DNA of 64,000 nt, from the NCBI RefSeq assembly GCF_004104375.1, contig NZ_QOVM01000004.1, positions 248,001 through 312,000 on the forward strand, given 5' to 3'. Positions 1 to 64,000 of this stretch are shown one piece after another (position 1 is the stretch's first letter; every line of letters begins with the position of its first letter). The stretch is from Leeuwenhoekiella aequorea (GTDB lineage: Bacteria; Bacteroidota; Bacteroidia; Flavobacteriales; Flavobacteriaceae). The notes under the pieces are model-generated. The model was not told the origin of the DNA. It saw only the letters and a list, made by a program, of their open reading frames with translations, and searched no databases. Made by a program: the position numbers and the translations under genes.

Positions 1-1482
1 ATTATTATCGATATAAAATGAAGCACCTAAAAGATCTGTTAATTCAGTTGAATGATCTCCTTTGTAAAAACGAATATCAACACCAGCAGAAAGATCTATA
101 TATTCTGAAAGTTCTGTATTGTATGTAGAAAGTGCACCATACCATTGGTGATTATTAATAGAAGCTCTTAAGAAAGTCTCTGCACTTGCTGCAGCACCTA
201 AAGCCTTATTTTCCGCAACTATTTGATCAAAGTTTACAGGAGCAAACGGCTCATCACGATAATTTGTATCATACTTACCAAATTTATTTAATCCGGCAGT
301 ACCACCTCCACCACCAGTACCATAAGAGGCATAAACAGATGTTGTAAGAGAAGAAATCTCATTAATTGTCCAGTAATGGTTTAATGACATTTGAGGTTTG
401 TGGTAGAAGTTGTCTTCGTGATTTAAAATCTGACCATTTTTATAACCATAGTCAGTGTTTGTTCTTATACCACGATCACTTACTCGGTAATCATCGATTA
501 GCAATCTGTTTTGACGCTGACCGTGACGCTGTGGTGCTCCAAAAGCAGTAAAAGACAATTCGTGATTTTCATTAATTTTCTTAGCTACGTTTAAGAAGTA
601 AGAATATGCGTCAATAGTAGTACCATCTACAAATTGCTCACCAGTAGTTCTAGAAAGACTTGCAGTTGCTGCCCATCCACTATCTAAAAGACCTGTAGAA
701 ATTGTAAAACCATATTTTGTGTAACCATCGTTACCAGTTGTCATCATAACATTACCTCCAGCAGCAATATCTGTAGATTTAGTTACGATGTTTACTGTTC
801 CACCTATTGATGGAAGACCTATCATCGCAGCACCTAAACCTCTTTGTACTTGCATAGAACTTGTAACATCTGCTAAACCAGCCCAGTTACTCCAGTATAC
901 ATTCCCGTTTTCCATATCATTTACTGGAATACCGTTAATCATTACTGCCACGTTCTGAGAGTTAAAACCACGTATACGTAATTCTGCATCACCAAAACCA
1001 CCACCACCACGAGTAACATATACCCCTGGAGTTGTTTTTAAGATTTCAGGAAATTCTTGACTTCCTAATTCATTTTCAATAGTTTCAGCTTTAATTGTAG
1101 AAACAGCTACAGGGGTTTTACGATCTATAGCCAATGAATATGCCTTAACAATAACTTCGTCTAATGCATCAGAATCCATTTTCAAATTGATCGTACCCAG
1201 ATCAACCACTTTTTTTCCTGTAACATCAAAATTAACTGTCAAGGGCGCAAAACCTACATAAGAAACGCGAAGCGCACCTGTGTTTTTAGCAACTTGTATT
1301 TCAAATAAACCATCGAAATCAGTTGTTACTCCGTTAGTTGTACCATTTACAACTACATTTACTCCCGGTAATGGAGTGTTGTTTTCACCGTCAACCACTG
1401 TACCACGGATAGTTCCTTGAGCCTGCATAGCTGCAGTAAACAGTAGAAAAACAAGTGCTAGTAAACTTGTAATTTTTTTCAT
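1..1482 (-). CDS. TonB-dependent receptor, 3' end beyond window (partial)
   Basis: The frame is open from an ATG at 1482 to the window edge, giving 494 N-terminal residues of an outer-membrane receptor. A signal peptide (MKKITSLLALVFLLFTAAMQAQ region) is followed by a carboxypeptidase-regulatory-like beta-sandwich domain (about residues 24-105, GTIRGTVVDGENNTPLPGVN start) typical of Bacteroidota receptors. Next comes a plug domain with IRGFNSQNVAVMINGIPVND, then the early beta-barrel. The family imports a ligand across the outer membrane using TonB energy; the ligand cannot be read from the sequence. No SusD-like partner is visible, though one could lie beyond base 1. The missing part is the rest of the barrel. 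The family call is firm, the substrate unknown. Confidence 0.93.
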   Translation of the reverse strand, partial: MKKITSLLALVFLLFTAAMQAQGTIRGTVVDGENNTPLPGVNVVVNGTTNGVTTDFDGLFEIQVAKNTGALRVSYVGFAPLTVNFDVTGKKVVDLGTINLKMDSDALDEVIVKAYSLAIDRKTPVAVSTIKAETIENELGSQEFPEILKTTPGVYVTRGGGGFGDAELRIRGFNSQNVAVMINGIPVNDMENGNVYWSNWAGLADVTSSMQVQRGLGAAMIGLPSIGGTVNIVTKSTDIAAGGNVMMTTGNDGYTKYGFTISTGLLDSGWAATASLSRTTGEQFVDGTTIDAYSYFLNVAKKINENHELSFTAFGAPQRHGQRQNRLLIDDYRVSDRGIRTNTDYGYKNGQILNHEDNFYHKPQMSLNHYWTINEISSLTTSVYASYGTGGGGGTAGLNKFGKYDTNYRDEPFAPVNFDQIVAENKALGAAASAETFLRASINNHQWYGALSTYNTELSEYIDLSAGVDIRFYKGDHSTELTDLLGASFYIDNN

Positions 1483-1581
1483 TGTGCTTGTTTGAATTTA
1501 GAATTTTGGCAAAAGTCTTAATAAAGACCTAATTAAATATTAACGCAATGTTAAGAATTACAAATTAACGTAGCGTGTAAT

Positions 1582-1626
1582 ATTTTAACCCCTAACTGTC
1601 TAATATTAACAATTAGGGGTTAAAAT
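1582..1626. terminator. Inverted repeat between pgi and the TonB receptor, terminator-like
   Basis: Perfect 14-base arms (1582-1595 and 1613-1626) enclose a 17-base loop. It lies after the pgi stop and before the receptor start, both on the minus strand. The stem is strong, with a run of four G:C pairs, but no clean U-tract follows on either strand. It could be a terminator for pgi or a structured leader of the receptor. Confidence 0.45.
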
Positions 1627-1650
1627 TCTAATTACATTAAGCTTAAATGA

Positions 1651-3294
1651 TTAGCTTTTGTATCTATTAATAAGTGCAGTTGTAGAACTATCATGTGAGG
1701 CTATACTGTCTGAATTTAAATCAGTTAGCACATTTTTAGCTAGTTGCTTACCTAGCTCTACACCCCATTGATCATAACTAAATATATTCCAAAGAATACC
1801 TTCAGTAAAAATCTTATGTTCATAGATTGCGATCAGCGAACCAAGGCTTTCCGGCGTTAATTTATCAATAAGAATGGTAGTTGTAGGTTTATTTCCGTCA
1901 AAAACCTTAAATGGAACAAGCTTTTCAATTGCACTAGCATCCATATTTGTAGATTCTAATTCTTCTCGAGCTTCTTCTTCGGTTTTACCGTTCATTAAGG
2001 CTTCAGTCTGTGCAAAAAAGTTTGCCATCAATTTATTATGATGATCAACATCTCCATGAAGAGAACTTTTAAAACCTATAAAATGAGTTGGTATAAGTTT
2101 TGTCCCTTGATGAATAAGTTGGAAAAATGCATGTTGAGAATTTGTTCCCGGCTCTCCCCAAACTATTTGACCTGTTTGATAATCTACAGCATTTCCATTG
2201 CGATCAACACTTTTACCATTACTCTCCATAATTGCCTGCTGCAAGTATGCCGCAAACCTATTTAAGTATTGAGAATAAGGTATTATAGCTTCACTTTCAG
2301 CTTTGAAAAAGTTATTATACCAGACGGTTACCAACGCCATAAGTACCGGTATGTTTTCTTCCAATTCTGTATTTTTAAAATGCTCATCTGCTTTGTGAGC
2401 CCCTGCTAACATTTTATCAAAATTCTCAAAGCCTACAGCTAAAGCAATAGACAAACCTACTGAGCTCCATAAAGAGAAACGTCCTCCTACCCAATCCCAC
2501 ATGGTAAAGACATTGTTAGGATCGATACCAAATTCTTTAACTGCTTCTTCATTTGTAGATACTGCAACAAAATGCTTCGCTACAGCTTCTCCTTCTTGTA
2601 CAGTGCCCGCTACTTTACTTAAAAACCATTTACGAGCCGTATTCGCATTTGATAAGGTCTCTTGAGTAGTAAACGTTTTTGATACGATTACAAAAAGAGT
2701 AGTTTCCGGATTTAAATATTTTAAAGATTCGTGAACGTGGTCACCATCTACATTTGAGATAAAATGAACTTTTAAATGATTGTGATAATAAGCTAGTGCT
2801 TCTGCAACCATATTAGGTCCAAGGTCCGATCCACCTATACCTATATTAACGACATCTGTGATAGCTTTTCCTGTAAAGCCTTTGTGTGAACCACTAATTA
2901 CAGTATCACAAAATCCTTTTATCTTCTCCTTAACTTCGTTTACTTCAGTAATTACATTTTGGCCATTAATTTCTACAGTTGCTTGTGTAGGTTGCCTAAG
3001 AGCAGTGTGCATAACTGCTCTGCCTTCAGTTTCGTTAATTTCTGAACCATTAAAATAAGCGTGTTTAGCATCCTCAAGCTTCATTTCTTTAGCCAAATCA
3101 AGCAATAACGATTTTGTAGTTGAGGTAATTCTATTTTTACTATAATCAACATAAAAGTCTTCCCAAGAAATTGAAAAAGCTTCAGCTCTTGAATCATCTT
3201 CAAAAAGCGTTTTCATTTCTAAGTTCTTAACCTCATTAAAATGTTCTTGAAGAGCTTTCCAAGCTTTAGTCTGAGTGGGATTTACTTTTTGCAT
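1651..3294 (-). CDS. pgi: Glucose-6-phosphate isomerase
   Basis: Interconverts glucose 6-phosphate and fructose 6-phosphate in the cytoplasm (glycolysis and gluconeogenesis). At 547 residues it has the usual length of the long bacterial and eukaryotic form. Visible signatures are [11 protein letters not shown] (sugar-phosphate binding), family signature 1 ([14 protein letters not shown]), the active-site stretch [18 protein letters not shown] with the catalytic Glu and His, and near the C-terminus signature 2 ([13 protein letters not shown]). It starts at an ATG five bases after the stop of the M23 peptidase gene, so the two are probably co-transcribed. The assignment is unambiguous. Confidence 0.98.
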
Positions 3295-3299
3295 TTTGA

Positions 3300-4532
3300 T
3301 TATTTTTTAAAGGTTATTGCGTCTAGTTGATCTGCTAGTGGAGAAATATGTTTAAAGTATTCCTCTTGATATTCTTTTGCAAGGGGCTCTGAAGTAGGCA
3401 AGTTTAAAGCAAATGGATCTACTTGCTTACCATTTTGCCAAAATCGGTAGCATACGTGAGGTCCACTTGTATTACCAGTCATACCTATATATCCTATTAC
3501 CTCACCTTGAGAGACATATTGCCCTACTTTTACAGCACGCTTACTCATGTGAAGATACTGAGTTTCATAAGTTTTATTATGTTTGATTTTAACATAATTA
3601 CCATTTCCTCCTCTGTATTCAGATTTTGTTACCGTACCATTTGCAGTAGCCATAATAGGTGTTCCTACCGCACCGGCAAAATCGGTCCCTTTATGAGGTC
3701 GTATACGATTGCCATAGTAAGCAATACGACGTTTCAAATTATATCGTGATGAGATTCTATTAAACGCTAATGGTCCTTTTAAAAATGCCCGTTTAAGATT
3801 CATCGCTTCTTTATCAAAATAACCGTACGCTTTTGTAAGGCTATCGCTCTTATACCTAAAAGCATAATAGGGTTTGCCTTTGTGCTCAAACCAAGAAGCC
3901 TTAATCTCTCCAAAACCAGCAGGAATCGTATCGTTTATAAATTTTTCTGTATATACTAATTTAAAACGATCTCCTGCCTGTAGCCTAAAGAAATCTATAG
4001 TCCACGCATAAATATCTGCCATTTTATAAGCAACGTTTACGCTAAGACCAAGATCGTCAAAGGTTGTCGAAAGATTATTATTTATAACACCACTTACCTC
4101 TCGCTCTTTAATAGTAACAGGACGCTTTTTTGCTTTGGCCTGTACAATCTCATCTTTGAAATCTAAAACAACGTAATCTATATTGTTTTCTTCATAGATA
4201 AATACTTGAGCTAGATTTGTAGAATCTTTAGATTTTAAGAGGGTATAAGGCTTTCCTACTCGAATTAAACGCGTGTCAAAAACACTTTGAACAGAATCTG
4301 TAATTTGTTGTATGGTAGCATAATCTATACCATTGTCAAACAATATCTGACCAAAACTATCCCCTTGTTGCACCGTATCATTAACAACATTGTAATCGTT
4401 GAATGTGTAACCAAAACGCTTTATAATTGGATCTACCTTCTCCTTAACTACAGGTTTTACATCTTTTGTCTTATCATCTGCACAAGCACCTAGTAGTAAT
4501 GCCGACAGAAGTAATATGCTTAATTTCTTCAA
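3300..4532 (-). CDS. M23 (LytM-type) endopeptidase lipoprotein, TTG start
   Basis: Predicted peptidoglycan DD-endopeptidase or its regulator, anchored as a lipoprotein (lipobox LLGAC, Cys17). A long N-terminal region (about 30-270) precedes a C-terminal M23 domain (about 275-375). That domain has the zinc motif HKGTD (His280, Asp284), His328 in LHM, and GPHVCYRF in place of the usual GPHLHFE, so the third zinc ligand is Cys361 rather than His. The start is TTG at 4532: it gives [10 protein letters not shown], a perfect lipoprotein signal, and no ATG precedes it. It sits in a run with pgi and tryptophan dioxygenase. The domain is certain; whether it is catalytically active is open because of the Cys. 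Confidence 0.88.
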
Positions 4533-4557
4533 TCTAGGGTTTTTGAAAATTCTTAAT

Positions 4558-5514
4558 TTAGTTTACGTTTTGTCCCCATTCTTCACGTTCTTTCTGTGAC
4601 CAAACTTCTGGAAAGAAAATACGTTTTTGATACTTAGGGTGCATATATTTTACCCAATCGCTACCACCTGTTGCCTCAAGGGGTTCTTTACCTTGATTTA
4701 AATAATGCAAAGCAGCGTGATAATGAGACATTACCCATTGCACATTAACTGTGTAATCGTAATGACGCATCGCTTTTAGCAATGTTGCATCTTTTTGATC
4801 TGATAAAGGGAGGGTTTTAAATTTTGACCACAAGTTTAAGGATTCATACTGCTTTATGAAACGGATAAACTCATCCTTATATTTTAATTCAAACTCTTTT
4901 AACGTATAAGTTTTTTCTCCTGTGGTGAAATTTTTTCCCGCCGCTTGCCAATACAGCTGCTCAAACGCTTCATCATAAAATGAATCCTTGTTCTTTTCCA
5001 TATTTTTGAAGTCTTCTCTAAATCGAGAATCGATAAGATTCTGCAACTCTGTAGAGCTGAATTCTATGAATCGGTATTGGGCGCTTTGAAATCCACTTGC
5101 AGGACTTAATGTTCTACGGAATTTTAAATATTGCTCCATCTGCATACCCTCACGCATAATATTGAAGGACGATGTCAACATATCAAAATACCGGCTTATA
5201 CGATCTAATTTTTCAGAAAAGAAAACAGCAGTTAGCTCCTTAGCATAAGCAACTTGTTCTATTTCCCAAAGAATCATTTTAAAAAATAATTCATTTACTT
5301 GATGGTACATTATAAATACCATTTCATCAGGAATCAAGGTACGTTGCACTTGAAGATTAAGAAGTACATCAGTTTGAATATAATCCCAGTAATTAATGGG
5401 TTTACTATGCACAAAGCCCTCTAATTGATGATTAAGATTCTGGCCCATTGCATCAAATTTATCGCTTAATGCGCTTAATTGCTGTTGTGTTTCTGGGCTG
5501 TTTTCTTCAATCAT
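4558..5514 (-). CDS. kynA: Tryptophan 2,3-dioxygenase
   Basis: Haem enzyme that opens the indole ring of L-tryptophan to N-formylkynurenine, the first step of the kynurenine route. The 318-residue protein shows YHQVNELFFKM (His71, substrate base), the FRRTLSPASGFQSAQ stretch that binds substrate carboxylate, and a C-terminal ATGGS loop preceded by His266, which is placed as the family's proximal haem ligand. The ATG at 5514 is preferred to a TTG one codon upstream because it overlaps the stop of the DUF3108 gene as TGATG, implying translational coupling. Two tyrosine-degradation dioxygenases lie just upstream, so this is an aromatic amino-acid catabolism neighbourhood. No other kynurenine gene is in the window. 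Confidence 0.93.
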   Translation of the reverse strand: MIEENSPETQQQLSALSDKFDAMGQNLNHQLEGFVHSKPINYWDYIQTDVLLNLQVQRTLIPDEMVFIMYHQVNELFFKMILWEIEQVAYAKELTAVFFSEKLDRISRYFDMLTSSFNIMREGMQMEQYLKFRRTLSPASGFQSAQYRFIEFSSTELQNLIDSRFREDFKNMEKNKDSFYDEAFEQLYWQAAGKNFTTGEKTYTLKEFELKYKDEFIRFIKQYESLNLWSKFKTLPLSDQKDATLLKAMRHYDYTVNVQWVMSHYHAALHYLNQGKEPLEATGGSDWVKYMHPKYQKRIFFPEVWSQKEREEWGQNVN

Positions 5515-6290
5515 CAATCTTGAATAATATAGAATGGGTATTTGAGACCTTTATAAGCATCGATATCTGCTTTAAGAGAACCTACTGCTAAATCGGCCTT
5601 AATTTGCAAAGGTATTTTATTTTGATCATCACTAATCCAAACTGTCAAACTTTCTTGTTCTTTAAATACTCTTCCCGCTTGAACATAGGGTCTAAATATA
5701 AGGGTATTCACTTTTCCGAACTTTGTTTTAAGCACTTCTCTACCTAGAAACTTCAGTTTAAATTTATAATTCTCTTGATCAAAAAACATGTTAATCACCG
5801 TCTCATCACCTTCTTTAAGTTTTTTTGAATCTATGGTATTTCGTAAATAATAAAAACTGGAAACCATATCGTGCACAGATGGCTCAGTTTTATAAGAGGT
5901 GACCGTATTGTGTTTCTTATCGTTTACAGTTGCAGTTCGTGTGCGTTGATCAAAGTCAACAACTTTATCTTTAGTATGACCACCTTCATCTATTTTTCTA
6001 ACAAATCGATAGGGAAGCGTCGTTTGCTTATCGATATAGCTTTCATAATAATCTTCGACGCCAAAAAATAATTTGGTCATTCCGGTAGTTACTCCTTTTC
6101 CCTTAATATGATAAACAGGCTTACCTTTATAGGTCTCGTTATTTACAGACATAGTAGCCTCTCCTGCCTTCCACCAGCCACTATAACTAATACGAAAACG
6201 GAACCACTCGCCATCTCCAAAGGATGTACTTTGAGAAAAAACGGATGCACTTATAAAGAACATTGTAAGAACCAATAAACCTTTTTTCAT
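5514..6290 (-). CDS. DUF3108 family exported protein
   Basis: A 258-residue protein with a cleavable signal peptide (MKKGLLVLTMFFISASVFSQ) and no further membrane segment, so probably periplasmic. The body matches the DUF3108 pattern: GEWFRFRISYSGWWKAGEATM, YHIKGKGVTTG, then a repeat of beta-strands ending YPFYIIQD. The family is expected to be a beta-rich lipid- or envelope-associated fold, but its function is not established. The ATG at 6290 was chosen over a longer frame because the signal peptide begins there. Its stop overlaps the kynA start. It is preceded by a terminator after hpd, so it may head its own transcript. Confidence 0.82.
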   Translation of the reverse strand: MKKGLLVLTMFFISASVFSQSTSFGDGEWFRFRISYSGWWKAGEATMSVNNETYKGKPVYHIKGKGVTTGMTKLFFGVEDYYESYIDKQTTLPYRFVRKIDEGGHTKDKVVDFDQRTRTATVNDKKHNTVTSYKTEPSVHDMVSSFYYLRNTIDSKKLKEGDETVINMFFDQENYKFKLKFLGREVLKTKFGKVNTLIFRPYVQAGRVFKEQESLTVWISDDQNKIPLQIKADLAVGSLKADIDAYKGLKYPFYIIQD

Positions 6291-6382
6291 AGCAATAATT
6301 TTAGGGGCTTTACAAATGCATTTGCAAGAGTTATTCCAAAAGTAGCGAAAAGCTAAAAATTGTAACCGTAGTATGCATAAAT

Positions 6383-6416
6383 AAAAAAATCCTTGTTCAT
6401 TACAAACAAGGATTTT
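6383..6416 (-). terminator. Rho-independent terminator after hpd
   Basis: On the minus strand, 12-base arms (6405-6416 and 6386-6397) with a 7-base loop are followed by a run of seven T. It lies 29 bases past the hpd stop and separates hpd from the DUF3108-kynA pair. Confidence 0.85.
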
Positions 6417-6444
6417 AGACAATTAGTTCATTTAAATATTTTGA

Positions 6445-7605
6445 TTACAAAGTCCCTCTTGAGGCTTGTTCTCGTTCTATAGATTCAAATAAAGCTTTAA
6501 AATTACCAGCACCAAAACCTTTTGCTCCCATACGCTGAATTATTTCAAAAAATAGGGTAGGCCTGTCCTGTAAAGGTTTTGTGAAAATTTGTAGCAAATA
6601 CCCTTCTTCATCTGCATCTACAAGAATAGATAATTCTTGCAATTTCTTAAGATCTTCTTTCATAGTATCCATATGTGTACCCAGTCTTCTAGGTATATCA
6701 TCATAATACGCCTGTGGCGGAGGCGGTAAAAATTCTACTCCTCTAGCCTTTAAATCTGCTACTGTTTTAATAATATCATCTGTTGCTACTGCAAGATGTT
6801 GCACACCTGGACCTTCATAAAAATCAAGATATTCTTCAATCTGTGATTTTTTTATACCTTCTGCCGGTTCGTTAATTGGAAATTTTATTCTTCCATTCCC
6901 ATTACTCATAACCTTACTCATCAAAGCAGAATATTCTGTTGTTATTTGCTTATCGTCAAAAGTTAGAAAGTTTACAAATCCCATTACATCTTCATACCAT
7001 TTTACCCAGGTATTCATTTCTCCCCATCCTACGTTACCTACCATATGATCAATATACTTTAACCCGGTAGGTTCTGGATAATAATCAGAATCCCACTTTC
7101 GGTATCCCGGCATAAATAGTCCATTATAGTTTTTGCGCTCTACAAACATATGTACGGTCTCGCCGTATGTATATATACCAGAACGCACTACAACTCCATG
7201 TTCATCTTTCTCTTCTGTAGGTTCTAAATAGGGTTTGGCTCCGCGTTTAGTGGTTTCTTCAAAAGCACTTCGTGCATCTTCAACCCACAACGCAACAACT
7301 TTTACACCGTCACCGTGTTTGACTATGTGATCATTTATTGGCGATTTACTTCCTAGTGGAGATGTTAATACAAGTCTTATTTTATCTTGCTTAAGTACAT
7401 AACTTACACTATCCCTTCTCCCGGTTTCTAAACCGCTATATGCAAAAGACTGAAAACCGAATGCAGTTTTGTAGTAATGTGCAGCTTGTTTCGCATTACC
7501 CACATAAAACTCCACATAGTCTGTTCCTAAAAGTGGAAGAAAATCCTGAGCTCCCTCAAATATCTTCTCTAAACCGTATTCTACTGATTTTAATTCTTTA
7601 CTCAT
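6445..7605 (-). CDS. hpd: 4-hydroxyphenylpyruvate dioxygenase
   Basis: Fe(II) enzyme converting 4-hydroxyphenylpyruvate to homogentisate in tyrosine degradation. The 386 residues form two vicinal-oxygen-chelate repeats. The catalytic C-terminal one carries the iron ligands His187 (YIDHMVGNVGWGEM), His270 (GVQHLAVATDDI) and Glu354 (FFEIIQRMGAKGFGAGNF); the last stretch is the family's diagnostic C-terminal helix region. The ATG at 7605 is followed by a normal N-terminus. The next gene upstream on the same strand is homogentisate dioxygenase, giving two consecutive pathway steps, separated by a structured intergenic element. Assignment secure. Confidence 0.97.
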   Translation of the reverse strand: MSKELKSVEYGLEKIFEGAQDFLPLLGTDYVEFYVGNAKQAAHYYKTAFGFQSFAYSGLETGRRDSVSYVLKQDKIRLVLTSPLGSKSPINDHIVKHGDGVKVVALWVEDARSAFEETTKRGAKPYLEPTEEKDEHGVVVRSGIYTYGETVHMFVERKNYNGLFMPGYRKWDSDYYPEPTGLKYIDHMVGNVGWGEMNTWVKWYEDVMGFVNFLTFDDKQITTEYSALMSKVMSNGNGRIKFPINEPAEGIKKSQIEEYLDFYEGPGVQHLAVATDDIIKTVADLKARGVEFLPPPPQAYYDDIPRRLGTHMDTMKEDLKKLQELSILVDADEEGYLLQIFTKPLQDRPTLFFEIIQRMGAKGFGAGNFKALFESIEREQASRGTL

Positions 7606-7617
7606 TATTTATTTTTT

Positions 7618-7708
7618 TAGCCCTGATTGAAGCGGCATCCTTTTTATTGATAACACTTCCCGTGTAATTAATAAAAAGATATAGCTAAAAGCAAGATGTA
7701 GCTCCTAA
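7618..7708. ncRNA. Structured element between hmgA and hpd, resembling a conserved flavobacterial RNA motif
   Basis: The 109-base gap between two minus-strand genes holds a compact foldable block. CTTTTTATT (7640-7648) pairs perfectly with AATAAAAAG (7670-7678), enclosing a smaller hairpin ACAC-TTCCC-GTGT (7653-7665). Flanking purine-rich segments (AGCCCTGATTGAAGCGGC on one side, GCAAGATGTAGCTCCTAA on the other) look like a sequence family I recall recurring between genes in Flavobacteria, possibly the Rfam Flavo-1 motif. That name is from memory and unchecked. Orientation is uncertain; on the minus strand it would form the hpd leader. It may be a small RNA, a leader element or a dispersed repeat. 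Confidence 0.5.
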
Positions 7709-7714
7709 TTTCTA

Positions 7715-8875
7715 TTAATGTGGTAACCAAGATTTATAATAATTCTCATCTGCAATAGGTATTGCATCCTCGCATATTTGCAAAGGTTTAAAGGTATCAA
7801 CCATTACTGCAAGTTCTTCTGTTTCTGTTTTACCTATACTTCTTTCTACAGCACCCGGATGCGGACCGTGAGGAATTCCTGCAGGATGTAATGATATGTG
7901 ACCCGCTTCAATATCATTGCGACTCATAAAATCCCCATCTACATAATACAATACCTCATCACTATCTATATTGCTGTGATTGTAAGGTGCGGGTATACTG
8001 TCTGGGTGATAATCATATTTACGCGGACAAAAACTACAAACTACAAACGCGTCTGTCTCAAATGTTTGATGTACAGGCGGCGGCTGATGTATACGCCCTG
8101 TAATAGGCTCAAAATCGTGAATTGAAAATGCGTATGGGTAATTGTAACCGTCATAACCTACTACATCAAATGGATGCGTGGCATAAACCATATCAAAAAG
8201 ATCATCTTGCTTTTTAATTTTGATTAAAAAATCACCCGTTTCATTATTTGTTTCTAATTCATAAGGCCTGCGCAAATCACGCTCACAGAAAGGAGAATGT
8301 TCTAATAATTGACCAAACCAGTTACGGTATCTCTTTGGTGTATAAATAGGTCGTCTTGACTCTACGATAAATAATCTGTTATCGCTTGTGTCAAAATCGA
8401 GCTTATATATGGTTCCTCTAGGGACTAAGATGTAGTCTCCATACTTGAAATCTAGATTTCCTAAATGGCTTCTAAATTTACCACTTCCTCGATGTACAAA
8501 CAGGAGTTCGTCTGCATCACTATTTTTATAAAAATAATCTTGAGTTTTGTTTTGAGGAGCAGCGAGAATAATGGTACAATCACTATTAGTTAGAATAGGC
8601 TTGCGACTGTCAAGATAATCTGCCTCGGGTTTGATCTCAAAACCTCTAAATCGGTACGATTGAATGTGATTTTCTTTTGATACCCTAGGCTTAACACTTT
8701 TACTTCCCTTTATTTCTTTAACCTGTGTAGGTCGTTGTTCATGGTACATATTACTATACATACCATCAAATCCTATTGTGCCAAACAGTTGCTCATAATA
8801 TAAACTACCATCTGGCTTTCTAAATTGCGTATGACGCTTATGGGGTATTTCACCAAGTTTATGATAGAAAGGCAT
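7715..8875 (-). CDS. hmgA: Homogentisate 1,2-dioxygenase
   Basis: Cleaves the homogentisate ring to maleylacetoacetate, the step after Hpd in tyrosine and phenylalanine degradation. The 386-residue cupin-type protein is shorter than the roughly 440-residue human enzyme but keeps the C-terminal iron site. Likely ligands by position are His300 (PYNHSN), Glu307 (SDEVLYYVDG) and His336 (GIPHGPHPG). The family stretches HKRHTQFRKPDGSLYYEQLFG (start) and SLHPAGIPHGPHPGA are present. The ATG is at 8875. Neither maleylacetoacetate isomerase nor fumarylacetoacetase lies nearby in the window. Identification is strong from context with hpd. Confidence 0.93.
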   Translation of the reverse strand: MPFYHKLGEIPHKRHTQFRKPDGSLYYEQLFGTIGFDGMYSNMYHEQRPTQVKEIKGSKSVKPRVSKENHIQSYRFRGFEIKPEADYLDSRKPILTNSDCTIILAAPQNKTQDYFYKNSDADELLFVHRGSGKFRSHLGNLDFKYGDYILVPRGTIYKLDFDTSDNRLFIVESRRPIYTPKRYRNWFGQLLEHSPFCERDLRRPYELETNNETGDFLIKIKKQDDLFDMVYATHPFDVVGYDGYNYPYAFSIHDFEPITGRIHQPPPVHQTFETDAFVVCSFCPRKYDYHPDSIPAPYNHSNIDSDEVLYYVDGDFMSRNDIEAGHISLHPAGIPHGPHPGAVERSIGKTETEELAVMVDTFKPLQICEDAIPIADENYYKSWLPH

Positions 8876-8988
8876 AGTCTATTTTGATTTAAGTCTACAA
8901 CAATTTAAGGTAATTGTATTTTTCTTCGAAAACGTTATCGATTGTTACAAATATCGTAAAAAGACTAGCGAATCAAACTAATTTTTTC

Positions 8989-11253
8989 TTAAAACCAAAA
9001 TCCTAAACTAAAATTCCAATACATTTTATCAACCTCTGGAGAATAAGACAGTTTTGTCTGAAGCGGTCCTAAGAGTGTTTCTAAACCATACCCTACAAAA
9101 TAACCAGTGTAATCTGGTGCCGAAAGCCAATTGCCTGTTGTGAATAAATCATTTTCAAGGTTCGCAAAATTACCTCCAAAATTAAGGTGATGCTTTCGGT
9201 AGAAATTATAGTCAAAGCTAATATCAGATTTGACAAGACCGTCTGCAGCAGAACTTATATAATCGTAACCGTAAAATGAAATTATATTATTAACAAAATC
9301 ATTACCCCAGCCACCAAGAATAAAATCAAGACTCCCAGCTTCTGAATCACCAATTTTAAATCCGCCCTCTACCCCTATCTGTACTGAAAATTTAGGCACA
9401 ATTTTATGTGCATACTTAGCTCGCGCTTTACCTACTGAAAATTCCTCAAAATCATTATTATAATCTGAAGAAAGTAAATAAAGATGAAAATCGCCATTAA
9501 AATACCAGCCAGAAGTGGGAAAATATTTATTATCAAAACTATCTAACACCAGGTTACCATAAGTGCTAAAATAGTGACTGTTATCAAAATATACTTTTGC
9601 TTCAGGATCATCTTCCAGCCTCACGCTTTCGGTATCGATTTTCAAAAATTTATGCTCTACACCTAAATTGAATGAAAATTGTTTCTGAAAAAGAGTTTGT
9701 ATATAAACCTGGTTCGTGAAGTCTGTATAATCTACTGTTAAGCTATTAAAACTCTCGAGAGGAAGATCACTTAATTGTTCTACAAATCGTGCATCTACCC
9801 GTCGTTCAAAACTATTATAGGTAGCCCGCAGTCCAAATCCTATATAAAAACCGTTATCACTATAGTAATCAAAATTGTACCTAATATTATCTCCCAGTGC
9901 CAGATCTAAAGAGACAATATCATTCTTGAAGAGAACACGCTTCTTAGTTATATTCATCAAAGCCGCACTTTTATAAACATCATCATAATGTATAGCAGCC
10001 TTGATAAATGTTGTTGCTTCACTTTCAGTAAGATTTAAGGCTAGATGATACTCTCCGTTATCATAAGCTTCTAATCTATGATTAATACGCTGAAAGTTAT
10101 TTGTTGCAGCGAGGTTGTTGATTCCTCTAAATAACGCCGCATAAGTCATCTTAACAGGCGGCTTAATTTTTAATTTTCCGAGGATATAGGAGCGCGTATA
10201 ATAGAGATTTCCATTTATACCTACACTCTTTATCTTTAAGGTATCATTTTTATCTAGTGCGAGTTGTGCTTTGCGGTATGTTGTATTCTGTAACTGGGCA
10301 AGTTTTAAAAAATCTGAGCTATATTGTTTAGCTTTTTTTTCACCGCCTTCTATAATTTCACTTCCTTTTTCAAAATCTACCACACTAAAACCGGCAATAT
10401 TCGGCTTGATATAAATATCAGTTTCAGAAACTTTATCTTTCATAGCCTCGATCGTGCGGTAATTATTTATCTGGATGAGCATTTCAGGAGCACTTTTAAG
10501 CTCACTTTTTCCTCTTAAATCATCTTGCACATCAACACCTATAATAAAATTTGCACCCCTGCGGCGCAATTCTTCTACAGGATAATTATTAACCACACCT
10601 CCATCAATTAAAATTCTACCATCTACAATCACCGGACTAAAAAGAGAGGGCAATGCCCCACTAGCCGTTATGGCTTCTGGCAAACAGCCTTTGTCAAGTA
10701 TAATTGCCTGCCCTTTTTCTGCATCTGTAGCAACACAAAAAAATGGTATGGGTAATTCTCCAAAGTCTTCTACTTCCTGTACGTGGTGGGTAAGCTCAGT
10801 AAATAAATTGTATATATTTTGACCTTTAGATAAGGCAGATGGAAATGAGATTTTAAAATGATCAAATGGTAGACTTATAGCATATTTTTCTGAATCTGCT
10901 CGCTCATTAAACGACTGTGCGCTGCGCGGAAGATTATCTTGAATAAGCTTCTCAAAGTTTACTACTTTAAAAATTGAATCCAACTGGTGTGCATTGTATC
11001 CTGATGCATATAAACCTCCTATAATAGCACCCATACTGGTACCTCCTATATAATCTATCTTTATTCCTGCGGCTTCAATCTCTTTTAAAACACCTATGTG
11101 TGCGAGTCCTTTTGCTCCACCTCCGCTAAGTACCAGACCTACTTTTAAATCAGGCCCCTTAGGAAAACTTTCAAAATCTATAGCCGTACTGTCCTGTGCA
11201 TAGAATGCCCAATTCATCAAAACTAGAAATAACAGACAGTAGTTTATTTTCAT
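8989..11253 (-). CDS. Patatin-like phospholipase fused to a POTRA/BamA-type beta-barrel
   Basis: A 754-residue predicted outer-membrane protein of the PlpD type: a signal peptide (about 1-19), a patatin lipase domain (about 37-240), a POTRA-like segment (about 335-415) and a C-terminal 16-strand-type barrel ending in WNFSLGFWF. Catalytic features are the oxyanion motif GGGAKG (44-49), nucleophile Ser73 in GTSMG and Asp217 in DGG. Family members hydrolyse phospholipids; whether the lipase half is exported to the surface or stays periplasmic is unsettled for Bacteroidota. Its ATG overlaps the uvrC stop (ATGA), so it is translated in the wake of uvrC although the functions are unrelated. Confidence 0.9.
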   Translation of the reverse strand: MKINYCLLFLVLMNWAFYAQDSTAIDFESFPKGPDLKVGLVLSGGGAKGLAHIGVLKEIEAAGIKIDYIGGTSMGAIIGGLYASGYNAHQLDSIFKVVNFEKLIQDNLPRSAQSFNERADSEKYAISLPFDHFKISFPSALSKGQNIYNLFTELTHHVQEVEDFGELPIPFFCVATDAEKGQAIILDKGCLPEAITASGALPSLFSPVIVDGRILIDGGVVNNYPVEELRRRGANFIIGVDVQDDLRGKSELKSAPEMLIQINNYRTIEAMKDKVSETDIYIKPNIAGFSVVDFEKGSEIIEGGEKKAKQYSSDFLKLAQLQNTTYRKAQLALDKNDTLKIKSVGINGNLYYTRSYILGKLKIKPPVKMTYAALFRGINNLAATNNFQRINHRLEAYDNGEYHLALNLTESEATTFIKAAIHYDDVYKSAALMNITKKRVLFKNDIVSLDLALGDNIRYNFDYYSDNGFYIGFGLRATYNSFERRVDARFVEQLSDLPLESFNSLTVDYTDFTNQVYIQTLFQKQFSFNLGVEHKFLKIDTESVRLEDDPEAKVYFDNSHYFSTYGNLVLDSFDNKYFPTSGWYFNGDFHLYLLSSDYNNDFEEFSVGKARAKYAHKIVPKFSVQIGVEGGFKIGDSEAGSLDFILGGWGNDFVNNIISFYGYDYISSAADGLVKSDISFDYNFYRKHHLNFGGNFANLENDLFTTGNWLSAPDYTGYFVGYGLETLLGPLQTKLSYSPEVDKMYWNFSLGFWF

Positions 11254-13046
11254 TTTATTTGTTGATAATGATTATATATGATCCTTGCCTTTGCAGGACC
11301 TATTACTTCTGCCAGTGCTTTTTCTGAAGCCTCCTTGACTTTTGAAACAGATCTAAACTGAGTAAGTAATTCGATTACTGTTTTTTCTCCTATCCCAGAA
11401 ATTGTTTCAAGTTCTGTACTTATTGCGGCATTACTACGTTTATTTCGATGAAATGTGATTCCAAAACGGTGAGCCTCATTACGCAACTGTTGAATAACTT
11501 TTAGTGTTTCACTTTTTTTATCTAAATAAAGTGGAATCGAATCTCCTGGATAAAACAACTCCTCGAGTCGTTTTGCTATACCTATAATTGCAATTTTGCC
11601 ACGCAATCCCAAATCGTCCAGTGCTTTAACTCCTGATGAAAGCTGGCCTTTACCTCCATCCACAATGATAAGTTGAGGTAATGGTTCGTCTTCATTGAGT
11701 AAACGTCTGTATCTTCTAAAGACAACTTCTTCCATAGATGCAAAATCATTGGGCCCTTCGACAGTTTTGATATTAAATTTACGATAATCCTTTTTACTAG
11801 GTTTTCCATCTTTAAAAACCACACAAGCTGCAACCGGGTTTGTTCCTTGAATATTAGAATTATCAAAACACTCTATATGTCTTGGCTCTACAGAAAGGCG
11901 CAAATCTGATTTCATTTGAGCCATTAATCTATTCACATGACGGTCTGGATCAACGATTTTTGTTTGTTTAAATCGTTCCATCCTAAAATACTTTGCATTA
12001 CGCTCAGAAAGCTCTACGATACGCTTTTTGTCACCGAGCTTAGGAACTGTAACTTTAAATTTCTCCCCAAGATCTACCGGGAAAGGTGCGTAGATTTCCG
12101 GGGATTGTGAATTAAAACGCTGGCGGATCTCAATAATTCCTATTTCAAGTAATTCTTGATCAGACTCGTCTAATTTTTTCTTCAATTCTAATGTATGAGA
12201 TCTAATAATCGCCCCGTGTGAAAGCTGAAGAAAGTTTACATAACCATATCCTTCATCAGATATAATACTAAAGACATCTACATTATTTATAGACGGATTA
12301 ACTACAGTGCTTTTTGCTTGATAGCCTTCAAGAATTTCTATTTTCTCCTTTATACGCTGAGCATCTTCAAACTCCATAGCCTCCGCATGCTGCTTCATTC
12401 GGGTTTTAAAACGATATAACGAGTCTTTGAAGTTTCCTTTTACAATATCTCTAATTGCGTCTATATTATCGTGATAGGTTTCTGCAGATATAAGATCTTC
12501 ACAAGGACCTAAGCAATTACCTAAATGATATTCTAAACAGACTTTATACTTACCTGATTCTATTTTTTCTTTAGAAAGATCATAATTACACGTACGCAGA
12601 GGATATAAGCCTTTAATAAGATCGAGTAAGGTATGTACGGTTTTCATACTTGTATAGGGACCGTAATATTCACTACCATCCTTAATAAGTCTTCGCGTAG
12701 GAAAGACTCTGGGAAAACGTTCGTTTTTTATACAAATCCAGGGATAACTCTTGTCATCCTTGAGCATCACATTGTATCTGGGCTGGTAGTTTTTTATCAG
12801 GTTATTTTCAAGCAATAGTGCATCTGTCTCACTATCAACTACGATGTGTTTTATTTCAACAATCTTCTTGACCAGAAGATTAGTTCTAGCATTATCATGC
12901 CTCTTAGTAAAATAAGAAGAAACGCGTTTTTTTAAGTTTTTTGCTTTGCCTACATAAAGCAATTTCCCTTTTTTATCATAGTATTGATATACTCCAGGAC
13001 CGCTGGGAAGCGTCTTTAATTGTAAATCTAAATCTGGTATTTCCAT
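11250..13046 (-). CDS. uvrC: Excinuclease ABC subunit C
   Basis: Makes both incisions around bulky DNA lesions in nucleotide excision repair with UvrA and UvrB. In order, the 598-residue protein has an N-terminal GIY-YIG nuclease domain (GVYQYYDKKGKLLYVGKAKNL start), a four-Cys cluster (about 165-190), the UVR helix that contacts UvrB (FEDAQRIKEKIEILEG), the RNase-H-like C-terminal nuclease (IECFDNSNIQG, LIIVDGGKGQL) and tandem helix-hairpin-helix motifs (ISGIGEKTV, VIGPAKARII). The start was set to the ATG at 13046; a TTG three codons further upstream adds only MNK. A TAnnTTTG element lies 7 bases upstream. Confidence 0.97.
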   Translation of the reverse strand: MEIPDLDLQLKTLPSGPGVYQYYDKKGKLLYVGKAKNLKKRVSSYFTKRHDNARTNLLVKKIVEIKHIVVDSETDALLLENNLIKNYQPRYNVMLKDDKSYPWICIKNERFPRVFPTRRLIKDGSEYYGPYTSMKTVHTLLDLIKGLYPLRTCNYDLSKEKIESGKYKVCLEYHLGNCLGPCEDLISAETYHDNIDAIRDIVKGNFKDSLYRFKTRMKQHAEAMEFEDAQRIKEKIEILEGYQAKSTVVNPSINNVDVFSIISDEGYGYVNFLQLSHGAIIRSHTLELKKKLDESDQELLEIGIIEIRQRFNSQSPEIYAPFPVDLGEKFKVTVPKLGDKKRIVELSERNAKYFRMERFKQTKIVDPDRHVNRLMAQMKSDLRLSVEPRHIECFDNSNIQGTNPVAACVVFKDGKPSKKDYRKFNIKTVEGPNDFASMEEVVFRRYRRLLNEDEPLPQLIIVDGGKGQLSSGVKALDDLGLRGKIAIIGIAKRLEELFYPGDSIPLYLDKKSETLKVIQQLRNEAHRFGITFHRNKRSNAAISTELETISGIGEKTVIELLTQFRSVSKVKEASEKALAEVIGPAKARIIYNHYQQIK

Positions 13047-13052
13047 CTTATT

Positions 13053-13060
13053 CAAATTTA
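13053..13060 (-). promoter_or_regulatory. Possible -7 element for uvrC
   Basis: Reads TAAATTTG on the minus strand, a perfect match to the Bacteroidota -7 consensus TAnnTTTG. It lies only 7 bases from the uvrC ATG, so a transcript from it would be leaderless or nearly so. No good -33 TTTG is seen. Confidence 0.35.
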
Positions 13061-13108
13061 CAGCTTCTTGGAGAAATAAAATTAACGATCCTTGCGCTTA
13101 GCTGATGC

Positions 13109-13137
13109 TTTGGTCGTTATTTAACGCTGTATCTTTA
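13109..13137 (+). promoter_or_regulatory. Promoter for the RimB-like/rimK operon
   Basis: TTTG (13109-13112), a 17-base spacer and TATCTTTA (13130-13137) fit the flavobacterial -33/-7 promoter with one mismatch in the -7 box. It faces the operon start at 13239, leaving a leader of about 100 bases that contains a five-codon reading frame. Confidence 0.5.
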
Positions 13138-13238
13138 CAAATTCAACTAATATTTTACCAACTAATATTATGAGCAAATTAACCTAGTTTTAGATGGTAT
13201 TATACTTTAACAATTATGCTTTTACTAAATTGCAACGT

Positions 13239-13664
13239 ATGGAAAAAGTAATTATAGGTCGTATAGACCGCGCCGATTTTCCAAAACTGGGCTTATCTGA
13301 TATTGATATTAAAATAGATACAGGTGCATATACCTCATCTATTCATTGTAATCATATTAGAGAGGAAGACAATATTTTATGCTGTACATTTCTCGACCCA
13401 AAACATCCAGAATATAATGGCAAAGAAATGCGCTTTTCAGATTACGATATTACTGCTGTAAAAAGTAGTAATGGCGAAATACAATACCGGTATGTGGTAC
13501 AAAGCAACATTACTATATTTCAAAAAACATTTAAAATATCACTAACACTTAGTTCTCGTGAAGACATGCGTTTTCCGGTATTAATTGGACGAAAATTCCT
13601 CACTAAAAAATTTATTGTAGATACTGAATTAACAGATGTCTCACACTCCCAGAAAGTCTTATGA
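13239..13664 (+). CDS. RimB-like retropepsin-type protease (so-called ATP-dependent zinc protease family)
   Basis: A 141-residue protein of the family usually found beside rimK. The motif [13 protein letters not shown] (Asp27-Thr28-Gly29-Ala30) is an aspartic-protease active-site motif, and the C-terminal [10 protein letters not shown] matches a retropepsin fold, so the historical 'zinc protease' name is likely wrong. In pseudomonads a relative, RimB, trims glutamate tails that RimK adds to ribosomal protein S6; the same role is inferred here. The ATG at 13239 was chosen because the homologous N-terminus is a short lead into GRIDRADFP; an ATG 15 codons upstream adds unrelated residues. The stop overlaps the rimK start (ATGA). 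Confidence 0.82.
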
Positions 13665-14533
13665 ATATAAAAATTTTATCACGAAATGGTGGCTTATACT
13701 CTACTTCACGTCTTGTTGAAGCTGCAAAAAAGCGCAAACATAACGTGGAGATCATAGATCCGCTAAAATGTGATCTTATTATTGAAAAGAAAAAGCCCTC
13801 TGTTTACTACAAAGGTCGTTACCTTTCAGACTCAGAGGCAATAATTCCCCGTATAGGTGCGTCAATCACCTATTATGGCACTGCGGTTGTAAGACAGTTT
13901 GAAATGATGGGATGTTTCACTACTACAGAGTCACAAGCTTTGGTAAGAAGTCGGGATAAGTTACGTAGTCTACAAATTTTATCACGTGCACGTTTAGGTT
14001 TACCTAAAACTGTATTTACTAACTATTCTCGCGATGTAGGCGAAATTATTGATCACGTAGGTGGTGCACCATTAATTATAAAATTATTAGAAGGAACTCA
14101 AGGATTAGGAGTTGTTCTTGCTGAAACTAAAAATGCAGCAGAATCTGTAATAGAAGCCTTTAATGGGTTACAGGCTCGTGTAATTGTTCAAGAGTTTATT
14201 AAAGAGGCAAAGGGAGCAGATATTAGAGCATTTATAATAGACGGTCACGTAGTAGGCGCGATGAAAAGACAAGGGAAAGAAGGCGAATTTAGATCTAACT
14301 TACACAGAGGGGGAACCGCTGAAGTTATAACTCTTTCTGATGAAGAAGAAATTGCAGCTATAAAGGCAGCTAAAGCTATGGGACTTGGAGTCGCTGGTGT
14401 AGATATGCTTCAAAGTGCAAGAGGACCCTTAATTCTTGAAGTAAATTCTTCTCCGGGTCTAGAAGGTATCGAGCGTGCTACCGGTAGAGATATTGCAAAA
14501 GAAATAATTAAATATATAGAACGAGGCGTATAA
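13661..14533 (+). CDS. rimK: RimK-family ATP-grasp ligase
   Basis: ATP-dependent amino-acid ligase; the E. coli enzyme adds glutamates to the C-terminus of ribosomal protein S6. The 290 residues show an N-terminal preATP-grasp domain and the ATP-grasp core ([52 protein letters not shown]), plus the Mg-binding C-terminal stretch [15 protein letters not shown]. Length and motif order are standard. It overlaps the RimB-like gene upstream by 4 bases and is followed 4 bases later by a metallo-deacylase gene. All three are probably one translationally coupled protein-tail editing module. The substrate is inferred from the family. Confidence 0.92.
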
Positions 14534-14537
14534 GTAT

Positions 14538-15521
14538 ATGACTGGTATAGATGAAAATAATATCCTACATATTCTAGGGGAAAAAATCCCTCCCGGGGCA
14601 CGAAGAACACTTAATTTTAATTTGGCAAAATTATACACTACGACCTCAGTAGAAGTGCCAATTATTATACAGCGTGCAAAAAAACCGGGACCTTGTATTC
14701 TTATTACCGCCGGTATTCATGGTGATGAAATTAATGGTGTAGAAATTGTACGCCAGGTAATTTCAAAAAAAATTAATAAGCCTACGCGAGGTACTATTAT
14801 TTGCATCCCGGTTATTAATGTTTTTGGTTTTCTCAATATGGAACGGGCTTTTCCTGATGGAAGAGACCTCAATCGCGTATTTCCAGGAACACGCAAAGGT
14901 TCGTTAGCAGGCAGATTTGCTTATCAATTTAGCAATAGAATATTACCCGCAGCTAATTTTTGTCTTGATTTTCACACAGGTGGCGGAAGCAGATTTAATG
15001 TGGCTCAGATACGTGTAGATCCAGACAAAAAAGATTTGATAGAGTATGCTAAGATATTTGGAGCGCCATTTACCGTTTATTCTAAAAACATCTCAAAATC
15101 ATATCGGTCAACTTGCGAAAAATTAAACATTCCTATTCTTCTGTTTGAAGGCGGAAAATCCCAGGTAAGTGATAAAGATATAGCCCGCGAAGGTGTGTTT
15201 GGCGTTATGCGTATACTACAACATTTTGACATGCTTTCTAAAGAATTTTCTGCTCCTCCTCTTGCAAAAATGTCAACTACAATTGTGACGAGTTCTTGGT
15301 TACGAGCAAAGTATAGCGGCTTACTACATCTCAAAAGTAACTGTGGTGATTTTGTTGAAAAAAATGAAGTTATTGCTACTATTACCGACCCTTATGGCTC
15401 TTTTAGACATAAAGTTAAAGCTACTAATGATGGCTATATCATCAATTCTAATGAAGCCTCTTTAGTTTATCAAGGAGATGCTATATTTCATCTATCTACT
15501 TCAGAGATCAAATATGACTAA
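14538..15521 (+). CDS. Succinylglutamate desuccinylase/aspartoacylase-family metallo-deacylase
   Basis: A 327-residue zinc hydrolase of the M14-like AstE/AspA group. The zinc site is visible as GIHGDEINGVEIV (His and Glu) and DFHTGGG (second His), with FEGGKS near the active site. The C-terminal part (about 240-320) resembles a biotinyl/lipoyl-like barrel (GLLHLKSNCGDFV, then NDGYIINSNE). The amino-acid degradation genes expected for a true AstE are absent. Its fixed place after RimB-like and rimK suggests it acts on modified glutamate residues or the same ribosomal target. That is inference. Its end overlaps the 5-FCL start by 8 bases. Confidence 0.85.
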   Translation: MTGIDENNILHILGEKIPPGARRTLNFNLAKLYTTTSVEVPIIIQRAKKPGPCILITAGIHGDEINGVEIVRQVISKKINKPTRGTIICIPVINVFGFLNMERAFPDGRDLNRVFPGTRKGSLAGRFAYQFSNRILPAANFCLDFHTGGGSRFNVAQIRVDPDKKDLIEYAKIFGAPFTVYSKNISKSYRSTCEKLNIPILLFEGGKSQVSDKDIAREGVFGVMRILQHFDMLSKEFSAPPLAKMSTTIVTSSWLRAKYSGLLHLKSNCGDFVEKNEVIATITDPYGSFRHKVKATNDGYIINSNEASLVYQGDAIFHLSTSEIKYD

Positions 15522-16074
15522 AGCTGAATTAAGACAAACCTATAAAATCAAACGAGAAAGTTTATCTGCAGAGGAACTTGATGAGCGCAGTTTATTAATT
15601 GCTAATCAACTTCTTAAACTTCCGATTTGGAACTTTGATTTTTACCATATTTTCTTAAGTATTCAACACTTAAAAGAGATTAATACGGAGTATATTCTAA
15701 ATATACTAAGTGGTAAAGACAAAAATATCGTATTATCAAAAAGTGATTTTAAAGACTACTCGATGCGTCACTACCTTCTCACCGATAACACGCGGTTGAA
15801 AATTAATAATTGGGGAATACCCGAACCAGAAAATGGAATCGAGGTCAACTCAAATCAACTCGATGTGATTTTCATTCCCTTACTTGCGTTTGATAAATCG
15901 GGTTCTAGATTAGGTTACGGTAAAGGTTTTTATGATCGTTTTTTAGCTGGTTGTTCATCAGAATCTCTAAAAATAGGTTTGTCACTTTTTGATGCAGAAG
16001 AAGTGTTACCCAGAGCCTCTACAGACGTTTTGCTAACTCACTGTATAACACCTAATAAAACGTATATATATTAA
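15514..16074 (+). CDS. 5-formyltetrahydrofolate cyclo-ligase
   Basis: ATP-dependent conversion of 5-formyl-THF to 5,10-methenyl-THF (folate salvage). The family signature is LLAFDKSGSRLGYGKGFYDRFL near the C-terminus (first part: AFDKSGSRLGYGKGFYDRF), and the N-terminal Lys/Arg-rich helix MTKAELRQTYKIKRESL binds ATP phosphates. It is 186 residues, standard length. The ATG at 15514 lies inside the 3' end of the deacylase gene (8-base overlap). A longer reading from 15478 would add 12 residues not expected in the family. Confident. Confidence 0.93.
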   Translation: MTKAELRQTYKIKRESLSAEELDERSLLIANQLLKLPIWNFDFYHIFLSIQHLKEINTEYILNILSGKDKNIVLSKSDFKDYSMRHYLLTDNTRLKINNWGIPEPENGIEVNSNQLDVIFIPLLAFDKSGSRLGYGKGFYDRFLAGCSSESLKIGLSLFDAEEVLPRASTDVLLTHCITPNKTYIY

Positions 16075-16128
16075 CACAATATCGATATTTTTCCTATCTT
16101 CAACCTCATTTTCAAATAACCAATACGC

Positions 16129-17271
16129 ATGTCAGCCAGTAAACAAAATGGAATTTTTTCATTTTTTGTAAAGAAAACAGCCCCTGAAACTGAAGAGTTC
16201 AGAGAAAACTTTTTTTATGAGCAAATTGCAACCTTAGTAGGTGCAGGTGGTTGGAGAGTAGACTTTCTCAATAAGAAGAGTTATTTTGATAAACAACTTC
16301 AAAAAATTTTAGAAACTCCAGACAGTTACAGACCTTCACTAAAACATGCCCTTCATTTCTTTGAAATGAATTTTCATGAAACTATTATAAATAGTTATCA
16401 CAATCTAGCTAGCGGAACGCCTATTTTTGACGAAGTAATTAAGATGGTTACTTATACAAATAAAACCTTCTGGGCACATGCCATAAGCAAACCAGACATT
16501 GATAACAATGGCGAAATTGTAGGCTTAAAAGGAGTTGTTGTAAATGTAAATAAAGAGAAAGAGCGTGAGTTAATGTTAGAAAAGGCAATAGACCTTGTTG
16601 AAGCAAATAACTCTCGCCTTTTTACTTTTGCTAATTATGTTTCTCACAACATAAAATCTCATGTTAACAACCTAGAGCTAACTAGCCAGTTAGTAGAAAC
16701 ACAGAAATTTACAGAAGACCAGAAAGAGCTCTTCAATAACTATAATGAGATTGCAAAAAGTTTAAACCGCACAGTATCGCGTTTAAATGAAGTTGTTTCT
16801 ATACAAACTAAAGCTTCCCTGCCAAAAATAACAATCGATCTGGAAGAGACTTTAGAGGAAATCAAAACACAACTACGTCCACTTATTGAGCAACAGGAGG
16901 CATATATTTATACTGATTTTTCTGAAGTTCCTGAAATTGAATATAATCAAGAATTCTTAAATAATATTTTCACAATTTTAATCAAAAATGGAATCCTAAA
17001 TAAAAGTCCTAGCCGCAAGCCGGAGATTAAAGCATATTGTATAGAAAATGATAAGAAGATCTCCTTGATTATTGAAGATAATGGGAAAGGTTATGACTTA
17101 TCTGATAGAAATGCAGATCAAATTTTTCATATGTCGCGAAGTACAGATAACAATGAAAATAATCAATCTGTAGGATTATTTATTGTCAAAAATCAAGTTG
17201 AAGCTCTTGGCGGCAAGATTGAAGTTAAAAGTAAGCTTGGCTACGGTACAAAATTTATTATAACAATTTAA
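16129..17271 (+). CDS. PAS-type sensor histidine kinase without a partner regulator nearby
   Basis: A 380-residue soluble kinase with no transmembrane segment. A PAS-like sensor region (about 30-145, ending in the linker GVVVNVNKEKERE) precedes a phosphoacceptor helix with His173 (FANYVSHNIKSHVNNL), then a HATPase domain with N-box Asn287 (ILIKNGILN), G1 box DNGKGYDL (Asp317) and G2 box SVGLFIVKN. The H-box lacks the usual Glu-Leu-Arg-Thr-Pro continuation. No response-regulator gene is adjacent, so it is an orphan. The signal sensed is unknown. The ATG at 16129 begins 54 bases after the 5-FCL stop. Confidence 0.88.
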   Translation: MSASKQNGIFSFFVKKTAPETEEFRENFFYEQIATLVGAGGWRVDFLNKKSYFDKQLQKILETPDSYRPSLKHALHFFEMNFHETIINSYHNLASGTPIFDEVIKMVTYTNKTFWAHAISKPDIDNNGEIVGLKGVVVNVNKEKERELMLEKAIDLVEANNSRLFTFANYVSHNIKSHVNNLELTSQLVETQKFTEDQKELFNNYNEIAKSLNRTVSRLNEVVSIQTKASLPKITIDLEETLEEIKTQLRPLIEQQEAYIYTDFSEVPEIEYNQEFLNNIFTILIKNGILNKSPSRKPEIKAYCIENDKKISLIIEDNGKGYDLSDRNADQIFHMSRSTDNNENNQSVGLFIVKNQVEALGGKIEVKSKLGYGTKFIITI

Positions 17272-17279
17272 AATCCTGC

Positions 17280-17891
17280 TTAAGCCGGTTTTCCTTCTTT
17301 TGCAAATGCCCGCTTATTAAACACTAACAATAAACCCACTCCGGTACTTATTGCCATATCTGCAATATTAAATACTGCATTAAAGAACGTAAAGTAATTA
17401 CCACCCCAGATAGGTAACCATTCTGGTAAATAACCCTCCCATATAGGAAAATAGAGCATATCTACAACACGCCCATAAAATATACTTGAATAACCACCAT
17501 CTTCTGGTAAGAACGTAGCTAATTGCCCTGCGCTACTGTCGAAGATAATACCATAAAATACGGAGTCTATTATATTACCAAAGGCACCTGCAAAAATTAG
17601 CGCAATACCTACGATAAGAATACGAGACATATTCTTTTTTACACTGTCATATAACCAATATCCTATAAGCGGAAGAATACCTATTCTAAAAAGAGTAAGA
17701 ATAATTTTTCCATAATCGCCCGGGATTTTAGCTCCCCAAGCCATACCTTCATTTTCTACAAAAAGAATTCTAAACCACTCAAAAACCTGAACTTGCTCTT
17801 GAAGTTGAAAATGTGTTTTTATGTAAATTTTACTAATTTGATCTATAAGTAATATCAGAACAATAATTCCTACGGCCTTCTTTAATGACAT
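17280..17891 (-). CDS. lspA: Lipoprotein signal peptidase (signal peptidase II)
   Basis: Inner-membrane aspartyl protease that cleaves lipoprotein signal peptides after lipidation. Catalytic aspartates are Asp144 (GRVVDMLYFPIW) and Asp178 (FNIADMAIS); the conserved NEGMAWG and GAFGNIIDSVFYG stretches are present, with four membrane helices. At 203 residues it is longer than the E. coli protein (164), because of an insertion around 115-140, as is common in Bacteroidota. It ends only 8 bases from the tail of the convergent kinase gene. The run ileS, dksA-like, hypothetical, lspA resembles the widespread ileS-lspA linkage. The product matters here because the window has many lipoproteins. Confidence 0.96.
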   Translation of the reverse strand: MSLKKAVGIIVLILLIDQISKIYIKTHFQLQEQVQVFEWFRILFVENEGMAWGAKIPGDYGKIILTLFRIGILPLIGYWLYDSVKKNMSRILIVGIALIFAGAFGNIIDSVFYGIIFDSSAGQLATFLPEDGGYSSIFYGRVVDMLYFPIWEGYLPEWLPIWGGNYFTFFNAVFNIADMAISTGVGLLLVFNKRAFAKEGKPA

Positions 17892-17929
17892 GTGCTGTTG
17901 TTGATTAGCGAATGGTAAAAATAATTAAT

Positions 17930-18559
17930 TTATTGAGATTGGGAGACGCTTATATTTCCGTCAACGCTTTTAAGTTTTAAATGATACTTACCATCACTCT
18001 TATTCTCTGTTTCATTGTTTCCGTTGCGTGATATAGCTTCAACTTGTGCGTTTGATGTTTCTATGTAGATACTCCCGCGCAATGTATTAATCACCCCGTC
18101 TCCAAGATAGTTTATAAGATTACAATCTCCACTCATAAGGTTTACATTCAAATACTTAAAAGTTCCCTCTGCCCATAATGAAGCCAAAGAAGATCGTACC
18201 CATAATTCTTTATTTTCAGGTATTTCAATGTTTAAAACAATAGATATTACCTTGTGGGCTGCAAGTTTATCATCAAAAGCTTTAAACCCAATAGACCGTT
18301 TTATATAAATACGCCAAAGATCATTTTCTTGTTTAGGATCTACCAATACACTTTCAAAAGTTTCTCCCTCTACTGCGGCTGTAATTTTAAATTTTTGAAT
18401 TTTTGAAGTTTGCACTCGTATTTGAAATACCTCATCTGAGTCTATATAAATTCCTTTTAATTCCTCAGCAGGAATACGATACTGCATTTGTTTCTGCCCA
18501 AAACCTGTACCAGCTATAAGGAAAAATAATACTAAAAAAAGAATTTTATGGCTCTGCAT
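17930..18559 (-). CDS. Exported beta-rich hypothetical protein
   Basis: A 209-residue protein with a signal peptide (MQSHKILFLVLFFLIAGTGFGQ) and no recognised catalytic motif. The body is beta-strand rich with repeated short turns (LNVNLMSGDCNLINY, INTLRGSIYIETSNAQVEAI, LKLKSVDGNISVSQSQ), which resembles the right-handed beta-helix/adhesin-like DUF4097 or GIN-domain type. That comparison is tentative. The ATG at 18559 fits the signal peptide; the open frame extends to a TTG at 18586 within the upstream terminator. It lies between the dksA-like gene and lspA. Function unknown. Confidence 0.7.
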   Translation of the reverse strand: MQSHKILFLVLFFLIAGTGFGQKQMQYRIPAEELKGIYIDSDEVFQIRVQTSKIQKFKITAAVEGETFESVLVDPKQENDLWRIYIKRSIGFKAFDDKLAAHKVISIVLNIEIPENKELWVRSSLASLWAEGTFKYLNVNLMSGDCNLINYLGDGVINTLRGSIYIETSNAQVEAISRNGNNETENKSDGKYHLKLKSVDGNISVSQSQ

Positions 18560-18564
18560 AATCA

Positions 18565-18600
18565 GGAAAAAAAAACGCCTCAGCAAAGACTGAAGCGTTT
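18565..18600 (-). terminator. Rho-independent terminator after the dksA-like gene
   Basis: On the minus strand an 11-base-pair stem (18590-18600 with 18573-18583, one G:U) and a 6-base loop are followed by nine T in a row. It sits 21 bases after the dksA-like stop and just upstream of the next gene's ATG. Confidence 0.9.
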
Positions 18601-18621
18601 ATAAATTTTATGGTGCAATAA

Positions 18622-19002
18622 TTACTGCATGTTTTTTGCCTCGATACTTAATGTAGCGTGAGGAACAAGCTTTAAACGCTCTTTGTTGATTAATTTACCT
18701 GTAACGCGGCAAATACCAAATGTCTTATTCTGAATACGGTTTAATGCATTCTTTAAATCACGTATAAATTTTTCCTGGCGTATTGCTAGTGCAGAATTAG
18801 CTTCTTTACTCATAGTCTCGCTGCCCTCTTCAAAAGCTTTAAAGGTAGGAGATGTATCATCTGTACCATTATTGCCATCATTCATATAAGCACTTTTAAT
18901 AAGGTCCAAATCATTCTGAGCCTTATCTATTTTAGCCTGAATAAGAATTCTAAACTCCTCTAATTCTGCGTCGCTAAATCGCTCTTTTACTTCTGTCGCC
19001 AT
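18622..19002 (-). CDS. TraR/DksA-family protein with degenerate zinc finger
   Basis: A 126-residue coiled-coil protein of the DksA/TraR family, which binds the RNA polymerase secondary channel. The N-terminal two-thirds form helices (AELEEFRILIQAKIDKAQND, NALNRIQNKTFGI) with the acidic tip region GNNGTDDTSP. The C-terminal finger keeps only one cysteine, in GICRVTGKLINKERL; the other three expected cysteines are replaced, so it should not bind zinc as E. coli DksA does. This form is usual in Bacteroidota as far as I recall. The ATG at 19002 is 7 bases after the ileS stop, so it is in the ileS transcript, and a strong terminator follows. Confidence 0.88.
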   Translation of the reverse strand: MATEVKERFSDAELEEFRILIQAKIDKAQNDLDLIKSAYMNDGNNGTDDTSPTFKAFEEGSETMSKEANSALAIRQEKFIRDLKNALNRIQNKTFGICRVTGKLINKERLKLVPHATLSIEAKNMQ

Positions 19003-19009
19003 ATTGTAT

Positions 19010-22000
19010 CTACTGTTTTTTTATAGCCAACTTTGTTTCAACATCGTCAAATGTAATGGCTATACCGTTAGTAACTTGCTCTGCAACCTCGAGTTTTGCG
19101 GTGAGCGTCTCTAATTTAATATAGTCTAAATTGTCGATAACGGCTTGCTCGATCTTACCGTCACGCTGTATTTGTACTTCTATTTTATCTGTCACTTCAA
19201 AACCACTGTCTTTTCTCAGGTTTTGAATACGATTTACAAGTTCTCTGGCGATGCCTTCATTCTTCAAAGCATCATTAAGAGTTACATCAAGTGCAACAGT
19301 TAAAGGACCACTACTTGCAACTAACCACCCCTCAATATCTTGAGATGTTATTTCTACATCTTCGGGCGCCAAAGTAACACTTTTTCCATTAATGTCCACC
19401 GTGATTTTTCCTTCATTTTCAATAGTCGTAATATCTGCTGCATTCATTGCATTAATTGCGCTAGCCACAAACCTCATATCTTTTCCAAAACGCGGACCTA
19501 AGGTTTTAAAATTAGGCTTTATAGATTTTACTAATATTCCAGATGCATCATCAATAAGTTCTATTTCCTTGACATTTACTTCAGACTTAATCAAATCTTG
19601 TACCGCAAGTATTTCTTCACGCTGATCGTTGTCTAAAATAGGAATCATTATACGTTGCAATGGTTGGCGAACTTTAATTTTCTCCTTCGCACGTAAAGAA
19701 AGTGTTAAGGATGATATAGTTTGAGCCTTTTGCATCTTATGCTCCAGTTTTCTATCAATAAATGAAGCATCACTAACGGGAAAATCTGAAAGGTGAACAC
19801 TCTCTGAAGTTTCTAAGCCAGTCAAACCATTTAAATCTTTGTACAAACGATCCATAAAAAATGGCGCCACCGGTGCACTCAATTTTGCAACTGTAATTAA
19901 ACATTTGTACAGAGTCTGGTATGCAGAAATCTTGTCGTGGGCATAATCGCCTTTCCAGTAACGGCGACGACTTAAACGCACAAACCAGTTACTTAGATTT
20001 TCCTGTACAAATTCTGAAATTGCTCTTGTAGCCTTTGTAGGTTCATATTCTGAATAAAACTTATCTACTTCAGCAATTAAACTATGTAATTCTGAAAGAA
20101 CCCAACGGTCTATTTCTGGTCTATTTTTAAGCTCGATATCTGCTTCTGAATAATTAAAACTATCGAGATTAGCATACAATGAAAAGAACGAATAGGTATT
20201 GTAAAGTGTTCCGAAGAATTTACGCTGCACTTCAGTAATACCATCAAGATCAAATTTTAAGTTATCCCAAGGGTTTGCATTACTTATCATATACCAGCGT
20301 GTTGCATCTGGACCAAAAGTGCTTAACGTTGTAAAAGGATCTGCCGCATTGCCTAAGCGTTTAGACATTTTCTGACCGTTTTTGTCTAGAACAAGTCCGT
20401 TAGAAACAACGTTTTTATAAGCAACATCGTCAAAAGTCATAGTAGCTATCGCATGCAAAGTATAAAACCATCCACGAGTTTGATCTACCCCTTCAGCTAT
20501 AAAATCTGCTTTGCGCCAGGTTGATTCTACCATTTCCTTATTTTCAAAAGGGTAATGCCATTGTGCATACGGCATACTACCACTATCAAACCAAACATCA
20601 ATAAGATCAGATTCACGACGCATTGATTTTCCGCTTTGCGAAACCAAAACAATCTCATCTACGATATTTTTATGTAGGTCTACAAGATCATAGTTTGCAT
20701 CAGTCATGTCACCTGCAACAAAACCTTCAAAAGGGTCTGCTTGCATAACACCGGCTTCTAAAGCTTCAGTAATTTTTTCTTTTAGTTCGGAAACCGAACC
20801 AATGATGATTTCTTCTTTACCATCTTCGGTTCTCCAAATAGGTAATGGTATTCCCCAGTAGCGCGAGCGCGATAAGTTCCAGTCATTAGCATTTGCTAAC
20901 CAGTTACCAAAACGACCTTCTCCTGTTGCTTTTGGTTTCCAATTTATACCCAAGTTTAATTCGTGCATACGATCACGCACATCGGTTACTTTAATAAACC
21001 AGGAGTCTAACGGGTAATATAAAATAGGTTTATCTGTACGCCAGCAGTTAGGATAACTGTGCACATACTTCTCAACCTTAAAAGCTTTATTTTCTTCTTT
21101 TAGCTTTATTGCGATCTCAACATCTACACTTTTCTCTGGTGCTTCGCCATCATCGTAATATTCATTCTTCACATATTTACCACCAAATTCTTGCAACTCT
21201 GGTCTAAAACGGCCTTGTAAATCTACAAGTGGCACAAGATTACCATTCTCATCTTTTACAAGCATAGGCGGCACCTCTGGTACTGCCTGCTTGGCAACCA
21301 TTGCATCATCTGCACCAAATGTAGGTGACGTATGTACAATACCGGTACCATCTTCTGTAGTAACAAAATCCCCAGAAATTACTCGAAATGCATTCTCCGG
21401 GTTATCGTGAGGTCGCACATAATCAATTACCGGCTCATAGCGTAGTTCTAATAAATCGCTACCCTTAAATTCTAAAAGAATCTGATAAGGTATTTTCTTA
21501 TCGCTTTCTTTAAAATTTGAAAAATCTTCCTCGTTTTCGGCTGCAAAGAATTTTTTATCAAATTGCTTACTTACCAAAGCTTTTGCCAGAACTACTTGGA
21601 TAGCGTCGAATGTATATTGGTTAAAAGTTTTCACCAACACATAATCAATCTTTTTACCTACGGTCAAAGCCGTATTAGAAGGCAAGGTCCAGGGAGTAGT
21701 CGTCCAGGCTATTAAATATTTCTGCCCTTCAAATGCTGCTAAGGGAGATGCTTTAAATGTCTCATTTTCTACAACCTTAAATTGTGCAGTTACCGTAGTA
21801 TCTGTAACATCTTGATAGGTACCAGGCTGGTTAAGTTCGTGCGAACTTAAACCGGTCCCCGCCTTTGGTGAATAGGGCTGTATCGTATAGCCTTTGTAAA
21901 TAAGGCCCTGGTTGTAAATATTCTTTAGAAGCCACCATACTGACTCCATGTATTTTGGCTTGTAGGTAATATACGGATCTTCCATATCTACCCAATATCC

Positions 22001-22420
22001 CATTTGCTCGGTAAGGTTGTTCCACACATCGGTGTAGCGCATTACCGCATTTTTACAGGCTTCGTTGTATTCGCTAACACTTATTTTTTTACCAATGTCT
22101 TCTTTGGTAATACCCAGTTCTTTCTCAACACCTAACTCAACCGGAAGTCCGTGCGTATCCCAACCGGCTTTACGCTTTACCTGTTTTCCTTTTTGAGTTT
22201 GAAAACGGCAAAAAATATCTTTAATCGCACGCGCCATAACGTGGTGAATACCAGGCATTCCATTTGCAGATGGTGGTCCCTCAAAAAAGATATAAGGGTC
22301 GTTGCCTTCTCGTGTAGAAATACTTTTTTCAAATATGTCATTTTCCTTCCAATACGCTAAAATTTCTTCAGCCACTTTGGGTAGGTCAAGTCCTTTATAT
22401 TCAGGGAACTTTGTGCTCAT
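19010..22420 (-). CDS. ileS: Isoleucine--tRNA ligase
   Basis: Charges tRNA-Ile. At 1136 residues it is the long, eukaryote-like type. The HIGH-equivalent is in PSANGMPGIHHVMARAIKD (residues about 51-69) and the KMSKS-equivalent is KMSKR near residue 685. Between them lie the CP1 editing domain with TTPWTLPSNTALTV and the stretch DVWFDSGSMPYAQWHY. The C-terminal anticodon-binding region continues into the long-form extension with KIKVRQPLQRIMIP. The ATG is at 22420. It leads the ileS-dksA transcript. Long-type IleRS enzymes in bacteria are often associated with mupirocin tolerance; this is family knowledge, not shown here. Confidence 0.97.
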   Translation of the reverse strand: MSTKFPEYKGLDLPKVAEEILAYWKENDIFEKSISTREGNDPYIFFEGPPSANGMPGIHHVMARAIKDIFCRFQTQKGKQVKRKAGWDTHGLPVELGVEKELGITKEDIGKKISVSEYNEACKNAVMRYTDVWNNLTEQMGYWVDMEDPYITYKPKYMESVWWLLKNIYNQGLIYKGYTIQPYSPKAGTGLSSHELNQPGTYQDVTDTTVTAQFKVVENETFKASPLAAFEGQKYLIAWTTTPWTLPSNTALTVGKKIDYVLVKTFNQYTFDAIQVVLAKALVSKQFDKKFFAAENEEDFSNFKESDKKIPYQILLEFKGSDLLELRYEPVIDYVRPHDNPENAFRVISGDFVTTEDGTGIVHTSPTFGADDAMVAKQAVPEVPPMLVKDENGNLVPLVDLQGRFRPELQEFGGKYVKNEYYDDGEAPEKSVDVEIAIKLKEENKAFKVEKYVHSYPNCWRTDKPILYYPLDSWFIKVTDVRDRMHELNLGINWKPKATGEGRFGNWLANANDWNLSRSRYWGIPLPIWRTEDGKEEIIIGSVSELKEKITEALEAGVMQADPFEGFVAGDMTDANYDLVDLHKNIVDEIVLVSQSGKSMRRESDLIDVWFDSGSMPYAQWHYPFENKEMVESTWRKADFIAEGVDQTRGWFYTLHAIATMTFDDVAYKNVVSNGLVLDKNGQKMSKRLGNAADPFTTLSTFGPDATRWYMISNANPWDNLKFDLDGITEVQRKFFGTLYNTYSFFSLYANLDSFNYSEADIELKNRPEIDRWVLSELHSLIAEVDKFYSEYEPTKATRAISEFVQENLSNWFVRLSRRRYWKGDYAHDKISAYQTLYKCLITVAKLSAPVAPFFMDRLYKDLNGLTGLETSESVHLSDFPVSDASFIDRKLEHKMQKAQTISSLTLSLRAKEKIKVRQPLQRIMIPILDNDQREEILAVQDLIKSEVNVKEIELIDDASGILVKSIKPNFKTLGPRFGKDMRFVASAINAMNAADITTIENEGKITVDINGKSVTLAPEDVEITSQDIEGWLVASSGPLTVALDVTLNDALKNEGIARELVNRIQNLRKDSGFEVTDKIEVQIQRDGKIEQAVIDNLDYIKLETLTAKLEVAEQVTNGIAITFDDVETKLAIKKQ

Positions 22421-22444
22421 GATCTGCGTTTTCTAATAAGTGTG

Positions 22445-22452
22445 CAAAATTA
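22445..22452 (-). promoter_or_regulatory. Possible -7 element for ileS
   Basis: Reads TAATTTTG on the minus strand, matching TAnnTTTG, 25 bases upstream of the ileS ATG. The -33 region reads GTTTTC rather than TTTG. Confidence 0.4.
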
Positions 22453-22524
22453 CGGAATTTTGGTTAGAAAACGACTGCTGAAGCGCGTGCAACTGGTTTA
22501 AATAAAATGAGGGTTATTTTCTAC

Positions 22525-22586
22525 TAAAACCCATACTTCAACGCCACGATAAAATTCCTTCTGGGAGTTGATAGACACTAGTATCC
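22525..22586 (-). pseudogene. Decayed 3' end of a TonB-dependent receptor
   Basis: Read on the minus strand, this stretch encodes DTSVYQLP and then, after a frameshift, RRNFIVALKYGF followed by a stop. That is a typical TonB-receptor C-terminus. The intact receptor ending at 24125 finishes APGRNLILALKYSF, and the last roughly 35 bases of the two are about three-quarters identical. No start or barrel sequence accompanies it. It lies immediately after the lipoprotein gene at 22596. The likely origin is insertion or recombination at the 3' end of a receptor gene, leaving this stub. Confidence 0.7.
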
Positions 22587-22595
22587 AATCATATC

Positions 22596-23207
22596 CTATT
22601 CTGGGGCTTTTTTAAGTATTTCAGGAGGAGGAGGAGGAGGAGGCAAAATCGAATTGTAATAGTTGATTGTAACATAAAGGTCAAGAGTATCGTTTTTCTT
22701 TACCCGAATTTTATCAAAATTCAAAATTATCTTGCTTAAAAGGGCTTTTAAAGTTTCAATATTCTCTTTCGGTTTTAATGAAACATCTATTGCTGCTCTT
22801 TTAGGATTTACCGGATTACACAATTGCTCGCGAGGATTGTAATAATATTCCGGCAAAATACTATCAAGCTTTTCTATGCTTACATTATGACAACCTTTTA
22901 TAGAGTCTTTTGTAATCTCCAATAAATTTCTCTCACTAATTAATCCGTATGGATTTTGAGAAATTACTAAATTCACTTTTAAATCTTTAATATTAAAATC
23001 AATGTAGGGGATTGAATCCTTATTATAAATTTGATTTATTCTATTCATTAAACTCGTGATATTAGAATATTCCTCTTCTAAATTAATTCCTACCAATTTT
23101 TCATTTTTATAAAAGTCTTTATTTGGGTAGTAATTAATAGTTTCACTAGACCTATCCGCACAGGATAAAATGATACAGGCAAAAAGTAAAATTAATATGT
23201 GTCTCAT
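22596..23207 (-). CDS. Hypothetical lipoprotein with C-terminal proline run
   Basis: A 203-residue lipoprotein (signal ending IILSC, Cys16) with no domain I recognise. The body mixes helices and strands (INLEEEYSNITSLMNRINQIY; VNLVISQNPYGLISE start), and the tail has seven prolines from a CCT/CCG-type tract, prone to slippage. It lies 18 bases downstream of the HExxH protein gene on the same strand. Such a two-gene arrangement resembles an effector domain with a partner or immunity lipoprotein, but this is inference. It is followed directly by the decayed receptor end. Confidence 0.6.
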   Translation of the reverse strand: MRHILILLFACIILSCADRSSETINYYPNKDFYKNEKLVGINLEEEYSNITSLMNRINQIYNKDSIPYIDFNIKDLKVNLVISQNPYGLISERNLLEITKDSIKGCHNVSIEKLDSILPEYYYNPREQLCNPVNPKRAAIDVSLKPKENIETLKALLSKIILNFDKIRVKKNDTLDLYVTINYYNSILPPPPPPPEILKKAPE

Positions 23208-23225
23208 GCTTTTCTAAGTTTAAAA

Positions 23226-24080
23226 TCAATTACACGGATCTGAATTCTTAGGCACGTTACTGTACATATTCGATAAATTGTCCAATTCATTTTGAGTGAT
23301 AAATTCTCCCTGAATACCATACGAATTTAAGCCCTCCCAAGCTAAATGTTTATAATCAGACATATTAGCCTGAAACTGGTTAAATTCCCACAATCCCTTC
23401 GCTATATTATCAATGTAATATTGGGCCATTAAATAATGTTGAGATTGGGTAGCAATATAGTTAGGAGAGGAATTTACTTCTTCATAAAAATCCCACATAT
23501 GCATATACAAGTTATATTGCTCACTGGGCATTGAGTTTGGTCCTAAATTACCTGCTATTTTTAGCCTGTGCAGTTCTGCATGAATTGTTTCATGTAAAAT
23601 TGCTTTATCGTAATCGAGGTAGTTTGACCCTGATATTTCAGGCTCATTTACTTCTATTGTTATTATTCCATTTGAATTAGAATCTGGAAAAGGTGTTTGC
23701 GCATCAGCAATATTGGAAGGTTCATTTATTAAGGTGAATTTTAATTTAAATTTGCTCCTATTTTTTGTAAAAGCTTCCGATGTTTTTCTGAAAATATTAT
23801 TCCCTTGAGTAATTAACGCATTTAAAATACAATCGGCTTTAGTGCCGACAAATGATTTGTCTTTTATTATTTCGTTAACAAAATCAACTTCACCACCATC
23901 AATTAAAACCCCTATCGCCTCTTGAGCAAAGTTTTTGGCTTCAATCCTCCATAAATTCTGGTCTAAAAAATTAATTATCTGGAAAGGTAACAGCCTCATA
24001 TTAACATTATTTTGGGTATTCTCCAACCATTCCGCTTGAGTGGAATTAAGATTCAATTCAGTAGCAAGTGTCGCTATCAT
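23226..24080 (-). CDS. HExxH metallopeptidase-like domain protein, probably 5'-truncated
   Basis: 284 residues from the first ATG. HETIHAELHRL (His163, Glu164, His167) is a zinc-metallopeptidase motif, and downstream HYLMAQYYIDNIAKGLWEF fits the usual supporting helix. From memory the whole stretch (WLENTQNN, FAQEAIGVLIDGGEVDF, ILHETIHAE) resembles a domain at the C-terminus of large secreted Bacteroidota proteins of polymorphic-toxin type. There is no signal peptide. The frame stays open 17 codons upstream of the ATG with protein-like sequence (FLEPAPYWQEIIAPNES) and then meets a stop at the end of the TonB receptor gene. It is probably a fragment cut off from its N-terminal carrier; expression and activity are doubtful. 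Confidence 0.6.
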   Translation of the reverse strand: MIATLATELNLNSTQAEWLENTQNNVNMRLLPFQIINFLDQNLWRIEAKNFAQEAIGVLIDGGEVDFVNEIIKDKSFVGTKADCILNALITQGNNIFRKTSEAFTKNRSKFKLKFTLINEPSNIADAQTPFPDSNSNGIITIEVNEPEISGSNYLDYDKAILHETIHAELHRLKIAGNLGPNSMPSEQYNLYMHMWDFYEEVNSSPNYIATQSQHYLMAQYYIDNIAKGLWEFNQFQANMSDYKHLAWEGLNSYGIQGEFITQNELDNLSNMYSNVPKNSDPCN

Positions 24081-24124
24081 AGACTCATTAGGAGCAATAA
24101 TTTCTTGCCAATAAGGAGCAGGCT

Positions 24125-26530
24125 CTAAAAACTATACTTCAACGCTAAAATCAAATTCCGTCCCGGCGCAGAAATCCCAGAAGAATAAGGGCGGTAGCGT
24201 TGGTCTGTAATGTTTTCTAAGGCAGCGGTGGCCTTCCAGTTTTGCGCTACTTGATACTCGCTATATAGATTTAGCGTATACCATTTAGGAGAATACGGAT
24301 TCCCGTCTGCATCTAGTGCATATAAATAATCATTAGCAATTTGCGAAGGTGCAAGATCTTCATAAGCAATCTCCCCATTGTATTCTGCTGAGGCATCAAA
24401 CTTCCATTTATTAAGTCGGTAAATTAAATGTGTATTCCCAAATAATGGAGCCGCATGACGCAAGGGTGCGTTACTACCGTCATCTTCTTCTTGACTACCT
24501 TCTGTGATATTAATATGAGAGGTGAACTTCACATTTTTAGAAAATAAATACTCTAAACCGGCTTCGATACCATAAACCTCAGCACGTGCTGCATTTTGAA
24601 TCGCTTGCACATTACTGGGCTCGCCCTGATAATCAATAACCGTTACACCCTCAAGATTAAAATCGCGACGCACTAATGCATTTTCTAAATGCGTATAATA
24701 AGTAGTTAAATCCAATCTAAGTGATTCGCCAACTTTAAGTGCCGCACCTATCTCTGCATTATAGGCGTACTCTGCTTTCAAATTAGGATTAGGAACCACT
24801 ACAGAACCCGCCTCACTATCAAATATTTTACCTATATCATCAATATTAGGCGCTCTAAAGGCAGTCCCCAAATTCAATTTTAAATCGAGTATGTCGCTGG
24901 TCTGCCAGTTTAAACCTGCAGAACCGGTGAGATTTCCAAAGTTTACATTCGCATCTTCGAACGGAAAATCATAAAAAGTATCATCAAACGCGGCATTAAT
25001 TAAAATATGGTTATAGCGCAAACCGGTTTGAAGCGTTAATTTTTCAGCAAGATTAAATTGACCACTTAAATAAGCCGCTAGAGATTGCCAGCTCGAATTA
25101 TCGGGATATCTACTGGCTGTTGCAGCCTGCTCACCGGTATTTATATTGGTTTGATTTCCTAAGGAATTAACTTTATTATACACATATTCCAAACCGTAAA
25201 ACAATCTGTTTTCAGAAAGTTTTTTAGTGAAATCGAGACCTAAAGAATAGGCATTTACCTGCTCTTCGGTTGAATACAATATGGGATTATTAAAATCTCG
25301 ATCATTTCTACTTTCTTCAAAATATTGGTAAGCTGCCGTTAATTTTGCATTATCATAAATATCTCCATTCCCTTTTTTATCTACCTGAAGATTTCCTAAA
25401 AACCAAGTTTGCGGACCGTAGTACCACTCAGCAGAACGCAATTCATCACCACGTTTACGGGTTAAACGATCGTATCTTGAATAGTCTGAGGTAGTGCTGT
25501 AATGCAGCCCCAGATTAAGATCCCAGATACTATTAGGCATAAAACGAACTTTCTGAGTGAGATTAAGCAAATTAAACCCAGTAGGATTCTGCACATTAGG
25601 GTCTTCATTCTCTACAACGGTATCAACACCATCACTAATTTTAACGTATTCTGGTCTCAGATAATCATCGGGACCGTGCCCACCCATGCGCAGATCGTCA
25701 AAGTCAGAGTAACTAATACTACTTAGAAAAGCCCATTTTTTCAAACCGAAATTCAAATCTAGGTGCCCGGTCTTTTCATTATTTGCAGTTGCATAACGTG
25801 TAAGCCCCATTCCTGAAAAAGAAGTTCCTTCTTCAAAAGAAAATGACGGCTTCTTTGTATAAAAATTCATCACACCGCCCACCGCGTCACTCCCATAAAC
25901 CACAGAGCCGGGACCAAGAATAACTTCGGTTTGATCTATCGTAAATGGGTCTATATTGATAACATTCTGAAGATTTCCCGATCTAAATATTGCGGTATTC
26001 ATACGTACACCATCCACAGTAATCAACAAACGATTTGTAGAAAAGCCCCTAATCATAGGGCTCCCGCCTCCTAACTGGCTTTTTTGTACATAAACCTGCC
26101 CACTTTGACTTAAAAAATCTGCAGTTGTTTGTGGATTTTTAAGCTCAACATCTTCGGCATCAAGCCGAATAACTTTTTGAGTTATGTCTTTTGTTTGCTG
26201 TTCAAATTTAGATACCGAAAGTACCACTTCATTCAATTGGTTTTCGTTATCCAACAAATACACCCTATTTCCAGAAGCGATTAAAGCAGCCTTTGTTGTT
26301 TTCTTAAGTATATGTGAAACGTGAGATATGTAAATTGTTTCGGCATTTGTAAAGAGTGATATATCTACAATTCCATGTTCATTTGTAATTGCTGTATTTG
26401 TTTTTAAAGCATTATAGAGCATTGCGCCTTCTATAGGTTCGTGACTCTCATTATCGTAAACCGTAATATTCTGAGCAGTTGCAAAAGATATTTTCAGAAT
26501 TATAAATAGTAAGAATAAGAGAAATCGCAT
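24125..26530 (-). CDS. TonB-dependent receptor, haemoglobin/haem-receptor type
   Basis: A complete 801-residue receptor: signal peptide (about 1-19), a carboxypeptidase-regulatory-like domain (about 20-95), a plug (GGGSPMIRGFSTNRLLITVD, VILGPGSVVYGSDAVGG) and a 22-strand-type barrel ending ALKYSF. The plug sequence, with NRLLITVDGVRMNTAIFRSGN in its first part, is close to the haem/haemoglobin receptor group, so haem or another iron source is the likely ligand. That is inferred from the plug alone. It starts 9 bases after recO ends and probably shares its transcript. Immediately downstream lie the truncated HExxH gene and, 1.5 kb on, a second receptor 3' end. Confidence 0.9.
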   Translation of the reverse strand: MRFLLFLLFIILKISFATAQNITVYDNESHEPIEGAMLYNALKTNTAITNEHGIVDISLFTNAETIYISHVSHILKKTTKAALIASGNRVYLLDNENQLNEVVLSVSKFEQQTKDITQKVIRLDAEDVELKNPQTTADFLSQSGQVYVQKSQLGGGSPMIRGFSTNRLLITVDGVRMNTAIFRSGNLQNVINIDPFTIDQTEVILGPGSVVYGSDAVGGVMNFYTKKPSFSFEEGTSFSGMGLTRYATANNEKTGHLDLNFGLKKWAFLSSISYSDFDDLRMGGHGPDDYLRPEYVKISDGVDTVVENEDPNVQNPTGFNLLNLTQKVRFMPNSIWDLNLGLHYSTTSDYSRYDRLTRKRGDELRSAEWYYGPQTWFLGNLQVDKKGNGDIYDNAKLTAAYQYFEESRNDRDFNNPILYSTEEQVNAYSLGLDFTKKLSENRLFYGLEYVYNKVNSLGNQTNINTGEQAATASRYPDNSSWQSLAAYLSGQFNLAEKLTLQTGLRYNHILINAAFDDTFYDFPFEDANVNFGNLTGSAGLNWQTSDILDLKLNLGTAFRAPNIDDIGKIFDSEAGSVVVPNPNLKAEYAYNAEIGAALKVGESLRLDLTTYYTHLENALVRRDFNLEGVTVIDYQGEPSNVQAIQNAARAEVYGIEAGLEYLFSKNVKFTSHINITEGSQEEDDGSNAPLRHAAPLFGNTHLIYRLNKWKFDASAEYNGEIAYEDLAPSQIANDYLYALDADGNPYSPKWYTLNLYSEYQVAQNWKATAALENITDQRYRPYSSGISAPGRNLILALKYSF

Positions 26531-26539
26531 AAATATCAG

Positions 26540-27256
26540 TTAGTTGAAAAGTGCACTCAGAACAGCCAGAGACTTGGGTTTTCTAAAACTGTGCAAATGT
26601 AATTCATAATAGCTCAAGAGCATATTTACAAATGCCGCACGGCGCCTTTGGTTTAATTTTAATTCTGATAATGCATCAAAATTTATACCCAGAAGAATTT
26701 TTAAAGTATCTAAATTTTTTTCGGAAACACTATACAGCGTCTCGACATTTTCAAAATTACCAGACTCTAAATTAAAATTAGAATAATTGATGTTTGAAGT
26801 ATCTGGATAAAAACCTAAATATTTAGTTAGTTCAAGCAGAAATAGTAAATGAAAATTCGCGGTATGTGTATTTAAATCGAGCCACATAAATGCGTGTTCT
26901 AAAAATGCATAAAGCGGTCTGTTCTCTTCCTCTTCCTGAATGGCGTTGCGCAACATTTCAGATAAAAAAAGAACGATACTAGATTTCAAAATATCGGTAT
27001 GCAAACTTAAATAAGGTTGTAATACTTTAGCTTCCCGTATACTTTCTAAAGTCCCCTTATCCTTATGCATAGCTACAAGCTCAAGTTGTGTAGCCGGTTG
27101 AAACATTGCTGTGCGTAGTTTTCCTTTTTTTGATTTTAAAATAGATCGCAGCAAATATGTTTTTAAGCCCGCCTCTTCGGTAAAACATTTTACAATTAAA
27201 TCTGCCTCTCCATATTTTAAAGCTGAAATTACTATGGCGCGCGTATTTACTAACAT
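26540..27256 (-). CDS. recO: DNA repair protein RecO
   Basis: Promotes RecA loading and strand annealing with RecF and RecR in gap repair. The 238-residue protein has an N-terminal OB-fold (MLVNTRAIVISALKYGEAD, then GLKTYLLRSILKSKKGKLR) and a helical C-terminal domain (LLFLLELTKYLGFYPD). No cysteine pairs are visible for the zinc finger found in some RecO proteins. The ATG overlaps the porZ stop by one base (TAATG), indicating coupled translation with a functionally unrelated gene. Confidence 0.93.
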   Translation of the reverse strand: MLVNTRAIVISALKYGEADLIVKCFTEEAGLKTYLLRSILKSKKGKLRTAMFQPATQLELVAMHKDKGTLESIREAKVLQPYLSLHTDILKSSIVLFLSEMLRNAIQEEEENRPLYAFLEHAFMWLDLNTHTANFHLLFLLELTKYLGFYPDTSNINYSNFNLESGNFENVETLYSVSEKNLDTLKILLGINFDALSELKLNQRRRAAFVNMLLSYYELHLHSFRKPKSLAVLSALFN

Positions 27257-29526
27257 TACCGAATGATCATTAATTTAATAATCTTTGTTTCAACAGCATC
27301 TTCAGCAGTGATTAAAATGAAATAAACACCCGATGCGACTTTATATTTTCCAAATGCAGTAGTATCCCATTGAATGCTACCACCTTCACTTTCTTCTTCA
27401 TAAACAAGATTTCCATTAAGGTCTGTAATTTTAATCGTTGCATTTTCAGTTAAACCATCTAGTGTAACTAAGCCGCTATAATCTGGTCTAACAGGATTAG
27501 GAAAAACTCGTGCGTCTTCGAGCGTCTCTTTTGCAGCAACAGCAGATCCTCTATAGGAAACCAGTCCTAATGCAGTAGCGAAATAAACTTCTCCAGATTG
27601 ATCATCTATTGTAATATCTTGAATATTATTTGATGGTAATGGAGAATTATTTGTTCCGAATTGTTTTAAAGTTTCAAGTCCATTTGACGTAAAATAAAAT
27701 GCTCCACTGCCTACGGTTCCTACCCATTTATTATTATTTCCATCCACGGCTATAGTACGTATCACTTGCTCGCCCAATAACTCTACTGCTACACCGTTAT
27801 CTTCAATTATAATTTTACGCGTTTGTATATCGGGCTCATCAAACATTTGAGCAGGACTTGTTAAGATTCTTAATCCGGCTGCAGTGCCTATCCATAAACT
27901 TCCATTTAAATCTATTGCAAGTGATAAAATAGCATTAGACGGCAAATTAGATCTATTCTCATCAAGGCGAATAAAACTTTTAGATTGCGGATTATATCCA
28001 ATTAACCCACGATTTGAAGTGCCAAAATAGACATTGCCTCGGCGATCTGTAACTACTTCGGTATATGCATTGATCTCATCGAAGTCTGGTAAAATATCTG
28101 CGACAGATATACCTTGTATTACAGCTCCTTCTTTCTTTGCCAAACCGTTTTTAACCAGGCTATTGGTCATCCATAAATTACCGGAAACATCAAAAGCAGC
28201 ACCGTTTATTCTAACGTCTGTGGGATTTGAGGGGACCTCACTTAACCCGCTATTAGTCTCATTATATAAACGCACAGGAACTTTATCATTTAATTCTAAA
28301 AGACCAGAATTATACGAGCTCAGAAAGACCTGGCTAGCATCATCTGGGTTGAAAGTGATATTTGTTATATTATTTGCACCCAACAGCTCACTGTATGGAA
28401 TATTTAGCCACGTTTCTTCACGTAAATTACTTACACCTCGCTGCTTTAAAGGATAGGGATTGTATGCATCACTATAGTCTCCAAAAACCACCCACAATTC
28501 ACCAAATGCAGCTTCAATATTAAATGGATCATTCCGCAAAGGTCCTTCTGGAATAATAGCTAATGCCTTATCAATCGAGCTTGATGAGGTAATGAGTAAG
28601 CCATTTTGGGCCGTTCCTATATAAAAAGCTCCGTCAAATTTAATCGCTGCATTATAACCACTAAAATATTGAGGACTTGTATAAATCGTCTCTTTTAAGG
28701 TTCCTTGTGAAGAGTATGTTTGAATTTCGTTTTCAAAAGTAATAAGTAGCTCATCCTCGTTAGCGCCTATTTGTTTTGGTACACCCACAAAATTTGCTAT
28801 TGTACTAAAAGAATCAGACGACAACTGTTGCAATGTCTGATCAGAACGAACTCCAAATAAAGTAGTTGCTACTCGTTGTAAACCAAGCCATCCTTGAGAA
28901 TCTATTGTCTCCCAATTTTTAAAATCTATAAGATTATCGGCAGCGGCTTTAGCACGTCTCAATCCTCCTGTAGGAGAAGCTGCGTAAATAAAATCCTCAA
29001 AAATTATCGTCTGCAGAATAGGAAGACGCGTGCCGTTATTGCCTATAAAATAGGAATCTTTAAACTCTAATCTATCCAGATCAAACAAAGAGATCCCAAA
29101 ACCGGTAGCGATGTAAAGTATATTTTCGTTTTCGTAAAAATGATTTATAGCCTTTTCTGATGGAAGTATAACCGGCTTATCTCGAATAGCAACCAAAGTT
29201 GACACCGTACCATCTGGCAATATCAAATCTATCAAGCCTGAGTAGTACCCAACGAATAAGATACCCGTTGATGCACTATAATAAACTGTACTTATAAGTT
29301 CTCCCGTTAAACCATCTATTGTAGAGTACGTCTTGGTTTCATTTGTAGATAGTGAATAACTAAATACTGAATTTTGCGACGCTACATAAACTTCACGATC
29401 ACCAGCCGCAATAGATACTATTGAATTATAGGAGAAATGCCCTGTCCACAAACTATAATAGTCCTGCCCTTGCACACAAAAAAAGGAGCATGCAAAAACC
29501 AATACAATCAAGAGTTTTTTGAACAT
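27256..29526 (-). CDS. porZ: PorZ-like type IX secretion protein with beta-propellers and C-terminal sorting domain
   Basis: A 756-residue secreted protein: signal peptide (MFKKLLIVLVFACSFFCVQG), two seven-bladed propeller regions built from repeats such as INHFYENENILYIATGFGIS and VVTDRRGNVYFGTSNRGLIG (about 25-650), then a C-terminal domain (about 675-756) with FPNPVRPDYSGLVTL, IKITDLNGNLVYEE and GVYFILI, the type-A signal recognised by type IX secretion. Size and architecture match PorZ of Porphyromonas, a member of the attachment complex that places cargo onto anionic LPS at the cell surface. Placement directly before recO fits other Flavobacteria as I recall. The role is inferred from architecture. 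Confidence 0.85.
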   Translation of the reverse strand: MFKKLLIVLVFACSFFCVQGQDYYSLWTGHFSYNSIVSIAAGDREVYVASQNSVFSYSLSTNETKTYSTIDGLTGELISTVYYSASTGILFVGYYSGLIDLILPDGTVSTLVAIRDKPVILPSEKAINHFYENENILYIATGFGISLFDLDRLEFKDSYFIGNNGTRLPILQTIIFEDFIYAASPTGGLRRAKAAADNLIDFKNWETIDSQGWLGLQRVATTLFGVRSDQTLQQLSSDSFSTIANFVGVPKQIGANEDELLITFENEIQTYSSQGTLKETIYTSPQYFSGYNAAIKFDGAFYIGTAQNGLLITSSSSIDKALAIIPEGPLRNDPFNIEAAFGELWVVFGDYSDAYNPYPLKQRGVSNLREETWLNIPYSELLGANNITNITFNPDDASQVFLSSYNSGLLELNDKVPVRLYNETNSGLSEVPSNPTDVRINGAAFDVSGNLWMTNSLVKNGLAKKEGAVIQGISVADILPDFDEINAYTEVVTDRRGNVYFGTSNRGLIGYNPQSKSFIRLDENRSNLPSNAILSLAIDLNGSLWIGTAAGLRILTSPAQMFDEPDIQTRKIIIEDNGVAVELLGEQVIRTIAVDGNNNKWVGTVGSGAFYFTSNGLETLKQFGTNNSPLPSNNIQDITIDDQSGEVYFATALGLVSYRGSAVAAKETLEDARVFPNPVRPDYSGLVTLDGLTENATIKITDLNGNLVYEEESEGGSIQWDTTAFGKYKVASGVYFILITAEDAVETKIIKLMIIR

Positions 29527-29568
29527 AAGCGGCTATTACCAGAATGCTAAAAGTACAATTTACCTCAC

Positions 29569-29597
29569 AAAAAAACCTCGAAGCAATTTCGAGGTTT
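29569..29597 (-). terminator. Rho-independent terminator after gdhA
   Basis: On the minus strand a perfect 10-base-pair stem (29588-29597 with 29573-29582) and a 5-base loop are followed by a T-run. It lies 25 bases past the gdhA stop and before porZ. Confidence 0.88.
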
Positions 29598-29622
29598 CAA
29601 CTTATCTATTTTGTATTATTAT

Positions 29623-30966
29623 TTAGACAATTCCTTGCGCAAGCATTGCATCTGCCACTTTCACAAATCCTGCAATATTTGCCCCTTTTACATAATCTAC
29701 AAAACCATCTTCTTGTGCACCGTATTCCACGCAAGCTTTGTGAATATCATACATAATCTCATGTAGTTTTTTATCAACTTCTTCTGCAGACCAGTTATAT
29801 CTCATACTGTTTTGCGACATTTCTAGTCCAGAAGTAGCAACACCTCCAGCATTTGACGCTTTACCTGGAGAAAATAATATTTTTGCCTTTACAAAAATCT
29901 CAACAGCCTCAGGAGTACACGGCATATTTGCACCTTCCCCTACACTCATAACACCGTTTTGAACGAGTAATTCAGCATCTGCTTTGTCAAGTTCGTTTTG
30001 AGTAGCACAAGGAAGCGCGATATCACATTTTACACCCCAAGGAGTTTTACCCTCGTGAAATTCTGCATCTGGATATTTATCTAAATATTCTTTAATTCTA
30101 CCACGACGCTCATTTTTAATTTCCATAATATGAGCCAGCTTGTGCTTATCTAAACCTGCTGCGTCATATATAAACCCATCCGAATCAGACATCGTAATTA
30201 CTTTTGCATCGAGCTGCATTGCTTTTTCTGCAGCATATTGAGCCACATTTCCAGAACCAGAGATCACAACAGTTTTACCCGTCATTTTCTCTCCTATATT
30301 ATTCAACATAAATTTGGTGAAATATACATTTCCATACCCTGTAGCTTCTGGACGAATTTTAGAGCCGCCATAGGACAATCCTTTACCAGTAAGAATTCCA
30401 GTAAACTCATTGCGGATACGTTTGTATTGACCAAACATATAACCTATCTCACGACCACCTACTCCAATATCTCCCGCAGGTACATCTGTATTAGGGCCAA
30501 TGTGGCGATAAAGCTCTGTCATAAAACTCTGGCAAAATCGCATAACCTCAGCATCACTTTTACCTCTTGGATTAAAATCTGAACCTCCTTTACCTCCGCC
30601 CATAGGTAATGAAGTAAGACTATTTTTAAAAACCTGTTCAAATCCTAAAAATTTTAAAATACTCAGGTTTACTGAAGGGTGAAATCTTAGTCCTCCTTTG
30701 TAAGGTCCTATAGCAGAATTAAATTCAACTCGATAACCTTTATTAATTTGAGTTTCTCCTGAATCATCAACCCAAGGAATTCTGAATAAGATAGCACGCT
30801 CTGGCTCTACCATTCGTTCTAAAAGCTTCTTATTTTGGTATTTAGCATTTTTTTCAATAAATGGGATCACAGTTTCAGCAACCTCCTGAACCGCTTGAAT
30901 AAATTCTGGCTCATTAGGATTTGCTTTTTCAACAGAGTCGACGAACTTTTTAATGCTATCTGACAT
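29623..30966 (-). CDS. gdhA: NADP-type glutamate dehydrogenase
   Basis: Interconverts 2-oxoglutarate plus ammonium and glutamate; the hexameric 447-residue type normally uses NADPH for assimilation. The signature LPMGGGKGGSDF carries catalytic Lys126. The dinucleotide fold shows VVISGSGNVAQYAAEKA, and GLRFHPSVNLSILKFLGFEQ is typical of this class. Coenzyme preference is inferred from the size class and the GSGNVA motif. It is a single-gene unit with its own promoter element 46 bases upstream and a terminator downstream. Confidence 0.96.
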   Translation of the reverse strand: MSDSIKKFVDSVEKANPNEPEFIQAVQEVAETVIPFIEKNAKYQNKKLLERMVEPERAILFRIPWVDDSGETQINKGYRVEFNSAIGPYKGGLRFHPSVNLSILKFLGFEQVFKNSLTSLPMGGGKGGSDFNPRGKSDAEVMRFCQSFMTELYRHIGPNTDVPAGDIGVGGREIGYMFGQYKRIRNEFTGILTGKGLSYGGSKIRPEATGYGNVYFTKFMLNNIGEKMTGKTVVISGSGNVAQYAAEKAMQLDAKVITMSDSDGFIYDAAGLDKHKLAHIMEIKNERRGRIKEYLDKYPDAEFHEGKTPWGVKCDIALPCATQNELDKADAELLVQNGVMSVGEGANMPCTPEAVEIFVKAKILFSPGKASNAGGVATSGLEMSQNSMRYNWSAEEVDKKLHEIMYDIHKACVEYGAQEDGFVDYVKGANIAGFVKVADAMLAQGIV

Positions 30967-31011
30967 ATTAAAGTTTTTAATAATTATAATTTTTTACACG
31001 TTAATGCGGTA

Positions 31012-31019
31012 CAAATATA
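31012..31019 (-). promoter_or_regulatory. Possible -7 element for gdhA
   Basis: TATATTTG on the minus strand, 46 bases upstream of the gdhA ATG, in the divergent gap. No clear -33 at normal spacing. Confidence 0.42.
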
Positions 31020-31141
31020 TGATATCAATAAAAATCAGGCTTTATTTTTTATATATTCTTAATATAGCTCAAATGGTTTTATCTATTCACAAACAAAAAA
31101 TCTACCAAGTGCATAAATTTAGGTTAAATCGGATGTTTTAG

Positions 31142-31149
31142 TATATTTG
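31142..31149 (+). promoter_or_regulatory. Possible -7 element for the outer-membrane protein gene at 31174
   Basis: TATATTTG, a perfect TAnnTTTG match, 25 bases upstream of the ATG. It is diverged from the gdhA element by about 120 bases. Confidence 0.48.
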
Positions 31150-31173
31150 TTCTATAAATATCCCCAATAATAA

Positions 31174-31980
31174 ATGAATACCAAAATCCTACTTGCGGTA
31201 TTATTCTTCTGTTTTTCAATGCCTTTAGTGGTGAAAGCACAATTCGGCTTCTCAAATGAAGTAGGAATAATCGCAGGTCCTTTACTTTTTCAATCAGATT
31301 TTGGTCTTCGGGAGAACTTCGATACTAATATTAACAATGTAGGAATAGGAGTAGGTATCGTACATTATATGAATTTTGCTTACCGTTCAGATTGCAACTG
31401 TTACACGAGAGATAAATATTTTAATGACCATTTTAAATTAAGAACGGAAGCAGATTTACACTATTCAAAATTTACACACGAGGGTGTTGAATCTAAAAAG
31501 GAAACTCCAGAAGGTTATGACTTAAGAGACCATCAAGGAACATCTTTAGTTTATGAATTGGGAATGCAACTAGAATATTTTCCTAAAAGTATACGAGATT
31601 TTCAAGCTGGAGGTTATAAAATAGCACCGTATATAAGTTTAGGAGCGCACTTCGTAGGTTACAATCCTTCCTACTCCTCAATTCAAGATGTTGATGGCGC
31701 CACACCAGAAGATATTTATTTTGACAAATTTCTAATTGGTGATGGAGAACTAGGAGGTATTGATGATAGCGCCGGCACTACCTGGGCGCTTACAGGTAGC
31801 ATAGGACTACGCTATAAATTAAGTGAACTAAGTGATATTAATCTTGAATTTCGTTATCACAAATACTATTCAAACTGGGTAGATGGTCTTAATCCCGACC
31901 CCGAATTTTACCCGCCAAATAGATATGACGACTCTATCGTATGGCTAAATATTGGGTATATCTATTACTTAAATTTTTAA
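31174..31980 (+). CDS. Outer-membrane beta-barrel protein, THC0290_0291-like family
   Basis: A 268-residue protein with a signal peptide (MNTKILLAVLFFCFSMPLVVKAQ) and alternating strands ending YIYYLNF, so most likely an 8- to 10-strand outer-membrane barrel. The opening EVGIIAGPLLFQSDFGLREN and GVGIVHYMNFAYRSDCNCY match a flavobacterial family I remember under the name THC0290_0291. Relatives are sometimes labelled glutamate dehydrogenase, seemingly because the gene sits beside gdhA as it does here; that label is wrong for this protein. Function unknown. Confidence 0.75.
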   Translation: MNTKILLAVLFFCFSMPLVVKAQFGFSNEVGIIAGPLLFQSDFGLRENFDTNINNVGIGVGIVHYMNFAYRSDCNCYTRDKYFNDHFKLRTEADLHYSKFTHEGVESKKETPEGYDLRDHQGTSLVYELGMQLEYFPKSIRDFQAGGYKIAPYISLGAHFVGYNPSYSSIQDVDGATPEDIYFDKFLIGDGELGGIDDSAGTTWALTGSIGLRYKLSELSDINLEFRYHKYYSNWVDGLNPDPEFYPPNRYDDSIVWLNIGYIYYLNF

Positions 31981-31986
31981 GTATCT

Positions 31987-33129
31987 TTAATTTAATGCTT
32001 GTTTCAAATCTTCAAGAAGGTCATCTATATCTTCAATTCCAACGCTTAAGCGTATTAATGAATCTTTAACTCCCGTTTTTTCTCGCTCTTCTTTTGGAAT
32101 ACTAGCGTGCGTCATACTTGCAGGATGCCCGGCTAGACTCTCTACACCTCCTAAACTCTCTGCTAGTGTAAAAACTTTTAAATTTTCTACTACCGCTACT
32201 GCTCCCTCAAGAGAATCATTTTTAGTAGTAAAAGAAACCATACCCCCAAAATCTCTCATTTGTTTTTTCGCAATATCATATTTAGGATGATCTTCAAAAC
32301 CAGGCCAGTAAACTTGATCAACTTTTGGGTGGTCCTTTAAGAAATGTGCTACTGCTTTACCATTTTCACAATGACGTTGCATACGCACATGAAGCGTTTT
32401 AATTCCGCGTAGCGCTAGAAAACTATCCTGCGGCCCGCTAACGGCTCCACTCGCATTTTGTATAAAATAAAGTTTATCTGCAAGCTCTTTATCTTTTACA
32501 ATAAGAGCGCCCATTACAAGGTCACTATGACCTCCTAAATATTTTGTTACACTATGCATAACTATATCTGCTCCTAAATCTAAAGGTTGTTGTAAATAGG
32601 GTGTGGCAAATGTATTATCTACAGCAAGTAACACATTATGAGCTTTAGCCACTTTAGAAACAGCTACTACATCTATAATGTTCATCATAGGGTTTGTAGG
32701 GGTTTCTACCCAGATTAGCTTTGTTTTATCTGTAATTGCAGCTTCAATTTTTGAAGTATCCTGCATTCCTACAAAATGAAATTTAATTCCAAAACCTTCA
32801 AATATTTTAGTAAATAAACGATAAGATCCACCATACAAATCATTTGTAGAAATTATCTCATCACCTGGTTTAAAAAGTTTTAAAACTGCATCGATAGCAG
32901 CTAATCCAGAACCAAAAGCAAGACCAAAATTTCCATTTTCTATACTTGCTAAAGCATCTTCTAAAGCCTTACGCGTAGGATTACCACTTCGTGAATATTC
33001 AAAACCTTTATGACCACCTGGAGTTGTTTGAGAATATGTGGATGTCTGATAAATAGGTGGCATTACACTACCAAACGCAGGATCTGTATTTTGCTGACCT
33101 CCGTGTATTGTTTTAGTATTGAATTTCAT
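31987..33129 (-). CDS. Cystathionine gamma-synthase/gamma-lyase-type PLP enzyme
   Basis: A 380-residue fold-type I PLP enzyme of trans-sulfuration. The cofactor Lys196 is in MHSVTKYLGGHSD, with upstream GSGLAAIDAVLKLFKPGDEI, ETPTNP and DNTFATPYLQQPLDLGADI, all family markers. Cystathionine gamma-synthase (methionine synthesis) and gamma-lyase (cysteine synthesis or breakdown) cannot be separated on motifs. No met or cys genes are adjacent to decide. It has its own promoter-like element and ends 6 bases from the convergent outer-membrane gene. Confidence 0.93.
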   Translation of the reverse strand: MKFNTKTIHGGQQNTDPAFGSVMPPIYQTSTYSQTTPGGHKGFEYSRSGNPTRKALEDALASIENGNFGLAFGSGLAAIDAVLKLFKPGDEIISTNDLYGGSYRLFTKIFEGFGIKFHFVGMQDTSKIEAAITDKTKLIWVETPTNPMMNIIDVVAVSKVAKAHNVLLAVDNTFATPYLQQPLDLGADIVMHSVTKYLGGHSDLVMGALIVKDKELADKLYFIQNASGAVSGPQDSFLALRGIKTLHVRMQRHCENGKAVAHFLKDHPKVDQVYWPGFEDHPKYDIAKKQMRDFGGMVSFTTKNDSLEGAVAVVENLKVFTLAESLGGVESLAGHPASMTHASIPKEEREKTGVKDSLIRLSVGIEDIDDLLEDLKQALN

Positions 33130-33146
33130 AAATTTTAAACTTTTAT

Positions 33147-33178
33147 TAAATGTACCACGCTAATTATCCATTGCCAAA
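33147..33178 (-). promoter_or_regulatory. Promoter for the trans-sulfuration gene
   Basis: On the minus strand TTTG (33178-33175), a 20-base spacer and TACATTTA (33154-33147) fit the Bacteroidota -33/-7 pattern with one mismatch, 18 bases upstream of the ATG at 33129. Confidence 0.45.
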
Positions 33179-33198
33179 AATCAATGTACCTTTATCCA

Positions 33199-33987
33199 AT
33201 GTTTAACAGGCTTAAAAATATTATTTTGAAAAAACTTTTTAGCATTTCTATAATTCTTTTTATAGTAGCCGGTTGCCAGAAAAAAGAATCTAATTTAACT
33301 TTTGAAACCAAAAGCTATACGTCTTCAACTTTAGATTTCTGTAAAGAAAATATTTGCCCTGAAATTGAAATTGAAAGAGTTACTGCGATCGGTAATCAAG
33401 AGCTTGCCGACAGTATAAATAATGCAATTGAACAACTGCTGATTGAAAATTTAACCATCGATCCAGATGAAAGCAGTAAAATTTTAACCTTAGAAGCTGC
33501 ATTAAAAAATTTTGCAACCAGCTATCGTTCCTACAAGGAAGAATTCCCTGATGCTTCCGCAGAATATGTATTTACCAGCAAGTCTTCTATAAGCTCAAAT
33601 ACAGATGTTTTGTTGAGTATGAGTATTGAGAACTACAGCTATTGGGGAGGGGCGCACGGCTATGGAAGCACATCATATTTAAACTTTGATAAGAGTACCG
33701 GAAAGACCTTATCAATAAATGATTTGATTAAGAATCAAACCGAATTTTTAAAGTTAGCTGAAACGAAATTCAAAAAACAAAAAGGTATTGCTGCCGAAGA
33801 AAATATAAACAGCACAGGTTACTTTTTTGAAAATGAAGAATTTATTTTACCGGCTAATGTAGGGTTTAACGATCAAGAGCTGCTTCTGGTATATAATCCT
33901 TATGAGATTGCCTCCTATGCAGAAGGGCAAATAATAATCACTTTACCCCTTGAGGAGGTTAAAGAATACCTTTCGATAGATTTATAG
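33199..33987 (+). CDS. DUF3298-containing lipoprotein
   Basis: A 262-residue lipoprotein (lipobox IVAGC) with an N-terminal DUF4163-like region and a C-terminal DUF3298 domain (about 160-255, FDKSTGKTLSINDLI and YEIASYAEGQIIITLPLEEV). SYWGGAHGYGSTSYLNFD at the junction is characteristic. Related domains occur in RsiV, which binds lysozyme, and in PdaC, but that does not establish a function here. Three starts are possible: ATG 33184, ATG 33199 or a TTG giving a short LKKLFSIS signal. 33199 gives a normal n-region. The last 29 bases overlap the convergent DinB gene. Confidence 0.78.
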   Translation: MFNRLKNIILKKLFSISIILFIVAGCQKKESNLTFETKSYTSSTLDFCKENICPEIEIERVTAIGNQELADSINNAIEQLLIENLTIDPDESSKILTLEAALKNFATSYRSYKEEFPDASAEYVFTSKSSISSNTDVLLSMSIENYSYWGGAHGYGSTSYLNFDKSTGKTLSINDLIKNQTEFLKLAETKFKKQKGIAAEENINSTGYFFENEEFILPANVGFNDQELLLVYNPYEIASYAEGQIIITLPLEEVKEYLSIDL

Positions 33988-34447
33988 CACGACGCAAGGC
34001 CAAAATGGAACCGAAGTGTATTCCTTCATGAAAATTATTGAACGTTATAGCCTCTTCAACTGTAGTTAAGGTACTCCCAGTAGAAACCGTGTACGAATTG
34101 TAATCTTTAAATATACCTGCCTTATAATCTTCTGCCACGCAATCTATCGTAGTAGATAATAATTCGCATATAGTTATAAGATTACTTTGTGCAATATCTT
34201 GCTCAGGTCTGGTACCTTTGCGATACCTCTCTATAAAATCCTGAGAAACCCGGGTTTCATTACCACTAAATTTATATACAAGGATTTGTTGTGTTGCGAT
34301 GACGTGAGCAATATTCCAGATAATGTTATTATTAAAACCAGCAGGAATTTTATTTAAATCCTGTAAGGTTGTTGTTTTCAAAAACCCTTTTAACAGTTCA
34401 CGATTTTTGCGAGTAATATCTAAAGTATAATCAAACGTGAAGCCCAT
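33959..34447 (-). CDS. DinB-family putative metal-dependent protein
   Basis: A 162-residue four-helix-bundle protein of the DinB/DUF664 superfamily. The usual three-histidine metal site is visible as His48 (NIAHVIATQQ), His140 and His144 (NFHEGIHFGSIL). In other bacteria members act as thiol-transferases or hydrolases with bacillithiol or similar cofactors; the actual substrate here is unknown. Its 3' end overlaps the tail of the DUF3298 gene on the other strand by 29 bases, so antisense interplay between the transcripts is possible. Confidence 0.82.
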   Translation of the reverse strand: MGFTFDYTLDITRKNRELLKGFLKTTTLQDLNKIPAGFNNNIIWNIAHVIATQQILVYKFSGNETRVSQDFIERYRKGTRPEQDIAQSNLITICELLSTTIDCVAEDYKAGIFKDYNSYTVSTGSTLTTVEEAITFNNFHEGIHFGSILALRRAINLSKGIL

Positions 34448-34527
34448 AATGTAAGTTTTTCTAAAAGTACCATTTTTGCGCTAAATGCAATTACTTTGTA
34501 CCTTACTGAATCTCTAAATTTCTTATT

Positions 34528-34881
34528 TTGAAAAAAGTCTATTACTTATCTACTTGTGATACCTGTACACGAATTTTAAAGGAAGTGGAACTCCCTTCTG
34601 CATTTATTAAACAGGATTTAAAGACAGATCCTATTACCGAGGAGCAACTCGATGAACTACATAATCTTTGCGGCAGTTTTGAAATGCTCTTTAATAAACG
34701 TGCGCGCTTGTATAGAGAACGAGATCTAAACACACAAAATCTGGAAGAGCAGGATTATGAGGAGTTAATTTTAGAACATTATACCTTTCTCAAAAGACCT
34801 GTAATTGTAAATAATGATAAAATATTTATAGGTAACAGCAAAAATGTCGTAGCTGAAGCTAAAGCTTCAATACACTCTTAA
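34528..34881 (+). CDS. ArsC/Spx-family thioredoxin-fold protein, TTG start
   Basis: A 117-residue protein with the ArsC/Spx fold: N-terminal LSTCDTCTRIL (a Cys-x-x-Cys pair) and C-terminal LKRPVIVNNDKIFIGN, which is the family's conserved Arg-Pro segment. Arsenate reductase activity is possible, but the CxxC makes a general YffB/Spx-like reductase or regulator equally likely, and no ars genes are near. The start must be TTG at 34528: a stop in frame at 34507 leaves no ATG, and the conserved fold begins at KKVYYLSTC. It is separated from the transporter gene by 3 bases. Confidence 0.82.
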   Translation: MKKVYYLSTCDTCTRILKEVELPSAFIKQDLKTDPITEEQLDELHNLCGSFEMLFNKRARLYRERDLNTQNLEEQDYEELILEHYTFLKRPVIVNNDKIFIGNSKNVVAEAKASIHS

Positions 34882-34884
34882 ATT

Positions 34885-35781
34885 ATGGATAAGCGCGTAT
34901 TAGCACTTTTAGCAGCAACTGGTGCCAGCACTATTTATGGCGTAAACCATACGCTTGCTAAAGGGGTTATGCCACAGTATATAGGCGCTTACGGATTTAT
35001 TTTATTGCGGGTGGTAGGAGCGGCAGCTCTTTTCTGGATTGCAAGCCTCTTTACAAAGTCAGAAAAAGTAGATCCCAAAGACTACTCGCGACTTTTTGGC
35101 TGTGCTGTTTTTGGAATGTTTATTAATATGCTTGCATTTTTTAAAGGCTTAAGCTTATCAACACCCATTAACAGTTCTGTTATTATCACATTATCACCGG
35201 TTATTTTACTTGTTTTATCAGCTATATTTTTAAAAGAAAAAATATCACCGATTAAAATCATCGGTATTGCAATTGGGATGTTAGGTGCTTTAGTGCTGGT
35301 TCTCTTTGGTGCTTCAACACAAGCAAACGCTCCTAATATACCGCTGGGAAATGTTCTTTATTTTATTAATGGGGCTACTTATGCCATATACTTAATATTA
35401 GTAAAACCTATTACAAATAAATATTCAACGGTGACACTTATGAAATGGCTGTTTTTAACTGGTGTATTCTTAAATCTGCCTTTTACCATTTCAGAATTCA
35501 CCAATGTTAACTGGTTAGATTTACCTACACGGGTAATCTGGATTATGCTATTTGTAGTGGTAGGAACCACATTTTCAACCTACTTTTTAAACTTGTATGC
35601 ACTTAAGACCCTCAAGGCCTCAACTGTAGGTGCATTTATTTATTTACAACCTTTAATAGCTGTAATATTTGCTGTTCTTGTAGGAGCAGACCGTATAACG
35701 CCGGTAAGAGCACTAGCCGGCCTATTAATATTTGCAGGTGTTTATCTATCTACCCGTACTAAAAAATCTAAAGTTACTTAA
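34885..35781 (+). CDS. EamA/DMT-superfamily transporter
   Basis: A 298-residue inner-membrane protein with ten predicted helices in two EamA repeats (about 8-140 and 150-290). Repeat features are GVNHTLAKGVMPQYIGAYG and ILSAIFLKEKISPIKIIGIA-type blocks in the first half, and FLNLYALKTLKASTVGAFIY with LAGLLIFAGVYLS in the second. The family exports metabolites such as amino acids or nucleobases; the substrate is unknown. It is probably co-transcribed with the ArsC-like gene 3 bases upstream. Its stop overlaps the stop of the opposite thioesterase gene by 4 bases. Confidence 0.9.
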   Translation: MDKRVLALLAATGASTIYGVNHTLAKGVMPQYIGAYGFILLRVVGAAALFWIASLFTKSEKVDPKDYSRLFGCAVFGMFINMLAFFKGLSLSTPINSSVIITLSPVILLVLSAIFLKEKISPIKIIGIAIGMLGALVLVLFGASTQANAPNIPLGNVLYFINGATYAIYLILVKPITNKYSTVTLMKWLFLTGVFLNLPFTISEFTNVNWLDLPTRVIWIMLFVVVGTTFSTYFLNLYALKTLKASTVGAFIYLQPLIAVIFAVLVGADRITPVRALAGLLIFAGVYLSTRTKKSKVT

Positions 35782-36257
35782 GCACTTAGATCATTTGGCT
35801 TTTTGCCGAAACGTCGCGTGTCTTCTTTAGTAAGGATTTTAAAATCTTCGGTTCGTTCTAACGATGAGAGATTTGCATATAATTCTTCCGGAAGACTTAT
35901 AAGTTTACGCTCTTTTAAATCTATCCAAGCACCCATCATCTCACAACTAGCAAAATTTCTTCCTTTATAATCATAGAAATCATGCTGAAACTCAAAGTAC
36001 ATTCCATCTTCTGAGATTCCCTTTAATTGTAATGTGACACTTACCGGTTTACCGGCAAACACTTCTTTAAAGTAATACATATGCTCATAAAACACGACAG
36101 GGCCTATGTTATGTTTAGCCATTTCTTGCTGCCCAAAACCATTTTCCATTAAAAAAGCCATACGCGTGTGACTCATAAAATTAATGTATGCGCTATTTGC
36201 AAGATGTCTGTTTGCATCTATATCACTCCACCTAATTTCAAAATCTTTCTTGTACAT
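35778..36257 (-). CDS. Acyl-CoA thioesterase, hot-dog fold (4HBT)
   Basis: A 159-residue single hot-dog domain. IRWSDIDANRHLANSAYINF carries the catalytic Asp and the conserved helix-start His, as in 4-hydroxybenzoyl-CoA thioesterase relatives. The later strands (VTLQLKGISEDGMYFEFQHD, then CEMMGAWIDLKERK) fit the fold. It is likely a housekeeping acyl-CoA or acyl-ACP thioesterase; the substrate is unknown. The ATG at 36257 was chosen; three codons upstream is a TTG. Confidence 0.87.
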   Translation of the reverse strand: MYKKDFEIRWSDIDANRHLANSAYINFMSHTRMAFLMENGFGQQEMAKHNIGPVVFYEHMYYFKEVFAGKPVSVTLQLKGISEDGMYFEFQHDFYDYKGRNFASCEMMGAWIDLKERKLISLPEELYANLSSLERTEDFKILTKEDTRRFGKKPNDLSA

Positions 36258-36353
36258 AGTTATCAATTAAAACACAAAGATATTGAAATATCCTATGCGT
36301 GCATACTATTTTAAATTTACCTTAATAGCCATTACTGTAGAAACAAATCCCAC

Positions 36354-36361
36354 TATCTTTG
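36354..36361 (+). promoter_or_regulatory. Possible -7 element for the bestrophin gene
   Basis: TATCTTTG, a perfect TAnnTTTG match, 18 bases upstream of the ATG at 36380. Confidence 0.45.
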
Positions 36362-36379
36362 ACAACACAAAATTGAAAT

Positions 36380-37402
36380 ATGTTAATTAGAAGAAATATT
36401 AGCTGGAAGTTAATCCTGCGCTACACCTGGAAAGAACTCATTTTTTTTCTAATTTATTCCTTAACTATCTTTTTCGTTTATCACGATTTAGGATGGTATT
36501 TTATAGATATCCCTTTTGAGCCGTTAACAGTGATAGGTATTGCGGTCTCTTTTTATCTGGGTTTTAAAAACAGTCAGAGTTATGATCGTTTTTGGGAAGG
36601 TCGTAAAATATGGGGAATGATTGTTAACTGGAGTCGTACGTGGGGAGTGCGGGTATTAAGCTTAATAAGCATTGATGACCCTGTAGTTGAGCAAGAAATT
36701 AAGAGAGATTTATTTTACAGACATATAGCGTGGTTAAATGCATTACGTGTTCAATTAAGACAACCCCGAAGCTGGAGTCTTCAAGAAGGGCTTTTAATAG
36801 AACGTTTATTTGACCGTCACGCAGAACGTAATCAAGATAGCAGTGAAGCACATCAATATGTAGGTCACAGTGAATATGAAGAGACAAAAAACCGAGCAAA
36901 TCCTGCAACACATCTCATAAAAAATCAAGCTTTAATTATTCAGCGATTAAGAAAAGATCAAGTTATAGACGGCTTTCAGGAAATGCAATTACAAGAAGCA
37001 CTTGGTAAATTCTATGATTTTCAAGGAATGTGTGAGCGTATCAAAAACACGCCATTTCCCAGACAATATGGATATTTCTCAAAAGTATTTACATGGATTT
37101 TTGTACTGTTACTTCCGCTTGGGTTATTAAATATTTTTGAGAATCACGTTTCCGAAGATATAGAACCTGCAAGACAAATCTCGTTTCTCTTTCTTCAAAT
37201 GATTCCATTTACTGTATTAATTATGTGGATTTTTACTACTATGGAATATGTAGGAGACAACAGTGAAGACCCTTTTGAAGGTAAGGCAAATGATGTCCCT
37301 ATGACGGCTCTTTGCAGAACTATAGAAATCGACTTGAGAGATATGTTAAATGAAGAAGACTTACCCGAAACTATAAAACCTAAAGACGATATTTTATATT
37401 AA
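36380..37402 (+). CDS. Bestrophin-family (UPF0187) anion-channel protein
   Basis: A 340-residue membrane protein. The N-terminal block SYDRFWEGRKIWGMIVNWSR is the family hallmark, followed by a long soluble helical middle part and late membrane helices (about 225-290) containing PLGLLNIFENH and MEYVGDNSEDPFEGKANDVP, the Ca-clasp-like acidic segment of bestrophins. Bacterial members form pentameric ion channels, cation-selective in Klebsiella and chloride-selective in animals; selectivity here cannot be judged. Its stop overlaps the next ATG as TAATG, so the two genes are coupled. Confidence 0.92.
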   Translation: MLIRRNISWKLILRYTWKELIFFLIYSLTIFFVYHDLGWYFIDIPFEPLTVIGIAVSFYLGFKNSQSYDRFWEGRKIWGMIVNWSRTWGVRVLSLISIDDPVVEQEIKRDLFYRHIAWLNALRVQLRQPRSWSLQEGLLIERLFDRHAERNQDSSEAHQYVGHSEYEETKNRANPATHLIKNQALIIQRLRKDQVIDGFQEMQLQEALGKFYDFQGMCERIKNTPFPRQYGYFSKVFTWIFVLLLPLGLLNIFENHVSEDIEPARQISFLFLQMIPFTVLIMWIFTTMEYVGDNSEDPFEGKANDVPMTALCRTIEIDLRDMLNEEDLPETIKPKDDILY

Positions 37403-38382
37403 TGCCTTTAATTCCTTCTACATACAAACCTAAAGGTCCATTTAGGAATTCTCATTTCAACACCATTTTTGCAGCAAAATTTAGACGTGTATATGGTGTT
37501 AAACAAAAACGGGAGCGCCTTGTATTAAGTGACGAAGATTTTATAGATATAGATTGGAGTTTCCCCCAGAATACAAAGGGAAATTCAAAAATTGTTCTTC
37601 TTTTTCACGGTCTTGAGGGTACCGCAAAAAGAACGTATATGTTGGGAACTATTAAGCAATTACTAGACAACGGATATCTCTGTGCTGCAGTGAATTTACG
37701 AAGTTGCAGTGGTGAAATTAATAGCAAATTGAGATCGTATCATTCTGGAGCATCAGAAGATGTTGCAGAGATTATAAGTCATATAAACACTAAATATAAT
37801 GACTCTTCTTTATATCTATGCGGGTTTAGCTTAGGTGGCAATTTAATTTTAAAGTATCTAGGGGAAGAGAGAGAACGACCGTCAAATTTAGCCGCTGCCG
37901 TAGCCATTTCTACGCCGGTAGATTTATACGATTCTTTAGGGGCTTTAGAAAAACCTGGCAACTGGGTATATAGGTGGTCTTTCTTAAAAGATTTGAGAGC
38001 AAAATATAAAATGAAGCTATCCCATTATCCAGAGCATCTAACGTTAGATAATTACAAAAAAATAAGATCTCTTCGTTTGTTTGACGAGTATTACACGGCT
38101 CCTGCTCATGGCTTTACAGATGCACTAGATTACTATACTAAAAGCAGTAGCAGGCAGTTTCTTAAAAATATTAAATTACCCGTTTTGTTGCTTAATGCAA
38201 AAGACGACAGCTTTTTGAATGAAAAATGCTATCCTATAGATTTATCTGCAAATCACGAATATTTACATCTTGAGATGCCAGAACGCGGTGGTCACGTAGG
38301 CTTTATTTCGGGTAAAGGAATTACTTATAATGAAAAAAGAACAGTAGAATTTTTTAACGCACAGGCGCATCGTAATTCTTAA
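37402..38382 (+). CDS. YheT-like alpha/beta hydrolase
   Basis: A 326-residue serine hydrolase of the YheT/ABHD1-3 group. An N-terminal stretch PKGPFRNSHFNTIFAA typical of this group leads to the oxyanion region LFHGLEGTAKRTYM. The nucleophile is Ser143 in CGFSLGGN, the acid probably Asp268 (NAKDDSF) and the base His298 (RGGHVGF). Natural substrates are probably lipid esters; this is not established. No signal peptide. The start is coupled to the bestrophin stop. Confidence 0.9.
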   Translation: MPLIPSTYKPKGPFRNSHFNTIFAAKFRRVYGVKQKRERLVLSDEDFIDIDWSFPQNTKGNSKIVLLFHGLEGTAKRTYMLGTIKQLLDNGYLCAAVNLRSCSGEINSKLRSYHSGASEDVAEIISHINTKYNDSSLYLCGFSLGGNLILKYLGEERERPSNLAAAVAISTPVDLYDSLGALEKPGNWVYRWSFLKDLRAKYKMKLSHYPEHLTLDNYKKIRSLRLFDEYYTAPAHGFTDALDYYTKSSSRQFLKNIKLPVLLLNAKDDSFLNEKCYPIDLSANHEYLHLEMPERGGHVGFISGKGITYNEKRTVEFFNAQAHRNS

Positions 38383-38463
38383 CTTTACCACTATTAACGT
38401 CATACCGGTGTTGGTGTACTCTAAATTCTTGCGTATATTAGCCCTTACTTAAAATAAAACTTA

Positions 38464-38976
38464 ATGAAAACATTAAAATTCACATTTCTTTTAGCACTAT
38501 CACTTGTTTTAGTTAACTGCGGTGATAAAGAAAATAAGGAAGAAAAAGAGGAAGTAAAAATTGGTTCTAATACTTCTTCAACATCAAAAAAAGCAGATGA
38601 AAATGTAACAGAAGTAGTTCTTCTGGCTACAGATTTAATGCAATTTGATAAAAATGAAATACGCGTAGCAGCAGGTAAAAAAGTAAAATTGACCCTTCGT
38701 CACACCGGGAAGCAGCCAGTTGAAGTAATGGGACACAATTTTGTTTTATTAACTCAAGGAACGGAAATTCCTGCCTTTGGAGCTAAAGCCTCTGCAGCAA
38801 GAGATAACGACTATATCCCTGAAGATACAGATGCTGTAATTGTTCACACAAAAATGATAGGTGGCGGTCAATCAGACACTATAGAATTTGATGCTCCAGA
38901 ACCTGGAACTTATGATTTTATATGTAGCTTCCCCGGTCATTACAGTGTAATGAAAGGTAAATTTATTGTAGAATAA
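38464..38976 (+). CDS. Azurin lipoprotein
   Basis: A blue copper electron carrier anchored by a lipobox (SLVLVNC, Cys19). A Lys/Glu-rich linker (20-48) connects to the azurin fold (50-170). Type-1 copper ligands are all present: His91 (MGHNFVL), Cys154 (ICSFPGHYSVMKG), His159 and Met163. It could donate or accept electrons in the periplasm, for example to cytochrome c peroxidase or from a periplasmic dehydrogenase; the GMC dehydrogenase locus lies 3 kb away, but a link is speculative. It has its own terminator. Confidence 0.94.
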   Translation: MKTLKFTFLLALSLVLVNCGDKENKEEKEEVKIGSNTSSTSKKADENVTEVVLLATDLMQFDKNEIRVAAGKKVKLTLRHTGKQPVEVMGHNFVLLTQGTEIPAFGAKASAARDNDYIPEDTDAVIVHTKMIGGGQSDTIEFDAPEPGTYDFICSFPGHYSVMKGKFIVE

Positions 38977-38998
38977 GACAACATCTTATATTCTAATC

Positions 38999-39041
38999 AA
39001 AAGCCCAAAAGTTATTGAACTGAATAATTTTTGGGCTTTTT
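38999..39041 (+). terminator. Rho-independent terminator after azurin
   Basis: 12-base perfect arms (38999-39010 and 39029-39040), extended inward by a 5-bp helix with a 6-base loop, end in TTTTT. It lies 22 bases past the azurin stop and separates it from trehalase. Confidence 0.85.
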
Positions 39042-39056
39042 AGCTTTATAAAAATT

Positions 39057-40667
39057 ATGAAAACTTACTACTCCATCATACTCGTACTTGTAATGACCCT
39101 ATCTTTTACTTCCTGTAAAAAAGAATCTCAAACCCAAACTATAGATCAGGAATCTGATAGTTTTCCAAATAAAAATTTAGATCCTTTAGAACGTTTTGGT
39201 GAATTATTAGTTGCAGTACAAACGAATCGTGTTTTTCCTGACGGAAAAACCTTTGTAGATTGTGAACCTAAGTTTTCATCAGATACAATTTTAGCTCGAT
39301 ACAAAAAACTAAAAAATCAACCCGATTTTGATTTAAAAACCTTTGTGCTCGATAATTTTACACTTCCCGAAATAGCTACTTCGACATTCAAATCTGATAC
39401 TACTCTATCTACTTCTGAGCATATTAATGCATTATGGCCCTATTTAAAAAGAGATGCAGATGCCGTAGAAAATGGCTCGAGAATTTCTCTACCTAACGCT
39501 TACATAGTTCCTGGCGGTCGCTTTCAAGAGGTTTATTACTGGGATAGTTATTTTATTCTTCTAGGCTTAAAAGAGGCAGGCGAAATAGACCTAATAGAAA
39601 ATATATTAGACAATTTTGCTTATCAAATTGAAACTATTGGCTTTATACCTAACGGAAACAGAACTTACTATCTGGGTCGTTCACAACCTCCTTTTTTTGC
39701 TGAAATGGTAAATCTTTTAGCAGAAATAAAAGAAGAGCGTGAGGTGTATCTCAAGTATCATGATGCGCTTGAAAAAGAATATGAATTCTGGATGAAAGGC
39801 AGTGAAACCCTTGCTTCAGATGCTGCTATAGATCGGATAATTAAGATGCCAGATGGAAGCTTTTTGAATAGATATTACAGCAATACGACAACTCCACGAG
39901 CAGAAAGTTATCTAGAAGATGTCACTACTGCTGAAGAATCTGGACGTAATGCAGCAGAGGTATATTTAAATATTTCAGCAGCATGCGAGAGTGGGTGGGA
40001 TTTTAGCAGCAGATGGTTTGAAGATCCTAATGACATTGCTACTATTCAAACTACAGAGATTATCCCCGTAGATCTTAATGCGCTTCTTTATAACCTAGAA
40101 CAAACATTAGCAGAGGTACGCAAATATGCAAATGACCAGAAAGGATCGACAGCATTAGAACAGGCTGCATCACTCCGTAAAAAAGCTATAGACACGTATT
40201 TGTGGGACAAAAGGAAGGGTACATATGTAGATTATAATATGATGAAAAAGGAAGCTTCCCCTACCCTTTCACTCGCTATGGTTTATCCATTATATTTCAA
40301 ATTAGCTTCAGAAAAACAAGCAGAGTCAGTTTCTCAAGTTTTGGAAAATCAATTTTTAAAACCAGGCGGACTGGTAACAACACTTGAATTAAATAAACAA
40401 CAATGGGACAGTCCTAATGGCTGGCCACCTCACCAATGGCTCGCTGTACGCGGATTAGAATCTTATGGAAAAAATACATTAGCCGAAAAAATTACTTCTC
40501 GCTGGCTAAATCTTAATGATCAGGTTTATAAACGCACCGGCAAAATGCTTGAAAAATACAATGTGATTGACACCACATTAGTTGCCGGAGGAGGAGAATA
40601 TCCCACGCAAGATGGTTTTGGCTGGACAAATGGGGTTTATTTGGATCTTAAAAAGAATAAACGCTAG
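39057..40667 (+). CDS. treA: Trehalase, GH37, lipoprotein
   Basis: Hydrolyses alpha,alpha-trehalose to two glucoses. Exported and lipid-anchored (lipobox SFTSC, Cys20), so it acts in the periplasm. Signature 1 is PGGRFQEVYYWDSY (152-165) and signature 2 is QWDSPNGWPP (449-458). By comparison with the E. coli enzyme the catalytic acid is Asp315 (ESGWDFSSRW) and the base Glu514 (GGGEYPTQDGFGWTNG). At 536 residues it is full length. The sugar-oxidation locus that begins 80 bases away on the other strand may use the glucose or compete for the trehalose. A strong bidirectional terminator separates them. Confidence 0.95.
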   Translation: MKTYYSIILVLVMTLSFTSCKKESQTQTIDQESDSFPNKNLDPLERFGELLVAVQTNRVFPDGKTFVDCEPKFSSDTILARYKKLKNQPDFDLKTFVLDNFTLPEIATSTFKSDTTLSTSEHINALWPYLKRDADAVENGSRISLPNAYIVPGGRFQEVYYWDSYFILLGLKEAGEIDLIENILDNFAYQIETIGFIPNGNRTYYLGRSQPPFFAEMVNLLAEIKEEREVYLKYHDALEKEYEFWMKGSETLASDAAIDRIIKMPDGSFLNRYYSNTTTPRAESYLEDVTTAEESGRNAAEVYLNISAACESGWDFSSRWFEDPNDIATIQTTEIIPVDLNALLYNLEQTLAEVRKYANDQKGSTALEQAASLRKKAIDTYLWDKRKGTYVDYNMMKKEASPTLSLAMVYPLYFKLASEKQAESVSQVLENQFLKPGGLVTTLELNKQQWDSPNGWPPHQWLAVRGLESYGKNTLAEKITSRWLNLNDQVYKRTGKMLEKYNVIDTTLVAGGGEYPTQDGFGWTNGVYLDLKKNKR

Positions 40668-40689
40668 TTCTATCATTCTCCGGAATCAA

Positions 40690-40738
40690 AAAAAAACAGC
40701 GGGTGTTAACTTTTTGAGTTAACACCCGCTGTTTTTTT
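40690..40738. terminator. Bidirectional terminator between treA and the sugar-oxidation operon
   Basis: A perfect 21-base-pair inverted repeat (40690-40710 and 40718-40738) with a 7-base loop carries seven T at each 3' end on its own strand, so it can stop transcription from both convergent operons. Confidence 0.95.
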
Positions 40739-40749
40739 ACTATTAGTTG

Positions 40750-41676
40750 CTATATAAAATTATCACACGCGACGTAGGCATCTATAACTGCTTGTTCTCC
40801 TGCTATACCGGAAATCGAGTTACCATGCTCCATCCCCAAAATTCCATTGAAGCCTTTTTTGTGAATATGCCTGAATATATTTTTATAATTAATCTCACCT
40901 GTTGTTGGCTCTTTTCTACCGGGATTATCACCCATTTGAAAATAAGCGATCTCATCCCAACATGCGTCTATATTAGGTATTAAGTTACCTTCTTGTATTT
41001 GTTGATGATAAATATCAAAAAGTATTTTACACGAAGGACTATCAACTGCTTTGCAAATTTGATAAGCTTGTCCACTTTCTTTTAAAAATAATCCGGGATG
41101 GTTATAAAAATTAAGTGGTTCCAAAACCATTACTAGTCCCTCTGGCTCTAATAATGCAGAAGCTTGTTTAAGCGTTTCAATTACATGAGCCGTTTGATAG
41201 TTTATATTTTGAGTCATATCTATATAACCCGGTACAACTGTCATAAATTTTGCATTAACGCGTTTTGCCACACTTATAGAAGCTTTTATGTCTGAGAGAA
41301 ATTCATCCCGCAAATTTTGATTGCCGCTAGTAAGATTGGGAGTGGTCCAATAAATTTTATGTGCTACAAATACACCCATTTGCATATTACGTGAACGCAT
41401 TACCTCAGCAATCCTGTTTTGCTCTGAAACCTCTCGATTACGCATTTCATTATCCTCAAATGCTGTAAATCCCTGGTCGGCCATAAAATTTATTTGCGCA
41501 ATAGGGTCATTACCTGCACTATTTTTAAACATCCCTAAGTGCGGCGCATAATTTAAGTTGAAATGATGCTTGGGCATTGGATTTACAGTATTCTGTAATG
41601 CAAATAGCTCTGTACCACCCAGAGCTAAAAAGGAGCCACTAAGGGCTCCTTTTTGTATAAATAAACGTCTTTTCAT
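40750..41676 (-). CDS. TIM-barrel hydroxypyruvate-isomerase/epimerase-like protein with Tat-type signal
   Basis: A 308-residue xylose-isomerase-like TIM barrel. The N-terminus MKRRLFIQKGALSGSFLALG looks like a twin-arginine signal, so it is probably periplasmic. Metal/acid candidates typical of the family are the Glu in VLEPLN, the Asp and His in LFDIYHQQ and the Glu in LGMEHGNS. Related barrels isomerise hydroxypyruvate or epimerise keto-sugars. Here it is the last gene of an operon with a GMC dehydrogenase, so a 3-keto-sugar substrate is the favoured inference. Its start overlaps the previous stop as TAATG. Confidence 0.82.
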   Translation of the reverse strand: MKRRLFIQKGALSGSFLALGGTELFALQNTVNPMPKHHFNLNYAPHLGMFKNSAGNDPIAQINFMADQGFTAFEDNEMRNREVSEQNRIAEVMRSRNMQMGVFVAHKIYWTTPNLTSGNQNLRDEFLSDIKASISVAKRVNAKFMTVVPGYIDMTQNINYQTAHVIETLKQASALLEPEGLVMVLEPLNFYNHPGLFLKESGQAYQICKAVDSPSCKILFDIYHQQIQEGNLIPNIDACWDEIAYFQMGDNPGRKEPTTGEINYKNIFRHIHKKGFNGILGMEHGNSISGIAGEQAVIDAYVACDNFI

Positions 41677-42314
41677 TACAGTGACATTGCTTTTCCTGCG
41701 CCTGCTTCAGATTCTGGCATACAGCCTATATAAGCCCCTGGAATAGGATCGTACCACATTACATTCTCTCCTACCTCTTCGCTGTTTTTCCATCCCCAGA
41801 TTCCAAGATCTCTTACCGCACTTAGGTAAGCATACGATCCTGCGTGAGCATCAAAATCAGCTTTTGGAGCATCTGGATCCTGAGTTTCAGAAATACGTTT
41901 AACGTAAGCATCTCTGGTTTCGTTATCAGCCCCAAGATACTTTGCTACCGCTTTTTCAAAATCCTCATCATCTGCATCGATTAATTCTTTATCAAAATTC
42001 TCTTTAAAGCTTAATGCAAATGCATTTGCGCCAGATTTAAATTCTTCTTTTTGCTTGTCTCCCGCTACTTCGTTCATGTAGCTGTCAATAAACTGTGCAA
42101 GATTTAAATCTGAAGCACCCGGTGTATCTCCTTTAGGTAAAATAACATCAAGTATTTTAGTTAAAGCATATCCATTAGCCGCATTTAAATAAACAGGCTC
42201 CCAGTCGCTTTTAGGTTCGCTTTTACAACTTTGCAATAAGTTAAAAACGGCTGGAGCTACCATAACATAGCCGGCTCCCAGACCAATATTCTTTAAAACC
42301 TCTCTTCTTTTCAT
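41676..42314 (-). CDS. Gluconate 2-dehydrogenase subunit 3-family small subunit, Tat lipoprotein
   Basis: A 212-residue partner of a GMC dehydrogenase. The signal MKRREVLKNIGLGAGYVMVA has a twin-arginine motif and is followed by a lipobox (LLQSC, Cys30), so the protein should be Tat-exported and lipid-anchored. The mature part shows the family pattern LTKILDVILPKGDTPGASDL and FDAHAGSYAYLSAVRDLGIWGW. In known glucoside 3-dehydrogenases a subunit like this carries the signal for the catalytic subunit, which has none; the adjacent gene fits that. It lies 2 bases after the GMC gene. Confidence 0.88.
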   Translation of the reverse strand: MKRREVLKNIGLGAGYVMVAPAVFNLLQSCKSEPKSDWEPVYLNAANGYALTKILDVILPKGDTPGASDLNLAQFIDSYMNEVAGDKQKEEFKSGANAFALSFKENFDKELIDADDEDFEKAVAKYLGADNETRDAYVKRISETQDPDAPKADFDAHAGSYAYLSAVRDLGIWGWKNSEEVGENVMWYDPIPGAYIGCMPESEAGAGKAMSL

Positions 42315-42316
42315 AA

Positions 42317-44026
42317 TTATGCGAATTTTCCGTTTTTAAATTGCTCTGCTGCGTGTGCGGCTGCACGCGCAGTAAATGCCATATAAGTTAATGATGGATT
42401 TACACAACTAGCAGAAGTCATAAATGCACCGTCTGTAACATAAACATTAGGTACAGCATGTACTTGGTTGTTTCCATTAAGAACCGATGTTTTAGGATCT
42501 CTACCCATACGAGCAGTACCCATTTCATGAATTCCTAAACCTGGAGCTCCAGGATTGTCGTAAGGTTTTACATCTTTAAAGCCAGCATTGGTAAGCATTT
42601 CTACTGCCTGCTGCTTCATATCTTTACGCATCTCCCACTCGTTCTCTTTCCACTCTGCATCAAATGTGATCGTTGGGATTCCCCATTTATCAACCTTATC
42701 ATAATCTAAGGTCATTTTGTTTTCGTGGTATGGCAAACATTCACCAAAAGCTGTAATTCCTATTGTCCAGTCACCTGGTTCAGAAATTGCCTTCTTTAAA
42801 TCTTCTCCATATTTCATTTCAGCTACTGCTTCGGTCCAGTCACCTCGGCTTGCACCACCTTGATATCCATAACCTCTCTTAAAGTTAGGTTGATCGGTCT
42901 CACCACCTACATTTCTAAAACGAGGTATATATAATCCGTTTGCACGGCGGCCTTTATAATATTTATCGTGATAGCCATCAAATTTACCGGAAGCACCTAC
43001 CTGAAAATGGTGGTCCATTATATTGTGCCCTAACTCTCCACTATCATTTCCTAATCCATTAGGAAAACGATCTGATTTTGACTGCATCAAAATAGATGCA
43101 GAAGCAATCGCAGATGCACATAAAAAGATGACTTTAGCGTTAAAAGTCATTTCCTCCTTAGTTTCTGCATCAATAACTTTTACTCCAGTTGCTAATTTAG
43201 TAGTGTCATCATATATAACTTCTTTAACAATACTAAAAGGTCGCAAAGTCATATTGCCTGTCTTTTCTGCTGCTGGCAACGTAGATGAATTACTACTGAA
43301 GTAAGCACCAAATGGGCAACCGCGCATACATCTGTTTCGGTACTGGCACGCAGAACGCCCTTCAAATGTTTTATCTGTATAAGTAATATGTGCTGTACGA
43401 CCTATGGTTACCAGACGATCTTTGTAATTTTGAGCCATATTCTTCTTTAGGTGCTCTTCTACACAGTTAAGATCCATTGGTGGTCCAAAATTACCATCTG
43501 GCAACTGAGGAAGCCCTAAGTTCTCACCACTCACACCTATGTATTCTTCAACCTTGTCATACCAAGGAGCAATATCTTTGTAACGTACCGGCCAGTCTAC
43601 TGCTACGCCCTCTTTTTTATTTGCTTCAAAATCTATATCACTCAAACGATAACTTTGACGGCCCCACATAATAGAACGACCTCCTACGTGATATCCTCGC
43701 ATCCAGTCAAAACGCTTAGTTTCATTATAAGGATGCTCTAAATCGTTTACAAAAAAGTGACTATGCGCTTTGTTTGTAGTATAACCTGTACGCGCTTGCT
43801 TAAACTGTTTTGCCTCCTCTTCTTTTGTAGGTTGGCCTTTAAATTTAAAATCCCAAGGATCCATATTCATGGTAGGATAATCTTCAATATGCCTTACCAT
43901 ACGACCACGTTCAAGAACTAAAGTCTTTAGACCTTGTTCACTTAACTCTTTGGCGGCCCAGCCACCGCTAATTCCAGTACCTACCACAATGGCATCGTAC
44001 ATCTCTTCAGGTTTAATACTACTCAC
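42317..44026 (-). CDS. GMC-family FAD dehydrogenase, glucoside 3-dehydrogenase-like
   Basis: The 569-residue catalytic subunit. FAD is bound by GTGISGGWAAKEL (Gly16 onward); a cysteine-rich segment (CQYRNRCMRGCPFGAYF) and the GMC C-terminal block GIHEMGTARMG with SCVNPSLTYMAFTARAA complete the family picture. There is no signal peptide, so export probably depends on the adjacent Tat subunit. Known relatives oxidise C3 of glucose and glucosides; one was purified from the marine bacterium Cytophaga marinoflava. The start is set to GTG 44026, giving the usual short N-tail before YDAIVVG; ATG 44002 is an alternative, and a TTG at 44071 is less likely. Confidence 0.88.
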   Translation of the reverse strand: MSSIKPEEMYDAIVVGTGISGGWAAKELSEQGLKTLVLERGRMVRHIEDYPTMNMDPWDFKFKGQPTKEEEAKQFKQARTGYTTNKAHSHFFVNDLEHPYNETKRFDWMRGYHVGGRSIMWGRQSYRLSDIDFEANKKEGVAVDWPVRYKDIAPWYDKVEEYIGVSGENLGLPQLPDGNFGPPMDLNCVEEHLKKNMAQNYKDRLVTIGRTAHITYTDKTFEGRSACQYRNRCMRGCPFGAYFSSNSSTLPAAEKTGNMTLRPFSIVKEVIYDDTTKLATGVKVIDAETKEEMTFNAKVIFLCASAIASASILMQSKSDRFPNGLGNDSGELGHNIMDHHFQVGASGKFDGYHDKYYKGRRANGLYIPRFRNVGGETDQPNFKRGYGYQGGASRGDWTEAVAEMKYGEDLKKAISEPGDWTIGITAFGECLPYHENKMTLDYDKVDKWGIPTITFDAEWKENEWEMRKDMKQQAVEMLTNAGFKDVKPYDNPGAPGLGIHEMGTARMGRDPKTSVLNGNNQVHAVPNVYVTDGAFMTSASCVNPSLTYMAFTARAAAHAAEQFKNGKFA

Positions 44027-44068
44027 GTTTTTTCTAGTTTTTTGATAATATATTCTAGCCAATACTAT

Positions 44069-44076
44069 CAAATATA
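44069..44076 (-). promoter_or_regulatory. Possible -7 element for the GMC operon
   Basis: TATATTTG on the minus strand, 43 bases upstream of the GTG at 44026. The -33 TTTG lies somewhat too far (28-base spacer). Confidence 0.4.
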
Positions 44077-44131
44077 TAAATTTTAAGTTATTTTTTAGTT
44101 AAACCAAAAAAAGTATAATTTAGAGATCTTA

Positions 44132-44153
44132 TATGTTTTAAGTGTAAAACATA
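44132..44153. promoter_or_regulatory. Operator-like inverted repeat between the divergent sugar operons
   Basis: TATGTTTTA-AGTG-TAAAACATA, perfect 9-base arms with a 4-base spacer, sits midway in the 169-base gap between the GMC operon (minus) and the TIM-barrel/MFS operon (plus). It is just upstream of a possible plus-strand promoter (TTG at 44159, 19 bases, TAATTTG at 44181). No regulator gene is in the locus. Confidence 0.5.
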
Positions 44154-44195
44154 CGTTATTGCACTTAACTAGAAACAACCTAATTTGCTTAGCCA

Positions 44196-45173
44196 ATGAA
44201 CATTAAACTCCTATTAGCATCACTTACAGTTGTAGCTGTAATGTCATGTAAAAGCGAAAAAAAAATTGAAAAAAATGTCAATGAAAGCGTTGTAGTTGCT
44301 CAAAATGACCCTTTTTTTAAAATTTCTTTAGCACAATGGTCGCTTAATGAAGCAATACGCAATGGTGAAATGAGCCCAATGGATTTTGCCGAAAAAGCCC
44401 GCGAAATGGGTTTTGAAGGAATAGAATATGTAAGCCAACTTTATACCCCACTTATGGAAACTTATTCTAGTGATCAAGTAGCATTAGATTCTATACTTCC
44501 CATATTAAAATCGAAGTCTGAAGCATTTAATGTCGATAATGTTTTAATAATGGTTGACGCAGAAGGTAATCTTGCAGCTGCAAATGAACAAGAGCGTAAT
44601 CAAGCTGTTGAAGATCACAAAAAATGGATTGATGCCGCCGCTTATTTAGGTTGTCACGCTATTCGGGTTAATTTGATAGGCGCTCCGGATGAGGAAGTTT
44701 GGAAAAATAGCGCAATAGACGGTCTGGGAAAATTGTCAGACTATGGAGCTACAAAAAATATCGAAGTGATTGTAGAAAATCACGGTGGCTTTTCTTCTAA
44801 CGCAAAATTACTTATGCAGGTCATTAATACTATAGATAAATCTAACTGTGGTACACTTCCTGACTTCGGTAATTTTTGTATGAAACGTGAAAATGGTGCA
44901 CAATGGGATGGCGCTTGCCTAGAAGAATATCCACGTTATCAAGGTATTGAAGAAATGATGCCAAAAGCTTTAGCTGTTAGTGCCAAGACCTATAACTTTG
45001 ACCAGAACGGTAACGAGACTTCCATGGATTTTTCAAAAATTCTTCAATTAGTAAAAGACGCCGGTTATCAAGGATATATAGGTGTAGAATATGAAGGCAA
45101 CAATCTTACTGCCGAACAAGGAATTATAAAAACCAAAGAATTACTGCTTACTGCAGCACAAAATCTTAACTAA
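44196..45173 (+). CDS. TIM-barrel sugar isomerase/epimerase-like lipoprotein
   Basis: A 325-residue lipoprotein (lipobox VAVMSC) with a xylose-isomerase-like barrel: SLAQWSLNEAIRNGEMSPMD at the start, MGFEGIEYVS, VENHGGFSSN (Glu and His candidates), TLPDFGNFCM (Asp) and YIGVEYEGN (last Glu). It is the first gene of the plus-strand operon, followed 7 bases later by an MFS transporter. Being periplasmic and lipid-anchored, it should act on keto-sugars made by the Tat-exported dehydrogenase. That is inference; the reaction (isomerisation, epimerisation or beta-elimination) is unknown. Confidence 0.82.
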   Translation: MNIKLLLASLTVVAVMSCKSEKKIEKNVNESVVVAQNDPFFKISLAQWSLNEAIRNGEMSPMDFAEKAREMGFEGIEYVSQLYTPLMETYSSDQVALDSILPILKSKSEAFNVDNVLIMVDAEGNLAAANEQERNQAVEDHKKWIDAAAYLGCHAIRVNLIGAPDEEVWKNSAIDGLGKLSDYGATKNIEVIVENHGGFSSNAKLLMQVINTIDKSNCGTLPDFGNFCMKRENGAQWDGACLEEYPRYQGIEEMMPKALAVSAKTYNFDQNGNETSMDFSKILQLVKDAGYQGYIGVEYEGNNLTAEQGIIKTKELLLTAAQNLN

Positions 45174-45180
45174 CTATTTT

Positions 45181-46413
45181 ATGAAATCATTTATTCGCGT
45201 ACAACTCTCAATTATGATGTTCCTGGAGTTCTTTATCTGGGGAGGTTGGTTTGTAACCTTAGGTACATTTATGGGTCAAAATTTAAATGCTAATGCCGGT
45301 GAAATTGGCGCTGCATTTTCTACTCAATCCTGGGGAGCTATCATTGCTCCTTTTATTATAGGGTTAATTGCAGATCGTTACTTTAATGCCGAGCGTATTC
45401 TAGGTGTTTTACATTTAATTGGCGCCGTACTTATGTATCAAATGGCAAATGCTACAGATTTTGCAGCTTTCTATCCTTATGTTTTAGGGTATATGATTGC
45501 TTATATGCCTACACTGGCTTTAGTAAATTCGGTTTCATTTAGACAACTTAAAGATCCGGCTAAAGAGTTTTCATACATACGTGTATTTGGTACCATAGGA
45601 TGGATTGTTGCTGGTGTTGTGATTAGCTATGTATTTTTCTGGGATAGTACAGAAGCCCTTGCAGATGGCGCTCTTAAAAACACATTCTTAATGACCGCAA
45701 TAGCTTCAGCAGTTCTAGGGATTTTCAGTTTTACCTTGCCAAAAACTCCACCTGTTGTTGCAAAAGGTGAAAAAGTAGGAATTCGTGACATCCTTGGTCT
45801 TGATGCTTTATCTCTTTTAAAAGACCGAAATTTCCTAGTGTTCTTTGCTTCTTCAATCTTAATATGTATTCCACTAGCGTTTTATTATCAGAATTTGAGT
45901 CCGTTTCTTACTGAAATAGGTATGGAAGGATCAACTGCAAAAGCAGCAATAGGTCAAGTATCTGAGGTTTTATTTATGCTTTTACTACCCTTATTCTTTA
46001 AGCGTTTTGGGGTAAAATACACTTTATTAATAGGTATGGCTGCTTGGGCAGTACGCTACTTATTATTTGCTTATGGTAATGCAGACGAGCTAGTTGTTAT
46101 GTTATTTATAGGAATCGCGCTTCACGGCGTTTGTTATGATTTTTTCTTTGTATCAGGACAAATTTATACAGATAGCAAAGCAGGAGAGAAATTTAAAAGT
46201 TCTGCGCAAGGTCTTATCACTTTAGCAACTTACGGAGTAGGAATGCTAGTGGGCTTTTTTATAGCAGGAAAAGTTACAGACAGTAATTTAATTAGTGAAG
46301 GGGTTCACGATTGGAATGGCATCTGGACATTTCCGGTACTTTTTGCAGTAGTGGTTATGGTTCTTTTTGCTATATTCTTCAAGAATGAAAAAGTAGAAGA
46401 AAAACATTTATAA
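45181..46413 (+). CDS. MFS transporter, nucleoside:H+ symporter (NupG)-like family
   Basis: A 410-residue inner-membrane protein with twelve helices. MMFLEFFIWGGWFVTLGTFM near the start, FSTQSWGAIIAPFIIGLIAD, RVFGTIGWIVAGVV and GICHD-type stretch ALHGVCYDFFFVSGQIYTD are family hallmarks. NupG relatives in Bacteroidota sugar loci are usually labelled nucleoside permeases, but the operon points to uptake of an oxidised or intact sugar. It starts 7 bases after the lipoprotein gene and stops 1 base before the MocA-type gene. Confidence 0.88.
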   Translation: MKSFIRVQLSIMMFLEFFIWGGWFVTLGTFMGQNLNANAGEIGAAFSTQSWGAIIAPFIIGLIADRYFNAERILGVLHLIGAVLMYQMANATDFAAFYPYVLGYMIAYMPTLALVNSVSFRQLKDPAKEFSYIRVFGTIGWIVAGVVISYVFFWDSTEALADGALKNTFLMTAIASAVLGIFSFTLPKTPPVVAKGEKVGIRDILGLDALSLLKDRNFLVFFASSILICIPLAFYYQNLSPFLTEIGMEGSTAKAAIGQVSEVLFMLLLPLFFKRFGVKYTLLIGMAAWAVRYLLFAYGNADELVVMLFIGIALHGVCYDFFFVSGQIYTDSKAGEKFKSSAQGLITLATYGVGMLVGFFIAGKVTDSNLISEGVHDWNGIWTFPVLFAVVVMVLFAIFFKNEKVEEKHL

Positions 46414-46414
46414 G

Positions 46415-47566
46415 ATGAAAAAACTTAAGATGGGAATGGTAGGCGGCGGTCAAGGATCTTTTATAGGAGATGTACACCGTAGAGCCTCCAGAATAGATGG
46501 AATGATCGACTTGGTTTGTGGGGCGTTTAGCAGTGATGCAGAACGTAGTCTGCAGTCTGCTGAAGCTTTGGGAGTAGCTCCTGAGCGCGCTTACAAAAGC
46601 TTTGAGGAAATGATTAAAAAGGAAGCAGAACTTCCTGAAAATGAGCGTATGGATTTTGTTGCCATTGTCACTCCTAATCATATGCATTTTCCACCTGCAA
46701 AATTAGCGCTTGAATCTGGCTTTCATGTTATTTGCGATAAGCCCGTAACATTAACGCTAGAAGAAGCATTTGATCTTCAAAAAGTAGTAAAAAGCAGCGG
46801 TAAAATTTTTGCTTTAACACATAATTACACGGGCTATCCTATGGTTAAACAAGCTCGATTGATGATAGCAAATGGAGAGCTTGGCGAATTGCGTAAAGTG
46901 GTTGTACACTATTTACAAGGGTGGATGTCAACTGCGGTTGAAGAAACCGAAAACAAACAAGCTTCGTGGCGTGTAGATCCTAAAAAATCTGGAATAGGTG
47001 GTGCATTAGGCGATATAGGTACCCACGCAGAAAACTTAACAGAGTACATTACAGGTAAAAAAATTGTAGAGGTAGCTGCAGACTTAAGTAGCTTTGGCGC
47101 CGGTCGCGTTCTCGATGATGATGGTAATATTTTATTACGTTTAGAAGGAAACACTAAGGGTTCTTTGAGTATATCTCAAATAGCTACAGGAGAAGAAAAC
47201 AATCTGGGCATACGTATTTATGGAACAAAAGGAAGCGTAGCTTGGTATCAGGAAAATCCTAATGAATTAACAGCCTATTGGTTAGATAAACCCAAGCAGA
47301 TTTTCACTCCTGGTGGTAATGGCACATACCCAGAATCTACCGAATATACACGAGTTCCTCCAGGTCATCCGGAAGGTTACTTAGAAGGTTTTGCTACTAT
47401 ATACCGCAGCTTTGCAAGAGAAGTTGAAGCAGTAAAGAATGGAGCTGACCTATCTGAAAGACCAGATTTTCCTACTATAGATGACGGCTTACGCGGTATG
47501 CAGTTTATATACGCTTCTGTAGCTTCAAGCGATAATAATGCTGCTTGGGTTAGCTTAAAAAATTAA
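46415..47566 (+). CDS. Gfo/Idh/MocA-family oxidoreductase
   Basis: A 383-residue cytoplasmic NAD(P)-dependent sugar oxidoreductase. The Rossmann start GMVGGGQGSFIGDVHRRA binds cofactor, CDKP (Cys107-Pro110) carries the catalytic Lys109, and GDIGTHAENLTEYITG provides the second active-site motif with Asp and His. There is no signal peptide. Some family members oxidise C3 of glycosides to start beta-elimination, while others reduce keto-sugars. After the transporter it probably acts on an imported keto-sugar or glycoside. Start 1 base after the MFS stop. Confidence 0.9.
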   Translation: MKKLKMGMVGGGQGSFIGDVHRRASRIDGMIDLVCGAFSSDAERSLQSAEALGVAPERAYKSFEEMIKKEAELPENERMDFVAIVTPNHMHFPPAKLALESGFHVICDKPVTLTLEEAFDLQKVVKSSGKIFALTHNYTGYPMVKQARLMIANGELGELRKVVVHYLQGWMSTAVEETENKQASWRVDPKKSGIGGALGDIGTHAENLTEYITGKKIVEVAADLSSFGAGRVLDDDGNILLRLEGNTKGSLSISQIATGEENNLGIRIYGTKGSVAWYQENPNELTAYWLDKPKQIFTPGGNGTYPESTEYTRVPPGHPEGYLEGFATIYRSFAREVEAVKNGADLSERPDFPTIDDGLRGMQFIYASVASSDNNAAWVSLKN

Positions 47567-47572
47567 TAATTA

Positions 47573-47600
47573 AACATAGCGTCTCTCAAGACGCTGTGTT
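47573..47600 (+). terminator. Stem-loop between the MocA-type and TIM-barrel genes
   Basis: 11-base-pair stem (47573-47583 with 47590-47600, one G:U) and 6-base loop follow the oxidoreductase stop by 6 bases. The tail is TTATAT rather than a full U-tract, so it may be an attenuator or a 3'-end stabiliser within the operon instead of a full stop. Confidence 0.55.
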
Positions 47601-47620
47601 TATATAAAATAAACAACCAA

Positions 47621-48673
47621 ATGAAAACCATAAAAGGCCCTGCAGTTTTTCTCGCTCAGTTTATGGACGATAAAGAACCCTTCAATTCTCTTGACGGATT
47701 GTGTAAATGGGCAAGCAATCTAGGTTATAAAGGAATTCAAATCCCTACTTGGGAAACTCGTTTAATCGATCTAAAAAAAGCAGCAGAAAGCAAAACATAC
47801 TGCGACGAGATTAAAGGCAAAGTAAATAGCTACGGCTTAGAGATCACCGAACTATGTACACATCTTCAAGGGCAATTAGTTGCTGTACATCCTGCATATG
47901 ATGAGATGTTTGACAATTTTGCTCCAGACGGTTTTAAAAATAATCCAAAAAAGCGTCAGGCGTGGGCAGTTGACCAATTAATAAGTGCTGCAAAAGCGAG
48001 TAGAAATTTAGGTATTGATGTTCACGGTACATTTAGTGGAGCATTACTATGGCACACTTTTCATCCATGGCCACAGCGCCCTCCAGGATTAGTAGAATTA
48101 GGATTTAAAGAACTGGCAGAACGCTGGACTCCTATTTTGAATGCTTTTGATGAGCAAGGTGTAGATGTATGTTATGAAGTACACCCTGGTGAAGATATTC
48201 ACGACGGAGTAACTTTTGAACTTTTTCGAGAAGCTACAGGCAATCACAAACGTGTAAATATTTTATATGATCCTAGTCATTTTGTACTTCAGCAATTAGA
48301 CTATATCGAGTATATAGACAATTATCACGAGTTTATAAAAATGTTTCACGTAAAGGATTCAGAGTTTAATCCTACGGGTAAAAAAGGTGTTTTTGGAGGT
48401 TATGGCGATTGGAAAGATCGCGCAGGACGCTATCGCTCTCCAGGAGACGGACAAATAGATTTTAAAACCATATTTACTAAACTTACAGAATATAGCTGTG
48501 ATGTTTGGGCAGTTATGGAATGGGAATGCTGTATCAAATCTCCAGAACAAGGGGCCCGGGAAGGTGCTCCATTTATTGCCGGTCACATAATAGAGGCTAC
48601 CGAAAAAGCTTTTGACGATTTTGCTGGTGCGGAAACAGATGAAGCAAAACTGAAACGAATTTTAGGTATTTAA
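47621..48673 (+). CDS. TIM-barrel sugar isomerase/epimerase-like protein, cytoplasmic
   Basis: A 350-residue xylose-isomerase-like barrel without a signal peptide. Conserved acidic and His residues of the family appear in CYEVHPGEDIHDG, LYDPSHFVLQQ, FHVKDSEFNPTG and WAVMEWECC. The N-terminus (GPAVFLAQFMDDKEPFNSL) and the GYGDWKDRAGRYRSPGDG loop are typical of the version common in Bacteroidota GMC/DUF1080 loci. It is the third such barrel in the locus and the only one predicted cytoplasmic. Possible roles are keto-sugar epimerase or lyase. Confidence 0.85.
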   Translation: MKTIKGPAVFLAQFMDDKEPFNSLDGLCKWASNLGYKGIQIPTWETRLIDLKKAAESKTYCDEIKGKVNSYGLEITELCTHLQGQLVAVHPAYDEMFDNFAPDGFKNNPKKRQAWAVDQLISAAKASRNLGIDVHGTFSGALLWHTFHPWPQRPPGLVELGFKELAERWTPILNAFDEQGVDVCYEVHPGEDIHDGVTFELFREATGNHKRVNILYDPSHFVLQQLDYIEYIDNYHEFIKMFHVKDSEFNPTGKKGVFGGYGDWKDRAGRYRSPGDGQIDFKTIFTKLTEYSCDVWAVMEWECCIKSPEQGAREGAPFIAGHIIEATEKAFDDFAGAETDEAKLKRILGI

Positions 48674-48685
48674 AATATAAAAACA

Positions 48686-49429
48686 ATGAAAAAATTCACT
48701 TTATCCTTAGGACTTGCTATCGCGCTCTTTGCATCTTGTAAAGAACAGACGAAAAATGCTGAAAATGAAACTGTAGCAGTTTCAGAAACTGAAGAAACTC
48801 AACCGCAAGAGGAATGGACTATTCTTTTTGATGGTAGCAACCTCGACAATTGGCATGTGTATAATGGGGCTGAACCTACGCAATGGAAAATCGAAGATGA
48901 AGCACTGGTATTCACACCTGCAGAAAAAAGAGATGGTACCGAAAATTTAGTAACAGACAGCACATATACTAGCTTTGTATTGAGCCTTGACTGGAAGATT
49001 TCAGAAGGTGGAAATAGCGGTATTTTATGGGGTGTACAAGAAGATCCAAAATTCAATGAGCCTTACTATACAGGTGCAGAAATACAAGTTCTTGATGATG
49101 AACGCCATCCAGATGCAAAGGCAGGAACCACACACCGTTCTGGTGCATTGTATGATATGATTGCAGCTCCAGAAGGTGTTGTTAAATCTGCCGGTGAGTG
49201 GAATACTTATGAGATAACAATAGATCATAATACTAACAAAGGTAGTGTGGTAATGAATGGTCAAGAGGTTGTCACATTCCCGGTGTCTGGTGAGGAATGG
49301 GATGCTATGGTTGCAAAATCAAAATTCGCAGATTGGGAAGCATTTGCTAAAGTAAAAACCGGAAAAATTGCTTTACAAGACCACGGCAATCAAGTTTCTT
49401 ACAGAAATATAAAAATTAAACAACTTTAA
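48686..49429 (+). CDS. DUF1080 (3-keto-disaccharide hydrolase domain) lipoprotein 1
   Basis: A 247-residue lipoprotein (lipobox LFASC). The mature part is a concanavalin-like beta-jelly-roll: WTILFDGSNLDNWHVYNG, GNSGILWGVQED, TGAEIQVLDDERHPD and ALQDHGNQVSYRNIKIKQL are diagnostic DUF1080 blocks. The Pfam family is named after hydrolysis of 3-keto-disaccharides. It would act in the periplasm on products of the GMC dehydrogenase. It lies 12 bases after the TIM-barrel gene and 4 bases before a second DUF1080 gene. Confidence 0.9.
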   Translation: MKKFTLSLGLAIALFASCKEQTKNAENETVAVSETEETQPQEEWTILFDGSNLDNWHVYNGAEPTQWKIEDEALVFTPAEKRDGTENLVTDSTYTSFVLSLDWKISEGGNSGILWGVQEDPKFNEPYYTGAEIQVLDDERHPDAKAGTTHRSGALYDMIAAPEGVVKSAGEWNTYEITIDHNTNKGSVVMNGQEVVTFPVSGEEWDAMVAKSKFADWEAFAKVKTGKIALQDHGNQVSYRNIKIKQL

Positions 49430-49433
49430 AATA

Positions 49434-50243
49434 ATGATTAGAAAAGTATTTGTACTTCCGGCTTTAGTTGCAGGATTATTAATTTCTTGTAATACTTCCG
49501 AAGAAAAAAAGAAGGAGGGTTTAACAACATCCGTAACTGATACCACATCAGTCGTTGAAGAAGCTCCTATTACAGATCCTAAAGAAACTGAAGTCTGGGA
49601 ACCAGAACCTGCAGTTGTAACTTTTAACAAAAACGGAGTTCCTTCTGACGCTATTGTCTTATTTAATGGTGAAAATCTTAATGCTTGGAAAAGTGCCACA
49701 GATTCTATTGTTAATGCCCCTTGGCAAATAAATAAAGACGGCTCTATGACGGTTGTAGGCGGTACGGGAGACATCCAAACAAAAGAATCTTATGGTGACA
49801 TGCAGTTGCACGTTGAATGGCAAGCTCCGCAAGTCGTAGAGGGAGAAGGTCAAGGTCGAGGTAATAGTGGGATCTTTTTACAAGGATTATACGAAGTACA
49901 AGTACTTAACAGCTTCGAGAACCGTACCTATTCTAATGGGCAAGCTACTGCAATTTATAAGCAATCTATACCACTTGCAAATGCTACAAAACCTACTAAA
50001 GAATGGCAGACCTATGACATCATTTATCATCAACCTGTATTTGATGCAGATGGTAACAAGACACAATCTGCTACCGTAACTGTTTTGCACAATGGTGTTT
50101 TAGTTCAAGATAATGTAGAGATACAGGGTACTACAGAATATATAGGAAAACCTAAAAATGAAGCACACGGCGAAGGTCCGATTAAATTACAGGATCACGG
50201 AAACCCGGTTAGCTTTAGAAATATCTGGCTGCGAAAGCTATAA
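49434..50243 (+). CDS. DUF1080 (3-keto-disaccharide hydrolase domain) lipoprotein 2
   Basis: A 269-residue lipoprotein (lipobox LLISC) with a second DUF1080 domain: AIVLFNGENLNAWKS, GRGNSGIFLQGLYEVQVL and LQDHGNPVSFRNIWLRKL. A divergent sister of the preceding gene, it has an insertion around VEWQAPQVVEGEGQGR and a Thr/Glu-rich linker after the lipid Cys. Tandem DUF1080 genes may divide work between different glycosides or steps. It closes the plus-strand operon and is followed by a strong terminator. Confidence 0.9.
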   Translation: MIRKVFVLPALVAGLLISCNTSEEKKKEGLTTSVTDTTSVVEEAPITDPKETEVWEPEPAVVTFNKNGVPSDAIVLFNGENLNAWKSATDSIVNAPWQINKDGSMTVVGGTGDIQTKESYGDMQLHVEWQAPQVVEGEGQGRGNSGIFLQGLYEVQVLNSFENRTYSNGQATAIYKQSIPLANATKPTKEWQTYDIIYHQPVFDADGNKTQSATVTVLHNGVLVQDNVEIQGTTEYIGKPKNEAHGEGPIKLQDHGNPVSFRNIWLRKL

Positions 50244-50252
50244 GCTAATTCT

Positions 50253-50296
50253 TATAAACACAAAGAGCTCCTTTTAGGGAGCTCTTTGTGTTTATA
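50253..50296. terminator. Bidirectional terminator after the DUF1080 pair
   Basis: A perfect 19-base-pair inverted repeat (50253-50271 and 50278-50296) with a 6-base loop lies between the convergent DUF1080 gene and the small lipoprotein gene. Its A/T-rich base serves as the tail on either strand. Confidence 0.88.
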
Positions 50297-50307
50297 GTTA
50301 TTACATA

Positions 50308-50724
50308 CTATCCCTCAAAACCCAGCATCAGATTAACGAGATCTACAAGCTGCTTGGGTGGATTACCGTGATCAAAAGTTCGCGTCTCTAAAAGTGAATC
50401 ACCTTTTTTAACTTTTAGAGTTGCCATTGCTGCACCATCATAGGTATGAGCTTCAGACGGTGCTGCTATTTTATTAAGTTTCTCTAGAGATATTTTACGT
50501 AAAATTTCATTTAAATTGTTTTTCTGACTGGTATTTAGCGCAATCGCTTTTGTAACAAGGGTATCTTTTGACTTTTTAATTATACAGCTGTCATTTGTAA
50601 TTCGTACCTCTTCGTAAAATCCTCGTGAAGTTGCTGTATAAATAACTTCGTCAACTTTAGTTTCCTGACTGCATCCATCAAATGCAATCAAAAAGATTAG
50701 AGCAGAAAAAATATAATTTATCAT
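50308..50724 (-). CDS. Small hypothetical lipoprotein
   Basis: A 138-residue lipoprotein (MINYIFSALIFLIAFDGCSQ, lipobox Cys18). The mature part (VDEVIYTATSRGFYEEVRIT, AHTYDGAAMATLKVKKGD, RTFDHGNPPKQLVDLVNLML) resembles a small conserved flavobacterial family without known function. The ATG at 50724 is favoured because the signal starts there; another ATG eight codons upstream would add an unlikely MCFFYFRP. It lies alone between a terminator and the yicC promoter region. Confidence 0.7.
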   Translation of the reverse strand: MINYIFSALIFLIAFDGCSQETKVDEVIYTATSRGFYEEVRITNDSCIIKKSKDTLVTKAIALNTSQKNNLNEILRKISLEKLNKIAAPSEAHTYDGAAMATLKVKKGDSLLETRTFDHGNPPKQLVDLVNLMLGFEG

Positions 50725-50947
50725 AGGCCGAAAGTAGAAAAAGCACATTTAATATCAATTTACATTAGAAATAAATTAACTAATGCTCAGCGCTGTAACC
50801 GCTCTTTTTCAGTAATCAAGGTCTAGTATTCCTGTTAGCAAAATATACTTTATTTTTTAACCCTTTAATTACAAACATTTAATTAAATGCAGAGCTATTG
50901 GTGTGGATTCCTCAAATTCCCTAAGAGTGTTAACCATTCAGTTTTGC

Positions 50948-50955
50948 TATCTTTG
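50948..50955 (+). promoter_or_regulatory. Possible -7 element for yicC-gmk-nadD
   Basis: TATCTTTG, a perfect TAnnTTTG match, 17 bases upstream of the yicC ATG. The 50749-50940 stretch before it holds no gene or clear repeat. Confidence 0.48.
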
Positions 50956-50972
50956 ACCATTAAATTATTTGC

Positions 50973-51833
50973 ATGATAAAATCTATGACCGGTTTTGGGA
51001 AATCTGTTAATCAACTTCCCTCAAAAAAAATAACCATTGAGATTAAATCTCTTAACAGTAAGAGTCTTGATCTTAATGCTCGCATCCCCTCATTCTACAG
51101 AGAGAAAGAATTAGAATTGAGAAATATAGTTGCTAAAAAACTAGAGCGTGGCAAAATCGATTTTAGCATATATGTAGAACTAAATGGAGAGGAAACAAGC
51201 ACTTCTATAAATACAGATGTTGTGCAGCAATACATGAAGCAATTGCGTGTAGTTACTCCAGATGCAGATGATATAGAGTTGTTAAAGATGGCTGTTAGAC
51301 TTCCTGACGCACTTAAAACTGAACGCGACGAGATTGATGAAGAAGAATATCAAACAATTCTTACCGGGTTAGAAAGTGCTCTTAACGCTATAGAGAATTA
51401 CAGACTTGACGAAGGTAAAGTACTAAAAGAAGATTTTGAATTACGAATTTCAAATATTTCTACCTACCTCGAGGAAGTAAAAACCATTGATCCTGAACGT
51501 ATGCTAGGAGTAAGGGAACGTCTTACTAAAGCTGTGAGCGATCTTAAAGCTGATGTGGATGAAAACCGTTTTGAACAGGAACTTACCTATTATTTAGAAA
51601 AGTACGATATCACCGAAGAAAAAGTACGCTTAAATAATCACTTAGAATATTTTCAGAAATCTTTAAAGTCTGAAGATTCTAACGGAAAAAAACTGGCATT
51701 TATAAGCCAGGAAATGGGTCGTGAAATTAATACCATAGGCTCAAAATCTAATTACGCTCCTATGCAGCAAGTTGTAGTGCGTATGAAAGACGAACTAGAA
51801 AAAATAAAAGAACAACTTTTAAATGTGCTTTAA
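50973..51833 (+). CDS. yicC: YicC-family endoribonuclease
   Basis: A 286-residue protein with the YicC N-terminal domain (MIKSMTGFGKSVNQLPSKKI, then KSLNSKSLDLNARIPSFYREKE) and the C-terminal DUF1732 (LAFISQEMGREINTIGSKSNY and the end VRMKDELEKIKEQLLNVL). The E. coli relative is a hexameric RNase that helps degrade small RNA targets. It is directly followed by gmk (TAA-ATG with no gap), the linkage usual across bacteria. Confidence 0.94.
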   Translation: MIKSMTGFGKSVNQLPSKKITIEIKSLNSKSLDLNARIPSFYREKELELRNIVAKKLERGKIDFSIYVELNGEETSTSINTDVVQQYMKQLRVVTPDADDIELLKMAVRLPDALKTERDEIDEEEYQTILTGLESALNAIENYRLDEGKVLKEDFELRISNISTYLEEVKTIDPERMLGVRERLTKAVSDLKADVDENRFEQELTYYLEKYDITEEKVRLNNHLEYFQKSLKSEDSNGKKLAFISQEMGREINTIGSKSNYAPMQQVVVRMKDELEKIKEQLLNVL

Positions 51834-52412
51834 ATGACTGAAGGAGGCAAATTAATTGTTTTTTCTGCACCTAGCGGAAGTGGCAAAACCACCATTGTAA
51901 GATGGCTTTTAGCTAAAGAAGAATTAAATCTCGAATTTAGTATCTCTGCTGCATCAAGAGAACCAAGACCTACTGAAAAAGATGGTGTTGATTATTATTT
52001 TTTATCGCTAAAAGAATTTAAAAGACGCATCAAGGCTGATGAGTTTTTAGAATGGGAAGAAGTTTATCGTGATAATTTTTATGGAACGCTAAAAAGCGAA
52101 GTAGAACGTATCTGGAAGCTGGGAAAACATGTAATTTTTGATATTGATGTAGTGGGTGGTTTAGATATAAAGAAATTATATCCAGAACGCACACTTGCCG
52201 TATTTGTTAAACCTCCTAGTATCGAAGAGTTAAAAATTAGATTAAAAAAGCGCAAAACCGAAAGTGAAGATCGTATTAATATGCGCGTGGCAAAAGCAAG
52301 TATAGAACTAGCTACCGCCCCACAATTTGATCATATTATTGAAAATAACGATCTTGATGTTGCTTTAATAGAAGCATATGAGCTGGTTACAAATTTTGTA
52401 AAAAAGAATTGA
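51834..52412 (+). CDS. gmk: Guanylate kinase
   Basis: Phosphorylates GMP to GDP with ATP. The P-loop SAPSGSGKTT is at residues 11-20. The GMP-binding block SISAASREPRPTEKDGVDYYF and the lid KKRKTESEDRINMR follow, and 192 residues is the normal length. It directly abuts yicC and is followed 4 bases later by nadD. Confidence 0.97.
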   Translation: MTEGGKLIVFSAPSGSGKTTIVRWLLAKEELNLEFSISAASREPRPTEKDGVDYYFLSLKEFKRRIKADEFLEWEEVYRDNFYGTLKSEVERIWKLGKHVIFDIDVVGGLDIKKLYPERTLAVFVKPPSIEELKIRLKKRKTESEDRINMRVAKASIELATAPQFDHIIENNDLDVALIEAYELVTNFVKKN

Positions 52413-52416
52413 TTCT

Positions 52417-52995
52417 ATGAAAATAGGGCTGTATTTCGGGACATTTAATCCTATTCACATAGGTCATCTCATAATTGCAAATCACTTCGCAGAATATAGC
52501 GATCTTGATAAAGTTTGGATGGTACTTACACCGCACAATCCATTCAAAAAAAAGAGCAGTCTTCTAGATAATAATCATAGATACCAACTCTTATTAGAAG
52601 CTCTTGAGGATTACCCTAAGATTGAGCCCAGCACAATTGAATTTAATTTGCCGCAACCTAATTATACAACAAATACGCTTGCACATCTTAAAGAGAAATA
52701 TCCACAGTACGAGTTTAGCTTAATAATGGGTGAAGACAATTTAAGAACTCTTCACAAGTGGAAAAACTACGAAGTGATTTTAGAAAACCATCAGATTTAT
52801 GTTTATCCACGTATTTCTGAAATTACCTCAACGAACTCCCTTAAAGATCATAAGAACATAAAAGTAATTGATGCTCCTGTTGTTGAGATTTCATCTACTT
52901 TTATTAGAAAAGCAATACAAGAAGGAAAAAACTGCAGACCACTTTTATCTAATCCCGTGTGGGACTATATTGATAAAATGAATTTTTATAGATAA
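52417..52995 (+). CDS. nadD: Nicotinate-nucleotide adenylyltransferase
   Basis: Adenylylates nicotinate mononucleotide in NAD synthesis. The nucleotidyltransferase motif GTFNPIHIGH (8-17) and the C-terminal ISSTFIRKAI are diagnostic; MGEDNLRTLHKWKNYEVIL is a typical middle block. 192 residues, standard. It is the last gene of the yicC-gmk-nadD run and its stop lies at the base of a bidirectional terminator. Confidence 0.96.
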   Translation: MKIGLYFGTFNPIHIGHLIIANHFAEYSDLDKVWMVLTPHNPFKKKSSLLDNNHRYQLLLEALEDYPKIEPSTIEFNLPQPNYTTNTLAHLKEKYPQYEFSLIMGEDNLRTLHKWKNYEVILENHQIYVYPRISEITSTNSLKDHKNIKVIDAPVVEISSTFIRKAIQEGKNCRPLLSNPVWDYIDKMNFYR

Positions 52996-53035
52996 AAAAA
53001 GAGCCATTTACGAAAGTAAATGGCTCTTTTTTTTT
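52994..53035. terminator. Bidirectional terminator between nadD and the LysM gene
   Basis: A perfect 18-base-pair stem (52994-53011 and 53016-53033) closed by a GAAA tetraloop, with T-runs on both strands. It overlaps the nadD stop by two bases and lies 10 bases from the convergent LysM gene. Confidence 0.95.
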
Positions 53036-53044
53036 ATTAATCCT

Positions 53045-53539
53045 TTAATCAAGATTAGGAATACGCAGCATTTGCCCAGGATAAATCTTGTCTGGATCTT
53101 TAAGCATAGGTTTATTTGCTTCAAAAATTACAGGATACTTCATAGCATTACCATAAAATTTCTTAGCTATTTTACTTAAAGTATCACCAGATTCTACAGT
53201 ATGAAACTGCGCCTCAGGCTCTTTATGTTCAACTTCTAGTCTATCATCAACTTGTGCGATACCTTCAACATTTCCTACAACAAGCACTACCTTTTCTTTT
53301 GTAGTTTGATCTTTTGCTTTACCACTTACAACAGCGGCTTCACCATTTATTGTAACTTCAAGATTCTCAACTTCAAGCCCTAAATCTCCTATAGTCTCTT
53401 TTAAAGAAGCAGCAGCTTTTTTATTTGCTTCAGCAGTTGCAGCAGCAGCTTCCGCTTTTTTCTCTGCAGCATCTTCCGCTGTACTTTTACCAATGCCTAG
53501 TTTAGCACCAGCATTTTTAATGAATGAAAATAATCCCAT
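53045..53539 (-). CDS. BON-LysM protein, Kbp/YgaU-like
   Basis: A 164-residue soluble protein: an Ala/Lys-rich helical N-terminus, a BON domain (about 48-105, ENLEVTINGEAAVVSGKAKD) and a LysM domain (about 112-162, FHTVESGDTLSKIAKKFYGN and IYPGQMLRIPNLD). The order and size match E. coli Kbp (YgaU), a potassium-binding protein, so a similar cytoplasmic role is possible. No signal peptide is evident. It is a single-gene unit. Confidence 0.88.
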   Translation of the reverse strand: MGLFSFIKNAGAKLGIGKSTAEDAAEKKAEAAAATAEANKKAAASLKETIGDLGLEVENLEVTINGEAAVVSGKAKDQTTKEKVVLVVGNVEGIAQVDDRLEVEHKEPEAQFHTVESGDTLSKIAKKFYGNAMKYPVIFEANKPMLKDPDKIYPGQMLRIPNLD

Positions 53540-53676
53540 AACTTCTATTTCTTATTAGTTAGTTTAAGAATGTAAATTACAAAAACGCTTCTTAAGAGTT
53601 TAATAAGAGCGTTTTAAATGTATGTGAATATTTATAAGCACAGTTTCAACTTGAGATTCTATAACTTTTTTTAATA

Positions 53677-53712
53677 AAAATCGCTCTAAGAACTTAATCC
53701 TAAAGCGATTTT
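53677..53712 (-). terminator. Terminator after the hypothetical lipoprotein gene at 53744
   Basis: 9-base perfect arms (53704-53712 and 53677-53685) around an 18-base, partly paired loop are followed on the minus strand by five T then ATTAAA. It lies 32 bases past the stop of the 53744 gene. Confidence 0.65.
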
Positions 53713-53743
53713 CAACTAACCAACCAAAAAACTATCTAATATT

Positions 53744-54658
53744 TTAGAGACTTAACTGACTACCCTTTTTTTCAATTAAAGTCTGTTCAATTCTGCTTTT
53801 GCCTTCTGAAGCTGTCTTGTAGGTAATATATCCTTTACCTCTAAAGCGATATTCACTTCCCGTCGAAGGTTGATATAACGCAATTGTAGAATCATCTATT
53901 ATAGACAGCTCAAAAAATTCATTTTGGAAATAATCGTAATCTAAAGTCAATATCTTTATATATGCATTATTCACGACATCTCTCACCTCATATATTCCTG
54001 TATAATCCCAGTAAATCATGTTTATGGAAGAACCTCTAAAATCTTGCGAACTTTCAAAATTTCCACTATTGGATACTGGTAGAAAACGTAAAAAGTTTTC
54101 AGCATCAAATTCATTTTGTAACCCTTGAGGGCTTGTATAGATTTTTTCCCAAACCGCATATTCCTGTAAGAAGAAATGTATATTATCGTAGAAAATGCGA
54201 TCGTAGTCAAACGTATTACGCTGATATCCCTTTAAATAGTAAGAAGTACGTGTAGCTCTATTATACAGTTCCAATCTACCTCCCGCCAAAAGAGTCACCT
54301 CAAAAGAATAAAATCCATCTATATCGTGACTTATATCTAAATCATAATCAAAAAGATCATAGTAACCCACATTAATACCAAAACCATTCCCTTGATTTCC
54401 TATTCCTGCCAAATTATTATTTGCCCGTACATCACCATTAACAAATGAAAGTGTAAATGCTTTGTCCATAAATGGAATCCCGGCATTCCCCTTAGTTAAA
54501 TTAATATCTACATACCAAAGTTCGTATGCACTAAGAGCTTCATCAAGACTTAAAGAAGATCCTGTAATCACTTCATCTTCAATAAATGTATCTGTATAAC
54601 AAGATGTAAATACTGAAAGTATAAGTGCAAATCCGCTGAGTAATTTTATAGTTCTCAT
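53744..54658 (-). CDS. Conserved hypothetical lipoprotein
   Basis: A 304-residue lipoprotein (lipobox VFTSC). Its body is Tyr/Asp/Phe-rich and beta-stranded: SAYELWYVDINLTKGNAG, GNGFGINVGYYDLFDYDLDI, HDIDGFYSFEV and ILTLDYDYFQNEFFELSIID. I recall a flavobacterial family of this type that is often labelled a nicotinate-mononucleotide adenylyltransferase, apparently by carry-over from the neighbouring nadD. This protein has no nucleotidyltransferase motif. Function unknown; its strand pattern suggests an envelope protein. Confidence 0.75.
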   Translation of the reverse strand: MRTIKLLSGFALILSVFTSCYTDTFIEDEVITGSSLSLDEALSAYELWYVDINLTKGNAGIPFMDKAFTLSFVNGDVRANNNLAGIGNQGNGFGINVGYYDLFDYDLDISHDIDGFYSFEVTLLAGGRLELYNRATRTSYYLKGYQRNTFDYDRIFYDNIHFFLQEYAVWEKIYTSPQGLQNEFDAENFLRFLPVSNSGNFESSQDFRGSSINMIYWDYTGIYEVRDVVNNAYIKILTLDYDYFQNEFFELSIIDDSTIALYQPSTGSEYRFRGKGYITYKTASEGKSRIEQTLIEKKGSQLSL

Positions 54659-54822
54659 AATAATACGATTTAATTAATGTCAGCATACAGTTTATCTAAA
54701 ACTAGATGCTTCCGAATTCTAGCGGAGACGTCTTGCTTGTGAATTATAATTATGGGTATTCAAAGGCTGTGCCAAAAATGATCGGGGTGGTTTTCAAGGT
54801 GTTAGGTAGTTTAGAAATTCAG

Positions 54823-54830
54823 TATTTTTG
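54823..54830 (+). promoter_or_regulatory. Possible -7 element for gpsA
   Basis: TATTTTTG, a perfect TAnnTTTG match, 19 bases upstream of the gpsA ATG. The 54659-54820 stretch shows no other feature. Confidence 0.45.
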
Positions 54831-54849
54831 AGGTAGTAAAAAAACGATT

Positions 54850-55839
54850 ATGAGCTTGAAATTTGGAGTTTTAGGAGGTGGAAGCTGGGCAACTGCAATT
54901 GTAAAAATGTTATCAGAAAACCTAGAAGAAGTAGGCTGGTACATGCGTAGTAACTATGCGCTGGAGCATATTAAAAAAGAGCAGCATAATCCTAATTATC
55001 TAAGTGCTGTAGAATTTAACCCCTCTCAACTTAAACTTAGCAATGACATTAATGAGATAATTAAATACGCAGATTATTTAATTTTTGCTATTCCTTCTGC
55101 ATTTGTAGGTAAAGAGCTAGAACGGGTTACGGCTAGCTTTGACAATAAAATTGTTTTTTCGGCAATTAAAGGTATTGTACCAGAAACAGGGCAAATCGTA
55201 GGCTCACATTTTCATGATAAATACGATATCCCTTTTGAAAATATAGGTGTGATTACTGGGCCTTGCCATGCAGAAGAAGTTGCTTTAGAGCGCTTGTCTT
55301 ATCTTACTATTGCTTGTGCAGATGAAGAGCACGCTAAGATAGTAGCAAAGCATTTAAGCAGCGACTATATAAAAACTACTATAAGTGACGATACTATAGG
55401 TACCGAGTATGCAGCTATGCTCAAAAATATTTATGCTATTGCCGCGGGCATTGCGCACGGTTTGGGTTATGGAGATAATTTTCAAAGTGTACTAATGAGT
55501 AATGCGATCCGAGAGATGAAGAAATTTATCAAAAAGGTTCACAAAATGAAACGAAACATTAATGATTCGGCCTATCTGGGGGATCTGTTAGTAACAGGAT
55601 ATTCTGTATTTAGTCGTAATAGAATGTTTGGGAATATGATAGGTAAAGGGTATACTGTAAAAAGTGCACAAATGGAAATGAGTATGGTTGCTGAAGGATA
55701 TTATGCAGCAGAAAGTGCTTATAAAATCAATGAGAAACTAGGTGCTAAAACACCTATTATCAATGCCGTTTATGACATCCTATATAAAGGTAAAGACCCT
55801 AAGAAGACATTTATAAAGCTTACTGAAAAAGTAGATTAG
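54850..55839 (+). CDS. gpsA: Glycerol-3-phosphate dehydrogenase [NAD(P)+]
   Basis: Reduces dihydroxyacetone phosphate to sn-glycerol 3-phosphate for phospholipid synthesis. The cofactor loop GVLGGGSWATAIVKML opens the protein. Catalytic-domain blocks follow: ITGPCHAEEVALE, YAAMLKNIYAIAAGIAHGLG with the catalytic Lys, and RNRMFGNMIGKG. 329 residues, normal size. It is convergent with the 55841 gene; only one base separates the stops. Confidence 0.95.
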   Translation: MSLKFGVLGGGSWATAIVKMLSENLEEVGWYMRSNYALEHIKKEQHNPNYLSAVEFNPSQLKLSNDINEIIKYADYLIFAIPSAFVGKELERVTASFDNKIVFSAIKGIVPETGQIVGSHFHDKYDIPFENIGVITGPCHAEEVALERLSYLTIACADEEHAKIVAKHLSSDYIKTTISDDTIGTEYAAMLKNIYAIAAGIAHGLGYGDNFQSVLMSNAIREMKKFIKKVHKMKRNINDSAYLGDLLVTGYSVFSRNRMFGNMIGKGYTVKSAQMEMSMVAEGYYAAESAYKINEKLGAKTPIINAVYDILYKGKDPKKTFIKLTEKVD

Positions 55840-55840
55840 A

Positions 55841-56236
55841 TTACTTAGCCAAAACACCTTCTTGCAACATAGAAGGTAGTGGCTCTGTATTTGCATCAGA
55901 AATTACACCTGCATCAAATACATAATTCTTTTCAAAAAGTTTTCCGTCTAGAAAATAAGTGACTGCAAACTCATTTGTAAGTGCCAGTACACTATCCTCA
56001 ATAAATTCGACCTTTGCGTATCCTTTAGCTGGCAATTCATCTAATTTATGACGCATTTGGCTGGTGACTTTATCCTCACCGTAGCCTTTAGAAACGATCA
56101 TTACCATTTCTAGAGTATCCTCAGTATCATTTATTAGATATGCATTCCAGTCGTGTGTGCGATGCTCTACATTAAAATCTTTAACGGCAGCTACGTAAAC
56201 TCCCGAAACCTGAGGTATTTCAATATCCTTACGCAT
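55841..56236 (-). CDS. Conserved hypothetical protein beside pheS
   Basis: A 131-residue soluble protein with no recognised domain: MRKDIEIPQVSGVYVAAVKD, HDWNAYLINDTEDTLEMVMI, KVEFIEDSVLALTNEFAVTY. It has an alternating-strand look. I recall homologues in other Flavobacteria in the same spot, sometimes labelled phenylalanyl-tRNA synthetase by carry-over; that label is not supported here. Its ATG comes one base after the stop of a 54-residue membrane protein gene, so the two are probably co-expressed, downstream of pheS. Confidence 0.72.
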   Translation of the reverse strand: MRKDIEIPQVSGVYVAAVKDFNVEHRTHDWNAYLINDTEDTLEMVMIVSKGYGEDKVTSQMRHKLDELPAKGYAKVEFIEDSVLALTNEFAVTYFLDGKLFEKNYVFDAGVISDANTEPLPSMLQEGVLAK

Positions 56237-56237
56237 A

Positions 56238-56402
56238 CTAGTCGTTCACTTTCCACATTATCCATAAGGCTAGTAGCGCAATAGCCATTATTCCTAAGAA
56301 AATACTCCCTATCATAATTTTGATAGCTGCTATGACAAAAGTCAAATAAGCTACTGCGACCAGCGCAATAAGAAGAACCGCAATTACAAGATACTTTTTC
56401 AT
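56238..56402 (-). CDS. Small two-helix membrane protein (54 residues)
   Basis: A short frame with ATG at 56402 and TAG at 56238 encodes two hydrophobic helices (about 4-25 and 29-50; MKKYLVIAVLLIALVAVAYL, then IGSIFLGIMAIALLALWIMW) and ends KVND. The charge pattern (Lys at the N-terminus and between or after the helices) suits an inner-membrane hairpin. The stop is one base before the ATG of the next gene and the start is 38 bases after pheS, so it fits between them as a genuine small gene. Function unknown. Confidence 0.65.
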   Translation of the reverse strand: MKKYLVIAVLLIALVAVAYLTFVIAAIKIMIGSIFLGIMAIALLALWIMWKVND

Positions 56403-56440
56403 AGCAACTATTTTATATTAAAAATAAGAGTAATAATTTT

Positions 56441-57457
56441 TTAAAGTGCGCTCTTAAATTGGTTAAGAAAGCGTAAGTCATTTTCGCTTAGCAAGCGTAT
56501 ATCAGATATTTGATGCAGCAATAAAGCTATGCGATCTATACCCATCCCGAATGCAAAACCACTATATTCTTTAGGATCAATCCCACAGTTTGTAAGAACG
56601 TTAGGATCTACCATACCACAGCCCATTATTTCTAACCAGCCTGTACCTTTGGTCATTTTATAATCCGTTTCTGTCTCCAGACCCCAATATACATCTACCT
56701 CTGCACTAGGCTCGGTAAATGGAAAGTATGAAGGTCTAAGGCGTATTTTGCTTTTGCCAAACATTTCTGTAGTAAAATGCTGAAGGGTTTGCTTTAGATC
56801 TGCAAAAGAAACGTCTTTGTCAATATATAAACCTTCTACCTGATGAAAGAAGCAATGTGAACGTGCAGAAATCGCTTCGTTACGATAAACTCTTCCCGGT
56901 GAAATTGTACGTATAGGCGGCTTGTTTGCCTCCATATAGCGTACTTGTACCGAAGACGTGTGTGTGCGCAGCAGCACATCAGGATTTGTCTGAATAAAAA
57001 AAGTATCCTGCATATCTCGTGCAGGGTGATATTCTGGTAAATTTAATGCTGTAAAATTATGCCAGTCATCTTCAATCTCTGGTCCTTCAGAAACATCAAA
57101 ACCTATGCGGGAGAAAATATCTATTATTTGATTCTTTACAATAGATATAGGATGGCGCGAACCAAGATTTACAGGCTCACCTGGTCTTGTAAGGTCTCCA
57201 TAACTACCTTTATCATCGGCTATCTCAAGACTTGCTTTTAACGTATCTACCTTATCTTGAACAACCGTTTTAAGCGTGTTTATAGTTTGCCCAAACTCTT
57301 TCTTCTGCTCATTAGGTATATTCTTAAATTCTGAAAAATACGCATTAAACAGCCCTTTCTTCCCTAGAAATTTAATTCTGAATGCTTCAGTTTCTTCAAG
57401 TGAAGTAGTTGTAAAAGCTTCGGCTTCTGCAATAAGTTCTTTTATTTTTTCTAACAT
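56441..57457 (-). CDS. pheS: Phenylalanine--tRNA ligase alpha subunit
   Basis: Catalytic subunit of the alpha2-beta2 synthetase. The 338-residue protein has an N-terminal coiled-coil arm (1-85) and the class II core: motif 1 [20 protein letters not shown], motif 2 region [19 protein letters not shown] with [20 protein letters not shown], and motif 3 [18 protein letters not shown]. pheT is not adjacent, as is common in Bacteroidota. The ATG at 57457 has a promoter-like element 24 bases upstream. Confidence 0.97.
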
Positions 57458-57480
57458 AATTCCTTTAAATTAGGAAGGCA

Positions 57481-57488
57481 CAAATTTA
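57481..57488 (-). promoter_or_regulatory. Possible -7 element for pheS
   Basis: TAAATTTG on the minus strand, a perfect TAnnTTTG match, 24 bases upstream of the pheS ATG and overlapping the stop codon of the preceding gene. Confidence 0.4.
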
Positions 57489-58181
57489 AGAAATATAGGC
57501 GGCTTGCGCTTTATTGTCTCTAAAAATATATAGTAGAATGAAGAATACTGCTGTACCACCAAAAAGGTGCCATAACCAGTGGGTTCCCATCCAGAATATC
57601 TCAAAATCAAGTCTAGTATCAAGTACTCTAAATGTTACTGCAACTCCAAATATGATGAATGCGATGATAGCCGGTCTCGCATTACGCCATTTTGTTTTTG
57701 CTAAATAACCAATAATAGGGATAAGAATAGTAAGCGCACTTATTAGATAACCTAGATTATGCTCTAAATTTTCATTAACCGGTAAATACCGAAGTCCTAC
57801 AAAGGCTATTCCTATAGCAGTTATAAATATCAATCGCTTTCTCCAGGTATCCTTCCATTTAAAAACAAAGTATAATATTGCTGCAAAGCTTAAGCCTCTA
57901 ATAGGAACCCAATCTATAAGCAACCAAGCTTCAGAATTACGCAACCCATGATACAAGGTGCCACCTATGTAGCCTATAAAAATGAATGGTATAGTAATCA
58001 TCAAAAACCATTGATTTTTTGGCTCCTTGTAAATACGGATTCCAAAGTAAATTACAATGAATAAAAAAATGAGATTACTATATGTATTAAAAGGCTCTAC
58101 AGGAAATCTACCTGCGATCGTTTCTTTATAAATAGGGCCCGTATCATTGGGAAATAACTCGTGTAAAAGCGCTAGAAGCAT
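57486..58181 (-). CDS. Ceramidase-like seven-helix membrane protein
   Basis: A 231-residue protein with seven predicted helices. The motif set fits the alkaline-ceramidase/CREST superfamily: FNTYSNLIFLFIVIYFGIRI near the start, GGTLYHGLRNSEAWLLIDWV (Ser/His/Asp-like zinc site residues) and THWLWHLFGGTAVFFILLYI near the C-terminus. The paired histidines in that last helix are the likely zinc ligands. Flavobacteria make sphingolipid-like and sulfonolipid-like lipids, so hydrolysis of such amides is possible but unproven. It starts 10 bases after the 58192 gene ends and may be co-transcribed with it. Confidence 0.8.
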   Translation of the reverse strand: MLLALLHELFPNDTGPIYKETIAGRFPVEPFNTYSNLIFLFIVIYFGIRIYKEPKNQWFLMITIPFIFIGYIGGTLYHGLRNSEAWLLIDWVPIRGLSFAAILYFVFKWKDTWRKRLIFITAIGIAFVGLRYLPVNENLEHNLGYLISALTILIPIIGYLAKTKWRNARPAIIAFIIFGVAVTFRVLDTRLDFEIFWMGTHWLWHLFGGTAVFFILLYIFRDNKAQAAYIS

Positions 58182-58191
58182 AGTTTCCCAA

Positions 58192-58548
58192 TTAATTAAT
58201 CAATTTTATTTCTAGAAAATACTGCACAATTGCTTCTTTCATAAGTAAAGATTGTTCTCCGGCTTTAAGCGTAGGTAATTGATCTATGACTTCATAATGC
58301 GGCCAGCCATCTGCGTCTTGATAATCAAATTTATAATACCCAAATGGCTCTAGAAGTCTGCATATCGCAATATGCATTAAATCTAGTTTGTCATCTTTCT
58401 TAAATCGCTTACCCGGTTGCCCTAATTCTTGTACTCCTATTAAATATATAATCGCGTCCAGATCTAATGTATCTCCGTCTGCAAATCGTGCCGAGAGTTT
58501 AGTTACAATTTGATCCCAGCGTTCTTTAAGTTGTTCGTCTCTTGCCAT
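58192..58548 (-). CDS. Conserved hypothetical protein
   Basis: A 118-residue soluble protein: MARDEQLKERWDQIVTKLSA, then LDLDAIIYLIGVQELGQPGKRFKKDDKLDL (first part LDLDAIIYLIGVQELG), HIAICRLLEPFGYYKF and QYFLEIKLIN. It is mostly helical, with GYYKF and a Trp-Pro-His stretch. I know the type as a conserved Bacteroidota hypothetical without an assigned role. ATG 58548 is preferred to a TTG seven codons upstream. It is divergent from the CvpA-like gene 48 bases away. Confidence 0.72.
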   Translation of the reverse strand: MARDEQLKERWDQIVTKLSARFADGDTLDLDAIIYLIGVQELGQPGKRFKKDDKLDLMHIAICRLLEPFGYYKFDYQDADGWPHYEVIDQLPTLKAGEQSLLMKEAIVQYFLEIKLIN

Positions 58549-58596
58549 AGCCGCAAATATACTTAACAAGGTTCTTAAAAATAGTATCTTTAACGT

Positions 58597-59139
58597 ATGA
58601 ACTATCTTGATATTATTCTTGGAATATTCCTACTTCTAGGTCTTTATAAAGGCATTAAAAACGGACTTCTAATCGAGCTTGCTTCTATAGTAGCTTTGAT
58701 TATAGGTATTTATGGCGCAGTGAATTTCTCCTATTATGCAGTAGCTTATCTAGACGACAAAGTAACCTGGAGTGATCAAAGCATCAATCTGTTAGCATTT
58801 GCAATAACTTTTATTGTTATTGTACTTATTATAAGCCTGGCAGGGCGTTTACTTACAAAATTAGCTTCCCTAATTATGTTGGGAATTGTAAACCGAATAT
58901 TGGGTGGAATGTTTGGGCTTCTTAAAGTTGCATTTATACTTAGCGTAATAATCATGTTTACCTCAGCACTAACTTTTACTGTAATAGACCCTCAAACACG
59001 AGAAGAATCTGTGCTCTTTAAAACTGTTGAGCCTATTGCTCCTCTTGTTTTACCTAATATTCTAAAACAGGTAAATAAGTTAAAGCTTGAAAATTCTGAA
59101 AATCAAGAATACGATCAAGACCAAAATCAGGCTTTATAA
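58597..59139 (+). CDS. cvpA: CvpA-family membrane protein
   Basis: A 180-residue inner-membrane protein with four helices: LDIILGIFLLLGLYKGIKNG at the N-terminus is the CvpA family start, followed by ASIVALIIGIYGAVNFSYYA, FAITFIVIVLIISLAGRLLT and NRILGGMFGLLKVAFILSVI. The C-terminal 30 residues are hydrophilic (ENSENQEYDQDQNQAL). CvpA in E. coli is needed for colicin V production and for purF-linked physiology; the actual activity is unknown. It has its own terminator. Confidence 0.88.
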   Translation: MNYLDIILGIFLLLGLYKGIKNGLLIELASIVALIIGIYGAVNFSYYAVAYLDDKVTWSDQSINLLAFAITFIVIVLIISLAGRLLTKLASLIMLGIVNRILGGMFGLLKVAFILSVIIMFTSALTFTVIDPQTREESVLFKTVEPIAPLVLPNILKQVNKLKLENSENQEYDQDQNQAL

Positions 59140-59152
59140 CATATTATAAAAT

Positions 59153-59183
59153 AAAAAAGCGCCGGTAAATTACCGGCGCTTTT
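59153..59183. terminator. Bidirectional terminator between cvpA and the SulP gene
   Basis: 14-base perfect arms (59155-59168 and 59170-59183) with a GC-rich core. It ends in TTTT on the plus strand and six T on the minus strand, between two convergent stops. Confidence 0.92.
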
Positions 59184-59210
59184 AGTGTACATATGAAATC
59201 TATTAATCAA

Positions 59211-60809
59211 TTAGGCAGACACCTTAAACTTGTCTTTCTTTTCCTGATTAAAGAATTGCTCATAGCTACTAGGGTTTTCAATAGTTCCGCGCTCTGAAAT
59301 TATCTTAACATTGATGTTTTTATCCTGAGCTCTAAAGCTAAAATCATCTAGTATTTCAATAATATCCTGATCTAAATAGCGTGTTTTACGTACGTCTATT
59401 TCTAAGTATGAATTTTCGTGTAGATTATTTAATTCCTTTAAGATCGCTCCTTTATTTATAAAAGTCACCTCTTCTGCTAATCTCATTTTTACAACATCAA
59501 GACCAGTTTCTTCTTCTCTTACAATATGAAGGAAGTGTGAATTTTGGTAGTTTTTAATAAGAATAACCACGATACCTACGGCTAATCCCAGGCTTATACC
59601 CACAAGTAAATCTGCAAATACAATTCCTAAAACTGTAATTATAAAAGGAATAAATTGTTTCCAACCTAAAACCCACATACGCTTAAAAGTAGATGGTTTA
59701 GCAAGTTTATAACCTACTAAAAATAATACTGCAGCAAGTACAGATAAAGGTATTAAGTTAAGTACATTAGGAACTAAAATCACTGAAATCAACAACAGAA
59801 AACCGTGAATAATTGCAGACATTTTTGTTTGTCCACCAGACTGAATATTTGCAGAACTACGTACAATTACTTGAGTAACCGGTAATCCACCTATCATACC
59901 TGATATTATATTACCTGCTCCTTGAGCAAATAATTCTCTATTTGTAGGAGTAGTACGTTTTTTAGGATCTAATTTATCTGTTGCTTCAACACATAATAAT
60001 GTTTCTAAACTAGCTACCAGAGCTATTGTAAACGCTGTAATCCAAATTTGTGGTTGGGTTATCACACTAAAGTTAGGGAAAGTAAATTGCCCAATGAATG
60101 ATTCAAAATCATCAGGAACCGGAACCTTAACTAGGTGATCGCTAGAGATACCCCAAGTGGCAGAATCCTGTGTAAATACAAAGTATAAAATACCTAATAC
60201 AACTGCTACAAGAGGACCTTGTACCAACTTGAAGATTTTACCTTTTTTACTAAGAACGGCATCCCACAGAATAAGAATAAACATTGCAACAAATGCAATT
60301 ACAGTGGCTCCCGGACTTATACTATCAAATATTTGACCTATCTCAGTGAATGTATTTTTACCATCTACTTGAAAAAATGCCCAATCACCTTCGGGATCAG
60401 AATCGTATCCAAAGAAGTGAGGGATTTGTTTTAGAATTATTATAATACCGATACCGGTAAGCATTCCTTTTATTACTGAAGAAGGAAAATAATAACCTAT
60501 TATTCCAGCTTTTAACACTCCAAATAATAATTGAATTGCCCCTCCCAAAACTACTGCTACAAGTAGGTTTTCATATCCTCCTAAGGTAGAAATAGCGACT
60601 AAAACGATCGCAGACAATCCTGCTGCAGGGCCACTTACACCTAGGCTAGAACCACTAAGTCCTCCTACTACTATACCTCCTACAATTCCTGCAATTAATC
60701 CAGAAAATAGCGGAGCGCCACTCGCCAGCGCAATACCTAAACATAAAGGTAGCGCCACAAAGAACACCACGACACTTGCTGGAAAATCGTTTTTTAAATT
60801 TTTAAACAT
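59211..60809 (-). CDS. SulP-family anion (probably bicarbonate) transporter
   Basis: A 532-residue inner-membrane transporter with a SulP core of up to 14 helices: LPLCLGIALASGAPLFSGLI, GLSGSSLGVSGPAAGLSAIV and AGNIISGMIGGLPVTQVIVR are family blocks. A C-terminal STAS domain follows (about 435-525, INKGAILKELNNLHENSYLE). It lies 12 bases downstream of a beta-carbonic anhydrase gene on the same strand. That pairing favours bicarbonate or CO2-related transport over sulfate; cyanobacterial BicA is a SulP bicarbonate carrier. The substrate is inferred from context. Confidence 0.9.
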   Translation of the reverse strand: MFKNLKNDFPASVVVFFVALPLCLGIALASGAPLFSGLIAGIVGGIVVGGLSGSSLGVSGPAAGLSAIVLVAISTLGGYENLLVAVVLGGAIQLLFGVLKAGIIGYYFPSSVIKGMLTGIGIIIILKQIPHFFGYDSDPEGDWAFFQVDGKNTFTEIGQIFDSISPGATVIAFVAMFILILWDAVLSKKGKIFKLVQGPLVAVVLGILYFVFTQDSATWGISSDHLVKVPVPDDFESFIGQFTFPNFSVITQPQIWITAFTIALVASLETLLCVEATDKLDPKKRTTPTNRELFAQGAGNIISGMIGGLPVTQVIVRSSANIQSGGQTKMSAIIHGFLLLISVILVPNVLNLIPLSVLAAVLFLVGYKLAKPSTFKRMWVLGWKQFIPFIITVLGIVFADLLVGISLGLAVGIVVILIKNYQNSHFLHIVREEETGLDVVKMRLAEEVTFINKGAILKELNNLHENSYLEIDVRKTRYLDQDIIEILDDFSFRAQDKNINVKIISERGTIENPSSYEQFFNQEKKDKFKVSA

Positions 60810-60821
60810 GTTGGTGACTTA

Positions 60822-61445
60822 TTAGATTAATGTTACTTTACCACTTGTTATAGAATAAACACCACCTACAATTTTAATTTCGCCGGCATCCTCCATCTCT
60901 TTTAAAACTTCACTCTTTTCGCGTATGCGATCTATAGTAAGTTTTACATTGTTTTCAACTACACCTGCAACAAACGCATCATTTTTTGAATTGCGCTCAC
61001 CATCAGTTTTTGTAGCTTCTACAGCAGGTTTAATATTACTTAGCAAGTGCGTGATGTTTCCTAATTTCACATCATCACAAGCAGCTTTTACTGCACCACA
61101 CGCCTCGTGACCTAATACCATTACAAGTTTACTACCTGCAACCTTACAAGAATACTCCATACTTCCCAGCATATCTGTATTCTCAAAGTTACCAGCTACG
61201 CGTGATACGAAGATATCACCCAATCCCTGGTCAAAAACCATCTCTACAGGAACTCTAGAATCTATACATCCTAATATTACTGCTTTAGGCCATTGTCCTC
61301 CAGTAGTATCCTTTATTTGAGCGCTAAAGTCTCGTTGATGCATTTCCTTATTTATAAATCGCTCATTACCTTGTATAAGATCTTTAAGTACTGAGTCTGG
61401 AGTCAAGCCATCTTGAGTCTCTTTATTTATTGCTGAAGTTATCAT
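60822..61445 (-). CDS. Beta-carbonic anhydrase
   Basis: Interconverts CO2 and bicarbonate. The zinc ligands are Cys60 (GCIDSRVP), His113 and Cys116 (GHEACGAV), and Asp62 pairs with Arg64 as usual. 207 residues, with ADAGNI-type stretch VAGNFENTDMLGSMEYSC, fit the family. The SulP transporter gene follows by 12 bases, so the two are probably co-transcribed for inorganic carbon handling. A near-perfect palindrome lies 38 bases upstream of the ATG. Confidence 0.95.
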   Translation of the reverse strand: MITSAINKETQDGLTPDSVLKDLIQGNERFINKEMHQRDFSAQIKDTTGGQWPKAVILGCIDSRVPVEMVFDQGLGDIFVSRVAGNFENTDMLGSMEYSCKVAGSKLVMVLGHEACGAVKAACDDVKLGNITHLLSNIKPAVEATKTDGERNSKNDAFVAGVVENNVKLTIDRIREKSEVLKEMEDAGEIKIVGGVYSITSGKVTLI

Positions 61446-61482
61446 TATTTAGAAGTTTTAAATTTTATGTAATAGCATATAC

Positions 61483-61505
61483 CCTCTATACACGATGTAT
61501 AAAGG
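61483..61505. promoter_or_regulatory. Palindrome upstream of the carbonic anhydrase gene
   Basis: CCTCTATACA-CGA-TGTATAAAGG: 10-base arms with one mismatch and a 3-base centre, 38 bases upstream of the carbonic anhydrase ATG. It has no U-tract, so it looks more like a dimeric repressor or activator site than a terminator. Confidence 0.4.
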
Positions 61506-61534
61506 TTATATATTTTCGAATGATTATAGGGAAG

Positions 61535-61825
61535 TTAGATAAACTTAGGGGGAGGATATAAAAGATCGATGTAAACTATATGAGCTTTATTATTATACTC
61601 ATAATTAGACACTTCATTATCTTCAAATCGCAATAAACTAAATGCAAAAGAGCCAATACTAATCTTGACATCTTTTTCAAATTCATATGCGTTATTTGTG
61701 CTCTTTTCTTCTTCAGTCATGGAGATAACTAATGTTTTCTCATTATCCTGAATTAAAGACACGATTATAGGTGTGACTAAAAATGCCGCAAAAAGAACAA
61801 GAAAGAAGAAAGACTTAACTCGCAA
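61535..61825 (-). CDS. Small membrane-anchored hypothetical protein, TTG start
   Basis: A 96-residue protein with one N-terminal hydrophobic helix (about 5-25, SFFFLVLFAAFLVTPIIVSL) and a charged, Glu-rich body (SMTEEEKSTNNAYEFEKDVK, ending DLLYPPPKFI). The start is TTG at 61825, since TAG lies in frame two codons upstream and no ATG is nearby. I recall similar short flavobacterial proteins with EEEK after a helix, function unknown. It is oriented with the carbonic anhydrase gene but 89 bases away, beyond the palindrome. Confidence 0.62.
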   Translation of the reverse strand: MRVKSFFFLVLFAAFLVTPIIVSLIQDNEKTLVISMTEEEKSTNNAYEFEKDVKISIGSFAFSLLRFEDNEVSNYEYNNKAHIVYIDLLYPPPKFI

Positions 61826-61901
61826 TACCTATAATTTAAATTCTTAAAAGTTTGTAAAAATAATAAACCCTTTCAATACTTAAGATAATTAAATATTAAA
61901 T

Positions 61902-62687
61902 CTAAAGAATCTTTATTTCTACTTTAGGTAACCAGCCTTCCTTGCCATCTGCAAGTCGCACCAGCCGCCAATCATCTTGTTCTTCCAGAACACGTACTTT
62001 TGTTCCTTCGTGGAGAACAACTATCTGTTCGCTGCTATTATTAGGCTCATTTTTAAGTTCTGTTTCTACTGAAAATATAATAGCATACTCTCTATTGGCC
62101 TCATTAGATTTGGCCTGAAAAGTGAGTGTTAGGCTTAATAATGCTAGAAAAATAGATACTAAAGCAACTGTAAAAAATATTCTTTTACTGCCTACTCCTT
62201 TATTAAAGAAATACAGTATAAAACTTAATGTAAATAAAAATACCAAAACGATTGTAGCGGTAGCCCATCCATCTATTGTAAAAATACCAAGAATCTGATT
62301 GTACCATTTTTTAAAGGTATTTTGCGGCAATGGGGTGATTGCATCAATAGTCATATTCTGAGCAAACTGCAGATTATTTTTAATCTCTGCATCATTTGGC
62401 TTTAGGAGAAGTGCTTTTTCATAATTATAAACACTAGGTGCAATGCGATTAAGCTTATAATTTGCATTTCCTAAATTATAATACACTGCTGCAGATGAAT
62501 ATCCAGATTCTAAAACATTCTCATAATTCATTATTGCCGCTTCAAAATTATTCTTTGCGTATTCTGAATTTCCTGCTTCAAAAAATTGCTCCGGACCTTG
62601 AGAAAAAGCATTTTGCACCAGCATGAATCCAAACAAACAACCTAATACTATTGTCTGATATTTATATTTTAAACGCTGCATTTTCAT
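61902..62687 (-). CDS. batE: BatE-like TPR/SH3 membrane protein
   Basis: A 261-residue protein of the Bacteroides aerotolerance (Bat) cluster. It has a signal sequence (about 1-29), TPR repeats (about 31-110: EQFFEAGNSEYAKNNFEAAI, AAVYYNLGNANYKLNRIAPS), two membrane helices (about 137-195) and a bacterial SH3 domain at the C-terminus (about 200-261, VVLHEGTKVRVLEEQDDWRL). The ATG overlaps the batD stop (ATGA). The Bat proteins, with MoxR and von Willebrand-type partners, work in envelope or oxidative-stress tolerance; mechanism unsettled. Confidence 0.87.
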   Translation of the reverse strand: MKMQRLKYKYQTIVLGCLFGFMLVQNAFSQGPEQFFEAGNSEYAKNNFEAAIMNYENVLESGYSSAAVYYNLGNANYKLNRIAPSVYNYEKALLLKPNDAEIKNNLQFAQNMTIDAITPLPQNTFKKWYNQILGIFTIDGWATATIVLVFLFTLSFILYFFNKGVGSKRIFFTVALVSIFLALLSLTLTFQAKSNEANREYAIIFSVETELKNEPNNSSEQIVVLHEGTKVRVLEEQDDWRLVRLADGKEGWLPKVEIKIL

Positions 62688-64000
62688 AACTGTTTATCAA
62701 TTTCAGAAATTACACGACTCGCATTTTCATAATCTTGTTGCATAGCCACACTACTAGTCGGTGTATAGCGTGCAAACTCACAGCTTTCAAGTAACTTTAA
62801 AAATTCTGCAGTAGTAGTTACTGTTACTCCACGCTCTTGAAGTAATCTACTTATGCGCTCTTTACTCATATCACTCGTCTGTATATTTAAACGAGCTTTT
62901 AAGAAATTATGTAATGATTTTTCTAAAGCTAAGTAAAACGCTTTCTGATTACCAAGGTTGTTTTTAGCTTCGCTTAAATATTTACGAGCTAGCTTATCTG
63001 CTTTACGCAATCTATTTCCTTTTACATCATTTTGATAAGCTTCACGCTTGCGACCAAACAGAATTGCTAAAGGAATAAGAAGCAAAGGTGTTATTAACAA
63101 TCCCCAAAATAATTTACTTCCAAAAAAATCATCTTTATTTTGAGCAACTAAATCTGCCTGAGACTTAATATATTTAAATTGACTAACCGGTTTTTGAGAT
63201 CCGTTATTAGTGCTGTCATTGGATGCCAAGGCATCTGGACCATTCTCAACTGTTATAACAATCTCATCACTACTTATCGTATTATATCGTTCAGTAGTAG
63301 GATCAAAATAAGAAAAACGTATAGGTGGTATTGGGTAAGCTCCTTTGCTTTGTGGCACAATTGTATAACGCTCTTCATTTTTACCCGTCATACCCGCTAA
63401 AGAGACACTTACATCCTGCAAGTTTTCTGGCTCGTAAACTTCTAAAGATCCTGGCAATGTTGGCTTCGGAAGATTAAAAAGTTTTAAATTTCCGTTACCC
63501 TTTGCAGTAAGTGTTAAATCTAATGCATCTTGAGCATCTAGCTTGGTCTTACTCGCCTGCACGCTAAAGTCAAACTTGCCCACAGCGCCTGTAAAATTTT
63601 CCGGTTTTCCTGCTTCTGGTAATTCTTTAACCTTAATTTTTTTGTTAGGAGCAGAAACGGTAATCTGAGCTGGTCTTGTAATTCGCATACCGAAGATATC
63701 TCGCCTATTTGTAGGTGCTTCCACATTAATATTAAGCGATAGCGATTCTATATTAAGCTCTCCTGTTTTTTGAGGATATAACAAAGTACGCCTTAATATA
63801 ACATACCGATAAGGCTTGCCATTATAAGAACCATCGTAAACTTTAAATTGTTTTTCATCAATACTTTGACTCCAGAAATCAGCAAATTTAGGAGCTTCTA
63901 TTTCATTCCAGCCATTTACAGCTGTTTCACGAGAAACGTATAATTTATAAACTACAGTTATCGCTTCGTTTAAATACGGATTTGTTTTAGAAACTTCAGC
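62684..64000 (-). CDS. batD: BatD-like protein, 5' end beyond window (partial)
   Basis: The frame is open from the TGA at 62684 to the window edge, giving the last 438 residues. A beta-rich oxygen-tolerance domain (AEVSKTNPYLNEAITVVYKL, VYDGSYNGKPYRYVILRRTL) leads into SLNINVEAPTNRRDIFGMRI, then a membrane helix (about 75% along, LFWGLLITPLLLIPLAILF) and a cytoplasmic helical tail (LSEAKNNLGNQKAFYLALEK). These match BatD. An internal TTG at 63784 should not be taken as the start, since the domain continues upstream. batE follows with a 4-base overlap, as in Bat operons. Confidence 0.9.
   Translation of the reverse strand, partial: AEVSKTNPYLNEAITVVYKLYVSRETAVNGWNEIEAPKFADFWSQSIDEKQFKVYDGSYNGKPYRYVILRRTLLYPQKTGELNIESLSLNINVEAPTNRRDIFGMRITRPAQITVSAPNKKIKVKELPEAGKPENFTGAVGKFDFSVQASKTKLDAQDALDLTLTAKGNGNLKLFNLPKPTLPGSLEVYEPENLQDVSVSLAGMTGKNEERYTIVPQSKGAYPIPPIRFSYFDPTTERYNTISSDEIVITVENGPDALASNDSTNNGSQKPVSQFKYIKSQADLVAQNKDDFFGSKLFWGLLITPLLLIPLAILFGRKREAYQNDVKGNRLRKADKLARKYLSEAKNNLGNQKAFYLALEKSLHNFLKARLNIQTSDMSKERISRLLQERGVTVTTTAEFLKLLESCEFARYTPTSSVAMQQDYENASRVISEIDKQL

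Follow-up and report, generated by a model that had tools for sequence, protein, structure and literature searches.

A putative two-compartment pathway for C3 oxidation and elimination of glycosides in Leeuwenhoekiella aequorea, with an azurin as proposed electron carrier

In a window of 64,000 nucleotides from Leeuwenhoekiella aequorea (the whole stretch of DNA that was analysed), we identified nine genes that very probably encode a version of the known route of C3 oxidation, elimination, hydration and reduction of glycosides. Sugars are probably oxidised outside the inner membrane and then split without ordinary hydrolysis. To the full statement of a two-compartment pathway, read loosely and including an azurin lipoprotein as electron carrier, we assign a probability of roughly 0.6. 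We observed the gene content, the homology of one protein to a solved hydratase, aligned motifs, gene co-occurrence and an exchange of carrier genes among related loci, and a list of sugar genes thereby becomes a pathway that is open to testing.

Gene content and layout

The original prediction described nine genes in two divergent runs and named their families. All nine ORFs were confirmed at their coordinates and each family matches in Pfam (Table 1): AP_endonuc_2 (three proteins), Gluconate_2-dh3, GMC_oxred N and C, Nuc_H_symport, GFO_IDH_MocA, and 3keto-disac_hyd (DUF1080, two proteins). Both runs are tight: neighbouring ORFs are spaced by −1 and 2 bp in the minus-strand run and by 7, 1, 54, 12 and 4 bp in the plus-strand run, and the runs are 124 bp apart using the ORF starts as listed (GMC start TTG 44071). 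An in-frame GTG at 44026 (569 aa) appears the more likely GMC start, because counting from it gives 1710 nt, the length of the ORF in L. marinoflava. The gene layout is kept across Flavobacteriaceae and is therefore more than chance. Export signals of the window proteins were judged by eye from sequence; a lipobox is present on the 44196 barrel and both DUF1080 proteins, and no export signal was seen on the Gfo/Idh/MocA protein or the 47621 barrel.

Genes for azurin and a GH37 trehalase adjoin position 40750, outside the nine-gene set. The trehalase had been suggested to feed or compete with the route. It occurs in 9 of 63 long named loci and so is not conserved among them; it is a local addition of Leeuwenhoekiella-type loci outside the pathway core.

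Table 1. Features of the locus and its flank, with the proposed role of each
Feature	Coordinates	Strand	Evidence
Azurin lipoprotein, candidate acceptor of the dehydrogenase electrons	38464..38976	+	TIGR02695 106.8 bits, cut-off 105.1
GH37 trehalase, lipobox-like leader	39057..40667	+	PF01204 479.4 bits
Tat-leader TIM barrel, candidate keto-sugar isomerase/epimerase	40750..41676	-	Tat-type RR leader by eye
Small subunit, RR leader with lipobox-like SC	41676..42314	-	PF13618 66.2 bits
GMC flavoprotein, candidate glucoside/glucose 3-dehydrogenase	42317..44026	-	PF00732 and PF05199
Divergent promoter region	44027..44195	.	Centre well conserved in loci of the Leeuwenhoekiella type
Lipoprotein TIM barrel, candidate 3-keto-glycoside eliminase	44196..45173	+	238 bits to 4ovx; model pLDDT 92.1
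NupG-type MFS permease that may import keto-glycal or 3-keto-sugar	45181..46413	+	PF03825 396.8 bits, cut-off 25.9
Gfo/Idh/MocA oxidoreductase, proposed 3-keto-glucose reductase	46415..47566	+	PF01408; 403.6 bits to 3v5n
Cytoplasmic TIM barrel, putative 2-hydroxy-3-keto-glucal hydratase	47621..48673	+	551 bits to 8ro4
DUF1080 lipoprotein a, candidate 3-keto-glycoside-cleaving enzyme	48686..49429	+	PF06439 161.3 bits, cut-off 26.8
DUF1080 lipoprotein b, subtype differing from a	49434..50243	+	PF06439 147 bits, cut-off 26.8

The dehydrogenase and its small subunit

A Cys triad, a His and an Asn have recognised roles in FAD/[3Fe-4S] sugar dehydrogenases. The window GMC protein has all of these by alignment, its C-x5-C-x3-C triad, His and Asn falling in line with those of fructose and glucose dehydrogenases, which are its best solved relatives at 117 bits only. 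The three-haem subunit of this dehydrogenase type is absent from the nine genes. A glucoside 3-dehydrogenase related to the GMC/small-subunit pair was said to be known from Cytophaga marinoflava, and this agrees with what we found: that species, now L. marinoflava, belongs to the same genus as the window, and the two GMC proteins are 93.8% identical. A glucose 3-dehydrogenase has been reported from it, although the enzyme is not tied to a GMC gene in the available part of the record; the GMC gene of the window and of L. marinoflava is a candidate for it.

The small-subunit gene is present in 56 of 60 family loci. Fifty of 60 small-subunit homologues have an RRxx[LIVM]K leader, followed by [SGA]C in 49 of those 50, and a stricter leader pattern fits just 5/60. 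Thus both the GMC-type dehydrogenase family (by Pfam) and the Tat-leader small subunit (RR leader by eye) of an Agrobacterium-type route are present; the same proteins fit the LacA/LacC-type large and small subunits by Pfam family alone.

Candidate roles of the three TIM barrels

The firmest link to a C3-oxidation route comes from the cytoplasmic barrel, which would be a hydratase and not a lyase because it is 65.0% identical over its full length (349 residues) to 8ro4, a solved 2-hydroxy-3-keto-glucal hydratase. In the lipoprotein barrel, E194-N-H196 aligns with E141-V-H143 of the 7bvr/7exz chain, a C-glycoside eliminase (residues counted by hand), so that it has the E-x-H motif (metal Glu, catalytic His) of those enzymes; His143 is named as catalytic in the accessible text of PMC10628242. 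Unlike the C-glycoside eliminases (DgpB-C/PuCGE, CarB-C), the nine genes include no second-subunit family, and an invariant Ser occupies the place of a further eliminase His. The Tat-leader barrel resembles isomerases or epimerases. AtOGE (8BVK) was not among the matches to the three barrels at the thresholds used, an absence that excludes nothing. The idea that the barrels are elimination enzymes survives in the shared motif of the lipoprotein barrel and fails for the cytoplasmic one; separate roles for the three, as originally suggested, are supported by a putative hydratase, an eliminase candidate and an isomerase/epimerase candidate.

Permease, reductase and DUF1080 lipoproteins

The transporter is a nucleoside-permease-type MFS protein that scores 385.8 bits against TIGR00889, under the cut-off of 446.1. 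The Gfo protein belongs to the family expected of an NAD(P)H-dependent 3-keto-glucose reductase; no function is stated for 3v5n, its closest solved chain. The Gfo protein falls far under the NCBIfam cut-offs for BT_2158 (32.9 vs 750 bits) and BT_2159 (24.1 vs 650 bits), which sets the locus apart from the Bacteroides BT2157-2159 keto-disaccharide pathway; the DUF1080 family is common to both. Solved relatives of DUF1080 lipoprotein a include 4jqt, 8tda and 8rr2, and lipoprotein b matches 4qhz at 237.7 bits with the next match at 30.6 bits.

Proposed pathway

The scheme that follows, in which we infer substrates, direction, compartments, electron transfer and the identity of the cleaving protein, would begin in the periplasm. 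There a glucoside (or glucose) would be oxidised at C3 by the GMC flavoprotein, which would cross the membrane together with the small subunit that bears the Tat leader. A predicted [3Fe-4S] site would relay the electrons of the flavoprotein to a distinct carrier, for which the adjoining azurin lipoprotein is the likeliest candidate. Splitting of the 3-keto-glycoside into the aglycone and 2-hydroxy-3-keto-glucal may then fall to the lipoprotein barrel together with both DUF1080 lipoproteins, with beta-elimination accounting for at least part of it, while the Tat-leader barrel may isomerise or epimerise a keto-sugar. The NupG-type permease would take in the keto-glycal, 3-keto-glucose or both. 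In the cytoplasm, the hydratase barrel would hydrate the glycal to 3-keto-glucose, and the Gfo enzyme would reduce this to glucose. The originally predicted sequence of C3 oxidation, cleavage, import and reduction thus draws support from the partner genes and from the predicted hydratase.

Distribution in Flavobacteriaceae

We searched 120 Flavobacteriaceae genomes, one per genus, and found the GMC dehydrogenase in 60 of them; a non-hydrolytic sugar route may therefore be common in marine sugar use. The hydratase occurs in 55/60 genomes with the dehydrogenase (GMC+) and in 1/60 genomes without it (GMC−, that is, no match at E 1e-100, where weaker GMC kin may exist), and the lipoprotein barrel shows the same counts (p 9e-27 for both, relatedness ignored). 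Outside the family, the hydratase lies near GMC in 5/20 loci and the lipoprotein barrel in 3/20. The expectation that the genes co-occur elsewhere accordingly held in Flavobacteriaceae and much more weakly beyond it. In this set one genome (G103) is represented by a weaker GMC copy (L090) and not by its best match, another (G082) was read twice (L068, L092), and several loci stop at contig ends.

Azurin or cytochrome c as electron carrier

The original prediction included no electron carrier. In dehydrogenases of the LacABC type, LacB is a cytochrome c. Unlike LacABC, the nine genes of the window include no cytochrome (by Pfam), and azurin flanks them instead. In the source genome, cytochrome query P0001 has no kin at 1e-20, and kin of query P0002 appear just at E 3e-4, in a frame of 452 aa and at 30% identity. 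The azurin gene is read towards the GMC run and therefore lies outside the GMC operon.

Carrier genes differ among loci. In 14 loci of the yicC context the carrier slot holds azurin in nine, a monohaem cytochrome c in four and neither in one, and the yicC site carries azurin or cytochrome in 0 of 20 GMC− genomes, chosen from the better yicC hits and not at random, as compared to 13 of the 14 loci. In 13 loci of Aquimarina, kin of the slot cytochrome share the strand of GMC and are separated from it by 22-53 bp, and 10 of 23 Aquimarina loci have no cytochrome adjoining GMC. In a 64-row tree the clade-A cytochrome occurs in 21 genomes, all of them GMC+; a larger tree, which omits two GMC− cytochrome loci (L222, L234) and whose statistics ignore relatedness, places one long-branch GMC− row with clade A. 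By hand count of matches of at least 85 bits, azurin occurs in 39/120 genomes (28 GMC+ and 11/60 GMC−), leaving out eight (G001, G002, G011, G018, G037, G050, G075, G080) with only 50-59-bit matches in frames of ~650-1180 aa. Azurin and the clade-A cytochrome are together in 0/60 GMC+ genomes; seven of the eight omitted genomes carry the clade-A cytochrome, so this exclusion applies to azurin-sized proteins. Azurin, a copper protein, seems to replace the cytochrome of relatives, and this exchange of carrier gene is the new element here. Within the limited literature searched, we found no published link of azurin to a dehydrogenase of such type.

The genomic association inclines us, by somewhat better than even odds, to azurin as the acceptor of the dehydrogenase electrons, which suggests how such an enzyme may join respiration without a co-encoded cytochrome subunit. 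It is a real possibility, if short of an even chance, that the link is only a neighbourhood shared by descent and that the electrons go elsewhere, for example to a general cytochrome or quinone. Two GMC− genomes lacking the locus (L094, L095) still have azurin at the ilv site and one genome whose GMC is elsewhere (L109) has it near abhyd, the locus-linked azurins do not form a clade, and 11/60 GMC+ genomes have neither carrier; shared descent is harder to reconcile with the empty yicC sites of GMC− genomes, the same-strand cytochromes close to GMC in Aquimarina, the restriction of clade A to GMC+ genomes in the 64-row tree, and the separation of azurin from clade A in all 60 genomes. No carrier adjoins 13 loci whose left flank is c16. 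More tentatively, at odds a little under even, we propose a Flavobacteriaceae glucoside 3-dehydrogenase with a plug-in carrier (azurin in some genera, a dedicated monohaem cytochrome c clade in others, never both in the genomes read), combined with import of the reactive 2-hydroxy-3-keto-glucal itself. Because cleavage would occur outside the inner membrane and hydration inside, the NupG-type permease would carry the glycal inward, making it a possible transporter of a reactive keto-glycal.

Mode of cleavage and substrate

The available part of PMC9007349 regards DUF1080 proteins as hydrolases of 3-keto-glycosides, and the Pfam name agrees. Periplasmic cleavage could then be hydrolytic, the DUF1080 proteins freeing 3-keto-glucose directly for import and reduction and the hydratase handling glycal from elsewhere or as a side product. 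We consider this unlikely, since the hydratase is kept in 55/60 GMC+ genomes and would be of little use if no glycal arose. That the GMC protein acts on another position or substrate class (sugar C1, or an inositol), with the cluster serving that, is far less probable still: the low score of its best solved relatives and a weak match of the hydratase to the inosose dehydratase model TIGR04379 (60.4 bits, cut-off 290) are in its favour, but the hydratase is far nearer to 8ro4 (551 bits), the partner genes are the set of C3-oxidation clusters, and the species whose GMC is 93.8% identical is the reported source of a glucose 3-dehydrogenase, albeit one that, in what is available of that record, is not assigned to the gene.

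Comparison with known systems

The closest model for C3 oxidation followed by elimination is the O-glucoside pathway of Agrobacterium tumefaciens, with GlycDH and its TAT subunit, AtOGE, AtHYD and Gfo, as far as the accessible text of PMC10628242 describes it. The two share sugar-isomerase-like barrels, Gfo and a flavin dehydrogenase whose small subunit is of the Tat type, and also the order of oxidation, elimination, hydration and reduction; unlike the Agrobacterium route as described there, the locus lies next to an azurin gene and has two DUF1080 proteins, a permease of the NupG type and export leaders on two barrels. C-glycoside cleavage, the model cited in the original prediction, is more distant and contributes the shared E-x-H motif.

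LacABC lactose/glucoside 3-dehydrogenase clusters with DUF1080 are described in Caulobacter, Pedobacter, Algoriphagus and Indibacter, and so occur in Bacteroidetes too (PMC9007349, in part); like the nine genes here, they pair a 3-dehydrogenase with DUF1080 and have a reductase, a transporter and two epimerase-like genes close by. The levoglucosan pathway LgdA-LgdB1-LgdB2-LgdC of Bacillus smithii has the same four chemical steps, two barrels and a Gfo reductase, and differs from the locus, in the portion of PMC7676230 available, in NAD-dependent oxidation by LgdA without GMC. A plasmid locus of Hymenobacter volaticus (NZ_CP095062.1, L244) has GMC, small subunit, nucleoside permease, Gfo, barrel and DUF1080 as in the locus studied here, in a single run; unlike that locus, it has a c-type cytochrome gene after the hydratase-like barrel and a GH65 gene rather than a trehalase.

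Gene content of the locus

All nine ORFs that the original prediction assigned to this locus lie where it placed them, in two tight divergent runs, and every family was confirmed by Pfam (see table). An azurin gene, whose product scores over its curated cut-off, and a GH37 trehalase gene adjoin the start of the locus on the plus strand and converge on the minus run. The MFS gene is of the nucleoside-permease type. The genome contains two PF06439 genes, both within the locus, and one GMC dehydrogenase of this kind (E 1e-100).

Coordinates of the locus and its features in the window
Feature	Strand	Position	Remark
Nine-gene locus		40750..50243	
Trehalase	+	39057..40667	GH37
Tat barrel	-	40750..41676	
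GMC	-	TTG start 44071	as listed; 569 aa when started from the in-frame GTG at 44026
Lipoprotein barrel	+	44196..45173	
Gfo	+	46415..47566	
Hydratase (cytoplasmic barrel)	+	47621..48673	

The closest named relatives of the GMC are in eight Leeuwenhoekiella loci (90-94% identity). In L. marinoflava DSM 3653 the azurin, the trehalase and the nine genes follow an identical order, with 73.0-94.9% identity across these eleven proteins, and its GMC ORF has the length obtained from the in-frame GTG. Cytophaga marinoflava is another name for L. marinoflava. According to PMC7676230, which cites Tsugawa 1996, this species yielded a glucose 3-dehydrogenase that is unable to use NAD+; we infer that it is this GMC. 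The chemistry and the type of cluster are already known from PMC10628242, PMC7676230, PMC10066097 and PMC9007349. The features that vary from the known systems are azurin instead of a cytochrome component, paired DUF1080 subtypes and, judging from the leaders, a predicted distribution of three barrels over two compartments.

Conservation of the locus

Among 120 Flavobacteriaceae genomes (this one included, each from a different genus), the GMC was found in 60 (E 1e-100; GMC+, the others GMC-). Sixty loci read from the other 59 GMC+ genomes contained the small subunit (56), lipoprotein barrel (48), Gfo (48), hydratase (46), DUF1080 (43), NupG-type permease (41), Tat barrel (24) and azurin (18). 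By hand count across whole genomes, the hydratase occurs in 55/60 GMC+ vs 1/60 GMC- genomes, as does the lipoprotein barrel; the sole GMC- genome with either (G036) carries both. We also counted the 63 of 80 named loci that span at least 19 kb: small subunit and lipoprotein barrel 63 each, Gfo 62, hydratase 61, NupG-type 57, DUF1080b 42, DUF1080a 39, Tat barrel 35, azurin 27, cytochrome c 14 and trehalase 9. The GMC is present in 44/148 genomes drawn from the phylum (E 1e-120), and 20 loci from other families have the hydratase nearby in 5 and the lipoprotein barrel in 3. From these counts, the nine-gene set is a genuine unit within Flavobacteriaceae and looser elsewhere, with trehalase as an optional neighbour.

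Incomplete sets at the ilv flank site resemble degraded or relocated versions of the locus: L108 has MFS, Gfo, hydratase and DUF1080 without GMC, L107 has DUF1080 and Tat-barrel kin, and L094 has azurin alone.

Azurin and cytochrome c as proposed electron carriers

We compared 14 loci, including the window, with cluster c17, c23 or abhyd as left flank and yicC at the right wherever the stretch extends there. The slot after the left flank holds azurin in nine, a monohaem cytochrome c lipoprotein in four (L040, L043, L048, L070) and neither in one (L074). We also read the yicC site of 20 GMC- genomes: 19 have directly joined flanks, and neither azurin nor the slot cytochrome occurs there in any of the 20. 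Azurin also adjoins the locus in another context, whose left flank is ilv-like, but there it alone is kept in two GMC- genomes (L094, L095); no carrier adjoins the 13 loci with a c16 left flank.

Kin of the slot cytochrome occur somewhere in the genome in 78/120 Flavobacteriaceae. In a 64-row tree this family falls into two groups (support 100/100): clade A (22 rows, 21 genomes, all GMC+) and a remainder of 29 GMC+ and 13 GMC- rows. When 23 further GMC- rows were included, one long-branch GMC- row (G022) fell in clade A and 35 outside. Locus-linked named cytochromes group with clade A in 15/15 cases (100/99), and 13/23 Aquimarina loci have such a gene on the GMC strand at a distance of 22-53 bp from the GMC. 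By hand count, 28 of the 60 GMC+ genomes have azurin, 21 clade A, 11 neither and none both, leaving out eight weak azurin-like matches in long frames; the chance probability of zero overlap is 1.6e-8 with relatedness ignored. Azurin is present in 28/60 GMC+ vs 11/60 GMC- genomes, and in those 28 it is beside the GMC locus in 19 and about 10 kb off in one more. The Leeuwenhoekiella aequorea genome has no slot-cytochrome kin at E 1e-20, and another cytochrome query gave a weak match only. Outside the family, a small c-type cytochrome gene adjoins the hydratase in three of five hydratase-bearing loci (L146, L154, L156), as a c-type cytochrome gene does in Hymenobacter volaticus.

The best-fitting interpretation is that the electron carrier is exchangeable and, in this locus, is azurin. 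Against it, however, the azurin gene is convergent to the GMC run, the azurin tree is mixed, and some GMC+ genomes have neither carrier.

By eye, some slot cytochromes and azurins share a lipoprotein leader of about CGxxKKExKKxFSYERT (L040:12629-13117, L054:13815-14327), as though an exchange of the redox domain had left the leader constant. The window azurin is without such a motif.

Transport and variable components

If cleavage takes place outside and hydration inside, as predicted, the keto-glycal would have to traverse the inner membrane. Its likely carrier is then the permease, whose gene lies between the two sets; this extends the original prediction. Alternatively, if the DUF1080 proteins hydrolyse the substrate, 3-keto-glucose would be what crosses. 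Six loci (L053, L056, L063, L065, L067, L084) have another MFS gene (cluster c22) and no NupG-type gene, and look as if the importer was swapped.

The window Gfo shares 57-69% identity with 7 of 51 family homologues and 39.5-46.1% with the remaining 44; it belongs to a minority type in the sample. The two types, about 43% identical, alternate in the locus or co-occur side by side (L040, L042, L067), and may have different jobs. In many relatives the GMC run includes another DUF1080 subtype, the third (cluster c15, 14 loci), often together with a member of the Gfo family whose RR leader was read by eye (cluster c14, 14 loci); L047, L053, L054, L060-L063, L065, L068, L072 and L084 are examples. 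In 12 loci (L047, L053, L054, L060, L062, L063, L065, L067, L068, L072, L075, L089) the neighbour of the GMC on the divergent-promoter side is an AraC-like regulator (cluster c19; family assigned by eye); the window has no gene at this position.

Trehalase lies near this GMC in loci of the Leeuwenhoekiella type and in two from another family (L144, L145), and a GH65 gene does so in Hymenobacter volaticus (L244). The recurrence of enzymes likely to split alpha-glucobioses near the GMC hints at trehalose-like substrates.
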